Assembly: GCA_009746045.1 (NCBI GenBank)
Contig: RPFO01001678.1
Span: 43,501-107,500 of the forward strand
Source of the DNA: Mesostigma viride
Taxonomy: Eukaryota; Streptophyta; Mesostigmatophyceae; Mesostigmatales; Mesostigmataceae
Length of the DNA stretch: 64,000 nt
Reading direction: 5' to 3'
In this document: piece by piece, positions 1 to 64,000 of the stretch
Position numbering within the stretch: the stretch's first letter is position 1
Layout: every line of letters begins with the position of its first letter
The notes under the pieces: model-generated
Told to the model about the DNA's origin: nothing
The model's database searches: none
The model's input: only the letters and a program-made list of their open reading frames with translations
Translations under genes and position numbers: made by a program

Positions 1-222
1 TTTTATTCATGGCAGCACCCCCCACATTTATTTATTCATGCCATCACCCCCCACATTTAATTATTAATGCCAGCACCCCCCAACATTCATTTATTCATGC
101 CATCACACCCCCACATTCTTTTATTCATGGCAGCACCCCCCCACATGCATTTATACATAGCATCCCCCCCCCACATGTATTTATACGTAGCTTCCCCCCC
201 CCCACATGTATTGATACGTGGT
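1..222 (-). repeat. 30-bp C-run minisatellite, window-edge copy
   Basis: Tandem units of about 30 bp alternate between a 'TTATTCATG(C/G)CA(T/G)CA' core and a 'TTATACRTAGC' core, each followed by a run of 6-9 C and 'ACAT'. On the opposite strand these are the same units as the large arrays at 31975-33625 and 35387-35955, so this array is inverted relative to them. Short open frames across it are repeat translations (PPH/FIHA patterns), not genes. The array runs off the left edge. Confidence 0.9.
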
Positions 223-227
223 CGTAA

Positions 228-690
228 GGGTCTCGCTGCGGGTAGACCCTCGGAATTTTGTTTTTGTATTGACGTAAGGGTCTCGCTGCAGCGAGACCCC
301 AAGGAATGTCAATTTTTCATGTTTTCATGATGGGGGGTCTTTCTTTTCTCACCCTTAAAATGATTTGTTTTTGTATCGGTGTTAGGGTCTCGCTGCAGCG
401 AGACCCCTACGAATGTCGACTTTTAATGTTTGCAAGATGGGAGGGGGCTTTCTTCGCTCACCCTAAAAATGATTTGTTTTTGTTTGACGTTAGGGTCTCG
501 CTGCAGCGAGACCCCAAGGAATGTATACTTTTTTATGTTTGCATGATAAGAGGTTGCTTTTTTCGCTCACCCTAAAAATGATTTTTTTTTGCTTGAAGTG
601 AGGGTCTCGCTGCAGCGAGACGCCAAAGTTTTGCATTAAACTAAATGTCCCTTTTACAATCCACGAAAGGGTCTAGCTGCAGCGAGACCC
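228..690. repeat. Tandem ~108-bp repeat carrying a perfect palindrome
   Basis: The 20-base palindrome GGTCTCGCTGCAGCGAGACC, or a close variant, starts near 228, 278, 385, 493, 602 and 669. Between 278 and 602 the copies are 107-109 bp apart and the spacer is also repeated (a 'CACCCTAAAAATGATTTGTTTTTG' type block shortened with each copy). It is therefore a small tandem array whose unit contains one hairpin. It precedes the first exon of the unknown gene that starts near 769 and may form its leader or promoter. Confidence 0.85.
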
Positions 691-768
691 TCCCCATCGT
701 TTTTCTGCCGGCGATTCAGATTCTGAATGACATTTGTGAAACTTGCTTTTTTGATATTGTTCTGCAGA

Positions 769-1960
769 TGTCGTCCTCCTATTCCGATTCTGTCAAGGCC
801 ACTCCCGTTTCACCCAAGATGACGTCGAACACCTCGCCGGACCGAACGGCAACGGAGGCGTTTCCTCCGTTGCAGTTCGGTCCCGTAAATGCTCTGGCGA
901 GGTCCCCCCCACCGAGTCCCCCTCGCCCTCCAAGTCCAACTTGCCCCCCAGCGAGTTGGACAGAATTATACCCCCCAACTCTCTCGCTGCTGCGTCTCGC
1001 GCTCCGTCCCGCTCTCCGCCCCGTAAGTCTCCATCGCCGCCCCCCAAGTCGGCCGGAGCTACTGCGTCCCGCTCGCCGCCCCGCAAGTCCCCCAAGTCCC
1101 CCGCAACTGCGACCCGTTCGCCGAACCGCAAGTCCCCCTCTCCGCCCAAAGTTCCCCCGCTACCGCGTCCCGCTCTCCTTCTCGCAAGTCCCCCTCGCCG
1201 TCAACCAAGAACCCCGCAACTGCGTCCCGCTCGCCGTCCCGCTCTCCTTCCCCCAAGTCCCGCTCGCCGCCACCCAAGTCCCCCGCTTCTGCGTCCCGCT
1301 CGCCGTCCCCCAAGCATTCCAGTTCTAAGCGTAAGCCTGCGGCCGAGTGGGTAGAGGAAGACGACCGCACCAAAGAGCTCAGGAAGCTGAGGAAGTCTAT
1401 CAATGAGCTTGTTGAGGAGGACGAGCGCGATCAGACTAACGGGAGGCCTGAAGACCCGGAATCGCCGGTTCGGGAGTCGCGTCGGAAGCGGTTGTCCGAT
1501 TTGTTAGCAATGGCCGCAAGCTTTGCTGACGACTACGCGGCTCTCGACAAGAAGGACAAGGAGAAGGAGAAGGCGGAGAGGGAGGCCATCGAGAAGGCGG
1601 AGAGGGAGAGGGTGGAGAGGGAGGAGAAGGAGAGGCTGGAGAAGGCGGAGAGGGAGGAGGAGGAGAGGGAGTACAAGGAGAAAAAGGCTGCCCAGGAGAA
1701 GGAGCACAGGATCCTGGTGGCGAAGCAGAAGGAGGAGGCGAAGAAGAAGACGGAGGCGGCAGCGAAGGAATTCTTGCGGAGGAGGCCGCTCTTTTTTTGC
1801 AGATGCGACAGGAGAGGATGAAGGCGGACGAGGCCGCGAGGAAGATGGAGGAGGAGACTGCGAGGAAGGAGGAGGAGGCTGCGAAGGCAGTTGAGGGGGA
1901 GAAGGACGAGAACGTGAAGAAGGGGTGGGCTCTTCCGAAGGATGTTCAGTCGATTATCAG
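769..1960 (+). CDS. Exon block 1: SR-rich and Lys/Glu coiled-coil region
   Basis: Begins directly after a 'TTCTGCAG' acceptor with an ATG at 769. The first part encodes repeated RSPSRKSP / SRSPPRKSP motifs, as in SR-type nuclear proteins, although frame changes near 895 and 1140 are needed to keep them. From 1321 one frame reads SSKRKPAAEW and continues into a charged region dense in EKAERE and EEKERLEKAE motifs (about 1540-1900), a likely single-helix or coiled coil. Another frame change near 1770 is needed to reach a block ending KGWALPKDVQSIIR just before a GTATGT donor at 1961. The basic SR part suggests a nuclear or nucleic-acid-associated protein; this is inference from composition only. 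Confidence 0.5.
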
Positions 1961-2155
1961 GTATGTTTATTGATGTGAGACGTACATTTCTCAGATGGCT
2001 TTTCAACGGCGTGTGTGTATCGTAGAAAGGGTGGGATTTTATGTCATACATTGATCCTAAGGGTATAGCTGCGGAGAGACGTTGACCTAGGAGTTAAGGT
2101 TGTTGACGACGACGACGAAGATGTGTGGCCTTTTTTTTACTCTTGTTGTCTGCAG

Positions 2156-3205
2156 CCCTCCACGGTGGCCATTCTGAAACAGTACCTGGCTCAGACTGAG
2201 TCTGAGGCTGGGGCGAGTCGTAAAGCCGAAAAGGGCTTGAGAGGCTTGATCCGCTTTCTTTCGGCCGAGATAGCGTTTGCAGAGAAGTCCGGTGTCGTCG
2301 TGGACCGTCCGGAGTCGGCACACATAATTTGGAAGAACGACCGCCTGGGCCATCTTGCATTGTTCGAAGCCACACAGCGAGCCATTCATGGGAAGAGGGT
2401 CGTTGGTGACGACATTTATGAGGTTTTGAAGATCGCGCAGTCGTGCATCCTTAATCTGAAGGAGGATGTCGGACGTTACTTTCCCCGTCGTGCTTTAATA
2501 TGGTCGACGCTCTTTGATGAGGTTGAAAAGTTCGAGGTCCACATTGGCTTCACATGCATCGAGGCTTCCTATATGGAAACCTTGAAAACCACTGCGTTGC
2601 ATCAGCTCTTTAAACTCATGACTGGAGATATGAGAGCGGATTCGAGGGCTTCACTGTCGGAAGATGAAGTGTTTGATATTGTCAGGCAAGGATTTGTTGA
2701 CACGTCCAACAGTGACTTTATCGTAATTGTGCCGGGAAGAATGAATGACGTAGGAGGATTGGAGGAGCGCGCACATGAAGTGATCGCGCATTTGGACATG
2801 GCAAGAGACCACTTACTGCAATCTTTTGTTAAGTGGCGGACTGACTTTCTTGTCAGCCCGGACGCCAGCCTTTCGCGGGAAGCGGTCGCTTTCTTTTTGG
2901 ATTGGGCTGGACAGGTGATCCAAAGTTTCCGGCACCGGGAGGACTTCCATGTTATTCAGACATATAAGCCATACCGGGAAGTCGTCCAGGAATGGTTGGA
3001 TCAAATCTCGTTGGTTGATTGTCTCCAGAGTATCCGAACCAAGACAGACACGGAGTGGTCTGATTTAGAGGCGGGAGGCCATTGGCAGTCCCTCGAGTTG
3101 TTCTTCGAGGCGGAATTGAGGCGGCAACTGGAAAAGGAGAGAGCCCATCAAGTGCCGATATGGCCTTTGGGGAAGATTTTGAGGAGGTGGAAGTTCTACG
3201 TTTCG
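2156..3205 (+). CDS. Exon block 2: unknown helical domain
   Basis: An uninterrupted frame of about 350 codons lies between a 'TTGTCTGCAG' acceptor and a 'TTTCG/GTACGT' donor. It opens with PSTVAILKQYLAQTESEAG and ends with GKILRRWKFYVSV. The sequence is non-repetitive, predicted mostly helical, with no cysteine clusters, signal peptide or membrane segment. It is the longest clean exon of the unit and the best query for a remote-homology search. I do not recognise the family. Confidence 0.6.
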
Positions 3206-3312
3206 GTACGTTAACTTGCCGATATCGTTTATCGATTTGGGTTGTTTCCATTCCCTGAATAGGGCTCTATATGCTGACCAACCTTCATGGTTTGTCCTGT
3301 CATATCATGCAG

Positions 3313-3800
3313 GGGGGCTCCATGCCAGGGGACGTATCGGAGGATTTACCTAATTTGTCAGACTTGGTTGATAAGGTGGGTGCTTGTCCGTCGAGTTTCC
3401 ACGAGCATCTTACATGGGGTCTAGCTGCAGGTAGACCCTCACCCTTTTATTGAGACTGACATGTTCGGCTAATTTCAACGGTGCCCCCAACCAATCTGTT
3501 GTCTTTTTTCAGGGGGCGGCTGCGGCGATGGCTGTTGACAGTGCTGGTATTTGGTCTGGACTCGAGATGGAAATGGTAAGCATTAAACGATATCCGGATG
3601 TCTGCATTTCGCCTGAAGTTTTAGTGAGCGCATTATGCGAAATATACAAATGTCGACTAATTTTGATTTCCAATGAGCTGTCGTATTCGGTGTTGACAGG
3701 CGGGGGGTTTGGCCTCAGCAGGCGCTGCCGGAGAGGAAGAAAACGCTGGAGGAGATGAGGAGATGAGGAGGGAGACGCTGAGGGAGAAGTGGCTGTGCAG
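3313..3800 (+). CDS. Three micro-exons (3313-3375, 3513-3575, 3700-3800)
   Basis: Three short blocks are bounded by clear splice sites: ATCATGCAG/GGGGG to GATAAG/GTGGGT, CTTTTTTCAG/GGGGC to GAAATG/GTAAGC, and TGTTGACAG/GCGGG to TGTGCAG/GTACGT. The first two are both 63 bases, a multiple of three. They encode SMPGDVSEDLPNLSDLVDK and GAAAAMAVDSAGIWSGLEMEM-like stretches without known motifs. The intron at 3376-3512 contains one copy of the palindromic repeat. Confidence 0.45.
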
Positions 3801-3924
3801 GTACGTTCATCCGCCGCGAGTTCGTGTGATTTTTTTCGTGCTGAGGGGTATCTCCGCAGAGAGACGATGGTGCAACAATCGAACTGAGGTCAAGTCCCTT
3901 CTTGTTCGTTTTTTTTTTCATGCA

Positions 3925-4464
3925 GGCGGGGGCTGTCGCTGGGGGTACTGCGGGGGGGAAGGCGGCGAAGCCCATTGACAGTATGAAAGGGAAAAGCTGG
4001 ATTCCCGCAAGAAGGTTGCGAAGGATCATATTATTGCTGTTGGCCTGATCATGCTTAAGTCTCCGCCCGATGGCGTCGATTCGGAGGGACCTGCGGGGTC
4101 CGAGTTTCGCAAGTACCTGACACGACTTGAGGCGGAAGTCGATGCCGATTTCGATACGGAGGTGTTGGGTGACGCTACCTTTAAGAGTGAATTGGCATAT
4201 GAATTTGCAAATCTGGTGAAGTCGAAAGCCACCAAGAATTTCAAGTGGCAGCCTAAGGAGTACTCAGAGGCAAAGGTTGACAAGATCGAGAAATTCATGA
4301 AGGCTGATTTTCGTCGTCGGGCCGCTGAGGGAAAAAGGGCGCTGAATGCGGTGGCAAAGGCCAACAGTAAGAAGAACGCGGAGGCGAAGGCGGCGGAGAA
4401 GGAGGCGAAGAAGGCGGAGAAGGAGAAGGCTAAGGAGGCCAAGAAGCAGCAGAAAACTGGACAG
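3925..4464 (+). CDS. Exon block 6: helical domain with Lys/Ala/Glu tail
   Basis: Starts after a 'TTTTTTCATGCAG' acceptor and ends at ACAG/GTACGA. From 4051 it reads a clean frame, MLKSPPDGVDSEGPAGSEF, followed by an amphipathic domain and a very charged tail rich in AEAKAAEKEAKKAEKEK (about 4350-4460). The tail resembles the Lys/Glu helix of exon block 1. No enzyme motif is visible. Confidence 0.5.
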
Positions 4465-4653
4465 GTACGATTGTTGTGAAAATTTAGACCTCTCGCTGCG
4501 GGTAGACGCTGACTGGCTGCGGGACTTGGTGTTTAGTGTCAGTAAGGTATTATTCCAACAGAACTTTGTTCGTCCCTGAACAGGATGTCGTGGTCGGCCT
4601 AAATATTACTGACTTGAGCAAATCCTGCGGTCCTTTTCGATTTTTTACTTCAG

Positions 4654-5818
4654 GATGACGGGGGGGACGAAGACGCCACGGTGGAGAAGAAGTTACCTGG
4701 TCATGACGCCGTGTTCGCGCTGGTGAAGGATATGCTCAAGTACTGCTCGAGTAGGCGGATGGCGGACGTCGATGACCTGCCAAACTGGCCCGAGTTCTCC
4801 CCCTTTCTTGAGCTGCTCCGGTCACTCAACAAGCTTTTTAAGGAGGGGGTGCTCACGAGCAGTGGGAACCCGGACACCGACCCTATCATTGAAAGCTGGA
4901 AGCCTTCGAAAAAGGTCGACTCGAACAAGGAGGTCAGGGACCAGAACATCCGGAAGGCCAATCTCTCAGGGAAACGCGTTGGATTCGGCCGGCCGATTTT
5001 AAGCAGACCGGATGTTTCAGTATGCGGATCCAGACGGTCAACGCGCTTATTTTGCCAGAGGCTTTGAGGCAGCGGCGTTTAAACCTTGAAACCATTAAGG
5101 AGAACGGCCGCATTCTCCTCAATGCGCGGGACAACGCCTTGCACTTCAAGGTTGTTGTCCCGGTCTGGCAGTTCCCTTTCCAGGCGCTTGCCGAATCTCA
5201 ACCTGACCTGTTCGACAAGCAAATCTTGTGCATGCCGGATTTCGTCAAGTGGCTGAAGCATCACCACGGCGCCAAGATTGACGCGGAGGATGTGGGGTCC
5301 AGGTACTTCCGGCCCCTTTCGGATACTGAAGTCGACGTGTGGCTTAACACGGAGTCCACCACCTCTTTCCTCGCGAGAGGACTTGAGTGGCGTACCTACG
5401 CCAGGGTGGACGAGGTGGAAGCAGTTTTGCCTCAGGAGATCGAGGGCAGTCGGCAAGTTTTCAACCTGCTGTGCAATACTGCGATGAAGTCCTACGATCC
5501 GAAATTTTTTGAGGAACGGGTACCGGTACCGTATCTGGTTCTCCGGTACGCGGTGGTGGATGGGAACCACTACTTTAAGGGGTTAAAGTCGTTTCTCAGG
5601 GGGCCGGATGGCGGGTGGGGAGAGGTTCGGGCAATGATGTGCGAGGGTGGGGCGGAGTCCAATTTCGCAAATACTCCTAAGGAGGCGGAGCACGCTTCCA
5701 GGACCTGTTGCGGAAATTCCGTGGTGGTTACATGGGTACGAACGTCATTCTTCTCAAGGGTGGCGACCTGCTCCCGTCGTGGAGTGAGCTGCGAAATCTA
5801 CCTAAGGCAAAAGAAGAT
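4654..5818 (+). CDS. Exon block 7: unknown domain, two frame breaks
   Basis: Follows a 'TTTTTACTTCAG' acceptor and ends at AAGAAGAT/GTAAGC. It is read as 4681-4950 (PGHDAVFALVKDMLKYCSSR...), then a one-base frame change to the segment around SLRETRWIRPADFKQTG continuing through MRIQTVNALILPEALRQRR to about 5670, then another change to KFRGGYMGTNVILLKGGD near 5711. The protein-like quality on each side of the breaks shows that they are indels within an originally continuous exon. The family is not recognised. Confidence 0.45.
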
Positions 5819-6073
5819 GTAAGCTATCTATTTTGGCAGGGTCTAGCTGCGGGTAGACCCTCGGAATTTTCGTGGTTGTTTTTTGTGTGCGCTTCAAGTT
5901 TTTTGCGAGGGTCTCGCTGCAGCTAGACCCTCTCCTTTTTTTTGTTGGAATTTTCGTTGCGTATTGTCGGCCGTTTCTTTTTCGAATTTTGTTAGGGTCT
6001 ATCCGCAGCTATACCCCTCGCCTTTTATGACTGAGTTTTGTCGTTGCTCGCTCGATGTTAATTGATGTCGCAG

Positions 6074-8596
6074 GCGGTGCTGACCGGCAAGCTGGAGAAG
6101 CTGTTCGACATCGCCAAGGGGGCGAATTCGGAGGACTTAGCCGTGGCGGATCGTACGCTGGGCCAGGCGTTGCTTGACGTGTGGAACTACAACAAGCTAT
6201 ATCTATACGGCAAAGTCACGCGTGGGAAGGGCCACTATATTGCGGATGGCCACTACACCAATCTGCTCACGTACATCCTCCCGGCTATGCGGCAAGCGGG
6301 GGGAAGGGAAGGGAATGTGGAGCCGGCAGCGGTGGATGTACACGAGGAGGAAGCAGAAGGAAAGAAAAAGCCGGCCCACAGCATTGCTTCAGTGCATTCC
6401 GCTTACAGTCGCACGCTGGCCAACACGTTTCTCCGTCTGACACAGGAGCAGACTGATGATCCTGCCTCAACGAAACCCGCGCCTGAGGAGGTGATGATGC
6501 AAAGGTGCAAATTCGCGAATGCAGAGGGGGAGAAGAAAGGCCAGAAGGTCTCTTGGACTTCTTTCAGGAACTTGGCCAGCCTTCCTATGATGGACGCCGT
6601 GATCGATTGCATCATGAGCTGCCAGGTTGGACCGGAAAAGCTCACCAAGTTGGTGGAGATCGCCAAGGATGTGCTGGAGTGCCTGCGGCTGACCATTTGC
6701 GCCAGATTCAAGGAGGATGAGACGCTGGAAGCGCAATGCAAGGACGCAAATGGCAAGGAGTTTGTGGCGTCTCATATTTTCGAACTCGTCTTCAATCTCC
6801 ATCCTCTCGCTCGGCCGGTCGGCAGGAAGGAGATTGTGGCCAGATACCGGGAATTTTGGGATGTGGCCGTCATCATAACGAGGAACATCGCCTACCTTCT
6901 TAAAGCCAAAAAACACGCCGCACATCTGAGGATTCCGAGAAAGGATCTCAGTAATGGCAAGATCGACTTTCAGGAGATTCTGCTAAAAGAGAGCGAGGAC
7001 AAGACGGTGGGTTTGGCACTTTTGGCTCCGGAAGCGTTCAGGAAGTACGCTCCAAAAGTTGGATTACTCGAAGGGGGGTGAAGGAGGCGGCGATGAAGGG
7101 GCCGGTGAAGGGGCTGGAGAAGGGGAAGGGGAAGGGGAAGGGGAAGGAGACGGAGGCGAAGAAGGAGGAGGAGGCGAAGGAGGAGGAGGAGTGGGACGTG
7201 AAGTATGAGTGGCAGAGTGTGGACTGGGGCCGTCGCCGGGTCTGGTTTTGCTGTCAGGCTAGACGGTGATGATGATGACAAGTCGCTCGTCAAGCAGGTG
7301 GCAGGCGAGGTTGCCTCAGCTTCAGCCCGCCCCTTTCCCTTGGGCAGGTCCCTTCCGTGCCTGAGCCTGCTGAACTTGGCGAACATTTGGGGTGATAAGT
7401 GGAGTAACTTTCAGAGAGGGTGGTGGGCGTTCGGTCCTTGCCCGACAGCTTCGGACATTCCCCAACCGGGCGGGATGTACGATCATGTGCTGAAGGCTTG
7501 CGCCCACGACTTTTTCTCCAGGTTCGAACCGATGGTGATCGTGTTTGGTACCGAGACGGAGATTAAGGGGTTTCAAGAGATAGTGGAAAGGATCGGGAAA
7601 GGGAGTGAATTGTGGGAGCGGCTTGAACAGGGGGAAGGTGATGGGGGGCCTAGGCTCGGAAGGGCGAAGAAGCGAAAAGCTTCCCACGAAGCTGGGGGAT
7701 CGTCCGCCGTGGTGGAGAGGGATGACCAACAGTTGTTGGAGGGAGGGGATGGAGGGGATGGAGGTCCGGCAGGAGGGTCTAACCGCGGAGAGACCCCCGT
7801 CGAGGTCAGAACGCAGCAGGCCGAACAGATGACGGGGCCTGAAGGTGATTCGGATCCGCCTGCGGCGAAGAAGCCCGCTTCTCAAGTGACTCGACGGGCA
7901 GTCGTGTCACTTGTTGAGGATGATGGAGGTGGGCCTTCCAAGCCTGCCGCGTCGCAGCCCGTTTTTCAGGTTCCGAAGAAGCAGCTTCGGGTTCCCCCGG
8001 CGACTCTGCCCACCCCGGCGCCTCTGCCCAGTTCTCAGGTACCGAAGAAGCAGCTTCGGGTTCCCCCGCCGACTCTGGCCATTTCTCAGGTACCGAAGAA
8101 GCAGCTTCGTAAGCCAGTTGTGGCAGTGGCTGATTCGGACGACGATGCTGAGGAGGAGGAGGAGGAGGAGGACGACGATGCTGAGGAGGAGGAGGGGGAG
8201 GAGGAGGAGGAGGAGGAGGAGGCAGCACGTTGCTACCAAGAAATCCGCCAAGGGTGGGAAGGCTGCGGAGCACGTTGCTTCCAAGAAATCGGCCAAGGTG
8301 GGGAAGCCTCCCAAGCCTGCCCTGCCTCAGAAACGGCGTCGAAAAGCAGTTGTGCTTTCAGATTCGGACGATGAGGAGGAGAAGGAGGAGGAGGATGGCG
8401 GCGGAGAGGAGGAGGACGGGGGAAAGGAGCGCGTTGCTTCCAAGAAGTTACCCAAGACCGCGAAGACTGCCAAGGTTGCCGAGCCCGCCAAACCCGCCCC
8501 GGCGCCTGCCCCCCACCCCCAGACGGGGTCTACCTGCGAGCAGAGGTCGAAGGAAAAGGCCAAAAAGGGTAAGAAAAAATCTGCGAGTGAATTCTG
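6074..8596 (+). CDS. Exon block 8: helical domain, low-complexity linker, acidic tail
   Basis: Starts after GATGTCGCAG. About 335 codons of a clean helical domain (AVLTGKLEKLFDIAKGANSE to 7078) are followed by a Gly/Lys/Glu simple-sequence linker in which the frame changes. A second domain at 7250-7640 includes FEPMVIVFGTETEIKGFQE. Then come three copies of QVPKKQLR (7965-8110), an acidic E/D run, and alternating VASKKSAK and DSDDEEEKEEE blocks up to the GTATGT donor at 8597. The alternating acidic/basic tail is like that of nucleolar or histone-binding proteins. A palindrome copy lies inside coding sequence near 7774. Confidence 0.5.
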
Positions 8597-8691
8597 GTAT
8601 GTAGAGTGTTTTGATTTTTTACGGTTGGCAGTCCGATTTCTACTAACTCGATTTTAGTCATGCGTTGATGGCATGATCGGTTTGCTCGCAG

Positions 8692-9254
8692 GTAATGAGG
8701 ATGTGGAGCAGTTACTTCGCTTGGCTAATGTGGCGGTGGGCTTCGGACCAGCGGCTGTACATGCTGACACTTCCGGACGGGAGGAGCCTAAGGGGGCGGA
8801 AGACAGTCAGGCGGGCGATGAGGATGATGACAAGCCCACGTTGGAAATGAGACTTATGGACGGGGAAATGGGGTTCGGAGCACCAGAGGCCTTTTGGTGT
8901 GATGGGTGGACTTCAGCCATTATGCAAGCAGGGAACAAGGATACGGCTACGCCAATGTATGCCAAGCTAGAAGACGTCATGCTTTATGGGCAGGTGTCTG
9001 GATACGACACCAAGTGGAGGGACGTCGCATTTAAGTTTTTCGCTGAGGGGGAGAAGGGAGGGAAGTTGAAGAACAAGTTGTGGTGGATGCCGCTGGACTA
9101 CGCGATGAAGGTGGTAAAGCTGACGGATGGCAAGAGCTGGAAGGATGTGGAAGTCTGGGCGCCTGCAAAGGAGATCGATAAGAAGAGGAGGAACTCGAAA
9201 ACGGAACAGCAGATCGCGGAAGCGAAATTACGGAAGAGGCCCTCGAAAGTGTGA
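8692..9254 (+). CDS. Exon block 9: C-terminal domain
   Basis: Starts after TTTGCTCGCAG and ends with a TGA at 9252-9254. It encodes about 187 residues beginning NEDVEQLLRLANVAVGFGP and ending in a basic tail (KKRRNSKTEQQIAEAKLRKR). The middle part contains MLYGQVSGYDTKWRDVAFKF and LWWMPLDYAMKVVKLTDG. The sequence is not low complexity and reads as a real folded domain of unknown family. Confidence 0.55.
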
Positions 9255-9560
9255 GGGAAAGTTAGCACTTGGACATGCGCTGGCAATGCTCGTCCTATGG
9301 TTAATACAAAGGTTAGGATGATGTCGAGTCTCTCCACGTAAAATTTACATGAATTACTAACTTTCAAGCCTCTCGATGTGGAATGTACGCTCAAATTGAC
9401 ATGAATTAAGCATTATGACACCAAATTAGCTCGAAAATACGCGATCGGACGCCAAATTCGCGCGAAAAAAAGATATCGGACGATTGAAACTAGCGTTTTT
9501 TTCTTGCAAAATGCGCCAAAAATGACCCCATTCCGCGTGGGACCACCCGGGCACTCATGA
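9255..9560. other. AT-rich spacer between unknown gene and DNMT retroelement
   Basis: Non-coding spacer. It includes twice-repeated 'CC(A)AATT(A)GC(T/G)CGAAAA' type phrases around 9420-9470 and no long frame. The right part ends where the truncated retroelement begins. No LTR or TSD for that element is visible here, so its 5' end was lost before or during insertion. Confidence 0.6.
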
Positions 9561-9561
9561 C

Positions 9562-9969
9562 GTGCGCTTCCTTGGGCAGCAGCAGCAGCGCCGCCTCATC
9601 TCACAACATGGCGAGGTAGGGTTGGTCATTGCTGGCTGGGAGTGCCAAGGCATGAGCCAGGCTGGGCATGGCCGGGGCCTTGCCGACAGCAGGAGCGGCC
9701 TATTTTGGGACACGCTGCGCATTGTGGGCGAGCTCCAGCAGCTGCAGCAGGTGCCACCCGCCTACTTATTTGAAAACGTAGTGGCGGTGGACAGTCCCAG
9801 CCCCACTGTTCGGGAGGATTGGGGCACCATTGTGGGTATTTTGGGGGAACTCGTGGTGTCGGACAATGCCGGGCTGGGAGGGAATACCCATCGGCTGCGC
9901 GCGTTCTGGACCAACATCGCTGGCCAAGGTTCTACGCAGGCGGTGAATGGTGATGCAGCATGTCGCTAG
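9562..9969 (+). pseudogene. C5-cytosine DNA methyltransferase, motif IV-VIII part
   Basis: Residues show the catalytic-loop block VIAGWECQGMSQAG followed by GRGLADSRSGLFWDTLRI (motif IV and its helix), then PPAYLFENV (motif VI, ENV) and RLRAFWTNIA (motif VIII, the arginines that contact the flipped base). This is the core of DNMT-type enzymes, which methylate carbon 5 of cytosine using S-adenosylmethionine. The catalytic Cys is kept, but the usual Pro before it is Glu (ECQ instead of PCQ). Motif I, the SAM-binding FxGxG, should lie upstream and is absent because the element is truncated. The frame continues in a different phase from 9947. Confidence 0.85.
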
Positions 9970-12064
9970 CCACATTGAGCTGCCACCGGTCGATGTCGTG
10001 TTGCCCAGTCAACTCACGGCGCAGTATGTGGAGCACGATGATCAGGCAACCTACGCGCCCGTCAACAAGGCAGGCGCCCCCATGCGAGCACTGCCCACCC
10101 TTGTCAGTTACCAAGGGTCCCAGGCTTATCGTGACCGGGGCAAGGGGCTTGTGTGGGAGCGTGCCACAGGTCTCTTGGTTCAGCCACCCGCGGGGTTTCG
10201 TGAACTAAGCATGGGCTTTGCCGAAGGTGCATCCGCCGCCCCAGGGCTCCTGGAGGTGGAGCGATGGTCGCTCATTGGCCAGGCCATGTCAGCCTGGCAG
10301 GTGGGGTACACCTTGCTAGCAGCGCAAGGTGTGCGGAGGGTGCAGCGGGTTGCACTTCCTGTCCATGCTGCGACTGCACAGGCGCAGAGTGACACTTCTC
10401 CACCCACCGGTGCTGCGCCGGCTGGTGTGCCTAAGGCGGAGCGTGCAGGCGGCAGGGGCCAAGGGTGGTCCTACACCTGGCGCCAGGTATGGTCAGTCAT
10501 CCTCATGACTGCGCTCCTCACCAGCTGTGTGTTCTCGGCGGCTCCGGCCTTTCAGTTCCTCGTGGCGAAGGCACACCGGCAGGTGGGAGAGCGAGGCATT
10601 ACGCCGGGAGCGGCGGCATACATGCTGTTTCAGTCGGCGGCCGTGCGCGGTCCCACGGTGGCTGTGCACAATGTCTCGAGCGCAAGCGACCCGGCAGCAA
10701 ACCATCAATGGAGCGTCTGTGAGCACCTCACAGCTGAGCAACGTGCGAAGCTGCTCAAGTGGCTGGAAGGTGCGCGCAACGCGTTTGCATTCAGCAGTCA
10801 AGAGCTGGGATGCTACAATGGTGGGCAGATGCGGGTCCCGCTGGACACCGATCAGCCACTGTTTCGCCGACAACACCGGCTGAGTCAAGCTGAGCTGGAG
10901 TTTGTGCAGCAACAATGCGAGGAGCTGGAGGCTGCTGGCATCATTCGGTCATCCACATCCAACTATGCGGCCGCGACCGTCGTGGCGCCCAAGAAGGATG
11001 CGGTGACAGGTGAATGGACTGGGATGCGCATGGCGACGGACCTGCGGCAACTCAACGCACACACCCCGATGGACAGGTACCCCATGCCGCGAGTGGACGA
11101 TGTGCTTGACCGGATATCGCCACGCGTGCAGTTCATCTCATCCCTAGACCTCCGCAGTGGGTTTCACCAAATCCAAGTGGCGGAGGGTGACCAACGCAAG
11201 CTCGCGTTCTGGGGGGGCCACCGACTCTATGAGTGGGTCAGGATGCCTTTCGGGCATAGGAATGCGAGTGCCATCTTTCAGCGTGCCATGGATCAAGTGT
11301 TGAATGGCATGCCATTCGCTGCGTGTTACATTGATGATGTGATCATCTTCAGTGAGACATTTGAGCAACACCTCCAGCACCTTGAGCAGGTGCGCATGGC
11401 ACTGGCGCGAGCCAACCTAAAGCTGCATCCCGAGAAGTGTCGGTTTGCGCAGCGGAGCCTCGACTTCCTCGGACACCAGATCATTCCTGGCGGCAGAACT
11501 CCACAAGCGGCCAAGGTGGAAGCGATCGTCAACGCGGCAACGCCCACGGATGTGGCGGGTGTGCGGGCTTACCTGGGGCTGGCGGGGTATTACCGAGGTT
11601 ATATCCCCAACTTCAGCACCAAGGTTAAGCCACTGACGGAGCTGTTGAAGAAAGGTGCAGTCTGGGCATGGGGTCCGGCGCAGCAACGCGCCATTGAGAC
11701 CATCAAGGCAGAGCTCACCTCAGCGCCGATACTCCGTCAGCCCAACTATGCCCAGCCATTTGTGCTATACACGGATTGGTCCAGGGTTGGACTTGGTGCT
11801 GTGTTGGCACAGAAGGACGTGCATGGCAAGGAACATGTGGTGGCGTATGCCAGCAGGAGCAACAACACGGCTGAGGCCAAGTACTCATCGTATGAGGGCG
11901 AGGCTCTGGCCGTGCATGGTGTGGGCCATCAAACATTTTCGGCCATACTTGTTCGGGCGTCAGTTCACGCTGGTCACCGACCATCAGCCACTGCAGTGGT
12001 TGATGACAAGTGCCAAGCTGACTGGCAAGCTGGCGCGCTGGGCCATGATTATTCAAGAATATAA
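9947..12064 (+). pseudogene. DNMT C-terminal part, linker, reverse transcriptase and start of RNase H
   Basis: The frame opens with the methyltransferase target-recognition end: MRALPTLVSYQGSQAYR, then FRELSMGFAEG (motif IX type) and RWSLIGQAMSAWQ (motif X). A linker with the hydrophobic stretch VWSVILMTALLTSCVF follows. Gypsy reverse transcriptase then covers about residues 315-515, with LDLRSGFHQIQVAEGD, MPFGHRNASAIFQ and the catalytic CYIDDVIIFS. The tether/RNase H start has VRAYLGLAGYYRGYIPN and LYTDWSRVGLGAVLAQ. The frame is lost near 11925 and RNase H continues in another phase. No aspartic protease motif is visible between methyltransferase and RT. Confidence 0.85.
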
Positions 12065-12563
12065 CATGACCATTGTACACCGCGCTGGGGTGGACCATTC
12101 CAATGCCGATGTCTTATCACGCTATGCTTTGGCAACGTCAGAGGACCGGACGGGGGCGCGAGCGCAGGGCGCGGAGGGACCACAGGGCTCAGTCGTCTTT
12201 GTCAACGCAGCCGGGCCATGCGATTCCGAGTCGCGATGGCTTTCCTGCAGTGATGCCGTGGCGGAGTTTGCGTGCTACGCCAATCCCGTACGGCCAGCGG
12301 CTTTCACGCCATCCCAGGGCGTGATATTTCTTCCTTTGGCTGAAGACACGCTTGCGCAGCCGGTGGATCCGGCGAGCATGGGCTGTGTGGTGCTGCATGC
12401 TGCCGCCAGTCACGCCATTGCGGTGGAGTGCTGCGCTGGGGACGTGTGGCTGGATGGGAGGGTTCTCGAGCGGGTGCAGGGTTTGTCGCCTCTCCAGCCC
12501 CTGCTGACTGGACACCGACGCAGAGGCAAGCCGAGCAAGAGCGCGTGGAGCGCCGGGCTGTGA
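11925..12563 (+). pseudogene. RNase H remainder of the DNMT-gypsy element
   Basis: Continues RNase H in a second phase with FTLVTDHQPLQWLM, LARWAMIIQEYNMTIVHRAG and HSNADVLSRYAL, the usual end of a Ty3/gypsy RNase H. A poorly conserved linker follows. The phase is lost again near 12500, where the integrase N-terminus starts in a third phase. The joins show a decayed copy rather than programmed shifts. Confidence 0.8.
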
Positions 12564-13978
12564 ATTATACCTGGGAGGGCAACCAGGTCTACAAGCTTGT
12601 GGGGCGCTGCAAGCTGGTCGTGCCGCCCCCTGACAAGCGTGCTGCCCTCGTTGCACATTACCATGAGCGGTTCGGGCACATGGGTGCAAACCGCACAGGT
12701 GCCATGGTGCGTGGGGTCTATTGGTGGGCGGGTATGAAGCATGCCATCGCACGGCAGGTAGCCAGTTGTGCTGAGTGTGCTCGCGCGAAAGCGCGTTTCA
12801 ACCTGAACCATCATGACAAGGAGCTCATGAGCTTGCCCATCCGGGGCTTGTTCTACCGGTGGCACGTCGACTTGTGTGGGCCCTTTGAGCTCAGCACTTC
12901 TGGCAACCGTTACGTCATGGTGTGTGTGGAATCGTTCAGCAAGTGGCTGGAACTGATTCCCCTACCCGACAAGCACGCCGCCACCACAGCCACCTACTTC
13001 CTGGATGTTATTGCTCGGTATGGGGCACCGGCGGAGGTGGTTTCAGACCAAGGCGGGGAATTTCGTGGGGAATTCCAAGAGCTATTGGATTCCTGCTCCA
13101 TCGATCATCGGCACACGTCGCGGGAGCACCCTCAGGCCAATGGACTGGCTGAGCGTTTGGTTCAGACAGTCAAACAGGCGCTGCGCAAATGGGCGTTGCA
13201 AGCAGCACGTGTGGCCACCTGGGATAGGGAACTACCCTGGATCGCCATGGGCTACCGGATGAGCCCACAAGAATCCCTCGCCCAGTTCTCCCCCTATTTT
13301 CTGCTCTTTGGTCGGGCACCATTGTTGCCCTCTGAGGTGCAGGAAGCTCACCCCCAGCCGATTCAATGGGATGACGCCAATGAGTGGCTGCGGGAGGTTG
13401 TGGCGCGCGCCGCCACATTTAAGAAGGTGATGCCCATCGCGATGAACAATCTGTTGATCGCGCAGCACCGCGACACACTGCGGTACGCCCAGCGACGGGG
13501 TGGCAAGTATATGGCCAGGCGGCTGCAGTTCCACCCCGGCCAGTATGTGTTTCTACGGACTCAACCCCAACACACGCTGGACGTCACGGCCGGGCCCACC
13601 ATCCTTCGCATTGTGGAGATTAAGCCTTCGGGGGTGGCCATCCTCGAAGGTGCGGATGGTAGTAAGACCACTGACAATGTGTCGAACCTGTCTCCTTGCT
13701 CCATGCCCCACCAGGCACGGAGCATCCAGCCGCACACCGCTAGGCGCATCCGCGATGCGCAGTGTCAAATTTGTCACCGGGTCGACCAGCCTGAGGTCAT
13801 GTTGCTGTGTGATCACTGCAACTGCGGCTGGCATCTTCACTGCCTTCAACCCCCTCTGTCTCAGGTACCTGAGGGTTCCTGGTTCTGCCCTGTGTGCATT
13901 GCTGCGGGGTTCACCACCCATGCGATTCAAGCAGCTACTGCCACTTTGTTGCTCGCTACCCAGCAAAGGACTTGGTAG
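12510..13978 (+). pseudogene. Integrase with C-terminal PHD finger
   Basis: An HHCC zinc-binding N-terminus is visible: HYHERFGHMG then CAECARAKA. The catalytic core has WHVDLCGPF (first Asp), SDQGGEFRGEF (second Asp) and HPQANGLAERL (Glu). A C-terminal region with MARRLQFHPGQYVFLRT is like the DNA-binding GPY/F zone. The last 70 residues form a PHD finger with the full C4-H-C3 pattern: CQIC, CDHC, GWHLHC and FCPVC. PHD fingers read histone H3 tails. In this position chromoviruses normally carry a chromodomain, so the PHD may steer integration to marked chromatin. The terminal stop is intact. Confidence 0.85.
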
Positions 13979-13981
13979 CGA

Positions 13982-14060
13982 GGGGGGGGAGAAAAGTGGG
14001 CAGCACTAGTGGGGTAAGGCTAGCATGTGGCCCATCGATCACTCATGCAGCCATACCTCA
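13982..14060 (+). promoter_or_regulatory. Polypurine tract and start of 3' LTR of the DNMT-gypsy element
   Basis: A run of G and A (13982-13996) just after the pol stop is followed by TGGGCAGCACTAG, a typical PPT/LTR junction. Fewer than about 100 bases of the LTR remain before copia gag sequence starts, so the LTR is truncated by the next element. Confidence 0.55.
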
Positions 14061-14129
14061 TGAGGGCCAACGAGGTCGTGGGCTACTGTCAGTGCAGGGA
14101 GTTTGGCACGAGTACGCGACAGGGGGGGT

Positions 14130-14760
14130 GTTGGCAGACAATGATTTTGCCGCTGCGCTGAAAGGTGGTTTACCTGATGCGTATAGGCCTGCCCTCGTTT
14201 CAACCAGGTTCGATGAGGACATGTCGCTGCTGGAGGTGAAGAAGGCCATGCTTGAAGCAGATGACCTGCTTGTGGGGACGCGCTCCACCACCATGGTCAA
14301 GCCTGAGCCAGCAGCTGCCCAAGGCCAAGCATACAGCACAGGCCAACCAACCAAGCCGGGGAGGCCGACTTGCACATTCTGCGGAAAGGAAGGACATGCA
14401 GAGGAGACGTGCTATACCAAGTACCCACATCTCAGCAGGAAGAAGGGCCAGCAGAGGCCAAAGCGCAAGAACCAGAAGAAGAAGCAGGCTGCGACAGCGA
14501 ACAACACGGTGGAGGCTCCTGAGCTTCCCGTGGACTACGCGTTTGCAACTACGCGCCTAGTGCCGGGCGTACCTTTCTGGATTCTGGACTCTGCTGCATC
14601 CAGCCACATGAGCCCTGAGGAGGCTGACTTTATCAAGGTTCAGCCAACCGGCAACCTGGCCATCCAGGGCTCCGGAGGCCGGCTGAAGGCTGTGGGGACG
14701 GGGACGCTCAAGCTACGAGTCGCCAACAAGGTGCATGGTGCATCTGCCTCATGCTCTGCA
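14130..14760 (+). pseudogene. copia gag C-terminus and protease start
   Basis: Gag is recognised by DFAAALKGGLPDAY and the knuckle CTFCGKEGHAEETC (CX2CX4HX4C, nucleic-acid binding). It is followed by a Lys/Gln-rich linker and the protease active site WILDSAASSHM, with DSA in place of DTG as is common in copia. The protease continues as IQGSGGRLKAVGTG, then the frame fails near 14740. It would cleave the polyprotein in intact relatives. Confidence 0.8.
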
Positions 14761-16320
14761 CGTGCCCTCTCTGGGTGCAAGGCTTCTTTCCGTGGCCCAG
14801 CTACATCAGAAGGGACACGAGGTGAACCTACTGCAGGGCGTGGCATGCTTTGCGGGCAGCAAGGTACCTATCAAGGTGCAGAACAACGTCTACGGTTTGC
14901 AAGAATCACAGACTGTGACTACCCCTGCTGCCCACCACACCACAGACAACCCTGCTGCACTATTGTGGAACTGGCGACTTGGACATGCAGGTGCTGAGCG
15001 CATTCGCAAGCTGGCGGCCATACCTGCATCGAACATTACCATGCGGGCTCCAGGTGCGCCAGGCTGCCCGTCGTGCCCTGCTGGCATGATTAGGCGACGC
15101 TCCTTCGCTGCTGGGCAACCACGCTCGACCGTGCCTCGTGCCAAGCTGCATGGGGACATGATTCATGAGGCCGATGCAGCCATCACTGGGCGGTTCCCAG
15201 TACATTCTGGGCATCACTGACGACGCTACAAGGTGGCGTTGGTCTTTTCCTATGCGCCAGAAGAGTGAGGTGCACTTCGACCGACTGCTGTCAAGGGATA
15301 TCAGGCCCTACTACGACGGTTCTGTGCTTCTAAGGACCGACAATGACGCAGTATTTCTTTCCGAGGACTTCCGCTCCCTCTGTGCTCGCCATCGAGTTCA
15401 CCAAGAATTTTCCAGCCCCTACTGTCCGCAGCAAAACGGAGTTGCGGAACGCATGTGGGGTTTGGCGATGGGAATGACACTGTGCATGCTGCACTATGCT
15501 ACCCTGCCCAATTAAGACTTTCTGGGCCCTAGCTTTTGCGTGTGCTGTCTACCTGCTCAATCGGCTGCCATGCGAGGCCAATGCAGACTCTGCTAGCCCT
15601 CATCGCCTTTTTCAAGGCGTTGATGCCGACCTGTCGCACTTGCGCATTTTCGGCTGCCCTGCCTACTTTCGTGTAGAAGGGCCACGTGGCAAGCTGGAGG
15701 ACAAAGCCCAGGCTGGAATCTTTGTGGGCTATGACTTGGAGTTGCCTGCTTACCTGATTCTCCGCCCAGGCTCACGTGACGTTATTCGCAGGCTCCATGT
15801 GTCATTCGATGAGACTTGGCGAGCGAATTCTGCTCCCCTGCACGTCGCGAGTCCAGATGTCAACTTCCAGCTGCCGGCACCTGAGTCTGCCTCGGAATCT
15901 GGCGTGGCGCTGGTACCTTCGCCTGCACCCACTGAGCCTGAAGTGCTGCCGCCTGTCACTGCTGTGCCTGACTCGGTACCTGATGGTCCGGTCGCCAGGG
16001 CCAAGGCTCGCCAACAGCTGGGCACTGTCACCGGTGCAGACGGCAGTGGCAACGCTGAGCATCCTGGTCCGGGTGCTGCTCCTGACTCTGCAATTTCTGA
16101 CGCGGTGCCGGACGCCGGCAACCAAGTTGCGCCAGGAGTTCCTGCGCCCTCGCCTGCGCCTGCGCCTCAAATTTCGAGTGCAACGGCTTTGCAGCAAGCC
16201 ATCCACGCACTGCAGCGACCTTCATCTTCAGCGCCCAGCAACCAGGCAGGGGCGGATTCGGTGATAGCTGCTGCAACGATTGAGGAAAATGTTGGCGATC
16301 GATGGCTACTGTCCCTCTAG
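14735..16320 (+). pseudogene. copia pre-integrase and integrase in three phases
   Basis: Gag-pre-integrase: LLWNWRLGHAGAERIRKLA and CPSC. Integrase core: ILGITDDATRW (Asp), LLRTDNDAVFLSEDF (Asp) and YCPQQNGVAERMWG (Glu), the copia DDE signature. After a TAA at 15513-15515 the integrase tail continues in another phase with FWALAFACAVYLLNRLPC and HLRIFGCPAYFRVEG, followed by a Pro/Ala/Ser-rich linker up to TAG at 16318-16320. No single frame spans it, so it is a pseudogene. Confidence 0.8.
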
Positions 16321-16379
16321 TGACACATATGGCGCCTATGGTTGGACCTCCTTTTCTCAACGTCTTGCTTCTCCTAAGT

Positions 16380-17566
16380 GGGCCCGTTTTTGCCCAAATT
16401 ACGCTGCTATTCGTGATGTGGTCGAGGATGTATATGCCACTAGTGTCGACCTGGACGTCCCTAAGTCTTGGCAACAAGCTCGTTCTCTTCCTGCGTGGCA
16501 GTCCGCCATGGATAGCGAGATGGCTTCTATTCGTTCTCACAAGGTTTTTTCTTTGGTGAGTAGGTCATCTCTTCCTCGTGGCACTTCGGCCCTTCCTTCC
16601 CGTTGGGTGTATGCACGCAAGTCGGATGGACGTGCGAAAGCACGTTTTGTATGCAAGGGCTATGCCCAGCGTGAGGGTGTTGATTTTCAGGACATCTTTA
16701 GCCCCACTGTTCGTTCCTCCACAGTGCGTTTGGCTCTTGCTTTTGCAGTCACGCATGGCTATACTCTGCATCAATTAGACGTCCGCACTGCGTTCTTGTA
16801 TGCTCCTTTAGAGGAGGATGTCTATGTACGTCCACCCCTGGGCTATGAGGAGTATGACGCCTCTGGCGAGCTTCTTGTATGGAAGCTTCATCGCAGCCTG
16901 TATGGCACACGTCAGGCTCCGCGCAATTGGCATCGCACCTTCCGTTCTCATCTCGTGTCGGATGGTGCAGTGCCTAGCGCTACAGACACATGTCTTTACC
17001 TTTATCCCAGTGCTAGGGGCTTTGTGTTTGTACATGTTGATGACATGATCGTTGCCAGCCCCTCTGCCCCTTGGGTAGCAGCCTGGGTTTCTCGCCTTGG
17101 TACACGTTTTCAGCTGTCAGAATCGGACCACCCTTCCTTGTTTCTAGGTGTGTGTCTTTCTATTGACAGCGTCACCCGTTCCCTTGCCCTGCACCAGTCT
17201 CCCTACATCATAGAAATTGCTGCCCGCTTTGGGCTAGGTGAGAGTCGTGGTGTTCCCACCCCGGTTGTCCCGGGTGCCGTGTTGAGCGAGGGGGGACAGT
17301 GTGACCAATCGCAACGGGAGGTGTTCCAGCAAATAGTGGGGGCGCTCATCTACGTCACCACATGGACGCGGCCAGACGTGGCATTCGGTGTCAACCGCCT
17401 AGCGCAACAGATGCAATCACCCACGCTAGGTGACATGCAGGCTGCCAAGCGGGTCATCCGCTACCTGCTGGCAACCCACGGCCTCGGTCTCCGCTTCACT
17501 GGCGGGAGGCACTTCCGCGACCACGCTTCGAGCTGCTTCGAGGACGGCTCCTGCATTCCTGTGTGA
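16380..17566 (+). pseudogene. copia reverse transcriptase
   Basis: A long clean frame includes WQSAMDSEMASIRSHKVF, ARFVCKGYAQREGVDFQDIF, LHQLDVRTAFLYAPLEEDVY, RQAPRNWHRTF and the catalytic FVHVDDMIVAS. It ends with VGALIYVTTWTRPDVAFGVN and RVIRYLLATHGLGL. This is a standard Ty1/copia RT and tether region. RNase H is cut off a few residues later by TGA at 17564-17566. Confidence 0.85.
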
Positions 17567-17605
17567 CTTGAGCTGCTAGTGAGCACGTCATTGGACTAAG
17601 GGGGG

Positions 17606-18066
17606 TGTCTGGATATTAGTGTATCCACCTGCCCTGCCCACATTGTGCTTGTATATAGTCAGCTTGATAGAGATTCAATAGCTGGACTTGTAGCACTTTT
17701 TCCTACTCGATTTGGAATACGAATGGCTGAGATACGGCCTTCCAAAGTTATATGCACTATGGTCTTGCCAAGTAGACGATTGTGTCAGCATATCACGTGA
17801 CAATGGTGCTGACAACTGGCATGCCAACTGGCCTGAACATGTTGCTAGTTCATGAGGTAGATTCATGGTACAGTGACTACTGTTGTGTCAGATCTTACGT
17901 CAGTGTTTCTTGATTCCTGACAAGGATTCTAGATACTTTATTCCATGGACATGTGGCGAATGCCTAGAGCACAATGCTTAGTTTATTGACAGATGGCAGT
18001 TCCATATGATGGTTATTTGCATGTTGACAGATGGCAATCATTCCTTATGTTGTATTTCAGCAAATG
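17606..18066 (+). repeat. Left part of the copia 3' LTR, split by another element
   Basis: Begins TGTCTGGATATTAG directly after the purine tract AAGGGGG. It contains no long frame. It stops at the insertion point of the 4.5 kb LTR element, whose target duplication AAATG is at 18062-18066, and presumably resumes at 22579. The right part has a TATA-like CTATATAA at 22673-22680, as expected for an LTR promoter. Confidence 0.6.
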
Positions 18067-18874
18067 TGTTTGAATTGGGAGAGGAGACTAATGGGTTTTA
18101 CACAATGCCTTGTGCTTGGCCTTGCTACCCACACACCTTGCAGGTGCTGAAAGAAAGAGAGGTTGAAGACAATTTACGTGGAAGAATAAATGGCTTTATT
18201 AGAATATAATAGTTGGAGAAGAGCTTGAATGGAGGTTGAATGGAGGTACCTGCCCTTAGGGGGCAGTTTCCTTTTATACCTTTTTGGCTAGGAAGGATGA
18301 CATCAGCAATGACATCATCACAGAAGCTTGTAGAAACATCCTAGCATATTCCTAGCATATTCCCAGCATATTCTCAGTATATTCCAGGAATATTCCTGGC
18401 ATATTCTTAGAACATTCCTAGAACATTCTAGACATGATCCAATGAGCTGGCATAATAGCTAGATGCCAAGTGTCTACGTAATAATGTGCCACATAACATG
18501 ATTAATAAAGTGACACATCTCTTCTCCTTGGAGTGACAAGTGTCATGCAATGAGTCTACCCACTTGTCATCATGTAAGTGATAACATGTGTCATCATGAG
18601 CTGCCAACACTTGTCAGCTCATGGACCAAACACTTGTCCAATAGGCCATAGCACCACTTGTCAATCAAATACGTGATGCTACTAGGCTGACTCAGGTTAC
18701 AAGTCATCCATGTCCAAGTATAGGACTATGGCACATGAATATTGATCAGCTCATTGAGCCCAATTCATCTAGCTTATCAAAGCTATCAAATTCCCAGTCC
18801 ATATGGAATAAATCCAACAAGAAATAAATCAGGCTGGGATATATTGTGGCCAGGTGGATATAATATCCCTAACA
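18067..18874 (-). repeat. 3' LTR of the non-autonomous element
   Basis: 808 bases, matching 21764-22573 with only a few differences (for example TTTTTGG versus TTTTAGG near 18285, and a 2-base indel near 18440). It contains a run of related 'CATATTCC/TAGCATATTC' phrases around 18350-18430 and repeated 'CACTTGTCA' words. Confidence 0.93.
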
Positions 18875-20268
18875 CCCCCCTTAGCCACATGGGCACAAAG
18901 CAAAAGATGACTGGGTAGGTGGAATCTCAACACCCCCCTTAACCACATGCTCGTAGCATGCCGTCCAGTTGCTAGCATGGTGCAACTGAAAATGAAGATG
19001 CCGTCCTCGTGAAACGCTTGAAGCTCCAACATGCGGTCATGAGCCGCACTACCGCCACTGATCCCCCCCGGCAACGCGAATGAGTGTCCAACCATAGCAG
19101 CGACGCACTAGCTGCCCATCCTGGATGGCTGATACCCAACCCTTAGTTGGAAAAAGTGCTCTAGATGCTACATTCCCCCCTCACTCAAAGCGGCTGCCCA
19201 TGGACACAATAGGGGCACACGGTCCCACACATATAATACGGCAACACATGCCAACAAAGAAGGTCCCTATGAGCTAACCCAAACGGTATAGAGGTAGGGT
19301 AACGGCAACAACACGTGCTGTACACACACGGAGCAACATAACATACGCCATCTCACAAAATAAATGACACCAACATCACGTTTTACGCCAAATAAACGGG
19401 GTGAGCAAACAAACATGGCAACAAATGCCACACAAACAACGTACAATACAACCTTCAACACAAAACGCAGTGGCCATAACAGATAAACGCGCTTCATAGC
19501 AAAGAAAACAGGACGTGCAAAACATTACCGCCACAAAGGCGAACACAGGTAACGATTACTTCGTCACGATTCACAAATCAATGCCCGAGAGTAAACACAT
19601 ACGTCCGACATTACAGGCTATGCCGAAATGCACAGCCGAATTCGACACAAAGGACGTAAGCATTTGCATACAAGCAATGCTCTCAGCACAAAACAAAATA
19701 ACACACGCGTCACAGGCACTTTAACTTACGAAAACAAGTCGTAGACGACGATACAACGGCGCTTCACTACGCCGCAGACCAGTGCCACAAATAGCGTGCA
19801 AAAACTCTGGATATACACTCCAGGTACGTAGAAAACGTCTCGTGGGAACAATACCAAAATGCGTGGGCCATTGCCACTGAACGCATGGCAAAATAAACAC
19901 ATAATTGCTGGAAGAACACAAAGAAAGAACCAGAACACGCACGCTTACGGCGCCTCACAATTTCCAGCAAACACGACACAAAAGTCGACATACAAGTTCA
20001 TTTCCCACAGACAAAACATTAGGGCAACCTTGAGGAGTGGGGTCTGTGCATCCTGGGCGACAATTTCCAAGGGTCGTTGCAGCTAGCGCAGTTGCAAATG
20101 CCATGGCCTGGCCGAACACCGTAAACTGACCGACGTGATACCTTGGCAGCATTTTGCACCTGAGTTGACCGTTGGTGCTTGACAGCACTTTGGCTGACAG
20201 GTCGCTGTCCACGTCGTTGTCGGCTCGCTCGAGGCCTCGCGCCAGCACCGGACTTGGCAGTCCAGGAC
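18875..20268. other. Non-coding internal part of the non-autonomous LTR element
   Basis: Between the polypurine tract and the internal ORF. The part from 19140 to 20020 is AC-rich with no convincing reading frame on either strand. 18880-19140 repeats 'CACCCCCCTTA(G/A)CCACATG' twice (near 18872 and 18930). It looks like filler that replaced pol. Confidence 0.6.
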
Positions 20269-20703
20269 TTAAAAATTTGGCAGCTTGGTCGATTTCGCCC
20301 TCGCGTCACGAATTTGTTCCCCCTCAGTTAGGCTGGCAGCGTTCGAGCGCCGCGCCTTTGGTCTGGTCGCCGGACTTTGGTTACTAGCACCAGTATCACC
20401 TGGTATGCTGGCGGCGACAACGCGCTCCGCCTGCACTGGGCTGTTCTGGACCGCAGTTTCTGGAAGTACTTCAGCGTCTGACACGGACTTCTCCATTGCG
20501 CTGGAAACTTCTCGAATTGGCGTGAACTTCCACTGGGCCGGCGCAGAGTATAAAAAGCCACGCAGTGTGCGAGTAATGCCCAGTAGGCCGCCCCCGATCC
20601 CGCATACACGGGCAAGCATGGCCAGTATGACCGTTAGGCCCACGGCCAGCCACTCCGCCGCGTGTCCCGAGGCACGTGAGATGCTGCGCTCGCTGCTCGC
20701 CAT
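20269..20703 (-). CDS. Captured or novel ORF with a hydrophobic segment
   Basis: A minus-strand frame of about 144 codons starts at an ATG (MASSERSISRASG). It has one strongly hydrophobic stretch, WLAVGLTVILAMLARVCG followed by GGGLLGITRTLRGFLY, predicted to span a membrane, and a hydrophilic Ala/Ser/Lys tail ending KLPNF. It does not resemble gag, protease, integrase or RT. Its position, where pol should be, suggests a captured host segment or an accessory membrane protein. It overlaps in phase with the upstream remnant NNTYFLPARG of the pre-integrase region. Confidence 0.45.
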   Translation of the reverse strand: MASSERSISRASGHAAEWLAVGLTVILAMLARVCGIGGGLLGITRTLRGFLYSAPAQWKFTPIREVSSAMEKSVSDAEVLPETAVQNSPVQAERVVAASIPGDTGASNQSPATRPKARRSNAASLTEGEQIRDARAKSTKLPNF

Positions 20704-20822
20704 TTTCTGCCCTTGACAGGCAGCGTCGTTCTTGAAGCTCGTCGCCGAAGATTTCAGCTCTGGGATGGCGTCCATCGCTGCGTCCGCACCGCGCGCGGGC
20801 AAAAAGTAGGTGTTGTTCCTCG

Positions 20823-21698
20823 TCACGATGCTGCAGGGCCTGCTGTCCAGCACAGCAACCCGCTGGCGAGGTCGACGTTGTGGCCATCCTTGACGAGCTG
20901 GCCGACAGATAAAAGTCGGGTGCTCAGCTTTGGAACGAGCAGCGCGTTTTGGAGGTGCACGTCTGCCTCCTGGCCCGGCAGCTTCAGCTTGACAGTCCCG
21001 ATGGCTGTCGCCTTCAGTTTGCCGCCTGAGCCGGCGATTTCCCTGTTGTGAGGGTGCAGGCACACGAAATCCGACGGGCATGGCGTCATGTGACAGCTCG
21101 CTGCAGAATCCAGCACCCAGCTGGTCGGTGCTTTCTTTTCATACTGCGTGAGTGCAGCAGCATCCGACGGCGATGGCGACTCGGCGATGGTGGCGAAGAC
21201 GAAGCCGGACCGCTCCGCAGCCTCCTCGGTGATACGCGCCTCGCTGGCACCTGGTGAGTGCTCCTTTCTCGCTTGGTTCCGTCGCGTTGCCTTGTTCTTG
21301 CGTTCTTGCTTCAGCTCCGGATGCTTCTCCCAGCACTGGGTGTCCACGTGCCCGGCCTTCTTGCAGTAATTGCACCGCCTCTTTCCTCCACTTTTCTTCG
21401 TAGTAGTGTGGAAAACCTGGCCGTTAGGGGAGCCCTCCTTCTTTGCTTGAGCAGAACGCCTTCCGTGCAGTAGCTCCTCCGCCTCCAGCAGCGCAGTCTT
21501 GACCTCCTTTAGCGAATCCTCCTCTCCAGTTAGGACCTTGACCAGGTCACAATAGGCCGATGCTAAGGCCTTCAACACAGCCTTGATTTCTTCCCATTTC
21601 CTCAGAGACCGCCCATCAAACGTTGTGATGGACTTGCTTGTTGCCCGGAATTGCTTGTAGCACGCTTCCTTGGTAGCCATGGTGTCTTCAGTCGCCAA
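20823..21698 (-). CDS. copia gag and truncated protease of the non-autonomous element
   Basis: Starts with MATEDTMATKEACYKQF, 54 bases inside the primer binding site. It contains LKEVKTALLEAEELLHG (gag helix shared with the neighbouring canonical copia element), the knuckle CNYCKKAGHVDTQC and the protease motif WVLDSAASCHM. It ends after LLSVGQLVKDGHNVDLASG, the start of the pre-integrase region. It would package RNA but cannot reverse-transcribe or integrate alone. Confidence 0.85.
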   Translation of the reverse strand: MATEDTMATKEACYKQFRATSKSITTFDGRSLRKWEEIKAVLKALASAYCDLVKVLTGEEDSLKEVKTALLEAEELLHGRRSAQAKKEGSPNGQVFHTTTKKSGGKRRCNYCKKAGHVDTQCWEKHPELKQERKNKATRRNQARKEHSPGASEARITEEAAERSGFVFATIAESPSPSDAAALTQYEKKAPTSWVLDSAASCHMTPCPSDFVCLHPHNREIAGSGGKLKATAIGTVKLKLPGQEADVHLQNALLVPKLSTRLLSVGQLVKDGHNVDLASGLLCWTAGPAAS

Positions 21699-21751
21699 TG
21701 GAACTGGATGTCTCTGGGTTCACAGTGGTCTTCTTGTTCCTCAGTAACAAA

Positions 21752-21763
21752 CCTCCGATACCA
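21752..21763 (-). promoter_or_regulatory. Primer binding site
   Basis: Minus-strand TGGTATCGGAGG immediately follows the 5' LTR terminus CAAACA. It matches the 3' end complement of initiator tRNA-Met (TGGTATCAGAG) with one mismatch, the standard primer of many copia elements. Confidence 0.85.
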
Positions 21764-22573
21764 TGTTTGAATTGGGAGAGGAGACTAATGGGTTTTACAC
21801 AATGCCTTGTGCTTGGCCTTGCTACCCACACACCTTGCAGGTGCTGAAAGAAAGAGAGGTTGAAGACAATTTACGTGGAAGAATAAATGGCTTTATTAGA
21901 ATATAATAGTTGGAGAAGAGCTTGAATGGAGGTTGAATGGAGGTACCTGCCCTTAGGGGGCAGTTTCCTTTTATACCTTTTAGGCTAGGAAGGATGACAT
22001 CAGCAATGACATCATCACAGAAGCTTGTAGAAACATCCTAGCATATTCCTAGCATATTCCCAGCATATTCTCAGTATATTCCAGGAATATTCCTGGCATA
22101 TTCTTAGAACATTCCTAGAACATTCTAGACATGATCCAATTTGAGCTGGCATAATAGCTAGATGCCAAGTGTCTACGTAATAATGTGCCACATAACATAA
22201 TTAATAAAGTGACACATCTCTTCTCCTTGGAGTGACAAGTGTCATGCAATGAGTCTACCCACTTGTCATCATGTAAGTGATAACATGTGTCATCATGAGC
22301 TGCCAACACTTGTCAGCTCATGGACCAAACACTTGTCCAATAGGCCATAGCACCACTTGTCAATCAAATACGTGATGCTACTAGGCTGACTCAGGTTACA
22401 AGTCATCCATGTCCAAGTATAGGACTATGGCACATGAATATTGATCAGCTCATTGAGCCCAATTCATCTAGCTTATCAAAGCTATCAAATTCCCAGTCCA
22501 TATGGAATAAATCCAACAAGAAATAAATCAGGCTGGGATATATTGTGGCCAGGTGGATATAATATCCCTAACA
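21764..22573 (-). repeat. 5' LTR of the non-autonomous element
   Basis: 810 bases, the upstream partner of 18067-18874. On the minus strand it begins TGTTAGGGATATTATATCC and ends CAAACA. Confidence 0.93.
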
Positions 22574-22578
22574 AAATG

Positions 22579-23111
22579 CCATCTGGCAATCACACAACAA
22601 ATATTCTAGGAATCTAGAAGTGTTGCAACCCTTGCTTGACATGTGGCAGTTCTACCTTTGCCACCTAATTGCCTATATAATGAAATGAACAAAGGCAGCA
22701 AGGGCATCTCAAGCTGCCAGTTTTCTGCGTGAACATTTTGTCTCTCAGTCTCTCACTTCCTCAGCCTTGATCTTGACCTGTGATCTGCAAGGAAGGATCA
22801 TAAAAGAAAACACACACATTCCGTTGCTGCGCACGCGTGCTTCTAGCCGGAGAGCCGGAGCGACGCAGAGATAGCAATTCACAAGCTCGGGCTGGCGTGA
22901 CGGTGGCCAATCCTCAACGTTGAGCGTGAAATGCAGGGGGTCATGCTTATCCCGCTTCCAAATCCGAACGGGAAGAATGCCGTTCCCGGCGAGGAACAGC
23001 TCCTTCTCCCGTCCGTTCCGGCCCTCGACCCACCTCTCGAAGTTCTCGTCTAACACGATCGGCCCGGCTTCGCTTACCACCTCAGCCAACCAGAACGGGT
23101 GGATGGGATCC
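22579..23111 (-). other. LTR remainder and an unidentified minus-strand protein fragment
   Basis: 22579-22760 is the probable right part of the split copia LTR (TATA-like CTATATAA at 22673). From about 23110 down to 22800 the minus strand encodes HPFWLAEVVSEAGPIVLDEN and WVEGRNGREKELFLAGNG followed by LHFTLNVEDWPPSR. This is unlike the copia proteins and is abruptly fused to copia integrase sequence at 23112. It is probably the end of a different element or gene. I do not recognise it. Confidence 0.4.
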
Positions 23112-23576
23112 CGGGGTCGAGTGGACAGGTTCAGTAGATACAGACTGATAGACGTTCTGCCTGGTATGCAGGAGCACCACTTGTTGTTGGGTATGAAGGC
23201 CCTGATCCCGGGCTTTGGGGTGTGCAAGAGTGTGCAGGCAGACTTGCAGTTTGACTGTTTGCTCAAGCATCAGGACCAGCTGCCTTGTAAGCTGGTGGTA
23301 GTCCCCAGAGAGAGTCATGGGCAGCAAGGGGCTGTAGAGAGATCCATCCGTGAAGTGAAGACAGTGGTGCTAGCAGCAGAGTCAGTGCCACTTGTGGCAT
23401 CTGCCTTAGAGAGAGCAGCCTGGTGTAAAGGGATAGAGGAGCAGCTGAACCACAGGGTTAACTATTACTTTGATGGTGTGGCTGTCTCTCCCCTGGCCCT
23501 GCAGTATAGCTTATTGCCTGAGAACGTGGTGCAAGCCAGTCTTAGGAAGGCAGACAGATTGTTTGCCGGCAGCTGA
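23112..23576 (+). pseudogene. Truncated integrase of the INT-PR-RT copia copy
   Basis: Contains the second Asp and the Glu of the DDE triad as SVQADLQFDCLL and HGQQGAVERSIREVK, and the conserved tail LVASALERAAW and VASPLALQY-like VAVSPLALQYSLL. The first catalytic Asp is lost with the 5' truncation. The frame breaks near 23575. Confidence 0.8.
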
Positions 23577-23599
23577 GACGTAAGGACAAGAACTGGAAT

Positions 23600-25204
23600 G
23601 TGCTGAGGCCTCAGGTGGGGCTGAAGGTCAGGATGTGGAAGGAACCATCTATTCCAGGCAAGCGGGGGAAGTGGCAGGATGGGGTTGTCACTCGTGTGGA
23701 GGAAGCTAACAGATCTTGCCTGGTGGCTTTGGAAAAGGATCCAAGGCACGTGTACAGGTTGTCCTGGGCTCATGTCAAGAAAGGAAGGCCACATGCAATC
23801 TGGCCTGCAGACGGGCCAGGCCCTCCCACCTGGGTTGAGGAGCCAGGCCAGAGCCAGGCAGCAGCAGCTAACAATCCTCTGGTGGTGGATGATGGTCTGT
23901 CCCTGCTGGAAGATGACGAGCAGGAGGAGGCTGCTGAAGCAACTGTCACAAGGCCAGAGGGGACGGGGCAGCCACCTAAGGCCCGGGTGCCTCTCATGGC
24001 GGACGTCATCCGAGCACTCATGCGCAGCAAACATGATCCCAAGGTATCCAAGCTCACGGGGTGGGGGTCGTGCTGGGCAGCTACAATGGAGGTAGATACC
24101 AACTCACAGGTGTCTGTCATCAGGGAAGAGGATGCTGTAGGCTTACAGATGTCCCATCCCAGTTGCCTTGCTGTGTCTGATTTCTCAGGAAAGGTGTCCA
24201 TGAAGATCCTTGGGGAAGTGAGTGTGCCTATCTTAGGGGTGCCCACCACGTTCTGTGTGGTAGAGGGCTATCAGGGGCCTGCCATTCTGGGTCAGAACTT
24301 CTTGTGCATGCCAGGGGTTACTTTGACCTCTGATGAGTTGGCACTAGAAGGCAGGGGCAGCCTCCCCCTTGAAAGATATCACTATTCCCAGGGTCTTGCA
24401 GTGGCGGTGAAGGCTGTTAGGAGTCAGCCAGCTGAGGGTCCTCAAGGTCAGGAGCCCATAGCTGAGGACCTGTTGATCATCCCAACCACCTTTGATCCAC
24501 GGCAGTTAGGGGTAAACAGGTACCAGATAGCTGCTCACAGTCCTATTCCCTGGCGCCAGCTAGTCGAGATGATGCAAAGCCCCAAGATGGCTAAGGCATG
24601 GACTCTTGGCTTTGTTGCTTCTGGGCATGAGTGGATAGTTTCCAACTGTGCAGAACCTGTGGATGAGCTGCCAGAAGTTCACCAGCTGCTCAGATTGATG
24701 TTTGTCCTCAAGCTCAAGGAGGTAGATGGTGTCCAGGTGCCACATGTCAGACCAGTTGTAACCGAGTATCATGGCACTGGCCAGTTGTTAGATGAGGAGC
24801 TCTATACTCCAGGGATGCTGCATGACACGTGGAGGATTCTGCTGTGTATATTTCTGTCTTTTCTGGTTAAGGGTGTGCCCTATAGCTCTGTGCTGATTGA
24901 TTTCAAGAGGGCTTTTCTCAAGGGTGACCAAGATCAGGCTAGGCAGACTTGGAGAGATATCCCTCCTTTCTTTGTGACTGTACCTGCTGTATGGAGAGCA
25001 GAGATAAAGGCCAGGTACCTGAGAATTCTGAAAGGGTTGGAAGGTCTCAGGTCCAGTCCCATTATCTGGAGAAAGAGCCTAGAGAAATTCTTGAAGAATA
25101 CTTGTGGGTTTTCTGTGTCTCCAGTGGATCCCTGTTTGTTCCAAGGGTCCACAATGGCCTTCCTGTCTTTGCCTCACTGCATGGTGATGACCTGCATCTC
25201 ATAG
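23600..25204 (+). pseudogene. Integrase tail, retropepsin-like domain and RT of the copia copy
   Basis: Integrase tail: VGLKVRMWKEPS and CLVALEKDPRHVYRL. A retropepsin-like block follows with MEVDTNSQVSVIREEDA and EGYQGPAILGQNFL, then RT with VLIDFKRAFLKGDQDQA and the SPIIWRKSLEKFLK helix. The catalytic LHGDDLHLIG is read in another phase (25176-25205). The order protease after integrase agrees with the intact copy, so it is a property of the lineage. Confidence 0.8.
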
Positions 25205-26087
25205 GTCCACCAGACTGGGTTGAGGCTGTCTTGGCTAAGATCCAGAAGCGGTTTGAGCTGGGTAAGATACAGCACATGGTGGAGAATGAGCCTATGGTCT
25301 TCTGTGGCATGCAGGCTACGTTGTTCCAAGCCAAGGGCTCGTGGTTCATCAGGATGGAGGGTGGTAAGGACTACCCACAGCAGATTGTAGATGCATTGCA
25401 GGAGCCCATCACGCAGGCTAGGTGTGCTACCATCAGGGGCATGCTGGCATGGCTTGCAAGTATATGTGCCCCTGACTTGCTGGTTTGAGTCGACTTACTG
25501 ATTCCCAGCTGGTTGAGGTGGGTGCTGAGAGTGTGGTGCAGGCTGTCATGATGTCTCCCCCTCTTATACTGGGTCCTGTGGATTTGTACAAGCCCCTTGA
25601 CATGGTTCTCTATGTGGACAGTTCTATGGATAATAGGAAGGTCACAGAGGTCAGGGGCAGGGCAGCAGCATTAGTTACCCTGGAGCAAGATCACACCTCA
25701 CTTGTTACCTGGTACAGTCGGTTGCAGAACAGGGTTACACCCAGCAGTGATATTGCTGAGTGCAGGGCAATCTGTGAAGGGCTGCATACTGCTCTTTACT
25801 TGAGGGAGCTCTTCTACCAGCTATGTCAAGTGGCTTCCTGTAGGTTGCAGCTGCACACACTGGTGAGGACTGATAGCATGGGCATGGTGCAATTTGTGCA
25901 CAGGCAGCTGGCCAGGAGCAGGGACCTTGACTACTTGTTGCTCAAGGAGATGTCCTACCTAGCTCACATTGAACATGTGCCTGGTGTGGACAACCCTGCA
26001 GATGCCCTCACCAAGCTGGAGGAGAAGGCGGAGAGGCAGTACCCCCTGCTCCGTGGGCTCATGGACCCCTTACACGGGCGGCCATAG
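25140..26087 (+). pseudogene. RT end and RNase H of the copia copy (two phases)
   Basis: 25140-25488 encodes LPVFASLHGDDLHLIG and MVFCGMQATL and ends with a TGA. 25485-26087 continues with MVLYVDSSMDNRKVTEVRG, TWYSRLQNRVTPSSDIAECRA and VPGVDNPADALTKL, a copia RNase H. It ends with HGRP and TAG at 26085-26087. Confidence 0.8.
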
Positions 26088-27091
26088 AGACCAGGCCTTG
26101 CTTCAGCTTGGGTGTCCCCAGTGGGCTGCTTGACCAAAGTACCAAGTGGTGACTGGTGCTTACTGGTTGACAGCCGGTCCTTCAGGGTTAGGTACACCCT
26201 CCTGGACAGGAGTTGGTGTGGAATGTCACTCCTACCAGCTGAGAATCATGCCTGGCCCTCCCCATGGGGTTCAGAAGAGTCGCCAGGACTTAAGTCGACG
26301 CCTTTGGCCTCAAACAGTTAGGCCATGCAAGGGCAACCCGAATGCTGGTTCTTACAGGTTGCTGTATATATGTTTTCTAGTGCTTGTTTCCAACCTGTTG
26401 CTAATAAAGAACCTGGTTGTGTGACCATGTGGAACATGGTTGCCAGGAGCCACATTCTGGGTTATATAATGCTTGAATAAAACATAATCATGTCTCATTC
26501 TCATGTTGTTTCATGGTTGTAATGTTTCTCTTGTGTAAAGTTCCAGGTCACCTATAAACCTGGAGGTTGGGGTGGGGTTCAATTCCCCAGCAGAGCCACA
26601 GCCTGGCATGAGTGATTCCTGGGCTTAACACCCAGTGAAGACATGGGCTCCCCAATAAGGCAGTATTTGCATGGTGCTACCTGAGTCTCTTTGAGCATAA
26701 AAGGGAAAGGCTGGCCAAGGCGGGCGCCATAAGAACGGGCGCCTGTGATAACTGTGAAAGATCAGGAACTCACAATAATACGTTCTTGGCATCCTTTAAT
26801 CCCAGCCATTGGACTAGGTAATGTGCCTTGACTTTAATCTAGCACCAAGTTCCCAAGGAAAGGTTGGGAGCTGACCAAGGGGTCAGGGGATAACCTGGGG
26901 TGACCTCTGATTCACTGGCCAGTACACCTAGCCTGGTCCAAGGGCAGATATGTTGTTACCCAAAGGAGGCAGGAACCTGGGCCCTAAAGGTCTGATCAAC
27001 CTCAAGGGACCAAGCGGTCTGTGGCTGAGTGGGCACAAGCAAGGTTAGGCTTGTTTCAAGCTGGTCCAGCTCCAAAAGAAGAAAGGGTTGG
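26088..27091 (+). other. 3' non-coding region of the INT-PR-RT copia element with polypurine tract
   Basis: No gene. It is homologous, in reverse orientation, to 54120-55083 downstream of the intact copy; shared features include the block with CAGCCTGG...CACCCAGTGA...ATGGGCTCCCC (26600-26660) and GGCGGGCGCC...GGGCGCC (26720-26750). Poly(A)-signal candidates AATAAA lie near 26403 and 26475. The purine tract AAAAGAAGAAAGGG at 27073-27086 precedes the LTR. Confidence 0.7.
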
Positions 27092-27738
27092 AGTTAGCAT
27101 TTTGGGCAACCAATATGCTAAGTGGATGCAGTTTGGAAAGACCTTTCCAACGCCGTGCTGACCGCCTGAAACAGACAAGGGACGAGAAAGATATGAGGTC
27201 CCGAAGTCCTAGCCGTCCGTGGCCGACTAGGGTGCAGTCCTCTGGTATAGTGGACAGGACACGTGGCAGGCCGTGCCTGCACAGGCTTAGCCTGATTATC
27301 ACGTGACTGTGGTCCACGTAGGCCAGAGGAGCAGCAGCCTGTGACTGGTGGAATACTGGAGCTGGCACAGGGCTGCAAGGATACTAGGCCTTGCAGGCTT
27401 GTGACAGGTCCTGTACTTCCTAGGTTGCAGAGTCTAGGCAAATCCAGTTCGTCCTGGCTCTGCACTGATGCCAGTGGACGTTAAGGATTTGCTTGCACGC
27501 CTGCACGTGCCTCGTCACGCCGATGGGAACGAGGAACAACACAAAGGATATAGCTTGGTCATGGGGATGACCAGCTATCTTGGCAAGCACGAACCGAGGC
27601 TCCCACATTGGACGTGGAAACGCTCACCGTGGTCGTGGCTTGGTGCACGGGTTAAAAGGTTGCTGTCTTGCAACTTTGGCTCATCCCGTTGTGCGCGTGA
27701 AAGACCAGGAGCTCACAGCTCTGGCGTGGTTCTTAACT
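27092..27738 (+). repeat. 3' LTR of the INT-PR-RT copia element
   Basis: Starts AGTTAGCATTTTGGGC after the polypurine tract. It is homologous over its whole length to the reverse complement of the 644-bp LTRs at 53476-54119 and 61006-61649, including the words TTGGAAAG, GGACACGTGGCAGG and AAAGACCAGGAGCTCAC near the end. Its diverged sequence agrees with the decay of the body. Confidence 0.75.
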
Positions 27739-28273
27739 TATTTTGCAAAAGATTTTATAATATATTGTGAATAGCATGGATTAATTCCACATACTAATAA
27801 TATGGTATGTTAAAGTATATAGAATCATTATTTAGTAAATCATTTACAAGAAAAAGTGGTATAGACTATTATTATTTGAAAGTTCGGCAATCTATAATAG
27901 TAAGACATACCGATGGCAGGTTTATCAGCGGCCTCCAGGGCTATAGTAGCGTCTCGCTGCAGCGTGACCGTTTGGTGCTATGACTGATTTCAGTAGTCTG
28001 ATGTGCAGAAAAAAATTTATTACCATGACCACACCAGGAATCGAACCCAGAATCTCATTGTACATTTCTGCATGGTAACGATGTCAACCAAACATCCGAA
28101 TGTTCCGGGGTAAATGGGCTGGAGGTCGTCTCTTTTTATACCTGCGGCCACAAGCAAGGGTGACGGCATATTGGATGTCGTCCAATCCGCTAGCTTGGTT
28201 ACAAAAAATGGGATCGAGCTTTTGCACCAGCGCCGCGCTTCCAGTTTTCAGTTCCGTGGGGAGGATCGAACGA
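27739..28273. other. AT-rich segment with a tRNA-like T-arm
   Basis: No protein gene. 27760-27900 is AT-rich. A lone palindrome-related GTCTCGCTGCAGCGTGACC is at 27951. On the minus strand about 28090-28025 carries TCTGGGTTCGATTCCTGGTG, a good T-arm and B-box, with an A-box-like TTTGGTTGACATCGTTACC upstream. A full cloverleaf could not be drawn, so it is a tRNA pseudogene or SINE head at best. Confidence 0.45.
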
Positions 28274-28764
28274 AGTTACGTTAAATAGTGCCGGAACCTT
28301 TTGCCCACTGAGGCAAATCGGTCCGTCACACTATTTTGCCCGGAATAACCACTTCCGAGCACCCAAGTTAATTCGGCCGAATTAACTTGGGTGCTCGGAA
28401 GTGGTTATTCCGGGCAAAATAGTGTGACGGACCGATTTGCCTCAGTGGGCAAAAGGTTCCGGCACTATTTAACGTAACTAAAACCTGGCCTCGTGGAGGG
28501 GGGACGAAGAGCCCGAGACATCCGCCTAGGCCACTGAGCACGCACCACTAAATGCGCCGGAGCTGCCTCAGTGAGGATTCGAACCCCTGACCTCCAAGGT
28601 GCACAGGTTTTAGTTACGTTAAATAGTGCCGGAACCTTTTGCCCACTGAGGCAAATCGGTCCGTCACACTATTTTGCCCGGAATAACCACTTCCGGCCGA
28701 ATTAACTTGGGTGCTCGGAAGTGGTTATTCCGGGCAAAATAGTGTGACGGACCGATTTGCCTCA

Positions 28765-28854
28765 GTGGGCAAAAGGTTCCGGCACTATTTAACGTAACTA
28801 AAACCTGTGCACCTTGGAGGTCAGGGGTTCGAATCCTCACTGAGGCAGCTTCGG
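28765..28854 (+). other. tRNA-like fold within the foldback element
   Basis: A ~90-base stretch starts TGCCTCAGT and ends ACTGAGGCA, a 9-bp perfect acceptor-like stem. An A-box-like AGTGGGCAAAAGGTTCCGG lies after the 5' arm and GGTTCGAATCC (B-box) before the 3' arm. The anticodon arm is not convincing. It is probably a tRNA-derived internal polymerase III promoter, as in SINEs, rather than a working tRNA. An inverted copy is in 28560-28650. Confidence 0.5.
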
Positions 28855-29056
28855 CGCATTTAGTGGTGCGTGCTCAGTGGCCTAGGCGGATGTCTCGGGC
28901 TCTTCGTCCCCCCTCCACGAGGCCAGGTTTTAGTTACGTTAAATAGTGCCGGAACCTTTTGCCCACTGAGGCAAATCGGTCCGTCACACTATTTTGCCCG
29001 GAATAACCACTTCCGAGCACCCAAGTTAATTCGGCCGAATTAACTTGGGTGCTCGG

Positions 29057-31022
29057 AATCGGGGTTCTTTGAACGGAGTTTCTTCTATACGTGAATGCGG
29101 GAACAAGAGGCCGCTGGATGAGCGGCTTATAGGTCGTAGTGTTTACTCGTAGCTGTTTGGCTAGAGCTTTTGTGATTAGTAGATGCAATATAGTGCATGG
29201 TTGAAAAATGAATTAAATAAAATGTGCGTTCCGCGCTTGGGTTGATTATACCCGGGCGGAACGGGGCGTGAGGTGCAGTGCCCCTGAAAAGAACAACCTA
29301 CGCATTATTTAATACTAGCCGTGCAGATTCGGGATATTCTACCCCCGGTTTGTACGGTTAGCGTCTTACTAGCATCCACTAAACATAAGGGTTTAATGAC
29401 GTCAGTTAGCTAGGGATAAGGGAGGTTTTGCGACTAAAAGCCGCTCTGGCTGGTTTTGTCGGCCTCTTTCTTTGCTCGTTGTCGTTGCGGCGGCAGCCGC
29501 AGCTATGGGTGCTGCGGAGCAAAATCCCAAAAGCACTGGTTGCACTGGCCACTTGGCCAGTGGTGAGACTTCCAGTTGTTAACCGGCCAGGCGTAGTTCC
29601 TCGCTCGGCTAACTAAAAGAAAAGAAAATGATTACCTCCGGTCCGCACCTTTTCCCCAGCTTGGGGTCTTTGGTGGGCCGGATGCCGTGACAGGTGCTCA
29701 ACTGTCGCTTGGTCGGCCCAGTGCGCGAGCTGGTGCTCCGTACCTGGGGATGCTTGCACCCCGGGTTGGAGCCGGATGGCTGGCACTGGCGACCCGTGTC
29801 TCGGTCCGCGGCCTGCGGCTTTTTCTTCGGAAATTGCTGCTGGCCAGCAAACTTTGCAATTGCCTTCCGCCGAGGGGGGGGTGGTTGGGGCTGGGGACGG
29901 CGATGGGAAAAGCGCCTAAGCTAGAAATTTTTTCCCCACGCATAGAAACCTCGGGGGGAATGCGGTCTTGGCTGAACGGACTCTCGTTCAGCCAGGTGCC
30001 TGGGGCTGTGGCCTCGGGCATCCGGGCTGGCGGGGCCTGGGCTAGGTCCACGTTTTTTCTCGAAGCACCCCGGGTCTATGGGGAGACGGCCATAGCGGTA
30101 CCGACTCGGGGCCCCGAGAGGGGTCATGATAGGCTGGCCGTGCGCAATCGCAGTGCAAATGCGCTGGGCCTTTTTGGGCCTGGCCATGCACTCCACAGCC
30201 GCCGGGCACACGCCTCCCGATGTGGGGGGGCTCCCGTTTTGCGGCAGGGCGGTCACTTGTGACAACGAGCAAGGTGGAGTGCGGCTTCAAGGGAAAGCCA
30301 GGGCGGGGGTGATTGGGCAACGTACTTCATGAAGGGCCTTGAACGGCGTGCCTCCGGGCATGTCAATTAGTGTCACATGTATGCTTCCACTTATTGTTTT
30401 AATGAAGATGCTGGTTTTTGTGGGAGCTACGTGGGACATGAATCGGGGTTCTTTGAACGGAGTTTCTTCTATACGTGAATGCGGGAACAAGAGGCCGCTG
30501 GATGAGCGGCTTATAGGTCGTAGTGTTTACTCGTAGCTGTTTGGCTAGAGCTTTTGTGATTAGTAGATGCAATATAGTGCATGGTTGAAAAATGAATTAA
30601 ATAAAATGTGCGTTCCGCGCTTGGGTTGATTATACCCGGGCGGAACGGGGCGTGAGGTGCAGTGCCCCTGAAAAGAACAACCTACGCATTATTTAATACT
30701 AGCCGTGCAGATTCGGGATATTCTACCCCCGGTTTGTACGGTTAGCGTCTTACTAGCATCCACTAAACATAAGGGTTTAATGACGTCAGTTAGCTAGGGA
30801 TAAGGGAGGTTTTGCGACTAAAAGCCGCTCTGGCTGGTTTTGTCGGCCTCTTTCTTTGCTCCCCACCCACCCACCCGTGTCTTGGTTGCCTCTAGGGCAA
30901 CGTACTTCATGAAGGGCCTTGAACGGCGTGCCTCCGGGCATGTCAATTAGTGTCACATGTATGCTTCCACTTATTGTTTTAATGAAGATGCTGGTTTTTG
31001 TGGGAGCTACGTGGGACATGAA
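29057..31022 (+). mobile_element. Circularly permuted insertion of a short element with ~547-bp direct repeats
   Basis: Contains a full direct repeat at 30315-30861, its 3' 421 bases at 29057-29477 and its 5' 128 bases at 30895-31022. The two partial copies together make exactly one full repeat, broken at '...GACATGAA/TCGGGG'. Outside them the foldback palindrome is interrupted and resumes (...GTGCTCGGAA then AACTGGTTATTCC...). A linear insertion would not produce this order, but a circle of repeat, 837-bp internal part, repeat and 33-bp junction opened inside one repeat does. The repeats sampled are identical. A possible 191-codon frame at 29687-30262 is GC-rich and unconvincing. Confidence 0.7.
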
Positions 31023-31106
31023 CTGGTTATTCCGGGCAAAATAGTGTGACGGACCGATTTGCCTCAGTGGGCAAAAGGTTCCGGCACTATTTAACGTAAC
31101 TAACGA

Positions 31107-31974
31107 GGATGCCACGTTTCCAATTTTTTCAATACCGTTCAGCCCTGTGACGCCGCGTCCGGTTTGCGAATTGCGATCGTCCCATTGCCCATCGAAAAAG
31201 AAGCGCAGCCGCAGAGAGACCCCATAGCTGAAAGAGGGAGAGCTGCCACCTGCATGATGATACCTGCATAACGATACCTGCATAACGATACCCCTGCATA
31301 ACGAAAGGAAATCGGTCTTCCGCATACTGTAAAGAAAAAAGGTGAGCTTTTGCCGCATCGTGGATGGCAGGCTGACAAAATTTGTTCTATCAAAAACGGC
31401 AACTAAACAGCGCATCCACGCCGACGACACAGTTAGCCAGCTGGGCGACGACTATGTCTTTGTTGCCATCGCAAGAAACTCTTTACGTACTTGCAGCAAG
31501 AGTGATAAATCTGTCTGGCTTCCTTCTTTTCGTTGCTAGCTAAACCCTGCAGACATCTCGGTAGAGTCAGCTAAGCCGATCCTAATCCACATCTGGCATC
31601 CATCCCTTTAGTCTAGTTGCCCTGGAGCGTTTCTTGGTCTCGCGCACATGTCGATCATGGTGGTGCTAGGCTTTCACTCGGGTCACCCTTTCAATGTTTG
31701 CTATATGCCTTTGGTCTGGTTAGGTTATAGGTGTAGATGTGCACATACTGCATTTGCCGCGTTTCTAATCGGTGCTCCTGTTTGATGCTTTTTTTCCCCT
31801 TCATATCGTTTCGACGTTTGCATGCTACCTGCCGGATTATAACATCGGACGTTGCTACCTGCCTGCATAACGATAGTTTGCAAGAAATCTTCATTTTGCC
31901 GAAACACAAAAGAAGGTGATCTTTTGCCGCATCGTGGATGGTAGGCTGACTAAAATTGTTCTATCAAAACGGCG
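31107..31974. repeat. Non-coding stretch with short tandem and direct repeats
   Basis: No convincing gene. 'ACCTGCATAACGAT' repeats four times around 31256-31306. A ~62-base block (TTTTGCCGCATCGTGGATGG and following) occurs at 31345-31405 and again at 31921-31975, ending at the minisatellite. The 574-base spacing could be an old terminal repeat pair. Confidence 0.5.
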
Positions 31975-33625
31975 TTTACATGTGGGGGGGTGCTGGCCTG
32001 AATAAATAAATGTGGGGGGATGCTGTCATGAATGAATACATGTGGGGGGGTGTTGCTACGTATAAATGCATGTGGGGGGGGTGATGGCATGAATAATAAA
32101 TGTGGGGGGGTGCTGCTACGTATAAATACATGTGGGGGGGTGATGGCATGAATAATAAATGTGGGGGGGTGCTGCTACGTATCAATACATGTGGTGGGGG
32201 TGATGGCATGAATAATAAATGTCGGGGGGGTGATGGCATGAATAATAAATGTGTGGGGGGGTGCTGGCCTGAATAACTATTAAATGTGGGGGGGTGCTGC
32301 TACGTATCAATACATGTGGGGGGTGATGCTACATATCAATACATGTGGGGGGTGATGCTACGTATCAATACATGTGGGGGGTGATGCTACGTATAAATAC
32401 ATGTGGGGGGGGTGCTGGCATGAATAAATAAATGTGGGGGGTGCTGCTACGTATAAATGCATGTGGGGGGGTGCTGGCATGAATAATAAATGTGGGGGGG
32501 TGCTGGCATATGAATAATTAAATGTGGGGGGTGATGGCATGAATAATTAAATGTTGGGGGGTGCTGCTACGTATACATGCATGTGGGGGGGTGCTGGCAT
32601 GAATAATAAATGTGGGGGGTGCTGCTACGTATAAATGCATGTGGGGGGGTGCTGGCATGAATAATAAATGTGGGGGGGTGCTGGCATATGAATAATTAAA
32701 TGTGGGGGGTGATGGCATGAATAATTAAATGTTGGGGGGTGCTGCTACGTATACATGCATGTGGGGCGGGTGCTGGCATGAATAATAAATGTGGGGGGGT
32801 GCTGCTACGTATAAATACATGTGGGGGGGGTGATGGCATGAATAAATAAATGTGGGGGGGGGGTGATGCTACGTATCAATACATGTGGGGGGGTGATGCT
32901 ACGTATAAATACATGTGGGGGGGTGATGCTACGTATTTAAATACATGTGGGGGGTGATGCTACGTATAAATACATGTGGGGGGGTGCTGCTACGTATAAA
33001 TGCATGTGGGGGGGTGCTGGCATGAATAAATAAATGTGGGGGGTTGCTGGCATGAATAGTTAAATGTGGGAGGGGTGCTGGCATGAATAATTTTATGTGG
33101 GGGGTGCTGGCATGAATAAATAAATGTGGGGGGTGATGCTACGTATAAATACATGTGGGGGGGGTGCTGGCATGAATAGATAAATGTGGGGGGGTGATGC
33201 TACGTATAAATACATGTGGGGGGGGTGCTGGCATGAATAAATGACTGTGGGGGGTGATGCTCCGTATAAATAAATGTGGGGGGTGATGCTACGTATAAAT
33301 ACATGTGGGGGGGGTGCTGGCATGAATAAATGATTGTGGGGGGGTGCTGCTACGTATAAATACATGTGGGGGGTTGCTGGCATGAATAAATAAATGTGGG
33401 GGGTGCTGGCATGAACAATTAAATGTGGGGGGGTGCTGGCATGAAATGTGGGGGGATGCTGCTACGTATAAATGCATGTGGGGGGGTGCTGGCATGAATA
33501 AATAAATGTGGGGGGGTGCTGGCATGAATAATTAAATGTGGGGGGGTGCTGGCATGAATAATTAAATGTTGGGGGGTGCTGCTACGTATAAATGCATGTG
33601 GGGGGTTGCTGGCATGAATAATGTC
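31975..33625 (+). repeat. Large 30-bp G-run minisatellite
   Basis: About 55 units alternate irregularly between two types: 'GCTGGCATGAATAAATAAATGTGGGGGGGT' halves (non-palindromic core GGCATGAATAA) and a core with CTACGTATAAATACATG, each carrying a run of 6-9 G. Some blocks are duplicated as higher-order repeats (for example 32440-32560 and 32600-32740). Encoded peptides are repeat artefacts. Confidence 0.93.
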
Positions 33626-35386
33626 TAATCACCAAGAAAATGTCCTCATATGAGGACATTTTTAAGCATGGATACCATTTGTAATAACTCACACATTTCA
33701 ACATATCCATGGGTACGGCATGGAACCATGTTCATTTATGATATGTTCAAGAGTAGCAATGCTTAACATCCATGAAATATGCTCATGATATAATGGTTTA
33801 CGATTTATGAATGCAGGGGGGTCGCTACGCTAGTGACCAACAAGCACTCAAGTCAACAATGTGCCCAGAAAGAAGGCAGGGCCAGGTCATGGCTGGTCCT
33901 GAAAATGCACCCAAGGTGCCCACAACATGTCTACGTTACACCCTCGCTATCCTAGACCCTGCAGCCTGCCGGGGGGGGGCACAAAATGTAACTGGCAGCC
34001 AGGGACCATGGTGCAGGCCAAATAGCAGGTGTAAAGCTAGCTCAAAGCTAGCTCAGTCCAAAGAATGAAATAAGAAGCAAATACTTGCCAAGGTTAGGTC
34101 CGTGATCGTTATTGGAGGCTTGGCTGCCACCACGGTGCTCGACAATGATGCTGAAGCCTTCAATCATATATGAAGCAGATACTGCAAAGAGGCACAAATA
34201 GCAATACAAGCACAATGTAAGCATGACAAGCTCAAGTTTCCAAGCCAGTCTAGCTCACTTGGACATGAGGTTAAGCGTTAGAAACATATGGGCAACATCC
34301 CAGCAAGCCTTGAAAAAGTTTTCAGCAACAAGGCAGTATATGTGTTAAATCAAACTACCACATTGCAACTAAGCACAGTGACTTCTACTTGCTGCTGTTT
34401 TGACGACGCAAGGCCGTTTACCTTTTCAGTGACACCACGGGAAAAGAAAGCATTACCCAGCAAACTTCCTTTAAGTTCCCCGGACATAGGCGTAATCACA
34501 ACCACGACGTTGGGCATTGAAAAGAACCGGAATCATTAAGTCTGCGGGGGTTATAAGCTACGATACTCTTGACACGCTTATTTAGAACGATGCGGTTGCG
34601 GATGACATCCGGAACCTTGTTCTTGACGTGCGCCCAGGCCGCCAGCTGCGCGGGACAGCTCAAGAAATATATATTAAAGGACGGTGACGCCCGGGAAGCA
34701 CCCAGCCTTGCGGCAAAAGTAAAATATGGCTCGCGCTCGCCGCGGTTTTCGCCAGGCGTGACTACGATATCACGACGAAAAAATGGAGACTCTTTGACCC
34801 ATCTAACTGCCCAGGTCCCTCTGTTGCCCGGGTCGCCCATTAACCCAGAAGCGTACCATAACCCATACTCGCGACATCCGCAGCTACTGGGCGGAAAAAG
34901 AAATTGTAAAACCGAACTGCATACTGACCTATCATGCCATCTACGTAGCTTCCAGATTTTCTTCAACGATGCCAAAATCCGTTCATGAACAATATTTTCG
35001 ACATAAACAAAGCACCTGCACGTCAAAAGCAGCATCTTCGAAATGACTAGATGATGATCTAAAGTTCTGTCTTCATTCGGGGCAAAATAATGGCCTATAA
35101 CGTTCAGGCAAGCCTCAGAACTGGAACGACCCCATAGCCGTCACTCGACAAAATACTCGATTACATTGCAACGTTCTTGCTGTAGTAGGTACTTTTCCTC
35201 GCCGGCTCATATTTTCCAGGTACGGTCGGCCCCTGTCGACCCCGGGGGCTTGGCGCGCTCAGTACCTATCCCAGTTTCGCGCCAAAACCCACCAGGGATC
35301 CTCAGGACCAACTTTGGCGCCAAAACCGCCCCCCTGACCCCCCCCGTCTCAAACGAGGACAATAAATTTTGGTTGGTTTTTGGACA
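33626..35386. other. Unique segment between two minisatellite arrays
   Basis: I see no supportable gene. It opens with a perfect hairpin AATGTCCTCATATGAGGACATT (arms only; 33638-33659). A 179-codon minus-strand frame at 35035-34499 has uneven composition and overlaps an equally long plus frame, so neither is claimed. 35200-35360 is GC-rich with repeated GGCGCCAAAAC and ends at the second array. Confidence 0.5.
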
Positions 35387-35955
35387 ATAAATAAATGTGG
35401 GGGGGTGATGGCATGAATAAATAGAATAATTAAATGTGGGGGGTTGCTGGCATGAATAATTAAATGTGGGGGGGTGCTGCTACGTATAAATACATGTGGG
35501 GGGTTGCTGGCATGAATAACTAAATGTGGGGGGGTGCTGGCATGAATAATTAAATGTGGGGGGGTGATGGCATGAATAACTAAATGTGGGGGGGTGCTGG
35601 CATGAATAATTAAATGTTGGGGGGTGCTGCTACGTATAAATACATGTGGGGGGTTGCTGGCATGAATAAATAAATGTGGGGGGATGATGGAATGAATAAT
35701 TAAATGTGGGGGGGTGATGGCATGAATAATTTAATGTGGGGGGTGCTGGCATGAAAAAATAAATGTGGGGGTTGATGGCATGAATAATTAAACGTGGGGG
35801 GGTGATGGCATGAATAATTAAATGTGGGGGGTGCTGGCATGAATAACTAAATGTGGGGGGGTGATGCTACGTATAAATACATGTGGGGGGGGTGCTGGCA
35901 TGAATAAATGATTGTGGGGGGGTGATGCTACGTATAAATAAATGTGGGGGGGTGA
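35387..35955 (+). repeat. Second 30-bp G-run minisatellite
   Basis: About 19 units of the same two types as 31975-33625, in the same orientation. Its right end abuts copia protease sequence (from about 35960), so the array replaced or truncated the 5' part of that element. Confidence 0.93.
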
Positions 35956-36240
35956 TGGTCACCCTTCCAGGTGGTGGCAGGGTACTCTGGTAACACCTTG
36001 TTGGGGGAACCTTTTGTATCCTATCCTGGGGTGCTTATCTCAGCTAATGAGCTCAGTATCACAGGGGTGGGTGCAGTTCCTCTGGACCACTTTGAAATCC
36101 CTCTCTCCAGTATTGTCCCTGGTATGGATGCTGTCATCAAAGCAGTAAACACTCAGTATGCATGCACCAGGGGAGATCCCTGATCTGGACAAGTTAGTGC
36201 ACAGCCAGTTCCTCCATCCCTCAGCCTTTGGGCTGGGTAA

Positions 36241-37010
36241 GTGGGACATAGCCATGCACTCACCCCAACAAATCTCCCACGTCATACAAGAATGCAAAAC
36301 ACAAAAAGGGTTTACCAAGTGGCTGTTGGCCATTGTCCACCAAGCCAGGCAGGATCGAATGGGTCCTGCCCAACCCCAAAAACCCTCAATACAAACCGCC
36401 TGTCACCCCTTCATGGGATGTGCCAGAGGGAGCCAAAAAGCTCAGACAAAGTTCTCAAACAAAAACCACAAAAAGTGGGCTCCCCAATTTTCCATGCCAG
36501 ACCATGTGTCACAGAATTAAAGTGGACCTCCACACTGCCAAAAGGGGAAACTTACACACCTGGGCTGCAACAAACCTCACTCAGGATCATGCTGTCCCTG
36601 TTCCTCCACAACCTCAATGCAGGCCAAGACTTTGTCTGCAAAGCCACTGATATTAAAAGGGCCTTCCTCAGGGGGGACCCAGAAAAGGCTGAATCTGTGT
36701 GGAAAGGGAAGGTGTACGTGGTACAGTATAGACACCCCAGCTGTGTGGAAACCTTACATTGATGAGCCCCACCTTATCATCAACATTGGGGTGGAAGGGC
36801 TTGTCAGTGCCCCCAAAATTTTCAGAGACTCAGCAGAGGAAGTATTCAAAAAGCTCAAGGCCACGTATGATGACCTGGACCCATGCTTTTTTGTTGTACC
36901 CACCCCCTCTGGACTGCTGTTTTTTGTGTGGCATGGAGATGACCAACTCATTTGTGGGCCTAGAGCTGACTCAGGTGGAAAAATTTATTCAGCAGGTCCA
37001 GGAATCATAT
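36241..37010 (+). pseudogene. Reverse transcriptase of copy A (broken)
   Basis: Fragments in several phases include FHARPCVTELKWTSTLPKGE, FVCKATDIKRAFLRGDPEKA, GVEGLVSAPKIFRDSAEEVF and LLFFVWHGDDQLICG. The last is the catalytic motif, with His-Gly preceding the two aspartates where copia normally has Tyr-Val. The breaks make it non-functional. Confidence 0.8.
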
Positions 37011-37269
37011 GAGATTGGCAAACAGGTGGAATTGAGCACAACCCCCATCCAGTTCTGTGGCATCATGTTGCAGCTGCACAGGCAGCAGGATCAGTGGGTC
37101 TGCTCTCTCTCTCCTCCTGCAGAATATATTCAAGATTGTCTAGATCTGCTGCAACACAACTACCTCCCCCTACACATGCATGTGTGCCACTGTTCAGGGC
37201 AAACTGGGGTGGTGGTCAGCCATCTGTGGGGCTCCCTTAGCTGTCATAAGCAGGGTCACCCATGATGTT

Positions 37270-37876
37270 CTAGTAAAAATCAAATGCAGTCAAATCAGGA
37301 AGTTGGTCAATGATTGCCCTCCCCTCATCCTCCATGGTCTGAATCTGATGGAAGACATTCACATCCACAGTGTCATGGACAGCTCCATGGAGAGCAGAAC
37401 AATCAATCAGATGGGGGCTCGGGAATCAGGGCTGTTTTTTCTCACCAACAGGTCAGATTACATGTCCCTCACTTCCTGGTACAGCAGACTACACCGCAGA
37501 AAACCTGGCAGCAGCAACTCAGCTGAATGTCGTGCTGTGGTGTCTGCTGCATATATTGCATGCTCGTTCCCTGCAGCATATGCTCACCTGGTTACAAACC
37601 CAGGCAGGCAGCACATGCAATGTCATCTCACATCTCTATACTGACAGCTACTCTGTGATCAGCTTTCTAACCAAGAAATCTGTTTCTGCTGCTGTCCACA
37701 CTGACCTGGATTGGGTGATCCTCAAACAGGAGGCCACCTACTTCTCCAGCTGGCATCATGTAGAAGATGAAGAAAACCCAGCAGATGCCTTAACCAAGCT
37801 GAGGGATGCAGCTGGTCCACAATACCAGCTACTATTTGACAATATGAATCCATATGGTATCCGTGTCAGTGTATGA
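37270..37876 (+). pseudogene. RNase H of copy A
   Basis: Reads IHSVMDSSMESRTINQMGAR, LTSWYSRLHRRKPGSSNSAECRAVV, then in the next phase HLYTDSYSVISFLTKKS, DLDWVILKQEATYFSSW and ENPADALTKLRDAAG. This is the RNase H end of a copia pol, in two phases with a switch near 37560. Confidence 0.8.
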
Positions 37877-38750
37877 ATAAACTGTCTGGCTACAGCTCAG
37901 TACACAACCACCACACCCCCCTACCACAGCGATAGCTGCTGGGCGCCGTAAAATTCAACACATTTGCTGTGGGGTGTGAGTGCTGACTAGGTCAGATTTC
38001 TATCCATTTGAAGCTTGAGGGCACAAGCCTTGTATACACTTTATTTAATGTGTGCTCCAATAACTGGCCAAACCAGCCAGCTGTGTACACCTTATTAATG
38101 TGCAATCCAACACCTGGCCAGAACAGCCAGCTGTAACCAACCTGGCTCAACCAGCCATGTCTCTTTTGTACCCCTAATCAACTTAAAAACAATAACAATA
38201 ATGCTGGGGGTGCAGACCTGCATAAGAAATAAAGAATAAAACAATACTGGAGTTAGTCTCCATGCTTTGCTGCAGACTAAGTCTCAAAGGCATTGTGAAT
38301 ACAACGTATGAATAAGCCTTGTAAACCTACGTTGGTATGTGCATATAAATACCACGTGGGCTATGCAGATAGGAATGCTAGTCGAGTCGCATACGTTTCC
38401 CTAGATAGGTACTTTGGGTACTGGGGTACGTGACAGATGTCAGTACCCAGTATACGTAGTGTCCTGTCACTGGACGGTACTAGAGTATCCTAGATAGGGA
38501 CCGTACTGCAGCGTGCATTGATCTGTGATCACACGATGCAGTGACTAGACTGCTACCTGTCATCGTGCGGCCTCGGGCCAACGGTCTGCACCCAACGGTC
38601 ACTGGCGGCGCAGCCAGTGAGGGGAACGTTGATAAAGGGTAAACCTATTTTCTAATGAACCAAGCAATTCATTGCTCACAGCTCTCAGTGCTCTCAGGCA
38701 TTATACTACGTCGTTCATTCCCATTTCCTAACTGGGACTACCCATTTTTC
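37877..38750 (+). other. 3' non-coding region and probable LTR of copy A
   Basis: No gene. It contains repeated phrases such as ACCTGGCC(A)GAACAGCCAGCTGT (near 38060 and 38110) and AATAAA near 38227. A segment rich in GTAC words (38400-38530) resembles 40980-41110 downstream of copy B, as expected for related LTRs. Exact LTR ends were not found. Confidence 0.5.
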
Positions 38751-39256
38751 ATGCTAGGCCATGTGTCACTGAGTTCAGGGGCTCTACAGAGCTGACAGAG
38801 GCTGAGCTTTATACTCCTGGTATTCAGCAAACGTCTCTTAAGGTGTTGCTTTCCTTGTTTTTGCATCAGCTTAACACAGGGAAGGATTATGTGTGTAAAG
38901 CCACAGATATCAAAAGAGCCTTTCTAAAGGGTGACCCTGCCATAGCATGCACAGCAGGTCTGGAGAGGTCAGGTATACGTGGTGAATACTCCTAAGGTGT
39001 GGCACAGGGATATTGTACAACCCTTGTTGAGGCCAAACCTGGGGGTTGAAGGGTTGCAGTCAGCTCCAAAAATTTTTAGGCTGTCTGCACAGGAGGTATT
39101 CATGAAGCTAGGGGCCACCTATGATGACATTGACCCTTGCTTGTTTGTCATCCCACACCCTGATGGAATGATGATGTTTGTCTGGCATGGGGATGATCAG
39201 TTAATCTCAGGTCCTAGAGCTGCAGTGGATGCTTTCATAGCTCAGGTGTCTGCTAG

Positions 39257-39710
39257 CTAACTAAGACCTTGACCCTTGCGGGGCGCAGGTTCGAATCCAC
39301 TCGGAAGCGGATTATTTGGGGGAATAATTCGTTCCGATTTGGCACCCGGCTCTAATCATATGCGCACCAAGGAGATGCTCATATTCGATCATATTCATAT
39401 CGATATTCGCGCGAACCGGCGCTCATATTCGATCATATTCATATCTACGGGTGTTCCGAGCCTAGTGATTCGTCCTCGCCCCAAGAGGCTAGGTTTTAGT
39501 TAGGTTAATATTGTGCCGAAATCTTTTTGCCACTTGGGCTTCTCAGGTTCCGCACAATATTACTGGCGATAACCACTCGCCGGTACACTCAAGTTCACGC
39601 GGGCGTGAACTTGAGCGGTACCGGCCGGCGAGTGGTTATCGCCGGTAATATTGTGCGGAACCTGAGAAGCCCAACAAGAGGCAAAAAGGTTTCCGCACAA
39701 TAACCTAACT
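39257..39710. mobile_element. Second foldback element with tRNA-like module
   Basis: A 454-base insertion in copia RT is flanked by GCTAG at 39252-39256 and 39711-39715. The left half starts CTAACTAAGACC and contains GCAGGTTCGAATCCACT, a T-arm/B-box. The right half (39497-39710) is a long palindrome centred near 39605 (CACGCGGGCGTGAAC) whose outer arm GTTAGGTTAATATTGTGCC parallels GTTACGTTAAATAGTGCC of the element at 28274. The junction words AGGCTAGGTTTTAGTTAGG and AGGCCAGGTTTTAGTTACG also correspond. It belongs to the same family, diverged. Confidence 0.8.
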
Positions 39711-39714
39711 GCTA

Positions 39715-40422
39715 GAGCTGGGCAAGGAGCCAGTCAAGTTCTGTGGCATGATGCTTGAGTTGCTGCAGCAGCAGGGCAGCTGGGTTTGTTCCATGCAGGC
39801 CTCTGCTGAATACATTAACCCAGTTAAGTCTTGTCTGCATGTCCTGCCTGCCACCATCACCCCTGACTTGTGCCCTACCGGCATTAGAGGCAAGCTTGGT
39901 TGGCTATGTGCTACATGTGCACCCCACCTGGCTTTTGTGAGCAGGGTAGATGATGAGGTACTACAGGAGGTAGGAGCACGGGCAATCAAGCAGTTATTGC
40001 ATGATGGTCCACCTTTGATGCTTCAATCACTGGATCTGTTTACTCCCATTCACATCACGTGCATGATGGATAGTTCAAGGGAGTCCAGGGTAGTTACCAA
40101 GGTTCAAGCCAGAGAGGCTGGATTGTTTTTCCTGCATAACAAGGGTGGGAAGAAGTCACTAGTCTCCTGGTTCAGTAGATTGCACAAGAGGAAGGCTGTG
40201 AGTAGCAATGTAGCTGAATGCAGGGCTGTGGTATCTTCTGTCTTGCATGCAAGGTATCTCAATTATCACTTGCTGGTCTGGCTTCAACACCAGGCTGGTA
40301 GCTCTGCAGGAGTGAAAGCACATTTGCTGACTGACTCTCAATCTATCATCTCTTTCCTTGCCAATCCTTTGGCTGTTCACTCGGACCTGGATTGGATTGT
40401 GCTAAAACAGGAATGCCAGTAG
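39715..40422 (+). pseudogene. RT end and RNase H of copy B
   Basis: Encodes GKEPVKFCGMMLELLQQQG, ICTMMDSS-like ITCMMDSSRESRVVTKVQAR, LVSWFSRLHKRKAVSSNVAECRAVV, LLTDSQSIISFLANP and DLDWIVLKQECQ. The last part (DNAADALTKVP) is in another phase near 40455-40490. Confidence 0.75.
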
Positions 40423-40560
40423 TAACCTGGAGTCTAAAGCCCACGTCAGGGACAAAGACAATGCTGCCGACGCTCTGACCAAGGTGCCACAGGCAGCAGG
40501 ACAACAGTACCAGGTCTTGTATGGGTTGATGAACCCTGGTCACAATCTGAAGTGACTGGC

Positions 40561-41259
40561 ACATTGCACATGTTAGCCCATGACCCCCTGCCTAATACTG
40601 CAGCTGAAAGGCTGCAGTGGCAGCTGGGTAGTTTTCTGACAGTGAGAAGCACTGGTCTAGAAAGTTGGGACATGATGAATGTGTTATTTATTGAATAAAT
40701 TTTTTGGGACACCTGTTTGGATGACCATGACATGCTGGGGCCTTGAGCACCCATCTCACTCAGTTAAGAAACCATGCTTGAGACATGGGGCCTTTTTAAT
40801 AATGCATCTCTTGTACATGTGTGAGGTGACCTTGGGGTCCTACTACTAGTAGGTTGTCTGACAGTTTTTCTAAGGCATTGGGAATGGCTGCGTCCATTTG
40901 ATGGCTATGTGTGTTTCTGTTGAAACCCAAAGAAAACTTAAAGTGGGATCGGTTAGTCTAAGTCTCCCGCCTGTAGCCTAAGTGGACACGTGTCAGCACC
41001 GCCGGCACCCAATTGGGTACTGGGACGGTGCTGGACTAGAGCAGTCATGGCATGGACACGTGGCTATACTCAGTATGTGATGAGCCGGTACCTCAATACC
41101 GGGACTGTAGTTGTCATGTTAGGCCTGACTAGATCAGGTTGTAACTGATAGGCTAGTCCGTCCTGGATCAGTAAGTTAGTTTAACTTACGCAAAATCTGG
41201 CCAGCCATCGTTGACGGCTGGCCAGCAGTATATGTGCCACATTATCCTAGTGCCAAGGT
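40561..41259 (+). other. 3' non-coding region of copy B
   Basis: No gene. It contains AATAAA near 40694 and GTAC/ACGTG-rich sequence at 40980-41200 that resembles the tail of copy A. It ends at 41260, where remnant sequence of another copia family starts on the opposite strand. Confidence 0.5.
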
Positions 41260-42721
41260 GTCTCGTCGTTCACACACACGCCATTTGGCACTGCCTGAGC
41301 ATTCTCGCTCTGTGTATCCCATAACTGTCCTCAGGCGTCTTCTCGACACCCGTGACTATCTCCACCTCCGGACCCCACGCTGAGGTGGTTTCCGGCCTTG
41401 GTGTGTCAAGCTTGGAGTACACCCCGAAAGGCTGTGTGGTAATATAGAACCTGTCCGCGTAACCTCTCGACTCTTGCAAAAGGACCGAAACCAGATTCTC
41501 AATGGTTTGAGCAAATACCTCCGCCGTGCTCCACGGATTCACAACTTTGCAAGCTCTGGCGTTCCGGATTATGTCGGCGTCCGGTACCCCCTCCCCCAGC
41601 ACAGCTGTGGCCACCCAGTGGTTGAACAGTCGTGTGCTGCCCAGCGCTGTCGCCACAATCTGGCTATTAAGCGCCTCCATGGCTAGGTCGAAACCGGCTA
41701 ACGTTATATGGCCGCCCTGATATAGGCTATCTCTACGTTGTTGGCAGTTTCAGCTAGCGCGTCTCGAATACGCACCAACTCCTCCACCGCCATGCACCCG
41801 CCCTGTCTCACCCGGGGAAATCACAACGCGAGCCCGTTGAACGATTGGGTCCGCCGCCGCTGGCCTGTTGCCTTCCCCACAAACCGCCACCCACCCCTCT
41901 TCTGCCAAGTGCCTCGCCACGTAGGCCGCTTGCACGAACGTCGGGGCGTTCGCTTGGTATGGTGGGTAAAACGCTTGCGAATCCCGCTGCTCACTCGCCT
42001 CACCAGCACCGTGGCTGCTTGACGATGAACCAGACATGAAAACGCTTGGAAGCAATAGTACGATTTGCGCAGCAACTCGTCAGCAGAGCTTGTGAGCTCC
42101 TGGTCTTGCTGGCTGGAATGACCCTAGGCTGCTGGCTAGCAACCTTTATCCTCACACCAGGCCTACGACCCTCGATAGGCTCGCCACTCGTCGTGACGAC
42201 CAAGGTTCGTGTGTGAAGACGCTCGTTGCCTCGTTGAGCCTCGAGCTATATGCAACCTCGTTCCATCCTTGTTCCTCGGTCATGAGCAACGCTGTGCAAC
42301 GCTACTTTGCCAGAGCCTCGTATCGCTGCCCTGCATCCTCGTTGCAGGCAGCATACAGGAATCTCTGGCTATCCTGTGTCTAGGACAGCACAGGACCTGC
42401 CACAGTTCTGCATGGACTTACATCCTTGCAGACATGCTGGCTGGCTACTGGCTTCTACTAGCCCCAGGACCCTTGCGTCCTCAGTACACTGTGTCCCAGT
42501 CACGTGATGGTTCAGGCTAAGCCTGTGCAGGCACTGCCTGCCACGTGTCCTGTCCACTATGCCCTGAGAGTGCACCGCCCCCGCCCGCCGGTCGGCAGCA
42601 CTTCGGGACCTGATATCTCTCTTGTCCCTCGTCTGTAATTCTAGGCGGTTGACACGCGGGCGTTGGAAAGGTCTCCTCAACCTGCATCCATCTAGCACAT
42701 TGGTGCCCCAATATGCTAACT
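41260..42721 (-). mobile_element. 5' remnant (LTR and first ORF) of the INT-PR-RT copia family
   Basis: Minus orientation. An LTR of about 655 bases (42068-42721) begins AGTTAGCATATTGGGGC on the minus strand and is homologous to the 644-bp LTRs of the intact element. It is followed by two broken frames homologous to the intact element's first ORF. Gag and pol are absent, so only the 5' end survives. Confidence 0.75.
41270..42037 (-). pseudogene. Broken homologue of copia ORF1
   Basis: 42037-41750 reads MSGSSSSSHGAGEASEQ...; 41680-41270 continues with VFAQTIENLVSVLLQESRGYADRFYITTQPFGVYS. The intact ORF1 at 60981-60016 has the matching order LVAECQNLAHSVLELTRGAADRVFITLNPFSIYT. Conservation of this protein in two diverged copies shows it is a real element gene; its function is unknown. 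Confidence 0.65.
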
Positions 42722-43695
42722 CCTGTGACGATGCTTGTGAAAGTGGGGGGTCAGCATGCTTTGGCTCTCTTGAAAGTTGTAAAGTTAATTAGAGGTACCA
42801 ACAACACGTGCGGGTGGAAAGTGGTCAGTTCCCACTATTACATCCCAACAATTCGGTGATAACGGGGGTGCTGATGCAGTAGAACTTATGAAAGGTTAAT
42901 TATATCTTAATAGAAAAAAAGCCGAACAAAACAAGACATATTATTTCAAAATCACTCTGACACTTCCTTTCAAAAATTAAATAAAATATGAAGACATCCA
43001 AAAATCGAACAAAAGATCGTTTTAATTCTTTTCCTTTTTTTAATGGCAAATTTTAGATAGTTGGTTAGTTAGGGAAAAAAAAGCTTCAAGCACGTTTTAT
43101 TCATCCAGTGAAAGGTGGTTTCCGCGTTGCTCTTCAAGGTAATATTGCGTTTCTTCCCCGCAGTAAAAGAAAAAAAAAAAAAGGAAAACGTTACCAATTG
43201 TTGAAGATGGAGTTGGCATGTTTACATGGCAGCCTAAAGAGGTTGGGAAGCAGGAGGTAACATTTCCGCCAACACTCGTGAACTGACAGAACGCCATCTC
43301 CATGGGAACCAAGCTTGCGTCAGACGAGATGGCAGTTGGTTTCTTAAACAAGAAGATCTGTGTGCAGTCTTTGAGGCAACTTTGCTCTGACACCTCAAGT
43401 TCAAAGTCGGATCTTTTGTCGCTGCATTGGTCCGGCAAGTTTCCTTATCCGAGAGCAGATAATGCCGTCCCGTGGCTATGCACTGGGGTGCCATCGCAAG
43501 CTGCGGCAGATGTCGTGGCTCCTCCAAAGGCTGGCTTAGAGCGTGATGTGCATTGTCCTACATGCGATTCTATGATGAAGGTGACTGCCCTCTGTACACA
43601 CGTGGCGAGGCACTTGTTTGAAACTGGACTTGATGGAATGTCAGTGTGAGGGATTGTGCCCTGTCCACGGGAGAGCTGTGGATTTTGCAGCCAAT
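42722..43695 (+). other. AT-rich segment with a short Cys/His-containing frame
   Basis: 42880-43190 is AT-rich and empty. A 115-codon plus frame at 43302-43649 has CPTCDSMMKVTALCTHVARHLFE near its end, which could be a zinc-binding fragment, but there is no second copy or context to support a gene. It ends just before the LTR at 43696. Confidence 0.3.
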
Positions 43696-46053
43696 TGTTA
43701 CGTCCCGGCCCAGACTCACCTAGCCTGAGCTACGTAGCGAAAGACCCTTCTTGCCGGAATTAGGAATAATCCAAGATAGCCTAAAGTAGGTTGCGCTTCA
43801 CGACGTGAGTCGTGAGATATCTGGCATCACGGCTTAATGCCAAGCTAATTAGTTCACACTTATAATGGCTAGCAATACCAATTACAAATGGATAATGCCC
43901 CGGGCTCAATGTGTAGGCGTATTCGCACTTATCAATCATTAAACCAAGAGGACGAGACTCTCGTCCTCGGACCAATTTAACCTAGGTTGATTGCGGCGCA
44001 GATACATGCCAATTTCCCTGGACCAATCCAAGCCAAACATTCCACGTAGGATCCGGGCCGACATCGACCCTCAACTACAGGATCCACGCCTAGTACTACG
44101 AATGGACTCAGAACTGACGCGGCGCCACCGCACCGGTTCCTAAAAGGGCAACCTAGTGTCCATGTTACCAAGAAAAGTCCTTATTTTAGGACCAGTTTGA
44201 ATTAAAAAATATATGTGCAAACATCAAATTTCGACCCTGGCATTTTTACCACTGACAGATAACACACTTTTTGAATTTTGGACAAAAACCTGGGTTCAAA
44301 TAATTACATTTAGTGCCTGAATGGACCCTGGCCCATGGCAGGCCTCAAACCGCGAATTTGGTCAAAATGAGAATTTAGGACCAATAGGACCAATTAGTGT
44401 CAACGCATGACCATGCTATCCACACGGTCCCTTGAGCATCTTACAAGCGCTAGGGGACCCTACGAGGCCTTGGGATGGCGGGGCAGCGTATAACAAGGCC
44501 ATACCCTGCTGTGGCTGCCTCTATATATACGCGTGCTTAACGGTGTCACAGATGGTGCAGGTAATGCAATATACGGTTGCATGGTTGCTGAGGTTGCCCG
44601 GCTTGAACATGGCCCACCCCTTGCGGTAAACTTTCTCTAAGCATATGCCAAACCTTCTTTGACATCACGGACATGCTGGCCACCACCCAGCGATGAAAAA
44701 ACATTGCATTTGCATTGCAACTAACACATGAATGCAGCCAAATCAAGTTACAGAACAACGTTGTGCTAACATGCAACGCTTTGTGAGTGAATTCAGGGTG
44801 CATGTAACACGTAAACCATACTGTATATACTGTCTGAGAACACCCTGAACGACTGCAGGCCATAGGACCATGGTTTATAACTAACACATGAGTAAAACTG
44901 CTCTTACGCATGTGTGTTTTAGCTGCAGCGGACGACGAAGACAGAGACGTAAAAAATTGTATGACGTAAACCAACTATGTGTGACAGTTATGTGCACAGA
45001 GAGCGTCCCCTCTTTTTAGGCATAGCTGGCTGACTCAAAACACCACGACAGCGTTGCCAGTTACACTCATGATCTAGGGCACCCCGGCACGTACCTGCTA
45101 CTTACGTCGCCTCATTCCAGATGGTTGCAAAAAAGTCGCTGAAATCCGCAGCGAGGTCAGCTTTCCGAGAGCTGAGCGCACCAAAGCTGGCCAACCGGCT
45201 CGAAAATGATATAAACCACGCTTGTGATGCGTTCTAGGTCCAAGAAATACCGAAAGTGAAGACCTATAAGGTGCGCTCGCTGCCCAGCCTGAACGTCCCT
45301 AAAACATGGTCGACAATGGAAATCGGGCAAGAATATCACAGCCCAGGCGCTCCCATGTCAAATACTCCGTTTCTAAACTCCAGACTATTATCAAAATCGT
45401 CCACAAAAATTTCCTGGCTTGATTCGCACCACCATTGCTAATACACTAACATGTTTGTGCCAAAATCGACCCTCCGCGAGCAGGCGATCTGCGACCCATT
45501 TGTGATGTGCCGCTGTGCTACAGCGCTACACATAAAAACTTGCGCAGAAAATTTCACAGCCTTTAAGCATAACTAACGACCTTTCGTTTTTGCTACTGGG
45601 CGCCCGAAATGATGAACGCACGTGAAAACGCCGGCCACGATTGTCAGGTCGCCATATCCACCTCAGATCATTCCCGCACCCACTTTTTCGCTCCAAAATC
45701 GGTTATATTTTTGGTCGAGGTACCTACTTTCCCGCCATTATACCCGGTACCCGGGTACGGAATCCGGGTACCATGTGCCGGTACCACGGGTCGGGTACAT
45801 CATGCCGGGTACGGTCCACATGGGGTACGGTCCATATAGTGACCCCCCCCCCCCGGTACCTCGGTTATAGTAAATTGGTCCTTAATTTAGGACTTTGTCC
45901 TAAATTAAGGACCGTGGTATGGCTAACACTAGGACCAAAATAACTAGTCCAATTCACACAAGAGTCAATGTCCATAAAACTTAGTACAACGGCCACAAGG
46001 CCTTAGTAATTTATTCCATTGTTACGTCCGACCTAAAGGGCCGGGACGTAACA
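43696..46053 (-). repeat. 3' LTR of the chromodomain gypsy element
   Basis: Bounded by TGTTACGTCCCGGCCC at 43696 and its exact complement at 46038-46053, a 16-bp terminal inverted repeat that begins TG and ends CA. It lies directly after the minus-strand purine tract GGGGGGGGAGGAG. Length 2358 bp. It contains CTATATATA at 44521 as a TATA candidate and a perfect hairpin GGTCCTTAATTTAGGAC/TTT/complement at 45877-45913. Short frames inside are not claimed. TSD cannot be tested without the other LTR. Confidence 0.75.
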
Positions 46054-46259
46054 CTCCTCCCCCCCCACGGGGGTCGGTAGTCCCTACCGTACAAAGGTAT
46101 AATAGGATCACACAACAAGACTACTATGAGAGTACTATGTCCCGACCTCGGTTCACCCGCAGGTCAGTAATGCCAGTTCCTCTAGAGGTCGATACACAAG
46201 CCCAACCCTGACGTAGTAGCCAAAACCTTGGGGATTGGACTCCGCTATCCATCCCGAAC

Positions 46260-48703
46260 TAAACGATTTACTCTAGCGTCCACCGCTAGTAGCCCGCCGC
46301 AGCTGCTGGGCCTCAAGGAGAGCCCGTCGCCCCGCAGGGGTCATGATATGAGTCATCACCCCTGGATGCGCACGTAGGTCCGCCTCGAAGGCGATCTGAT
46401 ATGGGGACGTCTTCTGCCGACCCAACCGGGACAGCTCGACCCACGTGCCCGGGGCCACATGGCCAGGAACCCGGCGAGGTACTGGGGGTGGGTAAAGAGA
46501 AGGGTCAGCGCCGACCAATCCGCCACCCCACAGCGGTGATCACGAACAAACTGCACCCCCATCATGAAAACTTCGGTGCGCACGTGATCCTCAAGGATGG
46601 TTGCCCTGGGGGCCCCTACAATGTCCGGCACCACCCGACCCAGGAAGGCGCGCCCTTCCGCCGGGGCCACCTTGGGCGGCGTAACCACGTGCCCCACTCC
46701 ATCCACCTGATACCTCCAATCCCACCATTCCTCGGTGCCGAACCGCACCGTGTTGCCCACCGTCCGGGGAAAACGAAGGTCGTCAGGTTGCGGCAAGGGC
46801 AGCGGCGCCTGTGGGAAGAAGGTGATCTCGAGTTGTTCCCAGTAAGCACCCCGGTCAACCGCGCACCAAGGGCCCGCTTGAAAAACCAAAGGGGCGGGCA
46901 GGTGCATACCAGGAGGGACCGGGAACAAGGGACCCTCGAACACCACACACAACTTCTCCGTGCGAGGCCCCGGCCCACCGTGTCTTACGGTCCTTCCCGG
47001 AATGGTTCGTATGAAGTCCCCCAACGACCATTCCTCATGTGAGGCTGCCCGGGAAGCGGCCTCGTAGCCTACTGAGGTGGCGACTGAATGATCGCCCTGG
47101 CGCCCGAGCTGGTCCAACATCCGCTGTATGAGACCCTGACCTGATTGCACCGCTGCCACGAGTGTCTCAATGGTAACCACGGGCTCCGCCGGCACCATGA
47201 CACCCGCCACGCTGGGACCCTCCGCGGCATTCCGTACGGTATGCAAGCACGGTCCCTCCGCGGGAAGATGCGAATGTCGGTCCGAGGTAGTAGGCCTGCT
47301 GGGTCCCTCCGCAGGACGTGACATCGACGGTTCAGCCTGGGCAGGCCGGTGACGAGGCTCCAAGGAGACCAAGAAGTGGGGCTCCGGTGGGACCTCTTCC
47401 ACTCGGGAGCGAGGCTCCAGGGAGACATGAAAGGTAGTCTCTTCTTGGCCCGCATCGGGCGGGTTGCTAGCGGGAACCTCATCAATAGGCTCCTCTCTAG
47501 CCGGCCGTTCGGCCATGGCCACCGCGGCCTCTGTCGGATCCGTTCGCCGTCGCCGATTCTCCCGCTCTTGCTCCAACTCTACCGCCGACCCCCACGTGCG
47601 CTCCCATTGCCGATCCGCTGGTCGGCGAGGTGGTGGGGACGCTTGGCGAGCGGGCGTACCTCAGTCCCGGAGTCCGAGCGGGAACGCGAACGTGAGGGCG
47701 GGGATGGCGAGCGACGACGTGCCTGCCCCTCCGGAACACGTCGAGGAACGGCTTGGCTGTCCCCACCCCATCCGGTCGCCCTTGGAAGACTCCGCGTCTC
47801 GCGCCCTAGAGGTCGCCCCCAGCCCGTCGCCGGCGGTGGCGCCTCAATACGAGGCACAGGACGGCTTCTTCCGCCGCTCCCCTGGGAACCCCGAGACGGC
47901 GGATCCCGCGGAGGGGAACGAGAGGGAGGGTGGTGTGGAGGATGGTCTTCGTCGTCGGAACTGGAGTCATATCCCTCACTCCCATCATCCTGGTCCTCCT
48001 CGTCCATCGCCACAATGTGATCCAGAGCCTGCCGCAACGAATACTGCCCTTCTCGCATGCATTTCTGACCCCGTAGCGCCCCTTCTGGCGGAAGATACCG
48101 GGGGAAGTGGTATTCCAGCAGCTTTCGCACTGGAGGTGGAAGTAAGAGGAGAAGGAGCCGTGGGAACGCCAGGCCCGCCTCAAGCGTGTTCATGCACCCG
48201 TGACAGGCGCATTCCCGCTCATGTGTCTCCCAATCGGTCCCAACCACCACTCCGTTGCGCGCAGCCGTGCGGGTCTCGATCCGGAATCTCACGTTGCGCC
48301 TCACGAACCCTCGGAAAGTCTCCATCTGCGCAGGACCGACTCGCGCCATGATAGAATCAGCGCGGAGGTGCGACGGCATTTGATTACGACGACGCCGTCG
48401 TCGTTCCACCAGGGCTTCCCCCTCTCGACCGTAGTCACGCAAGAACACCCGAGGATTGAACGTCTCCTCGTGCAGCTCCTTTACCAGCGCCAACGTACGC
48501 GCGTCCGGAGCTCCAGGCCTTGACGAGGTTTCTTGCCGGTGCTCGCGACTAGAGGAGGGCCCCGTCTGTCCGCCACCATCTCTCGAGCCCCCGGCCCCTG
48601 GTGCATCCCTTCGGACCGCAGGCTCTCCGCGAGCTATCTGCGTCCTTACCCCCGCTTCCGGTTCTGGGACCTCCGGATCGTCGGGTATATCCATGTCGAC
48701 CAA
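46260..48703 (-). CDS. Extra ORF downstream of gypsy pol (three phases)
   Basis: Minus strand. The first part, 48703-47579 (374 codons), has ELHEETFNPRVFLRDYGREG, VRRNVRFRIETRTAARNGVV, ECACHGCMNTLEAGL, an acidic patch and an RS-rich tail. The second, 47576-46356, continues after a stop with QERENRRRRTDPTEAA, SLEPRSRVEEVPPEP, GYEAASRAASHEEWSLGDF and FEGPLFPVPPG. The third, near 46518-46260, reads PGTWVELSRLGRQKTSPYQ and HPGVMTHIMTPAGRR. It is sense-oriented between pol and the LTR, the place of env or accessory genes, but has no signal peptide or membrane segment. Unknown function; probably one protein broken by indels. Confidence 0.55.
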
Positions 48704-48907
48704 ATCCCCCTCACTGGACTCCCCTCTGCACCCCGGAATCCTGCGTCAGCAGCCTCCACGGCGCCGACGGAAGTCTGGTCTCTGGGAAGCGCCTCCGCGG
48801 CGTCCCCCTGTACAGCCCACACACAAGATGTCAGGGCGTTAGTCGACGCGTACCAAATACCTGGCTCACGCACCACCCTCACCCTACACCCTACCGGCTG
48901 TGGTCTG

Positions 48908-51900
48908 CTAACGCAACTGGTGCGTCTTCTTGTATGCTTCTAGTAAGCGGGCGCACCCCGCTAACTCGGTAGCGGTGCGCCAGGAGTCCTCAGACTCGTG
49001 TTGTGCGAATCGCCATCGCACCCGATATTGTCGCTGGACCCCTCGTCCCCGTTTGACATCCCGGTGACCCACGATTGCGGCCACCTCGTCCTCCTGTTCC
49101 CCCGTATCAGGATTGAACTCCAGTGGGGCTGGGGGATTGACCCTACCCTGAATGGTGTTCTGGTGATACAACTTGAGCTGGTCACGGTGGAAACGGTTGG
49201 ACGTGAGGTTCCATGACACTGGAATGTCCACCTGGAACATGACGTCATCGAACTTGGTGAGGACCTTGTAGGGTCCCAGGAACATGGGTCGGAGCTTAGT
49301 CTTCAGCTCCTTCTCCACCTTGTGCGAAAATCGCCCGATCTGCGGGCCCTCAACCAGGACCCAATCGCCCACCTCGATGGACGGCGCCCTGGGATCCCGC
49401 TTGCCGGTTGTCCTCTCCAGATACCGCGCTGCCGCTGCGCGATAGCCCTGAACCGCGCTGTTATGCGCTTGGTGCATCCGCTGCAGCAACCGGTCGACCC
49501 CTTGCAGGGTATCCAGCTTGACCTGATCCTCTCCCAGCTCGTGGCTCCCAAGCAAGTCGAGCGGTGTGAGAGGGTGTCGGCCGGAGTTGAGGAAAAAGGG
49601 GGTGAACCCATGGGCGGCCTGGGGGGCATTGTTCAGGGAAAACTCCACCAAGCCCAGAAGTTCTTCCCAATTGCTGCCCACCGTGTCGGTGTAGTGTCGC
49701 ATGGTCTCTTGCACCGTGCGGTTCAACCGCTCCACCAGGTGCGACGACGAGCTGTGATAGGCCGTGCCCAGCGACACCTTGGTGCCCAGTTGCTCGAAGA
49801 ACTCCTGCCAGAATTTGGCCGTGAAGAGCTTGTCGCGGTCAGAGATGAACTGCCGGCTGAGCCCATGAAACCGAAAAACGTGCGTCAGGTATATCTTGGC
49901 GCACTCCTCCGCTGTGAGGTCGACCGGACACGGGGCCAGGTGACACATGCGCGTCAGGCGGTCCACAAACACCAAGACCATGCTGTTGCCGTTCTTCGTC
50001 TTCTTGAACGGGCCGATGAAGTCCATCATGATAGAATCCCAAGGACCCATAGGATCCGGCAGCGTCTTAGGGACGGCCTGAGAGCCCGTGTTCCTGGACT
50101 TCATGATCTGACACGAGGGGCACTGGCGCACATACGTCTCGATATACTCCTTCATCCCTGGCCAGTAGAAGTGCTTACGTGCCCGGGGAAGGAGACGGTG
50201 GCTTCCCTGATGTCCGCCCAGGAGAGAATCATGGAGCTCATGAAGCAAGGCAGCCCTGCAGAGCTCAGGAACATACAGCCGCCATTCCTCCGACTGGGGA
50301 CTCACGAACAGTTTCCCCTCCTGGAACTTGCAAGGATAGGCCCCCATCTGCTGGGGATGTGCCCGGATGGCTTCAAGTGCTGCTTCCTCCGTGATTGTGA
50401 AACGGCTGATCAGCATCTCCAAGTCCGACGTGACTGTGAACGCGTCCGCCGCCGGTTCTGCCGCATCCGTACCCGCCTGGTTGACGAATTCTGAGAAGAC
50501 TGTGGGAGGGCCGAGCGGCTGAAGCTGAAAAATTCCCTGGGGCGGCACCACATGACTAAGGGGCACTCGCGCATGCGACCCCTCCCCCTCCCCGGGGGTG
50601 TCCACGTCCTCGTGGGCTCGTGGGTGAACCGTCTCCTCCGGGAGGGGTGACAGGTCATCCATGGTGGTGTGCCCAAGATGAAACAAGTGGCGGGCCCGGG
50701 GGGACCGTGGTTCCACACCGTAGGCGGTCCCCGGGGCGGCCACTGGGACACAGGTGGTATGCAGCACGTCCATGTCCTCGTAGAACCAGTAGTCTGCCCG
50801 TCGCGAGAGAGCGTCGGGCACCACATTGTCCGCGCCCTTGACATATTGGATCTTGAACGGCGCGAACTGTGACAGGTACTCCATCCACCGCGCCTGGCGG
50901 GGCGTCAAGTTGGGCTGCACCAGGAGGTGGGTGAGCGGCCGGTGGTCCGTGTGGATCACCAGGCGATGGGGGTCGAGATCCCCCTGCTCACTGATGGCCA
51001 CCGAAAACTGGGCCCCCAAGAGATGATGACGCCACGTGTGGCAGCTGTAGACGACTGCCAGGAGTTCCTGCTGATGCACTGGATAATTCCGCTCCGCCGG
51101 AATCATCGTTCGTGAGATGTACTCGATGGGCTGAAGGCCCTTGCCGTGGTCCTGCAGGAGAACACCCCCGATGGCCACCTTGCTGGCGTCCGTAGCCACG
51201 ACGAAAGGAAGGGCCGGGTCCGGCAGGATAAGGACTGGCGCTGTGGTGAGGTGGCGCTTGAGCGCCTCGAACGCCTGTTGGCACTGCTCAGCCCAAAGGA
51301 ACGGAGTACCCTTTTTGAGAAGAGCATTGATCGGGGCGGCGATGGTGGCGAACCGCGGGATGAACCGGCGGTAGTAAGATGCCAATCCCAGGAAGCTGCG
51401 GACTCCTTTCACGTCCGTAGGGACAGGCCATTGCTGGACAGACTCGATCTTCTCAGGGTCGGTCGCGATGCCGTCCGCGGACAGGGTATGACCTAGAAAC
51501 GGTACGCAGCGGCCGGCGCGCACCTTGGCCTTCCGCGCCGAAAGGTGCTCATCCTCCATGATCTGCAGCACGGCGTCCACATCCTCCAGGTGCTCCTCGA
51601 ACGTCTTGGAGTACACCAGGATGTCGTCCAGATACGCCAGCGCGCACGTGCGCTTGTAGGTCCAGGGCGGGCGCGCTCCCTTCTGCGGGTCCGCCAGGTC
51701 CTGAGAGACCTGCGGCAGGTGGGCTGTACCCATCACCGGACGGAGGATGTCATTCATCAGCATCTGGAAGGACGCGGGCGAGTTACACAGCCCCATTGCC
51801 GCCACCCGAAACTGATAGTGACCGAAGGGCGTAGCGAACGCGGTCTTGTGGCAGTCTTCTGGCGCGATGCGCAGCTGCCAAAACCCGTCCGCACAGTCGA

Positions 51901-53050
51901 TGACGGTGAAACACGTCGCCCCCTGGACACGGTTGAAGATGTCGTCGATCCGCGGTAGAGGATACCGGGACTTGACGGTGATAGCGTTCAGCTTCCGGTA
52001 GTCAGTCACCAGACGCCACTTGCCTCCTGGCTTGGGAACGAGCAGCACGCCCGCTGAGAAGGGGCTGTTGCTGGGTTCAATGAGCCCAGCGTCGAGTAGT
52101 GAGATGAGGATCTTCTTGAGCTCCACCAGCTCGACTGGGCCCATGCGGTACATGGGAGACACAGTAGGCCCGGAACCCTCATGGAGCTGGACACGATGTA
52201 ACACCGACCGATTGGGAGGGAACTGGGGGGTGCGATCGGCGAAGAGGGCAGTGCGCTTCTCCAGGACGGCATTGAACCGCGCCAGCTCGTCCGGTGTGAA
52301 CCCAGCACCAATCTCGTTAAGCAGAGCCTGAGTGCTGTCCAGGTCTATGCGATACATCGCGTACTCCTTGCCCTTCCGGAGCTGGCGCGCCAGCGTCTTG
52401 CTACTCATCAGGATCTGGGACGCTGGTCGGGGCCCGTCCGCCGAGCGCTCGTGTGTAATGTTATGGACCTCCGCGGCCTGTGCCCTATACTCGCTGTCTG
52501 GGCACCAGAAGGAACCATCCGGAAACCAAACCACCCGCCGGCGCACACTGATGTCCACATCCTGCTTGTCCAGCCAGTCCACTCCAATGATGATGTCGGC
52601 AGCGCCTAACGGCGCAATAGTCGCCACCAGGTCCACCGGCGTGCCCTGCAGTACACCCTTGATGTCTGCTAGGCCCGGCGATTGGTGTCGCCGACCGTCG
52701 GAATAGGTGACATATACTGCCGTGGTGTGAGGTCGGGGTACCAGGCCCAGCCGACGCACCAGGGCCTCATTGATGAAGGACGTGGAGGCGCCGGTGTCGA
52801 CCAGGAACTTCACATCCATGATCGTTTTCTCCTTCAAATACGGATCAAGGACGGTGGGAGGGACCAGTAACCCTCCGCTGAAAAGAAACAGATGCCGCGA
52901 ATCTCCTTGAGATGCACGCGCCGCCGGTTGGGTGGACGCGTCTGCGGCCACGTTATTGACGTCTACCTCTACTCTAATTGACTCCGCGTCTGGGCTACCA
53001 TCTGATTTTTCTACCCTATCCCCTACCCCGGGACCCAAGCCCATGGGCAG
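48908..53050 (-). CDS. Gypsy pol polyprotein with chromodomain
   Basis: An uninterrupted frame. The open frame extends upstream, but meaningful sequence starts near MGLGPG at about 53050. Retropepsin: FLVDTGASTSFINEALVRRL (52800 region) and IIIGVDWLDKQ. RT: YRKLNAITVKSRYPLPRIDD, FWQLRIAPEDCHKTAFATPF and catalytic AYLDDILVYS (near 51640). RNase H: VVATDASKVAIGGVLLQDHG. Integrase: GGHQGSHRLL, CPSCQIMK, then MMDFIGPFKK, FISDRDKLFTAKFW and SSSSHLVERLNRTV. The C-terminus EVAAIVGHRDVKRGRGVQRQ followed by YRVRWRFAQHESEDSWRT is a chromodomain, which directs chromoviruses to methylated histones. Potentially functional. Confidence 0.92.
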   Translation of the reverse strand: MPMGLGPGVGDRVEKSDGSPDAESIRVEVDVNNVAADASTQPAARASQGDSRHLFLFSGGLLVPPTVLDPYLKEKTIMDVKFLVDTGASTSFINEALVRRLGLVPRPHTTAVYVTYSDGRRHQSPGLADIKGVLQGTPVDLVATIAPLGAADIIIGVDWLDKQDVDISVRRRVVWFPDGSFWCPDSEYRAQAAEVHNITHERSADGPRPASQILMSSKTLARQLRKGKEYAMYRIDLDSTQALLNEIGAGFTPDELARFNAVLEKRTALFADRTPQFPPNRSVLHRVQLHEGSGPTVSPMYRMGPVELVELKKILISLLDAGLIEPSNSPFSAGVLLVPKPGGKWRLVTDYRKLNAITVKSRYPLPRIDDIFNRVQGATCFTVIDCADGFWQLRIAPEDCHKTAFATPFGHYQFRVAAMGLCNSPASFQMLMNDILRPVMGTAHLPQVSQDLADPQKGARPPWTYKRTCALAYLDDILVYSKTFEEHLEDVDAVLQIMEDEHLSARKAKVRAGRCVPFLGHTLSADGIATDPEKIESVQQWPVPTDVKGVRSFLGLASYYRRFIPRFATIAAPINALLKKGTPFLWAEQCQQAFEALKRHLTTAPVLILPDPALPFVVATDASKVAIGGVLLQDHGKGLQPIEYISRTMIPAERNYPVHQQELLAVVYSCHTWRHHLLGAQFSVAISEQGDLDPHRLVIHTDHRPLTHLLVQPNLTPRQARWMEYLSQFAPFKIQYVKGADNVVPDALSRRADYWFYEDMDVLHTTCVPVAAPGTAYGVEPRSPRARHLFHLGHTTMDDLSPLPEETVHPRAHEDVDTPGEGEGSHARVPLSHVVPPQGIFQLQPLGPPTVFSEFVNQAGTDAAEPAADAFTVTSDLEMLISRFTITEEAALEAIRAHPQQMGAYPCKFQEGKLFVSPQSEEWRLYVPELCRAALLHELHDSLLGGHQGSHRLLPRARKHFYWPGMKEYIETYVRQCPSCQIMKSRNTGSQAVPKTLPDPMGPWDSIMMDFIGPFKKTKNGNSMVLVFVDRLTRMCHLAPCPVDLTAEECAKIYLTHVFRFHGLSRQFISDRDKLFTAKFWQEFFEQLGTKVSLGTAYHSSSSHLVERLNRTVQETMRHYTDTVGSNWEELLGLVEFSLNNAPQAAHGFTPFFLNSGRHPLTPLDLLGSHELGEDQVKLDTLQGVDRLLQRMHQAHNSAVQGYRAAAARYLERTTGKRDPRAPSIEVGDWVLVEGPQIGRFSHKVEKELKTKLRPMFLGPYKVLTKFDDVMFQVDIPVSWNLTSNRFHRDQLKLYHQNTIQGRVNPPAPLEFNPDTGEQEDEVAAIVGHRDVKRGRGVQRQYRVRWRFAQHESEDSWRTATELAGCARLLEAYKKTHQLR

Positions 53051-53475
53051 GGCTACTACTCCCGAGGAGCGGTGGGACGGGAGGCCGCCTCGCCCGACCA
53101 CCCGCCCTCTTCCCCCCCTCCTCCTCCTCGTCAGCCCCCTCCTCGTCGTCATACTCGTAGCCAGCCACCGCCTGCGTTTGGCCGGAAGAGGAGGACTGTC
53201 GCCGCGCCTCAATCTCGTTGACCGCGCGCAACACACCCTTGGTAGAGCTGATCGCGGGGGGTCGCGGCTGCTGGTACTGCGTCGGGACCTGTCTGGCGTG
53301 CTGCAGGCGAGCCGCACGCTCACCCGCGTTGCGGGGTCGGTCCCGAGGGCCGGAGGAGTCAGGGCGGCTGCCGAAGGCCGGGCCGGAGAAACGAACGCTG
53401 GGTGTCCCTTCTCCTGCCCCGCGACCGGCGTTCTTGCCCCGAAGCTTGGGGCAGTCGCGCTTGAGGTGCCCCACC
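53016..53475 (-). CDS. Gypsy gag, 3' portion after the copia insertion
   Basis: Starts with GGHLKRDCPKLRGKNAGRG, the second half of a CCHC knuckle, then a Pro/Arg/Ser linker and the acidic YEYDDEEGADEEEEGG. It ends TAG at 53016-53018. The pol frame overlaps it and is offset by +1, so gag-pol is probably expressed by a frameshift in the overlap. The first half of the knuckle (ARCFMCSEV) is at 61655-61680, on the other side of the copia element. Confidence 0.8.
53471..53475. repeat. Target-site duplication of the nested copia (left)
   Basis: CCACC on + (GGTGG on minus) lies immediately left of the LTR and is repeated at 61650-61654. Joining the flanks through one copy restores the gag codons for CSEV-GHLKRDC in frame. 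Confidence 0.88.
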
Positions 53476-54119
53476 ATTTAGATGAACGCGGATCAGTGAG
53501 TTTCTGGTCTTCCCAAGATGTGATGAATGGAGCCATGGTTTCAACCAGCGGCTTTTAACCTTTACCACAGTTGCCTCACTACCCTGTGGTCACTAGCCTG
53601 AGGCGGCAGCACCCACGGACGGTGTTGGGAAAAGACGCTTGGCCACTGCTGTGTCCGAGCCTTTCTAGGTCTCACCATTGCTGCCAGGCCTTGCACGCCT
53701 TGGCAGGTCCGCCACTGTCAATTTCCTTGGTTGCATCAATCCAGGACGTCTGTCCTTCCATGAATGACAGTAACGCTCTGGATTTATCCGTCATGACAAG
53801 TACCCGTCCATCCCAGGCCTGCAGGACTGCCAGTCCTGAAGTCCTGTGACATTCTTGGTACCATCAACCAATATTGACCACAGTACCTCCTAGTGACAGT
53901 CGGTCCTGTGACACGTAACGTGTGATGGTTCACCCAACACTGCCACGTGCCCTGTCCCTCACGTGTCCTTAGTCCTGGTACTGCTGTAGCGTCCGGCGGC
54001 ATTACTTCGGGACTTGATAACTCTCAAGTTCCTTGTCCAAATGAGGCGTTTAGCACGGCGTTGGAAAGGCCACTTCAAGTATGATATGCTTAGCATATTG
54101 CATCACCAATATGCTAACT
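53476..54119 (-). repeat. 3' LTR of the young copia element
   Basis: Identical to 61006-61649 as far as I compared. On the minus strand it follows the purine tract and starts AGTTAGCATATTGGTGATGC. Related, diverged LTRs are at 27092-27738 and 42068-42721. Confidence 0.92.
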
Positions 54120-55083
54120 CCAACCCTTTCTTGTTTTGGAGCTGCAAGCTTCACACCATGACCAACCCATTCCTTGCTGCCTTGTGAAATGGACACCTGG
54201 TTACCCTGGACTTATAATAAGCCTCATGAGCACCCCTTTTGCCACCTTAATGGTATCCTCTTTTAGGGATCTATGGTTCAACCCTGCCATCTGATCATTA
54301 ACTTGACCTGCAGGTCATCCCCAACCCTTTCTTTTGCAACTGTACCTTGGCTTGGGCTTAAAGGAGGATATTGAATATTCCTTAGGCAACATATCCTGGA
54401 TATCTGAATGAGAGGCCCTGACTACAGGAAACGTATTACAGTGAGTTCCTGGTCTTCCCAGTTATCACTGGCGCCCGTTTCATGGCGCCCGCCCCGAGCG
54501 TTCCAGGCATCATCCATCCAAATGTTCACCAATGGAAACCACTTCAACACCACTGTGCCACTGCTTGATGGGGAGCCCATGTCATCACTGGGTGTTAAAG
54601 CCCAGGAGTCATACATACCAGGCTGTGGCTCAACTAGGGAATCGAACCCTACCCCAGAACCCCAGGTTAAACTTAACCTGGTCACATGACAGACAACAAG
54701 AGAGATTGGCATACAACATGATTATGGTTTATTATAGAATATCCACCAAAACCAATGTTGAGTGTTCCCAGTGGACCAGCCTGCACCAGCAAGGCCCAAC
54801 TGTCAGGTTACAACACCATAATATCCAAGGTTGTCACTTATTCACAGCTAAAGAAAACTAAACAAGAGAGATATATACAAACAACCTGGAAGAACTCTCA
54901 ACATGGCCTGCCCTGTCATGGCCTAACTGCCCGAGGCCAAAGGCATCCCACTGTGCTAATCCTTTACAGGAAGAGCTTGCTCCTGTTGAGCCTTCTACCT
55001 GCTTGGTGACAGGTAGGCTACCTGTTGCCCTCCCCCCTGGGGACAACAGCACTGGTCAGCCACCAACTGGCAAAGGCTGGACT
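54120..55083 (-). other. 3' non-coding region of the young copia element
   Basis: No gene. It is conserved with 26088-27091, including paired GGCGCCC words (54474-54494), the block GACATGGGCTCCCCATC and a final purine tract. A GACCAGGAACTCACTGTAATACG block (minus strand, near 54440) resembles the LTR end, and its CTGTAATACG is the exact complement of CGTATTACAG just inside the 5' LTR (60996-61005), which could pair the RNA ends. Confidence 0.6.
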
Positions 55084-58000
55084 TCAAGTCCCACCAGAAA
55101 AGGGGTCCATGAGCCCTTTGAGCACAGGGTATTGTAGCTCAGCCTTGCTCTCCAGCTTGGTGAGGGCGTCTGCTGGGTTGTCAACACCAGGCACATGTTC
55201 AAGATGAGCAAGGTAAGACATCTCCTTCAGCAACAAATAATCCAGATCCCTGCTCCTGGCGAGCTGTCTGTGCACAAACTGCACCATGCCCATGCTGTCT
55301 GTCTTGACCAGTGTGTGCAGCTGCAAGCTACAGGAAGCTACCTGACAGAGCTGGTAGAATAACTCCCTGAGGTAAAGAGCAGTGTGTAGCCCCTCACATA
55401 TTGCCCTGCACTCAGCAATGTCACTGCTGGGCGTCACCCTGTTCTGTAACCTACTGTACCAGCTGACCAGAGAAGTGTGCTCCTGTTGTAGTGTAATGAG
55501 TGCTGCTGCCCTACCCCTGACATCCGTCACCTTCCTGCTGTCCATGGAACTGTCCACAAAAAGCACCATGTTGAGTGGTTTGTACAAGTCCACAGCTGCC
55601 AGTATGAGTGGAGGTGAGCTCCTGACAGACTCAACCACCTGCTCTGCCCCTACCTCAACCAGCTGAGCATCTGTGAGCCTACTCAGCACCAACAAATCTG
55701 GGGCACAAATGCTAGCTAGCCAAGCCAACATTCCCCTGATTGTGGCACACCTGGCCTGGGTAATGGGCTGCTGGAGGGCATCAATGATCTGCTGAGGATA
55801 GTTGTTGCCACCCTCCATCTTGATAAACCAAGTACCTGCCCTCTTGATCAGCGTGGCCTGCATTCCACAAAACACCATGGGCTCATCCTGCTTCATGTGC
55901 TGGACCTTTCCTAACTCAAACCTCTTCTGGATCTTGGACAGTACTGAATCCACCCACTCAGGAGGCCCTAAAAGGTGCAGGTCATCTCCATGCAGAGATG
56001 CAAACACAGGCAACCCTTCATGAGTACTCTGGAACAAGCAAGGATCAACTGGAGACACAGTAAAGCCACAGTGAGTTTTCAGAAACTTTTCCAGGCTCTT
56101 TCTCCAGATGATAGGGCTGGACCTGAGACCCTCCAAACCCTTGAGTATTCTGAGATATTTTGACTTGATCTCTGCTCTCCACACCTTGGGCACTGTTACA
56201 AAGAAGGGAGGGATATCACGCCACGTCTCCTTGGCCTGCTCCACATCACCTTTAAGAAAAGCCCTCTTGAAATCAATCAGCACAGAGCTGTACGCAATGC
56301 CCTTGACCAGGAAAGACAGATATATACACAGAACAATCCTCCAGGTATCATGCAGCATCCCAGGCGTATACAACTCCTCATCTGTCAGCTCCCCCGTGCC
56401 ATGGTACTCAGTCACAACTGGCCTCACATGTGGCACCTGCACACCGTCTATCTCCTTCAGCTTGAGCACAAACAAGAGCCTTAGCAACTGATGCTCCCTG
56501 GGCAACTCATCCACAGGCTCAGCACAGTTAGACACTATCCAGTCATGCCCACTGGAGACAAACCCTAGAATCCATGCCTTAGCCATCTTGGGGCTTTGCA
56601 TCAACTCTACCAACTGGTGCCAGGAAATAGGACTGTGACCAGCAATCTGGTACTTGTGCACCCCCAAGTCCCGTGGATCTAGGGTGGTTGGGATGATCAA
56701 CAAGTCCTCAGCAATGGGCTCCTTGCCTTCAGGCCCCACACTCTGCTGCCCCTTCACAGCCTTGACTGCCACAGCTAGACCCTTGGAGTAGTGATATCTC
56801 TGGAGGGGCAAACTGCCATGACCTTCTAGTGCAAGCTCATCTGCTGACAGAGTCACTCCTGGCATGCACAAGAAATTCTGGCCCAAAATGGCAGGCCCCT
56901 GGTACCCTTCCACCACACAGAACGCAGTGGGGACACCCAGGATAGGCACAGTCACTTCCCCTAGGATCTTCATTGTTACAGTGCCCGTAAAGTCACTCAC
57001 TGCCCTGCAGCCAGCCTTATTCACCTTCAGGCCCTGAGCATCCTCCACCCTGATGATAGACACCTCTGAGTTAGTATCCACTTCTAGGGTAGCAGCCCAG
57101 CAAGAACCCCATTCAGTCAACTTAGATACCTTGGGATCCTTGTGCTTGTTGAACATGAGCGACCGGACAATGTCTGCCATGAGTGGCCTCTTGGACCCTG
57201 GTGCAGGCCCAGCCCCCGTTGGCTCCACCACAGGTGATGCAGTTGCCTCCTGCACCTCATCATCATCAGAGGGATAGCCACCTCCCACGTCAGTGACAGG
57301 CACATCAACTACCTGGTCCTTAACCTGGCCCTCCAGCCAACACTGGGGTCCAGGCCCGTCTGCAGGCCAGATTGCATGTGGCTTGCGTTCCTTGACGTTG
57401 GCCCAGCTCAACCTGTAAACATGCCTGGGATTACTCTCCAAGGCCACAAGGCAGGAACGATTGGCATCTTCCACACAGGTCACCACCCCGTTCTGCCACT
57501 TGCCCCTCTTGCCCTGCATTGATGGCTCCTTCCACATTCTGACCTTCAGCCCCACCTGAGGCCTCAGCACATTCCAGCCCCTATCCTTGCGTCTCAACTG
57601 AGCAAACACCCTGTCTGCTTTCCTCAAGCATGCCTGGACCACTTCCTGGGCTAGCATCCCAAACTGCAGTGCTACAGGATTGACAGCCACCCCGTCATAA
57701 TAGTAGTTTATTCTGAGGTTCAACTGTTCTTCCACCTGCCTGGTCCACACTGCCCTCTCCAAAGCAGATGCTACCAGTGGCACCTTAGGTTCTGCCAGCA
57801 CTACGGTCTTGACCTCCCTGATGGATCTCTCCACAGCACCTTGCTGTCCATGGCTCTCCCTGGGCGTGACCAGCAGCTTGCATGGCAGTTGCTCCTGCTG
57901 TGACAGTAGGCACTCAAACTGAATATCAGCCTGTACTGTCTTGTACACCCCAAAGCCTGGTAAGAGAGTCTGCAAGCCCAGCAGCAGGGTATTCCCCTTC

Positions 58001-58623
58001 ATATCTGGCAGAATCTGGAGCAGCCTGTACCTGCTAAATCTGTCCACTGCCACCAAAATGTATAAGCCCCTGATATGCTGGACGTCTACCTGGATGTCCC
58101 CCTTCTCCCTGGCAGGCTCCCTAGCATGGGACCTTGGCTTCTTGGCAGCATTCTCCTTACAAGCACATTGCTCAGCTGCAGCCCTGCATGCTTCCCTCAG
58201 TGGCTCATCTCCAATCTTCCAACCAAACATCTCAGCCATGGCTGTGTGACCAAAGATATTGTGCAGCCTGCGTCCAGCATCCGTGTAGCTCAGTTGCCTA
58301 GCCAGATTACGCACCTGGGAAGACGCCTGGACGGGCCCTGCGTGTGAGGACGCAACATCCACCTTCTGCATCTTGGATCCAGAGGACCCAGCAGACCCTC
58401 CCAGCAGAGCATCTAGGCTCCCAGAGCCAACCCTGTCTGGGGACCCTCCACCTGTTGACAGTTGAGGGGATTGTTGTGCTGCAGCATGCATGCAATCTTG
58501 TGGAATGAGAACATCAGTACACCCCTGGTGCTGATCAGAGGTGGCACCCTGCCCAGATTTATTTACATGTGAAGCTGTGTCCCCACAGGGTGTCTCACTA
58601 TGTACACGGGACTGCTTCACTAG
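55084..58623 (-). CDS. copia pol: integrase, retropepsin-like, RT, RNase H
   Basis: 1178 codons from the GTG at 58620, in frame with gag through a UGA. Residues 105-160: zinc-like H120/H125 and C152/C154 (HNIFGHTAM, CACKEN). Integrase 175-420 with D179 (QVDVQHIRG), D232 (VQADIQFE) and E264 (GQQGAVERS); 31 residues lie between the last two, shorter than usual. Retropepsin-like 505-600: LEVDTNSEVSIIR (DTN where DTG is expected) and GYQGPAILGQNFL. RT 710-900: VLIDFKRAFLKGD and catalytic ASLHGDDLHLLG. RNase H 1000-1150: VLFVDSSMDSRKV, SDIAECRAICEG, VPGVDNPADALTK. Standard copia has protease before integrase; here it follows. Confidence 0.9.
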   Translation of the reverse strand, partial: LVKQSRVHSETPCGDTASHVNKSGQGATSDQHQGCTDVLIPQDCMHAAAQQSPQLSTGGGSPDRVGSGSLDALLGGSAGSSGSKMQKVDVASSHAGPVQASSQVRNLARQLSYTDAGRRLHNIFGHTAMAEMFGWKIGDEPLREACRAAAEQCACKENAAKKPRSHAREPAREKGDIQVDVQHIRGLYILVAVDRFSRYRLLQILPDMKGNTLLLGLQTLLPGFGVYKTVQADIQFECLLSQQEQLPCKLLVTPRESHGQQGAVERSIREVKTVVLAEPKVPLVASALERAVWTRQVEEQLNLRINYYYDGVAVNPVALQFGMLAQEVVQACLRKADRVFAQLRRKDRGWNVLRPQVGLKVRMWKEPSMQGKRGKWQNGVVTCVEDANRSCLVALESNPRHVYRLSWANVKERKPHAIWPADGPGPQCWLEGQVKDQVVDVPVTDVGGGYPSDDDEVQEATASPVVEPTGAGPAPGSKRPLMADIVRSLMFNKHKDPKVSKLTEWGSCWAATLEVDTNSEVSIIRVEDAQGLKVNKAGCRAVSDFTGTVTMKILGEVTVPILGVPTAFCVVEGYQGPAILGQNFLCMPGVTLSADELALEGHGSLPLQRYHYSKGLAVAVKAVKGQQSVGPEGKEPIAEDLLIIPTTLDPRDLGVHKYQIAGHSPISWHQLVELMQSPKMAKAWILGFVSSGHDWIVSNCAEPVDELPREHQLLRLLFVLKLKEIDGVQVPHVRPVVTEYHGTGELTDEELYTPGMLHDTWRIVLCIYLSFLVKGIAYSSVLIDFKRAFLKGDVEQAKETWRDIPPFFVTVPKVWRAEIKSKYLRILKGLEGLRSSPIIWRKSLEKFLKTHCGFTVSPVDPCLFQSTHEGLPVFASLHGDDLHLLGPPEWVDSVLSKIQKRFELGKVQHMKQDEPMVFCGMQATLIKRAGTWFIKMEGGNNYPQQIIDALQQPITQARCATIRGMLAWLASICAPDLLVLSRLTDAQLVEVGAEQVVESVRSSPPLILAAVDLYKPLNMVLFVDSSMDSRKVTDVRGRAAALITLQQEHTSLVSWYSRLQNRVTPSSDIAECRAICEGLHTALYLRELFYQLCQVASCSLQLHTLVKTDSMGMVQFVHRQLARSRDLDYLLLKEMSYLAHLEHVPGVDNPADALTKLESKAELQYPVLKGLMDPFSGGT

Positions 58624-58632
58624 TCACTTCTG
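58618..58632 (-). promoter_or_regulatory. Stop-codon readthrough site between gag and pol
   Basis: The minus strand reads CAG AAG TGA CTA GTG AAG. The gag stop TGA (58626-58624) is followed at once by CTA G, and pol continues in the same frame. UGA-CUA(-G) is the established leaky context used for readthrough in several RNA viruses and some cellular genes. Single-stop separation, same frame and that context together indicate that pol is made as a gag-pol readthrough product. Confidence 0.8.
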
Positions 58633-59947
58633 ATCAGACTGCCCCTTCTTCTTGTTTGGGCAATCCCTCTTCCAGTGACCTTCCTTGCCACAAGCAAAAC
58701 ACTTGCTCTTGCCAGACCCTCCCCCTGGGGCCTTGCTGTCCTGCTTGTTCTGGTTGCCTGAGGCCTGATTGTTATTCTGCCCCTGGCCACCACCCTTACC
58801 CTGCTGATGGCTGTTACGGTTGCCAGACTGGTTCCCCTGATTCTGGTTCCCCTGCTGACCTCCTCCACCACCCTGGTTCTGCTCCTTCTGGGCCTGCTTC
58901 CTTCTCCTGCTACCATACCGTGTCCCAGATGGGGTACGGTTCTTGCCCTGGCTAGCCTGAGACGCTGACCCTCCCTGAGAACTGATACCCTTGCAGGTAG
59001 GGACCCGGGTCCTGAAGTTTAGTATCACACGCTTCAGAGCCCCCCAGGTGCCATCAGTGAGATCACAGAGCTGCCTAGCAGTAGCCCTACCTTCCTCTGA
59101 CAAGCCCATCTTATCAAAGAAGTGGTCTGCTGCTGCCCTGACTGTCACACTGAAGCCCTGCTTCTTGCCTGCCTCCACGATCAACTCAAACCTGGCCAGC
59201 TCAGCAGCCACCTCACCCTTGATCTCAAACTCATCAAATTCTCTCTTCTTTTCCATGGTGAGATTGTGAACCCTGTCAGAAAACTCCTCCTTGATGTCAT
59301 CCAGGAACTGCAGCCAAGTGTGCCCCTCTTTCAGAGCATGCCTAGCCATGTCATTGACCCTTTCAGACGACCCCTTGTTTGCGGTGGAAGAGTGAAACAC
59401 CCTGACAATATCCACACCTGCTGCGACAGAGCCCACGACTAGCTTCATGTCATCAAGCCATTTATCCAGGTTGTCTTGCTTCAGGGAGGGTTGAGCGCTT
59501 TCTGCCCATTCATGACTGTCACAGCATCAGAAAATGGACGGGTGCCAGGCAACACACTCCCCACACGCACTGGTGGTGCCTGGGGAGGGTCAATCCTAGC
59601 CTCCAAACGCTCGGGCAACATACCAGACACCCTATCGTGAACAGCAGCTTGCTTTGCAGCACGCACACCTGGGGTGACGATGGCGTCCTCCTCACCAGGC
59701 GTTGTGAGCACCACTGCTCCGTAGGTCGCCTGGCACGCTTGACTTTCTCCGCCTCAGCTTGCCCATCACGCCACCGCTTGTGTGTTCTCCCGGCTCTGGG
59801 GTCCATCTCTGGGATAGGTTGCCCAGCTGGCGCCTCCACGCCCCTCTCCTCCATCGCCTCCCCTTCCTCTCTGGCGATGTCCTCCTCTGCCGTTCGCTCC
59901 CGTTGCTCCTCGAATGTCGCCGCACCCCGGCTTGCCCTCCTAGGCAT
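58624..59947 (-). CDS. copia gag with zinc knuckle
   Basis: The best part is 59490-58624, with QDNLDKWLDDMKLVVGSVAA, HTWLQFLDDIKEEFSDRVHN, a Gln/Asn/Gly-rich stretch and the knuckle CFACGKEGHWKRDC, ending SDQK-stop. Upstream in two other phases are FSDAVTVMNGQKALNPP (59530-59481) and MPRRASRGAATFEEQRERTA from 59947. The joins near 59740 and 59500 need one-base shifts and have no recognised slippery heptamer, so they may be mutations, sequence indels or separate ORFs. Gag packages the element RNA. Confidence 0.7.
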
Positions 59948-60015
59948 TATATACAATGGCTGCGACCAACTTTGCAACAAGAAAACAGCAAACTCTCCAC
60001 CTATCCTCCACCCCC

Positions 60016-60981
60016 TCAAGCCTCGTTTTCAGACGAAGCTTCTCCTGCAACCGGTGCAGGTGCTGGCTCGTGGAACGGTCCCTCCACCGGATTCAATGGC
60101 TGCCCCTGGTCGTCGTGAGTAGGCACAGGCCTAATAACCACCGGAAGCCTCAAACCATACGCGTAATCACGTATCCAGCGAGAACGCCCCCACCTCAGCA
60201 AATGGGCCTCACCTAAACCAACGTTGTCGTCAATGTGGTAGCGATTAAGCTCGTCCCGCTGCGCCTGCTCACGGCCCTCCTGAGAGCCGTCGCCCTCGTG
60301 ACGCCTCTGGGCCGGCTGTACTACCGCCCCTGCTGGCTGATCTACGAAGTCGTAGAAGGCGTCGTCGGCTGAGACCTCTCGACCGCCAACCACGTCGACA
60401 GTCAAACTTAGCTGGTTTAACTCTCGGCGAGAATGTGGAGTATCCCGACTAGTGTAGATGGAGAAGGGATTAAGAGTAATGAAGACACGATCAGCAGCGC
60501 CTCTGGTCAACTCTAAGACAGAGTGCGCCAGATTCTGGCACTCTGCCACCAACGCCTGCGTACTGCCACGAACGATGGCCTCCCGCCTGTCCCGGGCGAC
60601 CTGCACCACGTTTGGCACGCCGGTGTAGTCGTCCCCAAGGCGGAGATTGGCGACAAGGTCGTTTATCTCTCGGGCACCCCCGAGGCTTATGGCAATTATC
60701 TGCAAAAGCAGAGTGACCACCTGCTCAAACGCGAATGCGTTTGTGTGGCCAGCCCGCCAAGACGCTGGCAGCCTTCTGATGATTTCCGCGAGGTCCTCGC
60801 GAAATCTCAGCAGCTGCTCGGCTGCTCCTCGGACGTACTCGCCCGGCGCCGACACCGCTCGAATATTTCGGCGCACTTCCTCCGAGTCCTCGTGCCCTCC
60901 TGCGGGTACTGGACTGGACGCCGCTACCGTTGCTGCACGCGCAAAGGTGTTTGTCCTAGCTTCAGAGTCCGAATTCGACAT
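60016..60981 (-). CDS. ORF1 upstream of copia gag, unknown function
   Basis: 322 codons from an ATG (MSNSDSEARTNTFARAA) only 25 bases inside the 5' LTR boundary. The frame is also open upstream into the LTR. It has LRFREDLAEIIRRLPASWRA, a moderately hydrophobic helix VVTLLLQIIAISLGG, LELTRGAADRVFITLNPFSI and an acidic end PVAGEASSENEA. No zinc knuckle or enzyme motif. Copia elements normally begin with gag; this extra gene is conserved in the remnant at 41270-42037. It could be a divergent capsid or an accessory factor. Confidence 0.65.
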   Translation of the reverse strand: MSNSDSEARTNTFARAATVAASSPVPAGGHEDSEEVRRNIRAVSAPGEYVRGAAEQLLRFREDLAEIIRRLPASWRAGHTNAFAFEQVVTLLLQIIAISLGGAREINDLVANLRLGDDYTGVPNVVQVARDRREAIVRGSTQALVAECQNLAHSVLELTRGAADRVFITLNPFSIYTSRDTPHSRRELNQLSLTVDVVGGREVSADDAFYDFVDQPAGAVVQPAQRRHEGDGSQEGREQAQRDELNRYHIDDNVGLGEAHLLRWGRSRWIRDYAYGLRLPVVIRPVPTHDDQGQPLNPVEGPFHEPAPAPVAGEASSENEA

Positions 60982-61005
60982 ATCCGTCGACCAGACTGTA
61001 ATACG

Positions 61006-61649
61006 ATTTAGATGAACGCGGATCAGTGAGTTTCTGGTCTTCCCAAGATGTGATGAATGGAGCCATGGTTTCAACCAGCGGCTTTTAACCTTTACCACAG
61101 TTGCCTCACTACCCTGTGGTCACTAGCCTGAGGCGGCAGCACCCACGGACGGTGTTGGGAAAAGACGCTTGGCCACTGCTGTGTCCGAGCCTTTCTAGGT
61201 CTCACCATTGCTGCCAGGCCTTGCACGCCTTGGCAGGTCCGCCACTGTCAATTTCCTTGGTTGCATCAATCCAGGACGTCTGTCCTTCCATGAATGACAG
61301 TAACGCTCTGGATTTATCCGTCATGACAAGTACCCGTCCATCCCAGGCCTGCAGGACTGCCAGTCCTGAAGTCCTGTGACATTCTTGGTACCATCAACCA
61401 ATATTGACCACAGTACCTCCTAGTGACAGTCGGTCCTGTGACACGTAACGTGTGATGGTTCACCCAACACTGCCACGTGCCCTGTCCCTCACGTGTCCTT
61501 AGTCCTGGTACTGCTGTAGCGTCCGGCGGCATTACTTCGGGACTTGATAACTCTCAAGTTCCTTGTCCAAATGAGGCGTTTAGCACGGCGTTGGAAAGGC
61601 CACTTCAAGTATGATATGCTTAGCATATTGCATCACCAATATGCTAACT
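61006..61649 (-). repeat. 5' LTR of the young copia element
   Basis: Identical partner of 53476-54119. The right flank CCACC (61650-61654) is the second copy of the target duplication. The internal side continues CGTATTACAGTCTGG on the minus strand; no standard initiator-Met primer site is apparent there. Confidence 0.92.
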
Positions 61650-61654
61650 CCACC

Positions 61655-62382
61655 TCACTGCACATGAAGCAGCGCGCCTTGCTAGCATCGATCGCGTTAA
61701 CGCCAAGGTCAGTGTAGCCATCATCAGGGTCGTCGGGGTACTCCTCCTCCTCCTCGCCGATGAGCTCCGTAGAGTACATCTGGTTCACCCGTCGCGGACC
61801 TGCAGTGGCTGACCTGAAGAAACGGCGCACCGAGGGTGCGCGCCCGCGAGACACCACGTCGGCCACCTGCAGAAGGTATCTCTGGATATTCAGGATGTCC
61901 CACTCCTTCCAGGGGACCTCAGCGTAGTGTTTGAATACCTCGTCCTGCAGCTCGGGGCTGAGCGCCTCGATGAATCTGATCTTGTACTCGTACCAGGTCA
62001 TGTCGGTTAGATAAGCGGCGCTGGACTCAAACTTGGACAGAAACTCGCGATATGGGGTGGTCCCCTGGCGCAGCTTGCCGAAAGCGATCCGCTCGTGGAG
62101 CTCCGCGTCTGGGGGTATCAGCTTGCGGCGCACCCGGTCCATCAGCTCCTCCACGGTTTGCGGGTATGACTGGGATGCGATGCTCTCACAGTTCAGGATG
62201 CTCACCACCGAGGGGTCCATGCAGGTGTTAACCACATGTGGGATCAAATCGCAGGTGGCCAGTTCCCAGCTGTTGTGATTGCACCAAACGGTATACTGCT
62301 GTTGCCACATGCGTCCCCATTCGTCGACCTCTCGCGGTTTCATATCCGCGTGCAGCTTGGGTACATTCTTGAAGGTAGGCAT
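61655..62382 (-). CDS. Gypsy gag, 5' portion before the copia insertion
   Basis: From the ATG at 62382 (MPTFKNVPKLHADMKPREVD), about 240 codons of retrotransposon gag: WGRMWQQQYTVWCNHNSWEL, TVEELMDRVRRKLIPPD, LRQGTTPYREFLSKFES and WYEYKIRFIEALSPELQDEV. This ends in DASKARCFMCSEV, the first half of a CCHC knuckle, where the copia element is inserted. The start is the first ATG after a TAA that closes the upstream frame. Confidence 0.85.
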
Positions 62383-62393
62383 CGGTGGGGCCT

Positions 62394-63148
62394 TTACCGT
62401 GTTAAGCTTAGGCCCCCGACCTCTCTGTAGGAGATGGAGCCGAATGTTGGAGGCTGCGACCGCGGGAGAGATCCGGATCTGTCCGGTGTGCCGTGTGTCC
62501 GGCGCACCTGTACCGACGAGGGGTGTTCGTACCCCGGGTCATCCAGTGCCACCCTGCTGAAACTGAGGTTGCCAGCAGGCGCAGGCGAGGGGACCACGCT
62601 TCGGTCAAGCACCCGTGGGCGCTGCGGTTGAGGTGCCGGGCGCTGGGCTGGCGTGTGAGCCTCCTCGTCGCGGGTGGTGACACTGCTCCGGGTCTCCTCT
62701 GGGCTGGTCCGTGGTCTATGAGTACCAACGGGCGGGCCCTGCGTGACAGATCCCTCGTCCGCCTCGTTAGTCCCTCCCAGGTCATCGAACTCGCCATCTG
62801 CCCCTGGGACCTCCCCTTCCTCGTCCGAATACCATAGCGCCGTGGGTAACAGGGACGTGCTGCCGAAGGACACTCTGCGTCTGCCCCGGTGTGGGGGACC
62901 CGGTGGATGTCCCTGGGGCCGCCCCCGACCTGCCCAAGGATGCGTTGGCTGCCCGGTGCCTGGCTGCTGCTGGCGGTAGTGCAGGGTATCTCCATTCTCG
63001 TCTCCCTGCTGCTCTGGATCCGGTGGTAGCCATTGTGGTCTCGTCTGGGGTTGGTGCTGCTGCATCCGGGGTTGCTGCTGTTGCCATTGCTGTTGTGGTG
63101 ACCGTTTGCTGCTGCTGATGCTGCCTCTGCTGTTGCTGCTGCTGCGGT

Positions 63149-63210
<62 letters not shown>

Positions 63211-63407
63211 CTGCGAGTACTCTTGGACCTAGAACGTTGGAAACAGACCGTTGAAGAGTATGCATTGACAAAGGAAATGTTGAGTGGCATTATGGGTGGG
63301 GAAAGCCAAAAGGGAGTGGCACGTTTGAGCAGTTTTATTGCTAGGCTCAAGACTATAGCATCATCAGGCCTTGCCGAAGAGGAACCAAAGGGCTTTTTCT
63401 GGAGCAA
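62394..63407 (-). CDS. Leader or N-terminal gag frame with a CAG/CTG repeat
   Basis: A minus-strand frame with a Ser/Gln-rich tract followed by PPGPPHRGRRRVSFGSTSLL, TALWYSDEEGEVPGADGEFD and a Pro/Arg/Thr-rich part, ending GGLSLTR-stop 9 bases before the gag ATG. It may be a 5' ORF or an N-terminal gag extension. The tract comes from (CTG)n-like repeats at 63110-63215, which are open in all three minus frames, so the exact frame there is uncertain. Confidence 0.45.
63106..63216. repeat. CTG/CAG-type trinucleotide tract
   Basis: About 110 bases of CTG with scattered GTT, TTG and CGG variants. On the minus strand it encodes Ser, Ala or Gln runs depending on phase. A typical coding microsatellite. 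Confidence 0.85.
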
Positions 63408-63423
63408 TATATTGGCCGCTTAG

Positions 63424-64000
63424 CAGTTAGCATAATAATTAATTATGAACATCACAAAGATGTGTAATGATGTATGAAAATGCCCGGCATTAGTCAGTTG
63501 TTCCATGGTTGTTCTCTCTATCGTGGTGGAGTTCAAATGGATTGTTTGCGCCATTTTGCATGCTGTCCATTCATGTGCCCTGAATTAATCAATTATAAAG
63601 TAATGTGCATGCGACCCCATTTGTTGGGGAGTGATGTAGTCATCCATGCATATTGTGTTTTTGTTAGTTCACAAGTGTAAATAGGTCTACGTCATGCCCC
63701 AACATAAACTAAGTGAGACAACTATAGATAGTGGGTATTATTAAATATCGACATTAATACCCGACATGCATGAGTGCACGCCCGCCCCAAGTGGAGCCAT
63801 GATTCACACAAGTCGTTCATGATTTAATTAATAATGTGGCGAGGATGTGGCACCACATTCGCTAATGACCGACATGGTTTTTTGTACATGAGGACAACCT
63901 AGGATGGCATTGGAAGCAATTGTAGGCAGTAAAAGCTAGTAATCAGCAGTAAAACTTAGTAGAAATCATGTTTATTGTAGTAGAAATTGTTTAAATCTAG
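63424..64000. other. AT-rich right edge without a visible gene
   Basis: Upstream (minus orientation) of the gypsy gag region. No LTR terminus, PBS or substantial frame is visible. It may be the gypsy leader or flanking genomic DNA. The only hints are scattered ATGCATG words. Confidence 0.5.

Follow-up and report, generated by a model that had tools for sequence, protein, structure and literature searches.

A Ty3/gypsy retrotransposon of Mesostigma viride that carries a Dnmt3-like DNA methyltransferase and a PHD finger in one polyprotein

The DNA analyzed here, referred to as the window, is a stretch of 64,000 nucleotides from the streptophyte alga Mesostigma viride (assembly GCA_009746045.1, contig RPFO01001678.1, positions 43,501 to 107,500 of the forward strand). 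It contains a 5'-truncated and frameshifted Ty3/gypsy copy that belongs, by DNA similarity, to a family designated A (Table 1). An initial annotation had located the element at 9562..13978; its place was correct but its limits were not, and DNA similarity gives 9,549-14,121. As that annotation had stated, the copy is damaged: it begins inside the DNA methyltransferase (DNMT), has neither motif I nor gag, and changes its reading frame three times (1, 2, 3, 2), the break within the DNMT falling between motifs VIII and IX. The peptides on which the annotation was built were all located in collinear order, namely AGWECQG (9,631-9,651), LFENVVA (9,766-9,786) and RLRAFWTN (9,892-9,915) in frame 1, and FRELSMGF (10,196-10,219), LIGQAMS (10,271-10,291) and the YIDD of the reverse transcriptase (11,327-11,338) in frame 2, after which the latter half of RNase H is read in frame 3 and the PHD cysteines (13,763-13,897) again in frame 2. 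The DNMT motif names given to these window peptides are presumed ones. Pfam profiles matched the open frames of the window separately: C5-methylase (PF00145, E 4.3e-10) in frame 9,526-9,969, RVT_1 (105 bits) and RNase H in frame 9,947-12,064, and H2C2 (53 bits), rve (49 bits) and PHD (PF00628, 36.3 bits) in frame 12,344-13,978. The methylase and PHD profiles proposed as a check were both recovered in this way. The window copy is a dead member of a gypsy family whose very similar copies, among them L039, have complete frames.

Table 1. Parts of the retrotransposon copy, in positions of the window.
Feature	Position	Strand	Evidence
5'-truncated family A gypsy copy	9549..14121	+	99.2% DNA identity to L039:4354-8920; true 3' terminus GCGACA
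Dnmt3-like C5-methyltransferase, motifs IV-X, without motif I	9550..10291	+	PF00145 40 bits; complete domain in L039, L040
Reverse transcriptase core with YIDD	10988..11482	+	RVT_1 E 5.6e-30
RNase H, split over two frames	11669..12062	+	RT_RNaseH_2, RT_RNaseH in frames 9947-12064, 11649-12563
Integrase, H2C2 zinc-binding and DDE core (rve)	12623..13132	+	PF17921 E 3.2e-14; PF00665 E 8.1e-13
C4HC3 PHD finger behind integrase C-terminal part	13763..13897	+	PF00628 E 5.8e-9; PDB matches of L039 PHD
Polypurine tract, start of repeat B	13980..13996	+	Sequence GAGGGGGGGGAGAAAAG
Repeat B, piece of terminal repeat	13990..14121	+	95.6% to B of L056

Intact relatives had been anticipated elsewhere in the genome, and two copies, L039 and L040, indeed possess gag, motif I and complete pol frames. 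In complete-frame copies of family A, gag is accompanied by a pol of 1,642 amino acids in which a Dnmt3-like C5-methyltransferase is followed by reverse transcriptase (RT), RNase H, a DDE integrase and a PHD finger. The pol of a second family, B, comprises 2,074 amino acids with an identical domain order, and in a subfamily C (L067) the frame begins inside the DNMT. The succession of RT, RNase H and integrase with a DDE core is the one expected of Ty3/gypsy elements, and near-identity between copies was observed. A chance or artefactual juxtaposition of pieces from three sources, namely a host methyltransferase, a gypsy element and a PHD gene of the host, might be suspected from the window copy, which is truncated, frameshifted and adjoins Copia-type frames. 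Elsewhere in the genome, however, the entire domain order lies inside single open frames: among the matches listed, the 1,642-aa frame occurs in 6 entries of family A and the 2,074-aa frame in 28 of family B. The join between DNMT and RT, on which the annotation had made its reading depend, recurs as well: of the 79 other integrase-PHD places scored among the matches listed, 49 are preceded by a DNMT match in the same orientation, and database relatives have the same parts. The presence of copies on many contigs and of relatives in other species refutes a chance or artefactual junction, whose probability is negligible. The union of gag and a DNMT-RT-RNase H-integrase-PHD pol in one gypsy element is directly observed and hardly open to doubt. 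From a weak aspartyl-protease match in family B (E 0.1), the polyprotein is probably cut, so that DNMT and PHD may act as separate molecules.

The nearest solved structure of the DNMT is DNMT3A (profile E 6.7e-15), followed by HaeIII (3.7e-8) and DNMT2 (0.12). By this relative and by motifs I, IV, VI, VIII, IX and X, the domain can be assigned to the Dnmt3 class; motifs I to IX were counted over the aligned DNMTs, and motif X was seen only in L039, L040 and the window. A complete C4HC3 pattern is present in 121 of 125 PHD fingers, none of which (0/121) has a Trp at the methyl-lysine cage position. In the PDB, the L039 finger matched BAZ2B best (2e-15), then CHD4, BAZ2A, lid, WSTF, JARID1D and ATXR5. 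The matches to BAZ2, KDM5-type PHD and ATXR5 and the missing cage Trp suggest a resemblance to readers of unmethylated H3K4. The finger follows the end of the integrase profile at a spacing of 90-101 aa; a Pfam scan of the window frames and the L039 and L040 frames gave no chromodomain match behind the integrase, where the PHD lies instead. Chromoviruses are gypsy elements with an integrase-linked chromodomain. They share with the Mesostigma element a histone-reader domain behind the integrase, which here is a PHD and not a chromodomain and is joined in the polyprotein by a DNMT.

The spread of this combination was assessed on 128 proteins (126 from databases and 2 from Mesostigma), of which 125 contain a PHD and, by the cut-off applied to architectures, 94 contain a DNMT. 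The pairing recurs across wide sequence divergence, and the named database proteins are from green algae; the claim that a methylation writer and a PHD are paired in one mobile polyprotein thus came out stronger than supposed. The DNMT lies ahead of RT in Mesostigma and between RNase H and integrase in Haematococcus, Chlamydomonas, Volvox and Pleodorina. DNMT and PHD might be passengers without present function in Mesostigma, the copies spreading regardless, a reading in keeping with the 30 of 79 integrase-PHD places that have no upstream DNMT match among the matches listed and with the fact that elements without a DNMT spread too. It is quite improbable, as families A and B retain 66% identity in the DNMT and 72% in the PHD despite most synonymous sites differing, and both domains turn up repeatedly among the relatives. 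In both domains the nonsynonymous difference between the families is well below the synonymous one, the latter being saturated, so that dN/dS ratios are not usable. A viral source of the DNMT was rejected, the 72 viral-contig loci in the match listing all being weak, partial matches (identity 22-49%, best E 6e-10). A bacterial source was likewise rejected, with 75 of the 76 loci listed in the genome-contig search at E 7e-10 or worse; the locus L140 in a 'cyanobacterial' MAG (42%, E 3e-66) is an element of the front type, for which algal contamination is the most likely origin.

Of 84 aligned DNMT domains, 76 have the catalytic Cys, and the remaining motifs are largely conserved. The Cys is absent from eight, seven of them in the Chlamydomonas/Volvox group and one (P0094) elsewhere; with P0125, which retains only a DNMT remnant, these domains indicate that catalysis was lost more than once. 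Retention of such Cys-less domains, together with the varying place of the DNMT and its varying position relative to a stop or frameshift, would fit a role in which DNMT and PHD are functional but the DNMT acts in trans on host silencing or as a nucleic-acid-binding scaffold instead of marking the element's own cDNA. This is unlikely in view of the many domains with an intact Cys and of a yeast assay in which, as stated in the paper's text, Symbiodinium retroelement Dnmt3 domains methylated CG; the Klebsormidium domain gave none, a result its authors regarded as inconclusive (de Mendoza et al., 2018; PMC5890265). In the preferred reading, the DNMT would methylate the cDNA or the fresh insertion. 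The PHD, which follows the integrase at an almost constant spacing, would bind H3 tails unmethylated at K4 and might thereby steer insertion, by analogy with the chromodomains of chromoviruses. Both functions are predictions, and each falls a little short of an even chance. The CpG observed/expected ratio is 0.78 in the element versus 0.69 in the window, that is, the element shows no CpG depletion. Among C>T/G>A changes, 54 of 140 are at CpG, which makes up 23% of C/G positions, in a pool of 34 overlapping sequences in which the reference copy and the window locus each occur two times. As a sign of copy methylation, this mutation pattern offers at best weak support.

The integrated unit has the form A1-coding-B1-A2-B2 or A-coding-B and runs from TGTC to GCGACA. 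In the window, the DNA 3' of GCGACA is not A2, so this copy ends in the A-coding-B manner. A1 and A2 are identical over 1,128 bp in one copy and at 1,125 of 1,127 positions in another. The two identical LTRs at both outer ends that are typical of Ty3/gypsy are absent from this unit; the repeat structure is DIRS-like. The outer ends are TG..CA with 4-bp target duplications in all five testable copies of the eight whose 5' side was fetched, and in the short A-coding-B form two copies were tested, each with its own duplication. The junction of A2 and B2 takes 8 different forms in 12 copies. A plain-LTR reading from a 64-bp match in L039 was dropped because the 5' side of that copy is truncated.

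The real LTR may well be B+A, bounded by the polypurine tract and a self-complementary primer site, which has a 13-nt reverse-complement match to a stretch in A; only B1-A2 is read here as a complete LTR. Reverse transcription would produce a normal linear cDNA whose LTRs would then be joined in a circle, and the integrase would open this circle inside the LTR at the palindrome GCGACA-GC-TGTCGC (GCGACAGCTGTCGC). One-LTR circles would give A-coding-B and two-LTR circles A-coding-B-A-B, and the variation at the A2-B2 junction is like that of an LTR-circle junction. Retroviral integrases use linear ends, so the use of circles would be unusual, and a circle integration route has been rejected for retroviruses; the chances of this route are evenly balanced. 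In the self-primed LTR retrotransposon Tf1, the primer site is complementary to part of the element's own RNA lying further upstream. Self-priming of the Mesostigma element would be alike, whereas Tf1 has normal LTR ends and neither DNMT nor PHD. Alternatively, reverse transcription could generate A-coding-B-A-B by jumping between templates at split repeats, as in DIRS/PAT-like elements, with no circle opened by integrase. The repeat order is that of DIRS, and a Klebsormidium element has been so described (text of PMC5890265), but no tyrosine recombinase was matched by Pfam at E up to 10 in the four gag and pol frames of L039 and L040. The DDE integrase, the TG..CA ends, the 4-bp duplications, the variable A2-B2 junction and the separate duplications of the two short copies also speak against template jumping, which is rather unlikely. 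Taken as a whole, the explanation that adds circle insertion, PHD targeting and DNMT self-marking, all three conjectural, to the observed anatomy is moderately probable.

As far as the text of the source goes, the closest known element is KnitGypsy-Dnmt3 of Klebsormidium nitens, a gypsy LTR pol with a Dnmt3-class DNMT and DIRS-like A-coding-B-A-B repeats (de Mendoza et al., 2018; PMC5890265), a charophyte precedent that the initial annotation had rightly invoked. Both elements combine a Dnmt3-class DNMT in gypsy pol and the A-coding-B-A-B order with a streptophyte algal host. In the text of PMC5890265, considered apart from its figures, the words PHD, Mesostigma, Chlamydomonas, chlorophyte and target site duplication are absent. 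In its authors' view, KnitGypsy-Dnmt3 goes back to a separate capture event within the lineage of K. nitens (PMC5890265, text), whereas here a DNMT-gypsy is found in Mesostigma and chlorophytes, and a gag-linked DNMT in Closterium. No protein named K. nitens was among the matches listed for three protein searches, one list being the best 120 of 322. SymbioDIRS-Dnmt3, with Dnmt3 in a DIRS-type pol in two domain orders, and SymbioLINE-Dnmt are, in the same text, likewise retroelements with captured DNMTs, but they belong to other retroelement classes with tyrosine recombinase or LINE machinery and to dinoflagellate hosts (PMC5890265). In the prasinophyte Cymbomonas tetramitiformis, scaffolds of very high coverage with cytosine DNA methyltransferase homology were thought to be repeat-associated; the likeness, a high-copy cytosine methyltransferase, is one of description alone, and the part of the source consulted describes no element structure, gypsy pol or PHD (PMC5741210). 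Among literature titles and abstract openings, with subscription papers and Repbase outside the scope, no DNMT- or PHD-bearing gypsy of chlorophytes or Mesostigma was found besides PMC5890265.

A broader proposal, possible but tentative and leaning towards doubt, is an ancient green-algal gypsy clade whose single polyprotein joins a de novo type DNMT to an H3K4me0-type PHD and so forms a mobile equivalent of DNMT3, with its catalytic domain and ADD reader. This clade may have been inherited from before the chlorophyte/streptophyte split, with the DNMT relocated inside pol, and its integrating form would be an LTR circle that integrase cuts open within the LTR, at a palindrome serving as attachment site. 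If the proposal is true, a transposon lineage would long have carried a DNA methylation writer beside a histone-tail reader, the very combination that hosts employ in silencing transposons, and the capture in a single lineage proposed for Klebsormidium would be put in question. The benefit to a retroelement of methylating DNA could be examined by comparing elements that have a live DNMT with their Cys-less relatives in the Chlamydomonas/Volvox group, which form pairs provided by nature. Integration from LTR circles can be tested directly by virtue of the repeat structure.

The initial annotation described a broken retrotransposon polyprotein (window 9562-13978) with a DNA methyltransferase (DNMT) in front and a PHD finger behind. 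Pfam searches on the separate open frames bore out the order C5-methylase (PF00145, 40 bits), gypsy reverse transcriptase (RT), RNase H, integrase and PHD finger, and the quoted motifs were found in window frames 1 and 2. The described damage was likewise recovered: the copy is truncated, lacking motif I and gag, and its frame shifts between motifs VIII and IX, inside RNase H and ahead of the integrase. The segment 9,549-14,122 shares 99.2% DNA identity with L039:4354-8920, a locus elsewhere in the Mesostigma assembly (G000).

Intact relatives, as anticipated, exist in this genome, and complete frames are found in two families, A (locus L039) and B (locus L040). In L039, the gag-type frame measures 1,017 aa and matches CCHC weakly (E 0.004, under the Pfam cut-off); one in-frame UGA, before the DNMT, separates it from a 1,642-aa pol, in which DNMT and PHD profiles match within a single frame. 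The gag-type frame of L040 (615 aa, without Pfam match) overlaps pol in another frame, and its pol consists of weak CCHC and weak aspartyl-protease matches followed by DNMT, RT, RNase H, integrase and PHD. This pol measures 2,074 aa as translated from L040 and 2,112 aa at several such places in the integrase-PHD search. The protease-like stretch reads LDGG in the L039 gag frame and LDSG in the L040 pol frame, which may mean an altered protease in family A.

Features of the window, of the two families and of their relatives (IN, integrase; RH, RNase H; pN and pS, family A versus B)
Feature	Position or place	Value
Window in the assembly	G000:C1500:43501-107500	
Copia-type frames (Pol_BBD, rve, SH3-like domain), directly 3' of gypsy terminus	window 14122-16320	
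Inverted repeat (overlapping, ATATTC-like units)	window 18352-18431	77% complementary
Purine-rich GAG/GAAG tracts upstream of gypsy copy	window 7070-7224, 8123-8429	
Family B copy on the window's contig, ~28 kb ahead of window start	G000:C1500:14360-15478	2,074-aa frame
In-frame UGA, L039	L039:3842-3844	
DNMT, L039 pol	107-249 aa (Pfam); 106-406 (own profile)	pN 0.231 / pS 0.745
DNMT-RT linker		pN 0.363 / pS 0.814
RT, L039 pol	648-812 aa	pN 0.140 / pS 0.788
RNase H, L039 pol	875-1004 aa	pN 0.080 / pS 0.812
Integrase, L039 pol	1192-1361 aa	pN 0.182 / pS 0.800
PHD, L039 pol	1572-1616 aa	pN 0.188 / pS 0.757
PHD, L040 pol	2005-2049	
4-bp duplication, long form	C1613	GGCC
4-bp duplication, long form	C2100	CTTG
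4-bp duplication, long form	C2200	AGTT
4-bp duplication, short A-coding-B form	C1579	TACT
4-bp duplication, short A-coding-B form (family B)	C224	AACC
GFPCQ C5-methylase (loci L002-L008)	G000 contigs C35, C47, C64, C79, C340, C389, C815, C1517, C1809, C1935	
RT-RH-DNMT-IN-PHD		53 of 128 proteins
DNMT-IN-PHD		26 of 128
RT-RH-IN-PHD		22 of 128
IN-PHD		10 of 128
DNMT-RT-RH-IN-PHD (both Mesostigma families included)		6 of 128
RH-DNMT-IN-PHD		5 of 128
DNMT only		2 of 128
RH-IN-PHD		2 of 128
RT-DNMT-IN-PHD		1 of 128
DNMT-RT-RH-IN		1 of 128

The junction of DNMT and RT element recurs across the genome. The integrase-PHD part (best 80 of 3,331 candidates scored) and the DNMT (best 106 of 526 scored, 86 of them entering the joining count) were used as queries, and a same-strand DNMT lies upstream within 6 kb at no fewer than 49 of the 79 integrase-PHD places besides the window. 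The distance is 2.05-2.15 kb at 45 or more of these, and among the first 19 places (95-99% identity) the DNMT is upstream in at least 14. The scored DNMT rows include at least 6 in a 1,642-aa and at least 28 in a 2,074-aa frame. Annotated Mesostigma proteins (jgi/Mesvir1) also match the L039 DNMT: P0133 (99% over 67% of the query), P0146 (79% over 61%) and P0160 (97% over 25%). Another C5-methylase, with a GFPCQ motif (PF00145, 170 bits in L002), occurs at ten places, always with one score and one frame length. Of seven loci fetched, six lie on contigs of 22-44 kb and one on a contig of 704 kb, and three neighbour frames in L002 gave no Pfam match. This methylase may belong to an endogenous virus or to another repeat.

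The best PDB chain match of the L039 DNMT alone is DNMT3A (E 4.6e-4). A profile of nine retroelement DNMTs retrieved DNMT3A (6.7e-15), 4onj 'DNA methyltransferase' (2.1e-12), a plant DRM, and DRM2 (1e-8), with weaker matches to HaeIII (3.7e-8), HhaI (~2e-7) and DNMT2 (0.12). Motif IV is mostly GWECQ or GWPCQ, and conservation among the aligned domains is 76/84 for the Cys, 77/84 for the ENV-type Glu and 79/84 for the initial Arg of RLR. Mesostigma viride itself is reported to have 5mC, with CG as the most abundant site (PMC6947507). Seven proteins carry another residue in place of the catalytic Cys (P0044, P0048, P0053, P0063, P0065, P0075 and P0100). In trees they form one group together with the C. 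reinhardtii, Volvox and Pleodorina rows, and their DNMT can still be recognised, at 261 bits in P0053. In P0094, which lies in another part of the tree, this column is a gap and the Cys is absent there.

The L039 PHD finger matched BAZ2B first in the PDB (2e-15), then CHD4, BAZ2A, lid, WSTF, JARID1D and ATXR5, several of which read H3 unmethylated at K4. The full C4HC3 pattern is present in 121 of 125 PHDs. None of these 121 has a Trp in the column that we take to form the cage in K4me3 readers, and 112 have Gly there.

A protein-collection search returned 6 matches with the DNMT region and 322 with the integrase-PHD region (E<=1e-10). Among the best 120 of the latter, precomputed PF00628 is found in 119, a share biased upward because the query contained the PHD, and precomputed PF00145 in 24. 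Architectures were assigned in 128 proteins (126 database, 2 Mesostigma) with five profiles iterated on the same set, each giving 0 matches to shuffled proteins; DNMT was detected in 94 and PHD in 125. The DNMT occupies two positions, between RNase H and integrase (mid, 85 proteins) or before RT (front, 7, including P0125, where it is reduced to a 24-bit remnant). Mid rows with species names belong to Haematococcus lacustris (3), Chlamydomonas reinhardtii, Volvox reticuliferus and Pleodorina starrii, and the named front rows to Mesostigma. That the two positions divide chlorophytes from streptophytes is only a suggestion, since so few rows are named. In the Closterium fragment P0153 a CCHC knuckle precedes the DNMT and the fragment holds no RT; P0001 joins a protease match (PF13975, precomputed) to a DNMT without RT. 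One short match in Prorocentrum lima (P0161, 69% over 23%) is possibly contamination.

All seven front rows fall inside one 27-member clade (support 98) of a FastTree built on 126 integrases; the clade also holds 18 rows in which no DNMT stands between RNase H and integrase, plus two short ones. A quick IQ-TREE of 76 DNMTs, with Cys-less rows left out, parts seven front or gag-linked from 69 mid rows by a single branch (95). The split of front and added rows from 71 mid rows returned (99) when 26 of 35 rows from a search with the L039 DNMT were added, nine being too short. These unrooted trees, in which P0078 is a long branch, fit one DNMT lineage that would have been relocated inside pol; the DNMT may also have been captured twice from one source. 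The contig L140 (CADCWO010000201.1) carries a DNMT in the later part of a 1,162-aa frame, then one in-frame stop and a frame with RT, RNase H, integrase and PHD. Such a stop explains why some pols of the front clade are without a DNMT. Within one clade the two frames are kept apart in three ways: an in-frame UGA precedes the DNMT (L039), the frames overlap ahead of CCHC (L040), or a stop follows the DNMT and precedes RT (L140). The L140 record, which holds this green-algal-type DNMT-PHD gypsy element, is titled Synechococcales cyanobacterium MAG; the integrase query weakly matches five other places of this MAG, which therefore probably contains algal contamination.

Among known elements KnitGypsy-Dnmt3 comes closest, with gypsy domains, a DNMT of the Dnmt3 class and a DIRS-like repeat structure in common; the text of that paper, figures aside, mentions neither a PHD finger nor target site duplications, and neither Mesostigma nor chlorophytes (PMC5890265). 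In 2015 the prasinophyte Cymbomonas was noted to have scaffolds of very high coverage that carry a cytosine methyltransferase (PMC5741210).

The integrated unit of family A reads A1 (1,128 bp)-coding-B1 (~136 bp)-A2-B2, with TGTC and GCGACA as outer ends. The B1|A2 junction is GCGACA-GC-TGTCGC in all family A copies seen that have it and GCGACA-GC-TGTCAC in family B. A 4-bp duplication flanks all five testable copies out of eight whose 5' side was fetched; C777 and C1837 (no intact start) and C1690 (3' end outside the locus) were left out. The window copy and four more (L015, L020, L024, L027) stop at B1 and lack A2. Copies differ at the A2|B2 junction, with eight forms among 12 copies, one a deletion into A, and by analogy this variation resembles that of LTR ends that have been joined. 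At its start, B1 carries a polypurine tract, and TCCACACAGAGCT, after A1, is the reverse complement of a stretch at position 884 of A, a likeness to self-priming elements. We infer that repeats and ends fit an LTR that would consist of B plus A: reverse transcription would yield a normal linear cDNA and then a circle, which the integrase would open by a cut in the palindrome within this LTR, the central GC being lost. The main rival is a DIRS-like template jump in place of a circle opened by integrase.

Saturation of the synonymous sites between families A and B leaves the low pN in the domains as the only informative value. Over ~4,100 sites, several loci of family A show 0-3 differences from L039, and in C1613 A1 equals A2 across 1,128 bp. 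This near-identity indicates that, judged from sequence, family A has been active recently in Mesostigma.
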